Positions 1 through 21,708 of a stretch of 21,708 nucleotides of DNA are shown piece after piece. The notes below the pieces were generated by a model, which saw only the letters and a list, made by a program, of their open reading frames with translations, had not been told where the DNA came from and did no database searches. The DNA lies in the NCBI GenBank assembly GCA_024278215.1, contig JAJRTR010000053.1, positions 1 through 21,708 on the forward strand. The letters are read 5' to 3'. Position 1 is the stretch's first letter. The number at the start of each line of letters is the position of its first letter. The translations under genes and the position numbers were made by a program. The stretch comes from a bacterium. Its GTDB lineage: Bacteria > UBP15 > UBA6099 > JAJRTR01.

Positions 1-845
1 CCGACCTCATCGTTGTACCGTGTTCGCATAATCAGGATTTATTCAGCCGGTATGTGGCGGATATCCCGGTTGATGTTTGTCTTGAGGGAGTAGAGGTAGA
101 CAAATTCACTTGTTATGCTCGGCAGTTTCCGAAATTATACCGGTTTGTGTTTTACTGGTGTGGCGCGTCGAATCCTCGGAAAGGGTATCACTACACGATT
201 GCAGCATGGGCCGCGTTCAACAACACCCACCCGGATCTAGCAAGTAAAATCCTGCTGTACATGAAAACGACGCAGGTAAGTGATCAAGAACATATTATCG
301 GATACAAGGCAGGCAAGCCGATACGCGAACAGATGCCGCGAGAACGTGTGCTTCAATGCGGCAACGCGCGCATCGATACACGGAAAATCCCCTTCGAAGG
401 TCCTGGGGGACTTATAGAGCAATATCACAAGGCGCATTGTTTCTTGTTTCCGACTATGGGCGAGGGGTTCGGACTGACCTTGGCCGAGGCAATGGCGACC
501 GGTCTTCCTGTCATTTACACGCCCTGGTCTGGGCCGAACGATTTCTGCTCAAGAGCCGAGGGGTTTCCAATTAAATACAGCTTTACGAAAGTAAAGAGCA
601 GGCGCGTTATGAAAGACGGCGAATTCATAGAAGGGTTTGAAAGCTACGCCGCCGACCCGGACGTGAAATCAATCGTGCGCGAAATGTATCGCGTATATAC
701 CAATTACGAGGCCGCGCTTGCGCGCGGACGGCGAGCCGCAGAAAGAATCAGACGTGAGATTACGTGGGATATCAGCGCAAGCAATTTCGCCGAGATCGTG
801 AAAAAACGATATGCAGAAGCTCGCGGGAGGGTGCGTGTTGGATAA
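1..845 (+). CDS. Glycosyltransferase, GT4-like GT-B fold, 5' partial
   Basis: The reading frame is already open at base 3 and shows coding-like sequence (DLIVVPCSHNQDLFSRYV) before the first possible in-window start, so the true start is upstream of the window. The visible part covers the end of the N-terminal lobe and the C-terminal nucleotide-sugar-binding lobe. The hallmark is the EX7E motif in GEGFGLTLAEAMATGLPVI (about bases 459-515), typical of retaining GT4 enzymes that transfer a sugar from a nucleotide donor. It sits in line with virion structural genes and just before a sulfotransferase and a radical SAM enzyme. Decoration of a virion protein or host glycan is an inference. The acceptor and sugar cannot be told. 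Family call is firm, role is not. Confidence 0.88.
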   Translation, partial: DLIVVPCSHNQDLFSRYVADIPVDVCLEGVEVDKFTCYARQFPKLYRFVFYWCGASNPRKGYHYTIAAWAAFNNTHPDLASKILLYMKTTQVSDQEHIIGYKAGKPIREQMPRERVLQCGNARIDTRKIPFEGPGGLIEQYHKAHCFLFPTMGEGFGLTLAEAMATGLPVIYTPWSGPNDFCSRAEGFPIKYSFTKVKSRRVMKDGEFIEGFESYAADPDVKSIVREMYRVYTNYEAALARGRRAAERIRREITWDISASNFAEIVKKRYAEARGRVRVG

Positions 846-1500
846 CACCTCCCCAATATGGTTTTTGCATGTCATAAAAACCGGCGGGTCAACGATTTGC
901 GCGCATCTGTCGAGGCACATGCTTGGATATTATGACATCGATATCCCAGAGCTAAGCACAGGCGGGAAAGAAATTTTCCGCTCAGGGCATGCGCTCGTGT
1001 GGCGTCCGGACCGCCGGGTGATAACTATTGTCCGCGACCCGGCAGATTGGCTTGTCTCCGTGTACAATCACGACATGGCCAGGTCTGGGCAGCGTATCTC
1101 ATTCGCGACGTGGTATGACCGGTCGGCTCCGAACAGCGTCAATACGGTTGGGGGGCTGCGAGACCGCATGGTTAAGTGGGCGTCGTATATGTTTCGCCCT
1201 CCTGGGGGAGGGTTGCAGGGACTGATAGATATGTTATCGGAGTGCTGGCTCGTCGGGGTTACCGAGCGACTCAATGATGATCTGCCTGCTCTGTGCCGGT
1301 ATTTGAATGTCCCGACACGGTATCGGAACGAACGGGTAACCGGCGAATTCGACAGATTCGATGGCCGCGAAATCGAGCGGCGATATGAATTGACGGCCGA
1401 AATGAGAACCAAGATTTACAGGGAGAATGCAAGCGACATGGAATTTTATATGCACGCGCGCCGAGTCGCGAAACCGTGGGCTGAGGTTTTAGGGGGATAA
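838..1500 (+). CDS. P-loop sulfotransferase family protein
   Basis: A 220-residue protein with both PAPS-binding signatures of the sulfotransferase fold: the 5'-phosphosulfate loop HVIKTGGST at residues 11-19, and the 3'-phosphate motif RDPADWLVSVYNHD at residues 66-79, with R66 and S74 as the expected ligands. The expected reaction is transfer of a sulfo group from PAPS to a sugar hydroxyl or protein. I chose the TTG at 838 because GGGAGG at 825-830 sits 7 bases upstream. GTG 835 and ATG 811 are in-frame alternatives, and 811 has no ribosome binding site. The start overlaps the glycosyltransferase stop, implying coupled translation. A sulfotransferase next to a glycosyltransferase suggests sulfation of the added glycan, which is inference. 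Confidence 0.8.
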   Translation: MDNTSPIWFLHVIKTGGSTICAHLSRHMLGYYDIDIPELSTGGKEIFRSGHALVWRPDRRVITIVRDPADWLVSVYNHDMARSGQRISFATWYDRSAPNSVNTVGGLRDRMVKWASYMFRPPGGGLQGLIDMLSECWLVGVTERLNDDLPALCRYLNVPTRYRNERVTGEFDRFDGREIERRYELTAEMRTKIYRENASDMEFYMHARRVAKPWAEVLGG

Positions 1501-2316
1501 ATGGACGCGAAAATTAGTGTGACGACGAGATGCAACGCTCGCTGCAAGACATGTCCTGTGTGGACGCTCCAGGGCGACGACATGCCTGCTGGCGTGTTTA
1601 AGGAAATATATAAAAAGTTAATGACCGATCCGCGCATTGATAGAATCCTGCTCAACAATACAGGGGACATGTACGTACATCCCGATAGGGCTCGATTGTG
1701 GGAGATTATCGAGGCGACAATGTATAAGCCGGTGATCCTCACGACGAACGCGGCCGAGATGGATTATTGTCCTAAGGTGACGAAAATCATAATTTCGTTT
1801 AACGGCTATGACAAGGCGAGCTACGAATACACTACCGGGCTGCCTTTCGACGAGACAGTGGCGAATATCCGCAGCTTTTACGACGATCTGTCCGAATTGA
1901 ATGCTGAAATCCATACGCTCGCCTGGGGCGACATTTACGTTCCGAACATCGAAGAGCGCGTGCGTGATCTGTGGGGCGATTTCCCCGGGCGCGTTCGCGT
2001 GTCCTACAAGACTGACAATCAACAAGAGCATGACATCCCCGGGGCGCCGGTTCATCAGGCGGAAGCGCGAATACCATGTGATTATTTGGACAAGGTGAAT
2101 ATCTGGCCGGATGGATCAATAATACAATGTGCGCATGATTTCAGGGGCGAGGGAAGGTTCGGTAATATTTTGACAACAAGCGTTTTCGGGTCTATACTAC
2201 ACCCAGACAGGATGAAATTAAAGGCACAGCATGCGGTCGGGGCGTTCCCGGGATTGTGCGCGACGTGTAATTACAACACGCCTACTGACGGCAGGATTGT
2301 GTACGTGAGGGGCTGA
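1501..2316 (+). CDS. Radical SAM enzyme with SPASM-like C-terminus
   Basis: A 271-residue protein opening with the radical SAM cluster motif CX3CX2C (C11, C15, C18), followed by a TIM-barrel-like pattern with a GD-type region near residue 55 and strands ending in TTNA and ISFNGYD. The C-terminal part has C193, C210, C253 and C256 in a pattern (CX16C, then GN, then CxxC) resembling SPASM or twitch auxiliary-cluster domains. Such enzymes do peptide or sugar modification by radical chemistry. ATG 1501 directly follows the sulfotransferase stop with AGGGGG just upstream. It lies between two modification genes and head-tail genes, which is unusual for a siphovirus. The substrate is unknown; a virion protein or the glycan made by its neighbours is a guess. 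Confidence 0.85.
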   Translation: MDAKISVTTRCNARCKTCPVWTLQGDDMPAGVFKEIYKKLMTDPRIDRILLNNTGDMYVHPDRARLWEIIEATMYKPVILTTNAAEMDYCPKVTKIIISFNGYDKASYEYTTGLPFDETVANIRSFYDDLSELNAEIHTLAWGDIYVPNIEERVRDLWGDFPGRVRVSYKTDNQQEHDIPGAPVHQAEARIPCDYLDKVNIWPDGSIIQCAHDFRGEGRFGNILTTSVFGSILHPDRMKLKAQHAVGAFPGLCATCNYNTPTDGRIVYVRG

Positions 2317-2317
2317 C

Positions 2318-2917
2318 ATGGCACTCGACACGACGAACGCGCTCGATACGCTGGCGAATATCAAAACGCATTTGCGTATTACATCCGGGGACACGACGTA
2401 TGACACGCAGCTCGAAACGATGATCGACGGCCTGTCGATAGCGTTCAATCGATACACACGGCGTGACCTTCTTGCGAGAGACAGAACGGATTATTACGAC
2501 GGCGACGGATCGGGCATCCTGTACGTGCATCACTGGCCGATCAATTCCATAACATCATTGCATTATGATACCGACCGGGATTTCGATTCAGATACTCTCG
2601 TGGCGACAAGTGATTATTTCTACAACAAGGATGAAGGTGTTATCGAATTGGAATCCGGCGGGTTTCCTGATGCGAGGAAATGCATAAAACTAGTATCGAA
2701 TGCCGGCTTTACAAGCATCCCTGCCGATCTGCTCATGGCGTTCCGAGATCAAGTCAAAGCACATTGGCGTTGGTGGATGGATAACCTGGAGAAGATTAGG
2801 TCTGTGACGAAAGAATCCGTCAGTTATTCATTCGACAATTCGGTGTTTTTGCCGGTCGTGCAACGGGTATTGGATACATATCGGCGCAAGGGCTACACGG
2901 GGGGCATGACAACGTGA
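2318..2917 (+). CDS. Head-tail connector, gp6-like
   Basis: A 199-residue protein matching the gp6-like / QLRG-type head-tail adaptor pattern: an N-terminal helix pair around ANIKTHLRI and DTQLETMIDGLSIAFNRYTRRDLL, a beta region with WPINSITSLHYD, and a C-terminal helical part around LLMAFRDQVKAHWRWW. These proteins form the ring under the portal that links the capsid to the tail. The start follows the radical SAM stop by one base. Its position directly before an HK97 gp10-like gene fits the usual siphovirus order. Longer than the minimal HK97 gp6 (about 110 residues) but usual for this wider family. Confidence 0.85.
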   Translation: MALDTTNALDTLANIKTHLRITSGDTTYDTQLETMIDGLSIAFNRYTRRDLLARDRTDYYDGDGSGILYVHHWPINSITSLHYDTDRDFDSDTLVATSDYFYNKDEGVIELESGGFPDARKCIKLVSNAGFTSIPADLLMAFRDQVKAHWRWWMDNLEKIRSVTKESVSYSFDNSVFLPVVQRVLDTYRRKGYTGGMTT

Positions 2918-3327
2918 TGATGACCTGGCCGCAGTTTGAGAAGAAAATCGACCGGTGGGTTCGCGATTTCCCGGACGCCGTGGAAAATGCACTCGAAACG
3001 GGGGGTGAGATCATCCTCGGCGAAGCACAGCGAAAGCATTTGTCAGGACCGAAGATGCCGAAAGGCGTCGGCAACCCGATGCGGGGGACGTTGCAACCGC
3101 GAAGCGGTGATTTGAAAACGCGATTGAATAAGCGCGTCAGAGTATCACGGACCGATGTCTCGTTGCGCGTCGGGTCGAACATGGTTTATGCAGCGACGCA
3201 TGAATATGGGGACCCTCGCCGGGGCATCCCTGCGCGGCCGTTTTTGCGCTCGTCGCGTGACGCGCGTATTGACGATGTGAAAGCGATTATTCTTAAACGA
3301 ATCATGGCGGCATACGAGAGGGCATAA
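2914..3327 (+). CDS. HK97 gp10-like head-tail joining / tail completion protein
   Basis: A 137-residue protein with the characteristic C-terminal signature of this family: Y-x3-HEYG near residues 91-97, then IPARPFLRSS near 103-112. The middle has a basic stretch following SGDLKTRLNKRV. These proteins act at the head-tail junction during tail attachment. The GTG at 2914 overlaps the connector stop (GTGATG); ATG 2917 and 2920 are in-frame alternatives only one or two codons on. A G-rich stretch at 2899-2905 acts as the ribosome binding site. Confidence 0.85.
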   Translation: MMMTWPQFEKKIDRWVRDFPDAVENALETGGEIILGEAQRKHLSGPKMPKGVGNPMRGTLQPRSGDLKTRLNKRVRVSRTDVSLRVGSNMVYAATHEYGDPRRGIPARPFLRSSRDARIDDVKAIILKRIMAAYERA

Positions 3328-3776
3328 TGGCCGATTCGAAACAAAAAGATATTGTCGATGCGATAGTGTCCGCGATTGGGGGATTGTCTGCGGTGGCGAA
3401 GGCAACGCAGGATGAAGCGGCATGGGCCCAGGCGGGGCAGAATCTGGCGGACCTCCCGATTGTATTTGTCAACGCGCAGAAGCCTATCAATTCGCGAGCC
3501 TATTTCCCGCATGCGACCGCGAACGATATGGAGGGCGAGATGGAAATCGAAATCCATGGTCAGACGCTGTCGCAATACGGGAGCTCGAAACGTGCGGATG
3601 TCGATACTGTGCGACAAGCAATTGAGACAGGCCTCGACACCGATACGACATTGCAGGGACTTATACTTGATATTGTTTTGACATCGAGTATAATTGACAT
3701 AGGCTCTTCGGAGAACAGGGGATTTTTTCTCGATAAATACATACTGACGTATGAATATAATCATGCGTCGCCATAG
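3327..3776 (+). CDS. Probable tail terminator protein
   Basis: A 149-residue protein in the slot between the gp10-like gene and the major tail tube gene, where tail terminators (lambda gpU-like) lie. It looks like a mixed alpha/beta fold: an N-terminal helix, then LADLPIVFVNAQ, then EMEIEIHGQTL and a final YILTYEY strand, as in gpU-type proteins. Tail terminators cap the tube at its head-proximal end and fix its length. Its ATG overlaps the previous stop by one base. The call rests on position and fold-like pattern rather than a sharp motif. Confidence 0.65.
   Translation: MADSKQKDIVDAIVSAIGGLSAVAKATQDEAAWAQAGQNLADLPIVFVNAQKPINSRAYFPHATANDMEGEMEIEIHGQTLSQYGSSKRADVDTVRQAIETGLDTDTTLQGLILDIVLTSSIIDIGSSENRGFFLDKYILTYEYNHASP
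3667..3694 (+). promoter_or_regulatory. Candidate internal sigma70 promoter before the major tail gene
   Basis: TTGATA at 3667-3672 and a perfect TATAAT at 3689-3694 are separated by 16 bases. The expected start of transcription is near 3701, about 87 bases before the major tail protein gene. It lies inside the 3' end of the tail terminator gene, in a locally AT-rich patch. An extra promoter here would raise expression of the most abundant tail protein. It could be chance. Confidence 0.4.
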
Positions 3777-3787
3777 GAGGCACTAAA

Positions 3788-4183
3788 ATGCCGGCAACTG
3801 TAGGTAAAGACGGGGGGTTCTATCTCGGCACGTCGCTGTTGACGTTTATCGATTCATGGAGCATTCAGGGGACCATCGGGCATGAAGAGATAACCGGATT
3901 CGGCGATTCAAACGTCAAGCGCACTCCAACGCTGCGCGACTGGAGCGCATCGGCGTCTGGGACGCTCGACAGGTCCGATGCCAACCAGGCGGCGATGCTC
4001 GACCAATTCGAGGACGGGACTATTACGGCGACGAGCGTGCGCCTCTCGACAGAACGAGGGTCCGATTACTGGGAGGGCTCTGCTATCATCGAGTCGTTCA
4101 GCGTCGATGCAACAGTGCAGGGCAAAGTGTCGGTGAGTTTTTCCCTCGTCGCTGCCGATGCGCTGTCGTGGACTGAGGCATAA
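3788..4183 (+). CDS. Major tail tube protein
   Basis: A 131-residue beta-rich protein with the tail-tube pattern: LLTFIDSWSIQGTIGHEEITGFGD near the N-terminus (EIT-FG is common in tube proteins), DWSASASGTLDRSDANQAAMLDQF in the middle, and a C-terminal strand VSVSFSLVAADALSW. It polymerises as hexameric rings around the tape measure. It has the best ribosome binding site of the structural genes (AGGAGG at 3776-3781, 6 bases before the ATG) and, unlike its neighbours, does not overlap the upstream gene, both fitting high expression. A candidate promoter lies about 100 bases upstream. The order terminator, tube, G/GT chaperone supports the call. Confidence 0.85.
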   Translation: MPATVGKDGGFYLGTSLLTFIDSWSIQGTIGHEEITGFGDSNVKRTPTLRDWSASASGTLDRSDANQAAMLDQFEDGTITATSVRLSTERGSDYWEGSAIIESFSVDATVQGKVSVSFSLVAADALSWTEA

Positions 4184-4185
4184 AA

Positions 4186-4548
4186 ATGGCGAGCCTCGAA
4201 CTTGTTGGGCGGTATTCGTTTATCCCCGAGGCCGGCGGCAATCGTGCAGATGATGCGCCTGTTGAATTTATTTGCCAGGCATTGTCGCCGTCTGAATGGG
4301 CGACAGCAGTAAACCATCGTGCCGTATCAACTGGAGGAGCTGGGGAAGTCCAGATTGTCACGGATAAAGAAATGCTGGTTCGGCGTGCAGTGATCGAAGT
4401 GAAAAATCTTTCAGCCGATGGGAAGCAGATTTCAGATGCTGCGGAGTTTCTTGCGCTTCGGCATCCGATTGCCGGACAATGGTTTGATGAGCTCGTCAAT
4501 GACATCATCGCGCGGCGCATGGCGGATGAGGAAGACCTAAAAAACTGA
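4186..4548 (+). CDS. Tail assembly chaperone, G-type (pre-frameshift product)
   Basis: A 120-residue protein located between the tube and tape measure genes, where G/GT chaperones sit in siphoviruses. It ends EEDLKN, and its last two sense codons form part of an A-AAA-AAC slippery heptamer directly before TGA. The short form is made by ribosomes that do not slip. The family is defined more by position and frameshifting than by sequence; here the frameshift signal is unusually clear. In lambda the short form binds and protects the tape measure during tail assembly. Confidence 0.8.
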   Translation: MASLELVGRYSFIPEAGGNRADDAPVEFICQALSPSEWATAVNHRAVSTGGAGEVQIVTDKEMLVRRAVIEVKNLSADGKQISDAAEFLALRHPIAGQWFDELVNDIIARRMADEEDLKN

Positions 4549-4584
4549 AACGCGCCGCCCTGCTCGTGGTAGACGGGTGGCGCG
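4539..4584 (+). other. Programmed -1 ribosomal frameshift signal
   Basis: Slippery heptamer A-AAA-AAC at 4539-4545 is in the correct phase of the G frame and is followed directly by the TGA stop. After a 5-base spacer comes a predicted 10-bp stem: CGCGCCGCCC (4551-4560) pairs with GGGTGGCGCG (4575-4584), with one G-U pair and a 14-base loop. A -1 slip at 4545 opens the frame that runs to 4886 without a stop. This is the standard architecture for making a G-T fusion in long-tailed phages. Confidence 0.88.
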
Positions 4585-4886
4585 ACCCGAAGACTAAACG
4601 ATGGATAGCGCGTGATTGGAGCGGGTTTGTTCCGACGCCGGACCAAGAAAACAAAGTATCGATTATTGGTCCTGACATTCCGGGGGTTGACGACGAGGAC
4701 CGACTTTTCAGGTGGGGCGACATCCCGCAGATACGGGAGAAAGGGCGGCGAGGGATGCAACTATACGATATGTGGAAGCGGTTCGGCCTCCCGTTCAGCG
4801 GAGGATGGGCAGATCAGCCGCAATATGTTATTGACCGCCTACACATAGTCGATACGATAGTGAGGGCGGCACATGCCAAGAGATAG
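4545..4886 (+). CDS. Tail assembly chaperone T extension, made by -1 frameshift
   Basis: This frame adds 113 residues to the G protein after the slip, giving a G-T fusion of about 233 residues. The frame contains a GTG at 4566 but no ribosome binding site upstream of it, so independent translation is unlikely. The extension is acidic and tryptophan-rich at first (WRDPKTKRWIARDW) and ends in a helix-like segment WADQPQYVIDRLHIVDTIVRAAHA, a pattern seen in small tail proteins at this locus. In lambda the T part recruits the tail tube protein to the tape-measure complex. It overlaps the tape measure start by 14 bases. Confidence 0.8.
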   Translation: MKRAALLVVDGWRDPKTKRWIARDWSGFVPTPDQENKVSIIGPDIPGVDDEDRLFRWGDIPQIREKGRRGMQLYDMWKRFGLPFSGGWADQPQYVIDRLHIVDTIVRAAHAKR

Positions 4887-6891
4887 AGTTGAAGTTGAAG
4901 TTCTCACGCACACGAACAAATCGAATGCATCCCTGAAAAAATATCTTGGCCTTGTAGCGGCGGCGACGGCGGCAGCCTACGGACTGAAAAAAATCGTTAT
5001 TGACAATGCGAAAGCGGGGCTCAAATACGCAGGCTCAATGGATGCGCTGTCTGCGTCATTCCGAGTATTGTTGCGCAGTGGTTCAGAAGCTGAAATGCTC
5101 ATGGAGAGTCTTCAACAGTTCGCGGCTACGACGCCGTTCCAGATGGAAAAACTAGCGCAGGCCACAAAGGTTCTCATTAATACCGGTACTGACGTGTCGC
5201 GGGTGACGGACGTACTGGAATCGTTGGGAAACGCGGCCATGGGCAATGCGGAGGTCATGGACCGGCTAGTCGATGCGTACTCAAAGCTGCAGACCAAAGG
5301 ACGCGCTTCGCTGGAAGAATTGAATCGTTTTCTCGAAGCCGGCGTGCCGATTTTAGACGAGTTACAAAAGTCCCTCGGCGTGACGAAGGATGAATTATTT
5401 GCAATGATCAGCGCCGGGAAGGTGCAATTCGCCGAAGTAAATAAAGCGCTTGAAAATCTCACCACCGGACAAGGCCGCTTGGCCGGACTCATTAAAGTTC
5501 AGTCGGAAACACTGCCTGGGCTGCTATCGACATTGCGAGATGTTGTGGATCAGATGCGCGGGGGATTCATGGAAGCGTTCCTTCCGGCGCTCAAGGCCGG
5601 GCTCCAAAAACTCATCGGCTGGCTGCAGAAAGCGGCAGAGAATATCAAATCGTGGGCTGAAACGAATCAGGCTACGATTTATGCGATATTTACCAAGTTG
5701 CCTGACATCGTTAAAGCAGTTATGGAGACGGTCGTTTCGATGATCAACACTGCCATGACCGGAACGACGATGGTGAATGTGATGAAAGTGTTCGGGCAAT
5801 ATATCGCCGACGCCATGCGCCTAGGCATTTCGACGCTGCCGTTTATGTTCAAGACAATTTTGTCTGTCGCCGAAGACGTCTGGCGTGCATTCGGCGACAA
5901 TGCTGGGAAATATATAATTAACGGCATAGTAAACGCTATTCTTACCGGCCCGCGATGGGCGACGAAGTTCGTTGGATGGTTGACGGGAAATGAGACCTTA
6001 GAAATAGGGCGAGTCGATTTCTTCGGCGTCGATACTATGCGGGACATGGAGGAGTTTAAGGGGCTTATTGCAAACACGTTCGAGGAAGCCGGCTTAACTG
6101 CGCGCCGTATGGTGGCGCAAAACATGACGAACTGGGCCGATTCGGTGAAAGAGATAGCCGGACTATTCGATGATGACCTGGCAGCCGGAGCCGAGAAAGT
6201 CAATGCGTTGATAGAAGACGGGAAGGCAGCATTCGAGGAATGGAAATCGTCGGCAGAGGATTTCGGCGTCGCTACTGTTGACGCCACTGCCGCAGGGGCC
6301 GAGGCGACAAAAGCTTTGATTATGAGTCAAGAGCGGTCGGTAGATTTGTGGCGCGAAATGATTGTGAAGAACGATGAATTAGAGCAATCATATTATGACT
6401 TGGCAGCCGCAGCGGCGCAGGCGCAACAAAAAGCATTTGAGGAAATGACATCCGATTTATTCGGATGGGCCGGCGATTATCTCGACGTGTTGCGTGAACT
6501 TGGCGTGGCTGAGGAAAAGCTGTTTCAGTATAAAAAAGCAATAGCTCTTGTCGAGGCGACAATCGGCATGTTGACGGCTATTGCTAAAGCGACGACTGTA
6601 TGGGAAAAAGTGGCAGCGCTGACGACAGGGCTGCTGGCAATAGCGAAAATTGGATATGAGCAACCGCCGCCGCCGCCGTCATTTGCGAGTGGCGGAATTG
6701 TAGCCGGCCCTATTACCGCGACGGTTGGTGATGCCGGCCCTATGCGGACGGGGGCGGAAGCGATTGTCCCGCTCGATAGATACGGCGACAGTCCGACTGT
6801 CGTTGTCCACGTCTACGGGACAGTAATCAGTGACGACCAATTACAGGGCGTGATAGTCGGCACCGTGCGGGAAATGCAGCGTGGCTATTAA
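4873..6891 (+). CDS. Tape measure protein
   Basis: A 672-residue protein with the conserved tape-measure N-terminal domain: a hydrophobic segment LGLVAAATAAAYGL near residue 26, then SFRVLLRSGSEAEMLMESLQQFAATTPFQ and ASLEELNRFLEAGVPILDELQKSLG, a standard signature. A long helical middle carries hydrophobic stretches around residues 270-360. A run of five prolines near residue 597 precedes the common C-terminal ending FASGGIVAGP...VGDAGP...EAIVPLDRYG. It sets tail length and is ejected ahead of DNA. By the usual 0.15 nm per residue, the tail would be about 100 nm, which is short for a siphovirus. It follows the G/GT pair with an overlap and overlaps the next gene by 11 bases. Confidence 0.95.
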   Translation: MPRDRVEVEVLTHTNKSNASLKKYLGLVAAATAAAYGLKKIVIDNAKAGLKYAGSMDALSASFRVLLRSGSEAEMLMESLQQFAATTPFQMEKLAQATKVLINTGTDVSRVTDVLESLGNAAMGNAEVMDRLVDAYSKLQTKGRASLEELNRFLEAGVPILDELQKSLGVTKDELFAMISAGKVQFAEVNKALENLTTGQGRLAGLIKVQSETLPGLLSTLRDVVDQMRGGFMEAFLPALKAGLQKLIGWLQKAAENIKSWAETNQATIYAIFTKLPDIVKAVMETVVSMINTAMTGTTMVNVMKVFGQYIADAMRLGISTLPFMFKTILSVAEDVWRAFGDNAGKYIINGIVNAILTGPRWATKFVGWLTGNETLEIGRVDFFGVDTMRDMEEFKGLIANTFEEAGLTARRMVAQNMTNWADSVKEIAGLFDDDLAAGAEKVNALIEDGKAAFEEWKSSAEDFGVATVDATAAGAEATKALIMSQERSVDLWREMIVKNDELEQSYYDLAAAAAQAQQKAFEEMTSDLFGWAGDYLDVLRELGVAEEKLFQYKKAIALVEATIGMLTAIAKATTVWEKVAALTTGLLAIAKIGYEQPPPPPSFASGGIVAGPITATVGDAGPMRTGAEAIVPLDRYGDSPTVVVHVYGTVISDDQLQGVIVGTVREMQRGY

Positions 6892-9800
6892 ATCGATCCT
6901 GTCAGATCATCAATCGAATCTCATGACCGGCGCCGGGGGAGATCGCGACGAGCGATTGTACCTCGGGCTGCGTGGAGTGAAATACCCCGACATTGCGAGA
7001 GACACGCGGACATATATCGACCGTGGCGACTGCGAATCTACCACTGCTCCGGCGTTGCGTGGGGAAACAGCGGTTACAACGTCGAATCTTACATTCGCAC
7101 GGTCCGACGATTGGAATCATAGAGGCGCGTACTCGTACAAACTGATCAAGGCGGTCGCAGCGGGGACCGAAGCCTACGTCGCGCTGCAGGATGGAGTGGG
7201 CACCGCCGACATGCACGGGTTTATCGCCGGCGAGACGGTGGAGATGATTGCGTGGCTCAAGTTGCCGTCGTCCGGAGGCCCGCTATCGAGCGAGGTTACG
7301 TTGCGCGTGCAGGAATACTATTCAGGCGCGTGGAACGCGACGACGCTGGACACAGGGAGCGTCGATGCCGGGAACATCGAAAAACTCTCCGGTCGGATCG
7401 CACTCAACGCATCCACGGCTGCAGTGCGATTTGAAATCGTACTCGCCTCTGCTGCGGCAGATACTGAGTACGTCTACGTAGACGATATCGAGATTTATCG
7501 ATATGCCACGTTCACTTTGGCGCGCGAGGACAATTTGGTTGACCGGGGGAATTGTGAGTCGACGACGGCTCCGGCGTTCCGTGGAGAAACATCAGCGGTA
7601 TCAACCAATGCATCGGGCGCGCGCACGGCTGAGGTTGCGCGCAGCGGGAACTATGCATGGCGGGTTACTAAGACGTCGGCTGCCGGCGCCGGTTGGGCTA
7701 GCTGGTATTTTCAGGATTCAGCATCTAATACAGACATGCATGGATTTTCAGCCGGTGAGACATTAGAGGTATCTGCATTTGCAAAGCTGACGTCCGGATC
7801 AAGTCCTGATCCGGGAGAAGTGCGGATGCTATTTGAAAATTACAGATTATCTACAAGCTCTTGGGTTGTGATCGGGGCATCAGCCTACATGTCGGTAAGC
7901 GACGCGTTCGAAAAATTGACACTTACTCCGACAATATCAGATGATGCCCGCGGTATCAGATTGCGAGTACAAATTAATACAAATGCAGGCTTAAACGAAT
8001 ATGTAGATATTGATGACATCCGCGTTACCCGCCACAGCGTCCCCGGCACCCACTATCTCAGCGGCAGCTATACCGAGCACCTGGTCGAGATGCCGGATAA
8101 GTTCACGCTGCAGATTAAGTTCAAGCCGAATTTCGCGTATGATATTGCAACCTCGCAATATATTTGCGGATGGAGAATAGATAGTGCGCATAATCTTGTA
8201 TTATATTATGAGGCTTCAGGCGATAAATTCCAAATTCAATGGATAGACGGTGGATCTGCAAAGTATTTGTTTTCCGCTCAATATGATGATGGCACTACAT
8301 ACCGGAATATCAATCAATGGATTACATTAACATTTGCATTTGATCCGGCATCCGGGCAAACAGGTTCCGCATTATGGCTTAACAAAACACAAGACGATGC
8401 GGATTTCGGCGCAGCCCCAGATAGTAAATCAACATCATTCCAGACGATGCGAATGCGTGAATATAACGGAGTACAAGGCGATATTAATATCGCCTTCATC
8501 CGCCTTTTCCGCAACTACGTGGCCACCGACGCCGATGTTCAGAACGATTTCAAGGACGTCAAGGCCGAGGAGATTTACTGGAGTTTCGACGGACATGCGA
8601 CCGGGCGAACACGGGTCAATGTATCGAGATTCTACGCTCGGCGGATGAAACTCACACGCTCGGTTAAAACCGGCACATCAGGCGCCTACGGAGCGAATCG
8701 ATTTCAATGTGCACTCAAAAATCTGAATGGCGAATTCTCCGACGATCAATATGGGACGTATGATCCTACGACCGACAGTTTTAACGGTGACTCCGACCAG
8801 GCGTATTTGCGCGATAGATTCGAGGTCGAGCTTGAATCGTGGTACTCAGGAGATTTCGATTCGGTGTTCCGCGGCCGTGCAGTAGGTGGGTTGCAACGCA
8901 ATAGCGCGAGAAAGAATGTATCGTGGGTATCGCTGGTTGCGGAAGATCGGTCGGCCGATCTGGCGTCGGCAATCATCACATCCGGGCATGTATTCGAGGA
9001 TTGCAAGCTCGCCGACACCGTGGAGGCTAATTCTCTGTTCCACAGAATTGCACGCCTGGGGCGGCCGACCGTCAAACAATATCTGGCGAATAATTCGTTC
9101 GAGGACGCGACGATTACCGATGCCTGGGTGGCGAGCGGGGGAACATGGACGCGCGAAGCGAACCCTTTATTCGGTACATATTGCGGCCGGCTAGTGCCTG
9201 GGGCCTCGGCGCAGAGCGTGTATCAGGAGATAACGTTTTCCGGCTCTGAAAAGCTGTCCGTTAACCAGGAATTCACGTTTTACGTCTGGCTCTATTCCTC
9301 TGCGGCTGCATCGGGCGCGAACAATTATATCCGGATTGATGAGCGCGATAGTGGAGGATCAAACGATACGACAGATACGTCTATGGCATTGACCGGCGGC
9401 GAGGGGTGGGTGCTCCATCAGGTGACGCACACGATTACGGATGCTGATTCAGACAGATTGCGAATCATCATCGCTGCAGATGCCGGAGACACGATTGATA
9501 TAGACGGGGCCATGTTCGTTGTCGGCGACCGTAAAAATAATGTGTTCCGCGAATCATCGTTGGTATTGACTGATGCCGTGTCGAGCGGGTCGGTGAGTGC
9601 CGATTATCGCGACGAGGTGCAATGGGACGAGTTCGGGTTCGACGCGGCGACGATTGACTATGTGCATCCGTGGCGGCGCGTGGATCAAGGCACGACCGTA
9701 TGGGACCATCTCAAATCCCTGTTCGATGCGGCCATAGTGGATTACGGCGGATTCGACGAGTCTGGGACGCTATTATATCACGGGTATTTAGAGTCCGGAC

Positions 9801-12019
9801 GGTCTGAGCTTATTACGATGCACAAATTCACTGCGTCAGGCTCCGGATATATCCGCAATAGTATCCAGATCGGCATTATAGGAATCGCGGCGAATCGGAT
9901 CATCGGTCACGGAGTTAAAATCGTCAAACACGGCCGGATCGTCTACAAAGCGGCCGGCAATCAGACAATGGTCGTCGCCTCGCGGATTCTGTGGCAGGCA
10001 TCGGCGACCGACCTGTTCGAAGAATCGCTCGAAGGGCTGATTCTCAATGTGACGATTCCTGACGGCGGTTATTTCCCCGACCAGGAGGAGTTCGCCACGT
10101 TCTGGGCGCGCCTCGGGGATGTAGAGGATAAACAGGACCTGTTCAAGCGCCTGTGGGATAGGAGGTATGAGTTTTTTGGCGAGGAACGAGTATTCTTGAC
10201 GCAACCTGTGAACCGGAAATCGATAACAGGATTGCAATCGACCGTAGGATATTTCGGGTCGGTCGGATTGGGCGGGCAGTGGGCGTTGACCGGAGTTTGG
10301 TCGCCGAACGGACCGCTGCTGAAATTGGTCGGCGGTGAACGGCTCATCGGTGTGACCGACGCCGATCTGCTGCACAAGTTGACCGACACGTCGGGGGACG
10401 GCAATTCGGCTCTCACCGAACAAACGATCGGTAATATGGTCGGCGGGCTCGATGTATTGAGCCGTCCCGATCAAGCGCGCATCTTGTTGTATAACGGGAC
10501 CGGAGCGAGTAAAACCATCATCGACGTGGGAATCGTCGGGCGCCCTGTTACGCTGTACGGTGATGATAGCGGATATGTTAATGACCACTATCGGCTCGAC
10601 GAGGATATCGCGCGCAACGGTGAGAAGCCGCTTGAGTTCGGCAATATCGATATCCTCGGCGACGTCAGGGAGGCGAACGACACGAGCAACCCCATACATG
10701 TGGATCGCATATGTGAGTATTGGGCGAAGTTCTGTTTCACGAAAAAGCATTCATATTCATTCGCACAACACGGATCGCGCTTCTGGGTATGCCCAGGGCA
10801 GTGGGCCACGATAGAGGTCGGCTCGTCCGGCGAGGCGGAATACCTCAACAGCAAAGCCTCAATCGCAAGTATTACTATTGATCGCGGTCCCGACGGCATC
10901 GGGAATACGTCTATCGCCGCGGTGGAGGTGCAAGAAGGATTCAAGAGTACGACGACGCGGGATCTGGCGGCATTTCTGGCCTCGGGGATCAAGCCGCGAA
11001 CGCGGCGGACCTCCGTTACCGTCGTGGGCCGATATCATATCGGCGACGCTGATTTCAGGTGTTCAGGGTCTGACGACCAGACAACAATCAATGCGGCGAT
11101 TGATTTCATGTCCGGCGCGTATGGTGGCGGGGAAGTCATCCTCACAGGATATTTTTATCTTTCCGGCGCGATAAAACCGAAAAGCAATATCACATTGCGC
11201 GGCGGAAGCGCAGGGGCTGTCATAGAAAAGAATTGTGATGATTATGCAATATCTGTAAATCAAACACCAGGATCGGAATATTCGAACGTTAGCATCAGGG
11301 ATATGAAAATAACGCGCAATGCAGGAGATACGAACGCAGGGAAGCATCTGCTATATTTCATGTATTGCGATTTATTGTCAATCAGCAACGTCTCGATCTA
11401 TGACTCGTATGCGTATGCATTATACATTTCTTATTGCGATGATGCAACAGTAAATAATGTGTTTGTCCAGGAATGGAATGGAGATAGAGCAGTACAGTTC
11501 GAGCGTTTAACCAGGTTCGTCGTTCGCGATTTGACAGTTGATGGAAACGGCTGTAGCTCGCAATCTGGAGTTGTTTTTGCAGTCGTTACAGATGCAGCGA
11601 TAATCGCAGATTCAATTGAAGTGAGGAACTTTGTTAGTTCAGGAAGCACCACCTATGGGTTCTACACGAATGCAGATAAGATGTCTCTATCAAATATAAT
11701 AGTGCATGATCTAACCAAGTCAACCGATGGATCGATCATTCATGGCATCGCTTTGGATGCTGACGATATAAAGGGCTCTAATCTCACAGTTTCAAATGTA
11801 GATAATACGTATGCCGCTTCCGCCGTTCGAGGCTTGTACGTGCGCGGTGCCGATGTGGTGCTAAGCTCCATTTTCGTATCAGGATGCAGCGGGACGGGTA
11901 TATACATAGATGCCACGTCGTCGAAAACACAGATCGCAGGGGGGAGAACTACCAATAACGGAGTTAATTATAATGACGTTAGTGGATCGGCAAATACGGC
12001 GGCCTTCGATACGACATGA
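6881..12019 (+). CDS. Giant modular tail-tip protein: hub, sugar-binding and beta-helix tailspike domains
   Basis: A 1712-residue protein starting at GTG 6881. Modules as read by eye: two tandem homologous jelly-roll-like domains resembling CBM4/9 (about residues 47-210 and 221-385); a LamG / concanavalin-like domain (about 388-555); a tail-hub-like part (about 560-730); a third CBM-like domain beginning NNSFEDA (about 735-885); a second hub-like part (about 885-1370); and a pectate-lyase-type right-handed beta-helix (about 1378-1712) starting with the tailspike motif GSDDQTTINAAIDFMSG and GGGEVILTGYFYLSG. It probably forms the tail tip, binds the receptor polysaccharide and may depolymerise it. 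Usually these jobs are split over several genes. AT-rich patches near 7720-7990, 8160-8490 and 11220-11780 suggest module exchange. Confidence 0.85.
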   Translation: MAIKSILSDHQSNLMTGAGGDRDERLYLGLRGVKYPDIARDTRTYIDRGDCESTTAPALRGETAVTTSNLTFARSDDWNHRGAYSYKLIKAVAAGTEAYVALQDGVGTADMHGFIAGETVEMIAWLKLPSSGGPLSSEVTLRVQEYYSGAWNATTLDTGSVDAGNIEKLSGRIALNASTAAVRFEIVLASAAADTEYVYVDDIEIYRYATFTLAREDNLVDRGNCESTTAPAFRGETSAVSTNASGARTAEVARSGNYAWRVTKTSAAGAGWASWYFQDSASNTDMHGFSAGETLEVSAFAKLTSGSSPDPGEVRMLFENYRLSTSSWVVIGASAYMSVSDAFEKLTLTPTISDDARGIRLRVQINTNAGLNEYVDIDDIRVTRHSVPGTHYLSGSYTEHLVEMPDKFTLQIKFKPNFAYDIATSQYICGWRIDSAHNLVLYYEASGDKFQIQWIDGGSAKYLFSAQYDDGTTYRNINQWITLTFAFDPASGQTGSALWLNKTQDDADFGAAPDSKSTSFQTMRMREYNGVQGDINIAFIRLFRNYVATDADVQNDFKDVKAEEIYWSFDGHATGRTRVNVSRFYARRMKLTRSVKTGTSGAYGANRFQCALKNLNGEFSDDQYGTYDPTTDSFNGDSDQAYLRDRFEVELESWYSGDFDSVFRGRAVGGLQRNSARKNVSWVSLVAEDRSADLASAIITSGHVFEDCKLADTVEANSLFHRIARLGRPTVKQYLANNSFEDATITDAWVASGGTWTREANPLFGTYCGRLVPGASAQSVYQEITFSGSEKLSVNQEFTFYVWLYSSAAASGANNYIRIDERDSGGSNDTTDTSMALTGGEGWVLHQVTHTITDADSDRLRIIIAADAGDTIDIDGAMFVVGDRKNNVFRESSLVLTDAVSSGSVSADYRDEVQWDEFGFDAATIDYVHPWRRVDQGTTVWDHLKSLFDAAIVDYGGFDESGTLLYHGYLESGRSELITMHKFTASGSGYIRNSIQIGIIGIAANRIIGHGVKIVKHGRIVYKAAGNQTMVVASRILWQASATDLFEESLEGLILNVTIPDGGYFPDQEEFATFWARLGDVEDKQDLFKRLWDRRYEFFGEERVFLTQPVNRKSITGLQSTVGYFGSVGLGGQWALTGVWSPNGPLLKLVGGERLIGVTDADLLHKLTDTSGDGNSALTEQTIGNMVGGLDVLSRPDQARILLYNGTGASKTIIDVGIVGRPVTLYGDDSGYVNDHYRLDEDIARNGEKPLEFGNIDILGDVREANDTSNPIHVDRICEYWAKFCFTKKHSYSFAQHGSRFWVCPGQWATIEVGSSGEAEYLNSKASIASITIDRGPDGIGNTSIAAVEVQEGFKSTTTRDLAAFLASGIKPRTRRTSVTVVGRYHIGDADFRCSGSDDQTTINAAIDFMSGAYGGGEVILTGYFYLSGAIKPKSNITLRGGSAGAVIEKNCDDYAISVNQTPGSEYSNVSIRDMKITRNAGDTNAGKHLLYFMYCDLLSISNVSIYDSYAYALYISYCDDATVNNVFVQEWNGDRAVQFERLTRFVVRDLTVDGNGCSSQSGVVFAVVTDAAIIADSIEVRNFVSSGSTTYGFYTNADKMSLSNIIVHDLTKSTDGSIIHGIALDADDIKGSNLTVSNVDNTYAASAVRGLYVRGADVVLSSIFVSGCSGTGIYIDATSSKTQIAGGRTTNNGVNYNDVSGSANTAAFDTT
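7019..8032 (+). repeat. Tandem duplication of a CBM-like domain in the tail-tip gene
   Basis: Two domain copies start about 522 bases apart, at residues 47 and 221. Both open with DRG-D/N-CESTTAPA-x-RGET and later carry T/N-TDMHGF-x-AGET and a closing E-YV-x-x-DDI motif. At the DNA level the openings (about 7019-7070 and 7541-7593) are still clearly similar, but later parts have drifted, and the second copy is more AT-rich. This points to an old internal duplication followed by divergence or replacement. Confidence 0.75.
8142..8161. repeat. Inverted repeat at left edge of AT-rich LamG segment
   Basis: ATATTGC (8142-8148) and GCAATAT (8155-8161) form a perfect 7-bp inverted repeat with a 6-base loop. 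It lies where the sequence turns from GC-rich to markedly AT-rich inside the LamG-like module. Confidence 0.55.
8475..8496. repeat. Perfect 22-bp palindrome at right edge of AT-rich LamG segment
   Basis: Bases 8475-8496 read AAGGCGATATT followed by its exact reverse complement, with no spacer. The palindrome falls exactly where the AT-rich part of the LamG-like module ends and GC-rich coding resumes. Confidence 0.8.
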
Positions 12020-12411
12020 CGCGGAAATTTTTAGTTACTGCCTTGTTCGCCATGATGTGGACGATTACATCCTGCGTTTTTGTCGACGAACAGCTTCTTA
12101 TCGCGATTGAGGAGGCTCGGTGGGTGTATTTGAATATCATGCAGGTTCCGTCATATGAAATAATCAAGCATCCGATTGAGACGATGGAGGACGGAGAAGG
12201 TGATTGTGCCGACATGTCCGCTTTGCTGATTGTTCGTATGCGGCGCCGGGGAGTTTTTGCCGGCCAGCTCGTTGCATATGACGTAGGTGCGGACGTTGCC
12301 CATATGGTAGTCGAGATATTCGGGGTGACTATCGACCCGACGAACAAGGATATCGTTGTGACGATTGATGGGACCGAGATCGGGCGCTATTTATGGATAT
12401 CATGGCTGTAG
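12016..12411 (+). CDS. Predicted lipoprotein with transglutaminase-like fold
   Basis: A 131-residue protein. Residues 1-20 look like a lipoprotein signal peptide: basic start, hydrophobic core LVTALFAMMW, and lipobox ITSC with lipidated Cys20. The rest resembles a compact transglutaminase-like (papain-fold) domain: GDCADMSALLIVRMRRRG supplies the nucleophile Cys64, AHMVVEIFG supplies His96, and VTIDPTN supplies Asp107, all in the expected order and spacing. The start overlaps the tail-tip stop (ATGA). Similar folds are found in cysteine proteases and amide-forming enzymes. A membrane-anchored role during infection or exclusion of other phages is only a guess. Confidence 0.7.
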   Translation: MTRKFLVTALFAMMWTITSCVFVDEQLLIAIEEARWVYLNIMQVPSYEIIKHPIETMEDGEGDCADMSALLIVRMRRRGVFAGQLVAYDVGADVAHMVVEIFGVTIDPTNKDIVVTIDGTEIGRYLWISWL

Positions 12412-12488
12412 CAGTGCCTGGTGGAAATATCTGCTATGGCAGATCGGACGAAGATAGCAAAATAACGATTAAGGGCGATAAAGAATGA
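12393..12488 (+). CDS. Possible 31-residue small protein
   Basis: An open frame from ATG 12393 (or ATG 12402) overlaps the end of the lipoprotein gene and fills most of the short gap before the next gene. The peptide ends GRSDEDSKITIKGDKE and is polar with no motif. No convincing ribosome binding site is seen. The gap also contains a 6-bp hairpin, ATCTGC (12429-12434) with GCAGAT (12439-12444), with no T-run. Weak call. Confidence 0.22.
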   Translation: MDIMAVAVPGGNICYGRSDEDSKITIKGDKE

Positions 12489-12512
12489 ATATGCGGAACA
12501 GGAGCTTAACTA

Positions 12513-12809
12513 ATGCCGACACATCAATGCACGCAGGAAGCCGAGCTGAAACGGATCCGCTCTGCGATTGACAAGCTGGCGACGAGCAACGCAGAAATCC
12601 GAGAGAAAATTTTCAACGGCCTATCTGATGCCATCGCCCAATTGCCTGCAATGCGTGATGACATAACATGGATCAAAGCCAAACTCAACGGTAACAGCAG
12701 CCGGCGCGTTGTCGCGCAGCGTGGAAAAGAGGTTGCAATCATGGCATTGATTATCTCGGTCGTGTCGCGGTGGGACGACATTGCAAGATTCATCGGGAGG
12801 TTATTTTGA
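12513..12809 (+). CDS. XhlA-like small membrane protein, lysis cassette
   Basis: A 98-residue protein with a helical, coiled-coil-like first half (residues 8-60, LKRIRSAIDKLATSNAEIREKI) followed by a basic patch and one hydrophobic segment EVAIMALIISVV near residues 73-84. This layout matches hemolysin XhlA-type proteins, which sit beside amidases and holins and help lysis. AGGAG at 12499-12503 precedes the ATG. It overlaps the amidase start by four bases (TTGA). The membrane segment is short, so it may be a membrane-associated accessory rather than the main holin. Confidence 0.5.
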   Translation: MPTHQCTQEAELKRIRSAIDKLATSNAEIREKIFNGLSDAIAQLPAMRDDITWIKAKLNGNSSRRVVAQRGKEVAIMALIISVVSRWDDIARFIGRLF

Positions 12810-13411
12810 CACGTCCTTCTTTCGTCAAAGAGAGAATCATAACGAAGAATGAATTTTCCCGTCCGGGGATGAAGCGACCAGGAACAAAAGCAATCGACGT
12901 GCACTGGAATGGAAACCCCGGAATGGATGAATATATGCTCGTTGATTATTTTGCCTCGTTGGCCGAGCAGGACAAAACAGACGACAGGCCGGACCGATAT
13001 GCAGGGGCGAACATAATTATCGGCCCGATGGCTGCGATTATCATCGTGCCGATTGATGAGATTACCTATACAGCCGGCGCGAAACGCACGTCACAATACA
13101 CGGTAGCGGCTCGGCGTCGGTTCGGCGAATTCTGGCTGACAAACAATCCGCAGACGCCGAACTGGCTCACATGCTCTATCGAGATGGTGCACCCTGATGC
13201 GACGGGACGGTTCGCGCCCGAGACGCTGTCACATGCCGCGCAGGTTATCCGATGGATCCTCGACGAACATTTCACATGGCTGTGGCCGCATGATGTCATA
13301 CGTCATTATGATATCACCGGCAAGGAATGCCCTAAATGGTTCGTCGCGCACCCGGGCGATTGGTGGGATTTCATCGAGCAAATTAAATCGCTCAACGAGG
13401 TGACGGCGTGA
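12806..13411 (+). CDS. N-acetylmuramoyl-L-alanine amidase (endolysin)
   Basis: A 201-residue type 2 amidase (PGRP / T7 lysozyme fold) that cleaves the bond between N-acetylmuramic acid and L-alanine in peptidoglycan. Zinc ligands by pattern are His33 in DVHWNG, His167 in IRHYD and Cys175 in GKECP, with Lys173 two residues before the Cys as in T7 lysozyme. The segment CSIEMVHPD near 123-131 is also typical. I chose TTG 12806 because GGGAGG at 12795-12800 lies 5 bases upstream and the start overlaps the previous stop; the upstream ATG 12770 lacks such a site and overlaps further. There is no signal peptide, so export depends on a holin. Confidence 0.9.
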   Translation: MTRPSFVKERIITKNEFSRPGMKRPGTKAIDVHWNGNPGMDEYMLVDYFASLAEQDKTDDRPDRYAGANIIIGPMAAIIIVPIDEITYTAGAKRTSQYTVAARRRFGEFWLTNNPQTPNWLTCSIEMVHPDATGRFAPETLSHAAQVIRWILDEHFTWLWPHDVIRHYDITGKECPKWFVAHPGDWWDFIEQIKSLNEVTA

Positions 13412-13881
13412 GCATCGCAACCTGGCTCGGCATCGGAAAAACCGTGGCTGATACTGCATCCGCATTGACCTCCGGGGCGGCTGAGATTGTGACGGCCGCG
13501 AAAACGGATCCTAATCGTGCAGTCGATGCGGAGATCGAGAAACTGCGGATCGATGCCGAGGCGCGAATAGAGGAGCTGGTCACACGATCGGCCGAGAGCG
13601 CACGTGCCTGGTCGATACAGTACGAGGGTCGCGCGAGCGAGATACAGCCGTGGTTGCGTGTCGTGCGCAACCTAATCAGACCGCTAACTACGCTACTGTT
13701 CGTGGGGATTTTCGCCACGGCGGCCGTGATTGATTTCGTGGGGCAGGTCCGCGCCGACGCGCCGTGGCGCCTCCTCGCCGGGCTCCCGCAGGGATTCTGG
13801 TGGGCGTTCGGTATCGTCCTGACGTTCTGGTTCGGGGGCAAGGTCGGCGAGAGAATCGCCGAGCAGATACGCAAGGAGTAG
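13408..13881 (+). CDS. Holin, three-TM / GTA-holin-like family
   Basis: A 157-residue protein: an amphipathic N-terminus, a charged helical region (residues 38-66), then W-x-R-x2-RNLIRPLTT followed by hydrophobic segments at about 92-112 and 127-144, and a basic end. The RP motif before the first membrane helix, and the tryptophan-rich second helix, match the family called holin of 3TMs, first noted in gene transfer agents. It would open the membrane for the amidase. GTG 13408 overlaps the amidase stop (GTGA) with AGGTG upstream. Confidence 0.75.
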   Translation: MSIATWLGIGKTVADTASALTSGAAEIVTAAKTDPNRAVDAEIEKLRIDAEARIEELVTRSAESARAWSIQYEGRASEIQPWLRVVRNLIRPLTTLLFVGIFATAAVIDFVGQVRADAPWRLLAGLPQGFWWAFGIVLTFWFGGKVGERIAEQIRKE

Positions 13882-13886
13882 AGAGG

Positions 13887-14048
13887 ATGAACGAGAAAAC
13901 GACGCGAACATTCCGGGTGACGGTCAGCCGGGAATTCTACGCCGAACTCGATTCGGCTCAACGCGAGAGCGGAGAGATCGGGATCCAGGCGCTAGCGAAA
14001 ACAGCCCTGAGACAATACCTGAATCGATACCACAAACCGCAAAAATAG
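13887..14048 (+). CDS. Ribbon-helix-helix-like small DNA-binding protein
   Basis: A 53-residue protein beginning MNEKTTRTFRVTVSREFYAE: a basic strand with alternating residues (RTFRVTVS), then two helices (REFYAELDSAQRES and GIQALAKTALRQYLNRYH), which is the Arc/CopG layout. GAGAGG precedes the ATG at 13887. It is the last gene before a 242-base regulatory gap holding a strong early promoter, a dyad and a tandem 9-mer repeat, so it could regulate that promoter. The binding site is not shown. Ribbon-helix-helix is the best fit, but the protein is short. Confidence 0.55.
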   Translation: MNEKTTRTFRVTVSREFYAELDSAQRESGEIGIQALAKTALRQYLNRYHKPQK

Positions 14049-14056
14049 CATCCCCT

Positions 14057-14154
14057 CAGGCGCGCGAGAACGGGCCTAGAAAATCTGTCCGCGCCTGATA
14101 GCAACCGAATACCTAAATCGCTAAAACCCCTCCCAAATCGTACTGATCGTACAG
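14057..14154. promoter_or_regulatory. Regulatory gap upstream of early promoter: dyad and tandem 9-mers
   Basis: The gap between the late and early genes (14049-14290) has no credible gene. It holds a perfect inverted repeat, CAGGCGCG (14057-14064) and CGCGCCTG (14090-14097), with a 25-base spacer, and two tandem near-identical 9-mers, ATCGTACTG (14137-14145) and ATCGTACAG (14146-14154). There is no T-run after the dyad, so it is not a typical terminator. Both could be operator elements. Confidence 0.4.
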
Positions 14155-14219
14155 TCACTACAGATATGTTTCGGCCACGGGCAAGGGACTAAATTCCTTA
14201 CATATTTGCGGCGAAAGTG

Positions 14220-14248
14220 TTGACAGCTATAGCAACGCGCTTTATAAT
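14220..14248 (+). promoter_or_regulatory. Consensus sigma70 promoter P1, early region
   Basis: TTGACA (14220-14225) and TATAAT (14243-14248) are both perfect, with the ideal 17-base spacer. Transcription should start near 14255 and give a leader of about 36 bases before the zinc-ribbon gene at 14291. This is the best promoter match in the window and marks the switch from late to early genes. Confidence 0.88.
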
Positions 14249-14290
14249 AGTAGAAACATGCCGAAAATGGCTGAATAAGGAGTTGAGAGG

Positions 14291-14476
14291 ATGAAATGCG
14301 AAAATTGTCGGCGCGAAATTGAGGATCCACGGTATTACGTGGACGAGCTACGGGTCTGCCGTCCGTGCTGCCGGGCGCTGCAGGACCTGACCAGAGAGAC
14401 CGGTGGCGAGATCGAGACGGTCGCTGAGATCCGCTACGAACAGTGGATCGATTCGATAGTGGGGGTGTACGGATGA
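14291..14476 (+). CDS. Small zinc-ribbon protein
   Basis: A 61-residue protein with CxxC at residues 3-6 and CxxCC at 23-27, enough for one zinc site, followed by an acidic helical tail. AAGGAG (14277-14282) precedes the ATG by 8 bases. It is the first gene after the consensus early promoter, so it should be expressed first and strongly. First early genes of phages often encode small host-takeover proteins; that role here is inference. No family recognised. Confidence 0.75.
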   Translation: MKCENCRREIEDPRYYVDELRVCRPCCRALQDLTRETGGEIETVAEIRYEQWIDSIVGVYG

Positions 14477-14607
14477 TTACGAGGGGATGGAGCGGCATCG
14501 TCGAGTATGAGCGCAGCGATGGGACGATGGCGCGCATCAGGTACTGGGTCAAAGAATGTATCGAGGCCGGCGATCCGCGCATATTTCGCGACGTCGGTCC
14601 GAATTGA
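14473..14607 (+). CDS. 44-residue hypothetical protein
   Basis: An ATGA overlap couples this gene to the zinc-ribbon gene, and a G-rich stretch at 14461-14466 lies upstream. The peptide alternates strand-like segments (GWSGIVEYERSDGTMARIRYWV) with a short acidic helix and ends in DVGPN. It looks like a small beta-sheet protein. The next gene's ribosome binding site (AGGAGG at 14608-14613) begins directly after its stop, which supports real gene boundaries. No family recognised. Confidence 0.6.
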   Translation: MITRGWSGIVEYERSDGTMARIRYWVKECIEAGDPRIFRDVGPN

Positions 14608-14618
14608 GGAGGATTGAG

Positions 14619-15002
14619 ATGGATAATTCCACGACTGACCTGTCCGCCGAGCCTGCGGATGTGAATTTCGCCGCAATCGTGCGGCAGATTCTCGCGCTCA
14701 ACCCCGAGGTGGATGGATTCAGACACCCGGACTCATCCTGCCGGTGCACGCGCGAGAACCCTCTAAAATGCGGGGAAGTACTGCTCGACTGCCGCGCACA
14801 TTCCTGGGGCTGCGCCGACCACGGGACTCTGCGCGACCTGGTGACGCAAAACATGGCCGGTCTCGGCCTATCACGCTGCTGGATTAAGACGGCCGCGGGT
14901 CACTGCAGCAGGTCCAGGCGCGAGCTACGCAACGGTGCCTGCACAGGCAATACGTGTTGCGTGGCAACATGGCACGATTACGCCTCTGAGGCCAACCCAT
15001 GA
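14619..15002 (+). CDS. Cys-rich protein, paralogue A of an unrecognised family
   Basis: A 127-residue protein with ten cysteines: 41, 43, 51, 58, 65, 87, 96, 108, 113 and 114. Strong AGGAGG precedes the ATG at 14619. Its core shares ordered motifs with the protein at 15741-16178: FRHP, CxCTR, CGE-x-L-x2-C, a later LRD, a C near an AA pair, and a closing C-x-G-N-x2-C. The shared order and spacing show the two are homologous. The cysteine pattern suggests zinc or another metal-binding fold, but no known family comes to mind. Nothing indicates an enzyme. Confidence 0.72.
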   Translation: MDNSTTDLSAEPADVNFAAIVRQILALNPEVDGFRHPDSSCRCTRENPLKCGEVLLDCRAHSWGCADHGTLRDLVTQNMAGLGLSRCWIKTAAGHCSRSRRELRNGACTGNTCCVATWHDYASEANP

Positions 15003-15025
15003 GACTGCAACTCAGGAGGGAGCCT

Positions 15026-15535
15026 GTGAAAGAGCGCGCTTATAGACCGGCGCTAATGTGCCGGCTGCAGGGAATGAACTGGGTCGTTAATCTGGAAGTC
15101 CGTGAAGAATTGGCCGGAGCTGCATGGGAGGTTAAGCAGCTATCCTCGGTCTTGGAGGAGGATGACCGCGGGCTGGGATGTTGGCGACTCAGCAATCCTC
15201 TGGGTGCCGTTGAGGCAAGCGATAGGAATAGAGACAAGTCATTCACATTTCCCGAAGAACCTTTTCGGATCTTCAAACTGTTCGGCGCTTGGCTCGACTA
15301 CGGAAGGTATGTGCAGCGATTGACCCTTGGTCGGTTTCTGGTCGTTGCACCCGCCGAATGGGAGCTCAAGACGGGGGATTCTGGGATTGAACGCCCCATT
15401 GCCTCTGAGTATCTCATCGGAATGGAGTACCGAGCTCATCACGTAATGATATCGCAGCAGTCCCGGGCACAGCGTGTGGTGTTGTCTACTCCTGACGGAC
15501 GGCAGGTGCCCGTGCCCGCAGGAGGGACAATATGA
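15026..15535 (+). CDS. 169-residue protein of unknown function, possibly acquired
   Basis: GTG 15026 is favoured because AGGAGGG lies at 15014-15020; ATG 14999 is an in-frame alternative with an ATGA overlap. The protein looks beta-rich (NWVVNLEVREEL, CWRLSNPLG, RIFKLFG, GRFLVVAPAEWE) and ends on PDGRQVPVPAGGT, like a fragment cut before a further domain. Its base and codon choice look different from the flanking early genes, with fewer CG-rich codons. It lies between the two Cys-rich paralogues. It may be a cargo gene taken from a bacterial host. I do not recognise the family. Confidence 0.6.
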   Translation: MKERAYRPALMCRLQGMNWVVNLEVREELAGAAWEVKQLSSVLEEDDRGLGCWRLSNPLGAVEASDRNRDKSFTFPEEPFRIFKLFGAWLDYGRYVQRLTLGRFLVVAPAEWELKTGDSGIERPIASEYLIGMEYRAHHVMISQQSRAQRVVLSTPDGRQVPVPAGGTI

Positions 15536-15747
15536 CCTTATTAAACTCATTTCACAACACAACCGCGAGGACGCGGAAGCCGTACGAAGATGTGGCCCGC
15601 ATCCGATACATCCTCGGCATGGGGGATGCCGAGGCGCGCCGGCGATTGCCTGCCGCCGAATACGCCTGGGCGCTCAGCGTCCGTAGACGGCTCTGCGGCG
15701 TCGACGGCTGCACCTGCGCCCAGACGCCGCTCGGGGAGAGGTGGTGA
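15532..15747 (+). CDS. 71-residue hypothetical protein
   Basis: Starts with an ATGA overlap on the preceding gene. The sequence is helix-rich and arginine-rich (DAEARRRLPAAEYAWALSVRRRLCG) and ends with C-x4-CxC. The helical, basic character could suit nucleic-acid or RNA-polymerase binding, but there is no motif to support it. The codon use returns to that of the other early genes. Confidence 0.55.
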   Translation: MTLLNSFHNTTARTRKPYEDVARIRYILGMGDAEARRRLPAAEYAWALSVRRRLCGVDGCTCAQTPLGERW

Positions 15748-16178
15748 CGGTATATGCAGATGCTATTTATGCGTCTGGCACGGAGCCGCCCCGTGTGGCA
15801 CTGTCAGACGCGTACCGGTATGAGCCGGAAAAATCTTTCGTGGAGAAGATAATGATGTTACGTAATGTCATTGATGCCTGGATACAAGAGCGCGATGATG
15901 AGGGTATATATTTTCGGCACCCGAACCCGCTTGTAGCGTGCTCGTGCACGCGTGGTGGAGAATGCGGCGAAATGTTAATGCCGTGCTACCCGGTAGTGCC
16001 CGAGGGGGCATTATTCGGGCGCGTTTCTTTGCGCGATATTATTTGCGCCCATTTGTGCGCAGCGGGATGTGTAGGGTGCAGGACAGAAGCAGCCGATTGC
16101 GAATGCACGTTCGAATCGCTCGCGCGAGGGGACTGCAGCGGGAACCCGAAATGCTTAGTATTGTCGCAGCAAGCATAA
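15741..16178 (+). CDS. Cys-rich protein, paralogue B of an unrecognised family
   Basis: A 145-residue protein from GTG 15741 (GTG 15744 is next), with twelve cysteines from residue 67 on. The core FRHP (58-61), CSCTR, CGEMLMPC, SLRD, AADC and CSGNPKC follows the same order as paralogue A. The first 37 residues have no match in A; an internal ATG at 15852 with GGAG upstream would give a start nearer to A's layout. The cysteine spacing suggests metal binding. Its 3' end overlaps a membrane microprotein gene by 28 bases. Confidence 0.68.
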   Translation: MVTVYADAIYASGTEPPRVALSDAYRYEPEKSFVEKIMMLRNVIDAWIQERDDEGIYFRHPNPLVACSCTRGGECGEMLMPCYPVVPEGALFGRVSLRDIICAHLCAAGCVGCRTEAADCECTFESLARGDCSGNPKCLVLSQQA

Positions 16179-16231
16179 TCATAATTTTATGCGTCAATGC
16201 TATTTGGCGCAATATGAGGAGGTCGAAATGA
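16151..16231 (+). CDS. 26-residue single-pass membrane microprotein
   Basis: The peptide is MLSIVAASIIIILCVNAIWR followed by NMRRSK: one hydrophobic helix of about 17 residues with a short basic tail, so the N-out, C-in orientation is likely. A GGGAA-type site lies just upstream of the ATG. Its stop overlaps the next gene's ATG (ATGA), the same coupling used by real genes around it. Its size and layout resemble phage membrane toxins, lysis inhibitors or exclusion proteins, but function is unknown. Confidence 0.5.
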   Translation: MLSIVAASIIIILCVNAIWRNMRRSK

Positions 16232-16413
16232 CGGTGAGGGAAGCATCAAAAATCCTTGGATTATCGGATCGAGCGGTGCGCCGGTGGTGTCGGCGAATGG
16301 GGGTCGAAAAGCACGGGTCGGGGTATTGGCTGCTGGATGAAGATGTCGCGTTGATACGCGATGCAAACCACAAGGCCGGACGTCCGGCCAGGAGAGAGCA
16401 TGGCCTTGCATAA
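16228..16413 (+). CDS. MerR/excisionase-like helix-turn-helix protein
   Basis: A 61-residue protein with a winged-helix-like HTH at the N-terminus: TVREASKILGLSDRAVRRWCRR (residues 2-23), then a wing-like HGSGYWLLDEDVALI. This is the layout of MerR-type and excisionase-type DNA-binding proteins. ATG 16228 has AGGAGG at 16216-16222. No integrase lies in the window, so a regulator is more likely than an excisionase. The start overlaps the microprotein stop. Confidence 0.75.
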   Translation: MTVREASKILGLSDRAVRRWCRRMGVEKHGSGYWLLDEDVALIRDANHKAGRPARREHGLA

Positions 16414-16663
16414 TTCTGTATTATTTGAGGGGGAAATTACCGAGATAATTGGCACTGATTTCATGCTGCGCAATCGCATGGGAATGAGGGGACATGCCCC
16501 TGTATCTATCAGAATCAGGCAAGCCGGGCGGAATCGCAGCCTCCCGGGGCTCGGATCGATCGTCCGTATTGTGGGGCATCTAATACGAAACAACGGAGAG
16601 ATTGAAATCGTTTGCGAGTATCTGCAGGTGATGAAGGGGGTTGTCATAGATAGTAATACATGA
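16400..16663 (+). CDS. Small OB-fold-like protein, possibly ssDNA-binding
   Basis: An 87-residue protein with an OB-fold-like strand order: SVLFEGEITEIIGTDFMLRN, then PVSIRIRQ, then LPGLGSIVRIVGHL and EIEIVCEYLQVM. This GS-x-VRIVG pattern with following strands is common in single-stranded nucleic-acid-binding proteins. GGAGAG at 16391-16396 precedes ATG 16400. It sits just before the ERF recombination cluster, consistent with an ssDNA-related role. It lacks the acidic C-terminal tail of a normal SSB. Confidence 0.5.
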   Translation: MALHNSVLFEGEITEIIGTDFMLRNRMGMRGHAPVSIRIRQAGRNRSLPGLGSIVRIVGHLIRNNGEIEIVCEYLQVMKGVVIDSNT

Positions 16664-16669
16664 TACAAT
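16641..16669 (+). promoter_or_regulatory. Sigma70 promoter P2, recombination operon
   Basis: TTGTCA (16641-16646) and TACAAT (16664-16669) are separated by exactly 17 bases. It overlaps the 3' end of the OB-fold gene. Transcription should start near 16676, where a GC-rich hairpin begins. Confidence 0.78.
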
Positions 16670-16675
16670 ACAAAA

Positions 16676-16762
16676 GCCCGGATGGCGCGTTGCGTCTCAC
16701 CCGGGCCGAGTCGAGAGGATAGTCGACTCGCAAATATTACCACAGTCGAGGGGAGAAAACAA
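16676..16762 (+). promoter_or_regulatory. Structured leader before the ERF gene
   Basis: Hairpin I pairs GCCCGG (16676-16681) with CCGGGC (16701-16706). Hairpin II pairs CGAGTCGA (16707-16714) with TCGACTCG (16723-16730), perfect over 8 bp. A third AGTCGA (16744-16749) overlaps the start of the ribosome binding site GAGGGGAG (16748-16755) and could instead pair with TCGACT of hairpin II. No T-run follows, so this is not a simple terminator. Control of translation is possible. Confidence 0.5.
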
Positions 16763-17455
16763 GTGGAATATGTGTTGAATGCCGAATCAAAGCTGCTGCC
16801 GGCACTTTGTTCGGCGCAAACAGAACTACTGCCGATCGCGACGAACCGGGACAATGATTTCACTGGGTCGCGCTATCTGGATCTCGCAGAGCTGTTGAGG
16901 GTGACAAAGCCGATCTTGGCGAAACATAAATTAGTATTAATTCAGACAGTTGACTCAACACAGAGGGGTGCCGGGGAAACCGATACGCGAATCACCGTTG
17001 CTACCCGGCTCTATCATGCGGAGTCGGGCGAATACGTGGTGTGTGGCGGGACGCTCGGCATCACCGCCCTACACAAAGCCAACCCGACGCAGAAACTTTT
17101 TGCGACCGCGAGCTACATGCGCCGAAACCAGATACTCGCCGTCCTCGCGCTCGCTGGTGCCGACGATGACACGGACGGCGACGTAGGCGAACATCCGGAC
17201 GAAACGCCACGAGAAGCGGCTAAACAGGAAGAAACGCTGGTAGACCCGGAAAGGAAAAAGCGCCTTGATGTGCTTAAACAAATCGTGACAAAGGAGGTAT
17301 TCACAGAGAGGGATCGGCTGGAATTTCGCCGAGCGGTGGGGACTGCCGAAAGTGCGGCGGAACTCGACAGGATCATCGAAGACGCGAAGACCGCGTTGCG
17401 GATCAAGCAGCGCAAAAAAGCGGCCACAGAGCCGGAAGGAGAATCGTTGTTGTGA
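16763..17455 (+). CDS. erf: ERF-family ssDNA annealing recombinase
   Basis: A 230-residue protein with the ERF superfamily pattern: NDFTGSRYLDLAELLRVTKPILAKHKLVLIQ (residues 31-61), TRITVATRLYHAESGEYV (75-92), then TQKLFATASYMRRNQILAVLAL and an acidic ADDDTDGD end of the core (109-140). The P22 ERF protein anneals single strands in phage recombination. The charged C-terminal 90 residues are probably a flexible or partner-binding part. GTG 16763 is chosen for the GAGGGGAG site 7 bases upstream; the longer frame to 16682 would run through the hairpins. The nuclease gene downstream supplies the 3' ends to anneal. Confidence 0.88.
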   Translation: MEYVLNAESKLLPALCSAQTELLPIATNRDNDFTGSRYLDLAELLRVTKPILAKHKLVLIQTVDSTQRGAGETDTRITVATRLYHAESGEYVVCGGTLGITALHKANPTQKLFATASYMRRNQILAVLALAGADDDTDGDVGEHPDETPREAAKQEETLVDPERKKRLDVLKQIVTKEVFTERDRLEFRRAVGTAESAAELDRIIEDAKTALRIKQRKKAATEPEGESLL

Positions 17456-18075
17456 GCGGAATCATAATTGCGCCTAAAGAGACGGTAGAAAAATTGGAGG
17501 TCGAGGGTGAAGAGCTCGTCAGAGAAGCAAAAGAACTGACGATAATTTCACAAGCGACGTATGAAGCCTGTGCCGAGTTGGCGCGGACTGCAAAAGCGTT
17601 TCAGCGCGAGGTAGAAAAGGTCTGGAAAGAGCCGGTCGAGTCTGCACATCGTGCGCACAAGGCGGCGCTCGCCGCGAAGAAGAAACAGCTCGATCCGTAC
17701 AAAACGGTAGAGCGCATCTGCAAAACCGCAATGGCGGAATGGGACCGGGAACAACGGCGCCTCGCCGAGGAACGCGCGCGGAAGGCCGAAGAGGAACGGT
17801 TGCGACTCGCTGCGGAAGCCGAAGAAAAAGGCAATGTTGCAGAAGTCGATATCATACTCAATGCTCCGGCAACCATAGTTGAAGCACCCGAAAGACCTTC
17901 GGGCGTGGTCTACGTCGACAATTGTAAAGCCGCAGTCGTCGACCTTGACGCCGTACCGAGAGAGTACCTGGTGCCCGACATGCAGATGCTCAATCGGTTA
18001 GCGAAAGCGTCGAAAGGAAAAAATCCTCCGACCGGCGTGCGGTATTACAATGACCGAACGACGCGAATTATCTGA
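17452..18075 (+). CDS. Coiled-coil protein of the ERF/RecT-associated phage type
   Basis: A 207-residue protein, GTGA-coupled to ERF. Residues 25-125 are strongly helical and rich in Glu, Lys, Arg and Ala, with a K-E-P-x-E-x-A-H-x-A-H-K segment near 58-70 and a long charged coiled coil (REQRRLAEERARKAEEERL). The C-terminal part has VPREYLVPDMQMLNRLAKA and a final GVRYYN motif, which I associate with unnamed phage proteins beside annealing recombinases. The function is unknown; a structural partner of the recombination complex is plausible. Confidence 0.7.
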   Translation: MSGIIIAPKETVEKLEVEGEELVREAKELTIISQATYEACAELARTAKAFQREVEKVWKEPVESAHRAHKAALAAKKKQLDPYKTVERICKTAMAEWDREQRRLAEERARKAEEERLRLAAEAEEKGNVAEVDIILNAPATIVEAPERPSGVVYVDNCKAAVVDLDAVPREYLVPDMQMLNRLAKASKGKNPPTGVRYYNDRTTRII

Positions 18076-18655
18076 AATCGTACTCGACCCCGAGTCGCAT
18101 ATATACTATGTGGCCGGGGTCCGGGTGCCCGGCGTGACGAAGATTTTGCAAGACGCCGGCTTCGTCGATTATCGGTTCTGCCCGCAGGATGCGATTTCTC
18201 GGGGTCAATGGGTGCATTCCGTGATAGCGGAAATGGAAGCCGATATGTTCTCGGCGCGGGTCGATGGGCGAATAGATTGGGCGGGCTATATCGCTGCGTG
18301 GGAAGAATTTCGCGCAACGATCGATTACGGGCCCGGGGAAATAGAGATAGCGAGATATCGCGAGGACCTCGGATATTGCGGAACTCCTGACGTGGTATAT
18401 CCCGGCGCAGGCGTTGTAATAGATTACAAGACCGGCTCGCCGCGTCCTGCCGACGCTATCCAACTCGCAGGTTATGCCCTGCTCGTAGGCAATGCAGATA
18501 GGTCCGGCCGCGATTGGCGACGGGTCGGAGTTTATTTGCGCGCCGATGGAAGCTATCGCGCAGTAGAATATGACGACCGGTCTGATATCGACGTATTCAT
18601 TGCGTTGACGCGATGTGTTGCCTGGAAACGGGCTAACGGGATGTGGCATGGCTAA
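18050..18655 (+). CDS. PD-(D/E)XK exonuclease, RecB/Cas4-like
   Basis: A 201-residue nuclease with the core motifs in order: a helix RGQWVHSVIAEME (residues 51-63), then GTPDVV with Asp114, then VIDYKTG with Asp125 and Lys127, and QLAGYAL with Gln138. These are the metal-binding and catalytic residues of the PD-(D/E)XK fold, and the QxxxY motif marks the RecB-like group. It would resect DNA ends to make substrates for ERF. It overlaps the coiled-coil gene by 26 bases and the next gene by 8. Confidence 0.85.
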   Translation: MTERRELSEIVLDPESHIYYVAGVRVPGVTKILQDAGFVDYRFCPQDAISRGQWVHSVIAEMEADMFSARVDGRIDWAGYIAAWEEFRATIDYGPGEIEIARYREDLGYCGTPDVVYPGAGVVIDYKTGSPRPADAIQLAGYALLVGNADRSGRDWRRVGVYLRADGSYRAVEYDDRSDIDVFIALTRCVAWKRANGMWHG

Positions 18656-19574
18656 AATCTATTTCGAGGCGTGGGTGGCATGGGAGCGTACGGGGTCTGG
18701 ACACATCACGTTTCGCGTCAGAAAACAACATCTCGATTCATTACGTGAAGCATTGCGGCGGCTAAAAAAAACCGAAATGAAGCGCGGCCCGCTCCTACTC
18801 GAAAACCGCTTGGAAATACACCATCGGAAACGCAGCAATCCGCAGAATGCGCTCATGTGGGCATTGTTGGAGATTGTTGCGAACGAGCATAATGCCGGAC
18901 TGCCGACTGATGCGAGTATGCGCGACTCAGAATATTTCTACCGGCTGTTCCTGCAGCGGTATGCACCGCGCGAAAAAGCACACACAGGCGAGGAGATTAT
19001 TAAAACGTCGTCGCATTTCAACACGCTGGAAATGTCGGAATTCATCGAGCGCATTTTCGACGAGCTCGCAGTGATGGACATCGGCGTTACAAACCCAGTC
19101 GAGATAAGCAGTTATTGGGAACAGCATAAAACGCATATGCGCGACAAGAAAGTCATACTCAACGCAGATATCGAATTCACGCCGGCGCAGTACAAAGCGT
19201 CGGTCAAATTGTGCGAAGCTTGCGCGGCGCCGGTCTGGCACGAGGATATTGGATCGTCGCTCGCACATATCAAATCCGTCGGAATGGGTGGCGGTCGCGA
19301 GGCTACAGTGCGCGGCGACGAGGTAATGCATCTGTGCGACACCTGCCACGCTCTATTCGATAATGGCAAAGGGCGCGCGCACTTCCTTGGCAAATATCCG
19401 CATTTATGTTACAAGGTCAAGCAGGCGTTAGGAGAAGAAGATGGAAATACAGGCGAAGAGCGATTCCCCAAACATGACGATGCAGCCGAACGTCAAGATG
19501 AACCGGGGAGTAGAGGAGATGATGATTTCGGCGGTGGCCGAGTCGGAAGAGGAGCGGAACTTGAGCTTTTCTAA
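18648..19574 (+). CDS. HNH nuclease with NinB-like N-terminal part
   Basis: A 308-residue protein starting at ATG 18648. The first 170 residues include PQNALMWALLEIVANEHN, reminiscent of NinB or the N-terminal half of phage HNHc_6-type nucleases. Residues 189-250 form an HNH-like zinc module: CEAC (189-192), SLAHIKSVG with His207, MHLCDTCHALF with C230, C233 and H234, and His245. Such enzymes cut recombination intermediates or DNA during packaging. The last 47 residues are acidic, Gly-rich and low-complexity, and are also read in another frame by the next gene. The tail ends ELELF. Confidence 0.75.
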   Translation: MAKIYFEAWVAWERTGSGHITFRVRKQHLDSLREALRRLKKTEMKRGPLLLENRLEIHHRKRSNPQNALMWALLEIVANEHNAGLPTDASMRDSEYFYRLFLQRYAPREKAHTGEEIIKTSSHFNTLEMSEFIERIFDELAVMDIGVTNPVEISSYWEQHKTHMRDKKVILNADIEFTPAQYKASVKLCEACAAPVWHEDIGSSLAHIKSVGMGGGREATVRGDEVMHLCDTCHALFDNGKGRAHFLGKYPHLCYKVKQALGEEDGNTGEERFPKHDDAAERQDEPGSRGDDDFGGGRVGRGAELELF

Positions 19575-19737
19575 TTCGGAATGTCTCCTGCTGTATTATG
19601 GGCTCGAATCTCTCATACACAGATATGAAAACGCAATTGGGTCGCCGGTGTTTTCGCCGGAGACGAAACGAGAATGTATGCGTCGTATCGGCATTGCCCG
19701 TGAGGCGCAACAGAAATTGGAGGTGAACGATGTTTAA
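19441..19737 (+). CDS. 98-residue hypothetical protein overlapping the HNH gene
   Basis: From ATG 19441 with a GGAG site close upstream, it overlaps the HNH gene by 134 bases in a different frame. Residues 1-40 are polar and low-complexity, while 41-98 (LSFSNSECLLLYYGLESLIHRYENAIG and a basic helix) look like a compact helical domain. Later in-frame starts at 19519 or 19522 would remove most of the overlap. The end overlaps the following gene by 8 bases. No family recognised. Confidence 0.6.
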   Translation: MEIQAKSDSPNMTMQPNVKMNRGVEEMMISAVAESEEERNLSFSNSECLLLYYGLESLIHRYENAIGSPVFSPETKRECMRRIGIAREAQQKLEVNDV

Positions 19738-19918
19738 TCCTAAGGCTTATGGGTTCGTGCAGGTGGGGAAAAAGGACGGATATAAAGTTCTGAAGGGCTC
19801 GAACTCGAAGTTGATCGTGCTTTACAGCCAGACTGCAGAAGTGGGGCAACAATTCCGGCAATATTTGCATCCTGACGGTGCAATACTGCTCATGCCCGTT
19901 ATGTCCGCTAAGGATTGA
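19730..19918 (+). CDS. 62-residue hypothetical protein
   Basis: ATG 19730 follows a GGAGG site at 19719-19723 and overlaps the preceding stop. The peptide alternates short strands and turns (GFVQVGKKDGYKVLKG, KLIVLYSQTA, AILLMPVM) and looks like a small beta-rich protein. Its stop region contains the -35 box of the next promoter. No function can be assigned. Confidence 0.6.
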   Translation: MFNPKAYGFVQVGKKDGYKVLKGSNSKLIVLYSQTAEVGQQFRQYLHPDGAILLMPVMSAKD

Positions 19919-19943
19919 TTATTTAGCGAACGCATGCTACAAT
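19915..19943 (+). promoter_or_regulatory. Sigma70 promoter P3, replication operon
   Basis: TTGATT (19915-19920) and TACAAT (19938-19943) are separated by exactly 17 bases. The start of transcription should be near 19950, within a perfect palindrome. It drives the replication initiator gene. Confidence 0.75.
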
Positions 19944-19947
19944 ACGC

Positions 19948-19957
19948 GTGATATCAC
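19948..19957. promoter_or_regulatory. Palindromic candidate operator at P3 start site
   Basis: GTGATATCAC (19948-19957) is a perfect 10-bp palindrome placed 4 bases after the -10 box, covering the predicted transcription start. A repressor here would block initiation. ACGCGT (19944-19949) overlaps it. Confidence 0.5.
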
Positions 19958-19959
19958 AA

Positions 19960-20009
19960 GGCGGGGGTCGGTTCCCCAAAGTCGCCCCCGCCGCTTATTT
20001 GGGGGAATC
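19960..20009 (+). promoter_or_regulatory. Leader hairpin able to pair with the ribosome binding site
   Basis: GGCGGGGG (19960-19967) pairs perfectly with CCCCCGCC (19985-19992), giving a GC-only 8-bp stem with a 17-base loop. The loop contains CCCCAAA (19974-19980), an exact complement of TTTGGGG (19998-20004), which includes the start of the ribosome binding site GGGGGA (20001-20006) of the initiator ATG at 20010. Loop-to-downstream pairing would form a pseudoknot that hides the site. The bases after the stem (GCTTATTT) are only weakly T-rich, so a terminator is less likely. Confidence 0.55.
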
Positions 20010-20837
20010 ATGACACATATTTTCGAGGTCGAAGACGCTAATCAATACGGCGTCGAAAAGGCCGTCATCATTTATCATCTGCGGCACTGGATCAGGCGTA
20101 ATTACGCAAACCAGCGAAACATCTATGACGGGCGGTGCTGGACCTATAATTCGGCCGAAGCATTGTGCGATTTATTCCCGTATTGGACGCGGCGGAAAAT
20201 AGCGCGCTTGTTACAAGACCTTGAGGCTGAAGGCGTGATCGTGAGCGGTAATTACAATGAGAAAAAGTACGACAGGACTAAATGGTATGCGTTCGCAAAT
20301 GTCCAAAGCATTGGACAAAACCTTCCAAAGCATTGGACAGATCTGACCAATGGAGTGGACGAAAGTGTCCAACCTATACCAGATTCTTTACCAAATAAAT
20401 TACCAGATAAAGAACCTCGGCATTTGTCGGATTTCAATACTCAATTCTGGCCTGCCTACCCTCGGAAGGTAAATAAAGGCGGTGCGCTAAAGGCTTTCGC
20501 AGCTCGCCACAAAGAAGGATTCAAAATCGAGCAAATCATGAAATGCCTTGAAGGCTACAAGATCAAACTCAAACAAGAGCGAACCGAAGAAAAATTCATC
20601 ATGCACGCCTCAACTTTCCTCAACGCCGAGCATCGGTTTCTGGATTTTGAGGACATCAAAAAGAAACCTGCTCATCCTGATGGTTTAGATGCGCTCGGCA
20701 GGCAGTGGAAGGGCGGGAAGATCGTCGCGTATTTCAATGGGTACAGATTCATAACCCCTAAAGAATACGAGCGGACGCGAGAGACGAAGACCGAAAAGAA
20801 TTACACCATCTCAGAAATACTATCCGGTAGAAGCTGA
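20010..20837 (+). CDS. Replication initiator / replisome organiser
   Basis: A 275-residue protein. Residues 1-95 form a winged-helix domain: a helix YGVEKAVIIYHLRHWIRRN, then WTYNSAEALCDLFPYWTRRKIARLLQDLEAEGVIVSGN. A Pro-rich linker (100-136) follows, then a C-terminal domain with FWPAYPRKVNKGGALKAFAARH (146-167) and FIMHASTFLNAEHRFLDFE, common in phage replisome organisers. It should bind the origin and recruit the host helicase loader or helicase. ATG 20010 is set by the GGGGGA site; the frame also runs upstream to 19878 but crosses the promoter. The linker is encoded by the iterons of the origin. Confidence 0.85.
   Translation: MTHIFEVEDANQYGVEKAVIIYHLRHWIRRNYANQRNIYDGRCWTYNSAEALCDLFPYWTRRKIARLLQDLEAEGVIVSGNYNEKKYDRTKWYAFANVQSIGQNLPKHWTDLTNGVDESVQPIPDSLPNKLPDKEPRHLSDFNTQFWPAYPRKVNKGGALKAFAARHKEGFKIEQIMKCLEGYKIKLKQERTEEKFIMHASTFLNAEHRFLDFEDIKKKPAHPDGLDALGRQWKGGKIVAYFNGYRFITPKEYERTRETKTEKNYTISEILSGRS
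20300..20411. other. Putative replication origin: four iterons and AT-rich 12-mers
   Basis: Four repeats start at 20300, 20322, 20344 and 20366, an exact 22-base period. Copies 1 and 2 share CCAAAGCATTGGACA; copy 1 is also a 7-bp inverted repeat (TGTCCAA and TTGGACA). Copy 3 (TGACCAATGGAGTGGAC) matches copy 1 at 13 of 17 positions, and copy 4 keeps only the half-site TGTCCAA. They are followed by three tandem AT-rich 12-mers (20376-20387, 20388-20399, 20400-20411) resembling TTACCAGATAAA. Iterons plus an AT-rich unwinding region inside the initiator gene is the lambda O layout. Confidence 0.78.
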
Positions 20838-21178
20838 TGCGAGCAGGCAAGATCATAGGCGCACCACCCGCAGACAGGACCGCTCAATATCGCGAGGTTG
20901 TAAAGCGCGAAATTGATAGAGCCGAGAGATTATATAATTCCGGATTAAAAAAGGTATCTGCTGCGGTCCTTATGGCGATTGATGGCGGGGAATGTACGCA
21001 TTGCGGAACGTCGTGGAAAGAAATCAAAGTGGATAATTTGTTTGCGCTGTACTCGTATTTTTCTCCTGCTTGTAATTGCTATCCTAAATGCAAGCGCTGC
21101 GGGCATCTCATGGTCGAGGATGTCGAGGGCGGACTCTCGCCCGATATTTGTCCGAATTGCAAATGGAGGCTGAAATGA
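20837..21178 (+). CDS. Protein with paired zinc-binding Cys clusters
   Basis: A 113-residue protein: a helical N-terminus (residues 12-48), then cysteines at 53, 56, 79, 81, 85, 88, 105 and 108. CTHC, CKRC and CPNC pairs give up to two zinc sites, as in rubredoxin-like zinc ribbons. It follows the initiator with a one-base overlap (TGATG), which suggests a replication partner. In this position other phages carry a helicase loader, but no ATPase motifs are present here. Function unknown. Confidence 0.7.
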   Translation: MRAGKIIGAPPADRTAQYREVVKREIDRAERLYNSGLKKVSAAVLMAIDGGECTHCGTSWKEIKVDNLFALYSYFSPACNCYPKCKRCGHLMVEDVEGGLSPDICPNCKWRLK

Positions 21179-21417
21179 TAGAGATCGTATCTTCTCGGTT
21201 CAATGCGCGCCCTCGTCCGCTCAGAAACGGGGACATGATCAAGCTTGAAATCGAAATCCCATTCACCGAGAGCGTCTGGGCGCAGATTGCCCCTCTCGCG
21301 CTGAAGCATGTCAAGGTGGCGCTCTGTGTTGCGTCGCAGGCTGAAGTTGAAGAAGCCGAGGGTTTGCAAATGCAGCTTGATGGAATTCCAACGGAAGCTG
21401 TAGCGGCTGTGGGGTGA
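21175..21417 (+). CDS. 80-residue hypothetical protein
   Basis: ATG 21175 overlaps the previous stop (ATGA) with GGAGG at 21166-21169 close upstream. The sequence has strands IEIVSSRFN and DMIKLEIEIPF followed by a helix SVWAQIAPLALKHVKVALCV and an acidic tail. It sits between a zinc protein and a RuvC-like resolvase in the replication operon. No family is recognised. Confidence 0.65.
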   Translation: MIEIVSSRFNARPRPLRNGDMIKLEIEIPFTESVWAQIAPLALKHVKVALCVASQAEVEEAEGLQMQLDGIPTEAVAAVG

Positions 21418-21418
21418 G

Positions 21419-21708
21419 ATGAAAAATATCAGGGTGATAGCTATCGATCCATCCTTGCGCTCAACCGGATATTACCGCAGCGATACCGACGAGTGCGGCG
21501 TGATTAAATGCAAAGGCTTGCCGAGCGAGGCGATACGCACGATCGGAGAGACACTCATGGCGATGATATCGGTCGCGCACCCTGATATCCTGCTGCTCGA
21601 ATCTCTAACATCATATATGTCGGCGAGAGTCACAGTTGCGCTCGCCCAGGTCCGAGGTGCAATCATATACGTCGCCGGAATTATGGCGGTGCCTGTCGTC
21701 GACGTGCC
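21419..21708 (+). CDS. RuvC-like Holliday junction resolvase, 3' partial
   Basis: The frame is open from ATG 21419 to the right edge (96 codons). It begins IRVIAIDPSLRSTGYY, the RuvC first motif with the catalytic Asp10, and continues to DILLLESLTSYMS with a conserved Glu, then ALAQVRGAIIYVAG, the usual helix after it. RuvC-like enzymes cleave four-way DNA junctions made by recombination or during packaging. GGGGTGA precedes the ATG. The C-terminal catalytic acids lie outside the window. Confidence 0.82.
   Translation, partial: MKNIRVIAIDPSLRSTGYYRSDTDECGVIKCKGLPSEAIRTIGETLMAMISVAHPDILLLESLTSYMSARVTVALAQVRGAIIYVAGIMAVPVVDV

Follow-up and report, generated by a model that had tools for sequence, protein, structure and literature searches.

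Three adjacent phage genes, which encode a GT4 glycosyltransferase (GT), a sulfotransferase (ST) and a radical SAM (rSAM) enzyme, probably form a modular, late-expressed cassette that puts a tailored glycan on the phage's own particle. The genes occupy positions 1-2316 of the + strand in the window, i.e., the whole analysed stretch of DNA, which is the entire contig C23 (21,708 bp) from a draft genome of 4.55 Mb; the phage is either the organism's own or was binned with the genome. The proposal is based on gene order, co-inheritance, purifying selection on the GT and rSAM, intact motifs, folds, and allele swaps between relatives. The first-pass annotation had described three coupled enzyme genes upstream of head-tail genes on the same strand; this arrangement was confirmed with two corrections, namely, that the GT gene is cut at its 5' end and that the ST probably starts at position 838.

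The GT gene (3..845) is truncated by the contig start, and its missing 5' part is located on contig C29 (L003) of the same assembly, with the gene start at L003 position 11663 or just inside. The first 315 bases of the window overlap the extreme end of C29 (313/315 identical, two mismatches), where the gene order is terminase, portal, protease, capsid, a zinc-ribbon ORF and the start of the GT. Judged from this overlap, the cassette follows the major capsid gene and precedes the connector gene, and the join is supported because relatives show the identical gene order. No overlaps extending the phage beyond the ends of C23 or C29 were found. The ST reading frame is open from position 811; the start at TTG 838 (838..1500) is favoured by relatives and by the preceding GGGAGGG, and gives an overlap of 8 nt with the GT (35 nt if counted from 811). 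The rSAM gene (1501..2316) follows with a gap of 0 nt, and 1 nt separates it from the gene of the gp6-like head-tail connector (2318..2917; PF05135 8e-5, phrog_442 6e-19), the conserved 3' neighbour of the cassette. On the same strand, these genes are followed by those for a neck/tail completion protein similar to HK97 gp10 (2914..3327; phrog_5 8e-12), a probable tail terminator (3327..3776; phrog_4204 0.008 plus position), the tail tube protein (3788..4183; PF06199 1e-6, phrog_1407 8e-13) and the tape measure protein (4873..6891; PF20155 1e-26); then come a 1712-aa tail protein and lysis and recombination/replication genes. Gene calls were six-frame ORFs combined with home-made profiles, and many of the viral contigs used for comparison are fragmentary.

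Several other features of these contigs should be recorded. The C29 portal (L003 7372-9393) and capsid (10107-11446) genes contain one in-frame TGA each, and at both mismatches of the C29/C23 overlap, C23 reads G where C29 reads T; the alternative explanations are a sequencing error, damage and a decaying prophage. The small zinc-ribbon protein between capsid and GT (L003 11500-11661) is also found in L017 (6784-6981), L020 (9202-9372) and L021 (9369-9515). C29 encodes C5-cytosine and D12 adenine DNA methyltransferases and a Mom-family protein (PF25680 1e-44) in L003 959-2440 and 5168-5800, so that, from these genes, the phage may modify its own DNA as well. Between them (L003 2642-4178) are three FGE-sulfatase C-terminal units in tandem, spaced by 156 nt, and then a separate FGE-sulfatase domain and one further unit of this kind; these repeats resemble variable-repeat proteins, and their surroundings contained neither a recognised reverse transcriptase nor a template. 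A diversity-generating retroelement on C29 was considered and rejected: the only reverse transcriptase of the genome is on another contig, with no template match there. In the window, the large tail protein gene contains a perfect 22-bp palindrome (8475-8496), and positions 12016-12411 encode a small secreted-looking protein with the motif GDCADMSALL, transglutaminase/cysteine-protease-like by eye and with no Pfam match; a relative of this protein (L055 1064-1513) lies inside a glycan cassette between GT and sulfotransferase.

The assignment of the GT is straightforward. The window protein scores above the Pfam cut-offs for PF13692 (43.4 bits, cut-off 27; 5e-11) and PF00534 (42.5 bits, cut-off 26.4; 6.5e-11), and matches phrog_2170 (2e-21). 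The donor motif EX7E (GEGFGLTLAEAM) and GASNPRKG are intact in the window copy and kept in relatives, and residues E240/E248 and R145/K146 (L020 numbering) are invariant across 16 sequences, including that of the window. The GT4 family is at most about 27% identical to GTs in phage records. The closest solved relative is B736L of chlorella virus NY2A (3OY2), a viral retaining GT-B enzyme that binds GDP-mannose and has a proposed role in capsid glycan synthesis (PMC4691112); it differs in that it comes from a eukaryotic virus, is only remotely homologous to the window GT, and has no linked rSAM in the present comparison.

For the ST, single-sequence Pfam scores fall just below the gathering cut-offs (PF00685, 21.2 versus 22, 2e-4; PF03567, 19.9 versus 22), and the protein is at best a divergent member of the Pfam sulfotransferases. 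The profile comparison with an alignment of its relatives identified heparan sulfate 6-O-sulfotransferase (E 9e-8). The 5'-phosphosulfate loop KTGGST and the 3'-phosphate motif VRDPADWLVS are present and conserved among relatives; R66, D67, P68 and S74 of RDPxxW..S are invariant in nine sequences, and the loop lysine is replaced in one relative (RTGSST in L092). The AF2 model (pLDDT 90) has a predicted fold that is closest to HS2ST (Z 14.8) and HS6ST (Z 12.3), with the next entry at 9.5. Taken together, the window ST is supported as a predicted carbohydrate-type, PAPS-dependent sulfotransferase. It shares fold and PAPS-binding motifs with heparan sulfate 2-O- and 6-O-sulfotransferases, whereas it is a 220-aa bacteriophage protein that is 21-23% identical to them in structural alignment.

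The rSAM required a similar combination of approaches, as the window sequence by itself scores 18.4 against a gathering score of 29.5 for PF04055 (0.0026), i.e., below the cut-off, though fold and motifs agree with this family. The radical motif CX3CX2C (C11, C15, C18) and four C-terminal cysteines (C193, C210, C253, C256) are invariant in 17 sequences, and the latter constitute, at the motif level, a predicted auxiliary cluster of the BtrN-like Twitch type; in BtrN, the auxiliary cluster is fully ligated by four cysteines (PMC6231123). The alignment of relatives gave BtrN as the best sequence match (E 4e-7), mainly over the C-terminal cluster region. The AF2 model (pLDDT 81.6) has a SPASM/Twitch fold (Z 16-19); SuiB (18.6), anSME (17.9) and BtrN (17.7) score so closely that sugar- and peptide-acting Twitch/SPASM enzymes are not separated. 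BtrN, a Twitch rSAM dehydrogenase of butirosin biosynthesis (4M7T), resembles the cassette enzyme in size, CX3CX2C, four-Cys auxiliary cluster motif and fold, whereas the sequence similarity is remote. It should be noted that sequence similarity in the rSAM family is a poor predictor of function, according to a warning in the literature (PMC6231123). The closest cellular relatives are often located among genes for DegT aminotransferases, epimerases, WbqC, nucleotidyltransferases, GTs and flippases, i.e., in sugar/surface-polysaccharide clusters.

Using the window's own rSAM, ST and connector as queries, we obtained almost no matches in viral contigs, and alignments of relatives were required to detect homologues. 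Likewise, tblastn searches of 50,697 phage records gave no match for the window rSAM or that of L021 (the latter even at E 0.1), nor for the window ST at E 0.01. A search of genome contigs yielded one remote match (L052, Levybacteria, 29%), and the 386 genomes searched contained only cellular rSAM relatives, apart from the window itself. The first phage relative (L017) was found via the ST; its head genes are 35-44% identical to those of the window phage, and its capsid and zinc-ribbon genes are followed by genes for a sulfotransferase, a GT and a GDP-mannose 4,6-dehydratase. When the capsid pair served as query, L020-L023 were identified, all of which have a GT and an rSAM between capsid and connector. 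Five rSAMs, used as queries, detected close relatives (36-61%) in 18 viral contigs, including near-duplicates (L030/L031, L037/L038) and some contigs already known from the capsid scan; in 17 of the 18, the same GT is located no more than 1.15 kb from the rSAM, at the boundary of capsid/connector or of the tail tube, and the remaining contig starts 485 bp upstream of the rSAM. The first-pass annotation had suggested looking for the same gene order next to head-tail genes elsewhere, and this order does recur: GT-ST-rSAM-connector is common to the window, L029, L037, L116 and L085, with one extra ORF in L055. The refuting condition named there, a gene order unique to this contig, therefore did not hold. 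Because the arrangement is conserved in about 16 other contigs, a chance origin is ruled out.

The GT scan extended this picture to 65 non-redundant loci, 60 of which have head, neck or tail genes at a distance of 4 kb or less. An rSAM, whatever its type, is present in 31 of the 65 loci and beside 25 of the 32 closest GTs, fractions that are biased upward since the GT queries came largely from rSAM-bearing contigs (the 17/18 figure is free of this bias); a sulfotransferase is present in 10 loci. The cassette occupies one of two places, capsid/connector or tail terminator/tail tube (L039, L042, L044), with the order rSAM-ST-GT ahead of the tail tube in L044, and the gene junctions mostly overlap or abut. 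Other cassette contents include methyltransferases, epimerases, GDP-mannose dehydratase, other GTs, a second sulfotransferase-like family that was called by eye and has no Pfam match, and three further kinds of rSAM, one with a B12-binding domain. The B12-binding rSAM occurs together with a second small rSAM within capsid-adjacent GT cassettes of L097, L109, L110 and L114. Another subfamily, rSAM type 2, is found near the same slot in L024, L065-L068, L075, L094, L098 and L113; its profile matches are to PqqE/MoaA/anSME and, weakly, to prokaryotic viperins (pVip E 1e-10, L068). A defence role of type 2 is disfavoured by its fixed place beside GT and capsid genes, and PADLOC gives nothing for the GT, the ST and rSAM type 1. 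A remote rSAM (22% identity) is also located two to three genes past a distantly related capsid gene in L047-L049 (near 7989-8783; 5107-5901 in L049), which suggests that the rSAM-capsid association is wider than the analysed set.

Comparisons of close relatives revealed exchange within the cassette. In DNA, L073 and L075 are 82% identical as far as the GT end, and the identity resumes close to the connector start; between these points, L073 has an rSAM of type 1 and L075 one of type 2. Similarly, L084 and L116 are 83-86% identical on either side of the junction of GT and rSAM, and an exact insertion at this point in L116 contains the sulfotransferase. Because of these two swaps, we conclude that different rSAMs are exchanged in their slot and that the sulfotransferase can be present or absent, whereas the GT is constant; the conserved core is GT plus rSAM, with the sulfotransferase as an add-on. 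The first-pass idea that the set could build a sulfated or radically altered glycan is partly supported, namely in its sugar-directed part, by the sulfotransferase fold and the sugar-biosynthesis neighbours of the closest cellular rSAMs. Protein distances of GT and rSAM are correlated (rho 0.72), the highest value among the gene pairs of six genes tested; P values were obtained by a Mantel-like permutation shuffle, with the shared phage phylogeny uncorrected. The dN/dS values were 0.05-0.11 for GT, 0.04-0.17 for rSAM, 0.03-0.13 for capsid and 0.09-0.15 for connector, with synonymous sites saturated in some pairs. GT and rSAM are under strong, capsid-like purifying selection.

We favour the virion-glycan reading because the three enzymes point to carbohydrate, all of them are in the virion operon, and the site alternates between the genes for two virion proteins that rank among the most abundant. 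The following steps are proposed: (i) with a nucleotide sugar as donor (our guess is a GDP-sugar), the GT4 would attach a sugar to a cytoplasmically made virion protein, which, from the position of the cassette, is most likely the major capsid protein, or the tail tube protein where the cassette sits there; (ii) the Twitch rSAM would then alter the sugar, most likely by a BtrN-like oxidation at a carbon, or by epimerisation or deoxygenation, although it may instead prepare the nucleotide sugar or the acceptor; (iii) the sulfotransferase, where present, would transfer sulfate from PAPS onto a sugar hydroxyl. With the rSAM and sulfotransferase slots swapped between close relatives, the surface chemistry would vary while the GT stays, and the presumed benefit would be an altered virion surface.

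Phage GTs often modify host surface polysaccharide, and the enzymes might act in this way during infection or lysogeny, resulting in superinfection exclusion or seroconversion. The location of cellular rSAM relatives in surface-polysaccharide clusters is consistent with such a role, and a reading of this kind is also found in PMC7029224. We consider it unlikely, as the cassette is embedded in the virion operon with overlapping or abutting frames and lies beside capsid or tail genes in nearly all loci of the GT scan, no flippase, polymerase or membrane anchor gene was seen beside it among the ORFs inspected, and late expression would allow little time for a surface change. Slightly less probable still is that the rSAM acts on a protein residue, as in RiPP maturation (epimerisation, a cross-link or an oxidised side chain), and the GT glycosylates that residue. 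The top structural scores do include the peptide-modifying SuiB, anSME, SkfB and ChlB, and the closest NCBIfam model, TIGR04317 (6e-10, partial match), is a protein maturase. Conversely, the N-terminal RiPP recognition element is absent, only 10 residues preceding the radical motif, which begins at residue 11; instead of the seven-Cys SPASM motif with its two auxiliary clusters (definition in PMC6231123), the rSAM has four conserved C-terminal cysteines, i.e., a single auxiliary cluster motif; and both the sugar-pathway neighbours of cellular relatives and the recurrent carbohydrate-type sulfotransferase partner point away from a protein substrate.

Glycosylation of phage DNA by the GT, in the T-even style, is very improbable. 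GT-B enzymes include DNA glucosyltransferases, HHpred also links B736L with T4 alpha-GT (PMC6024577), and C29 has the Mom and two methyltransferase genes as other DNA modification functions. However, no base hydroxymethylase was found among the scanned ORFs of the window and C29, and the GT is located in the virion operon. We also know of no role on DNA for a heparan-sulfate-like sulfotransferase. Finally, the variable content of the cassette could be taken as a sign of metabolic cargo or decaying hitchhikers with no virion role, a reading that is largely refuted, and hardly credible, in view of the strong purifying selection on GT and rSAM, the conserved catalytic motifs, the conserved position and the co-inheritance.

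Capsid glycosylation by phage enzymes is known, whereas the proposed tailoring by an rSAM and a sulfotransferase, in a fixed swappable slot, is new. PMC11256854, citing Freeman et al. 2023, describes capsid glycans in mycobacteriophages Che8 and Rita; these resemble our proposal in having phage-encoded GTs and a glycan attached covalently to the major capsid protein. In the related mycobacteriophage Maravista, GT genes are near the 3' end of the genome, whereas the GT4 described here has a fixed place next to the capsid gene and is accompanied by the rSAM and the sulfotransferase. In Arthrobacter phage KellEzio, gp28 belongs to the same broad GT family and is likewise encoded in the virion operon, following the tail terminator; it differs in being a single annotated GT, with no rSAM or sulfotransferase annotated beside it. 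In the library searched, no paper on rSAM with virion glycosylation describes this arrangement; two surveys count rSAMs and GTs as auxiliary genes of phages, with no such arrangement in the parts consulted.

More tentatively, with slightly less than even confidence, we suggest that these loci represent an undescribed, widespread phage system, in which at least four kinds of rSAM have been recruited to a constant position next to the capsid or tail-tube gene, providing exchangeable, radical-tailored and sometimes sulfated virion glycans, i.e., a chemical serotype system. Phage virion glycosylation is a young topic with few examples, and here many uncultured phages are seen to carry, at one or two sites of the genome, a recurrent, selected, modular glycan cassette, in which radical SAM chemistry and sulfation would be interchangeable steps. 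The swap pairs (rSAM type 1 or 2; sulfotransferase present or absent) make predictions that are open to mass spectrometry. If the proposal is true, new Twitch rSAM enzymes would be available with a genetically defined sugar context, and phage particles would bear sugar chemistries beyond simple hexoses, which could shape recognition, stability and adsorption.
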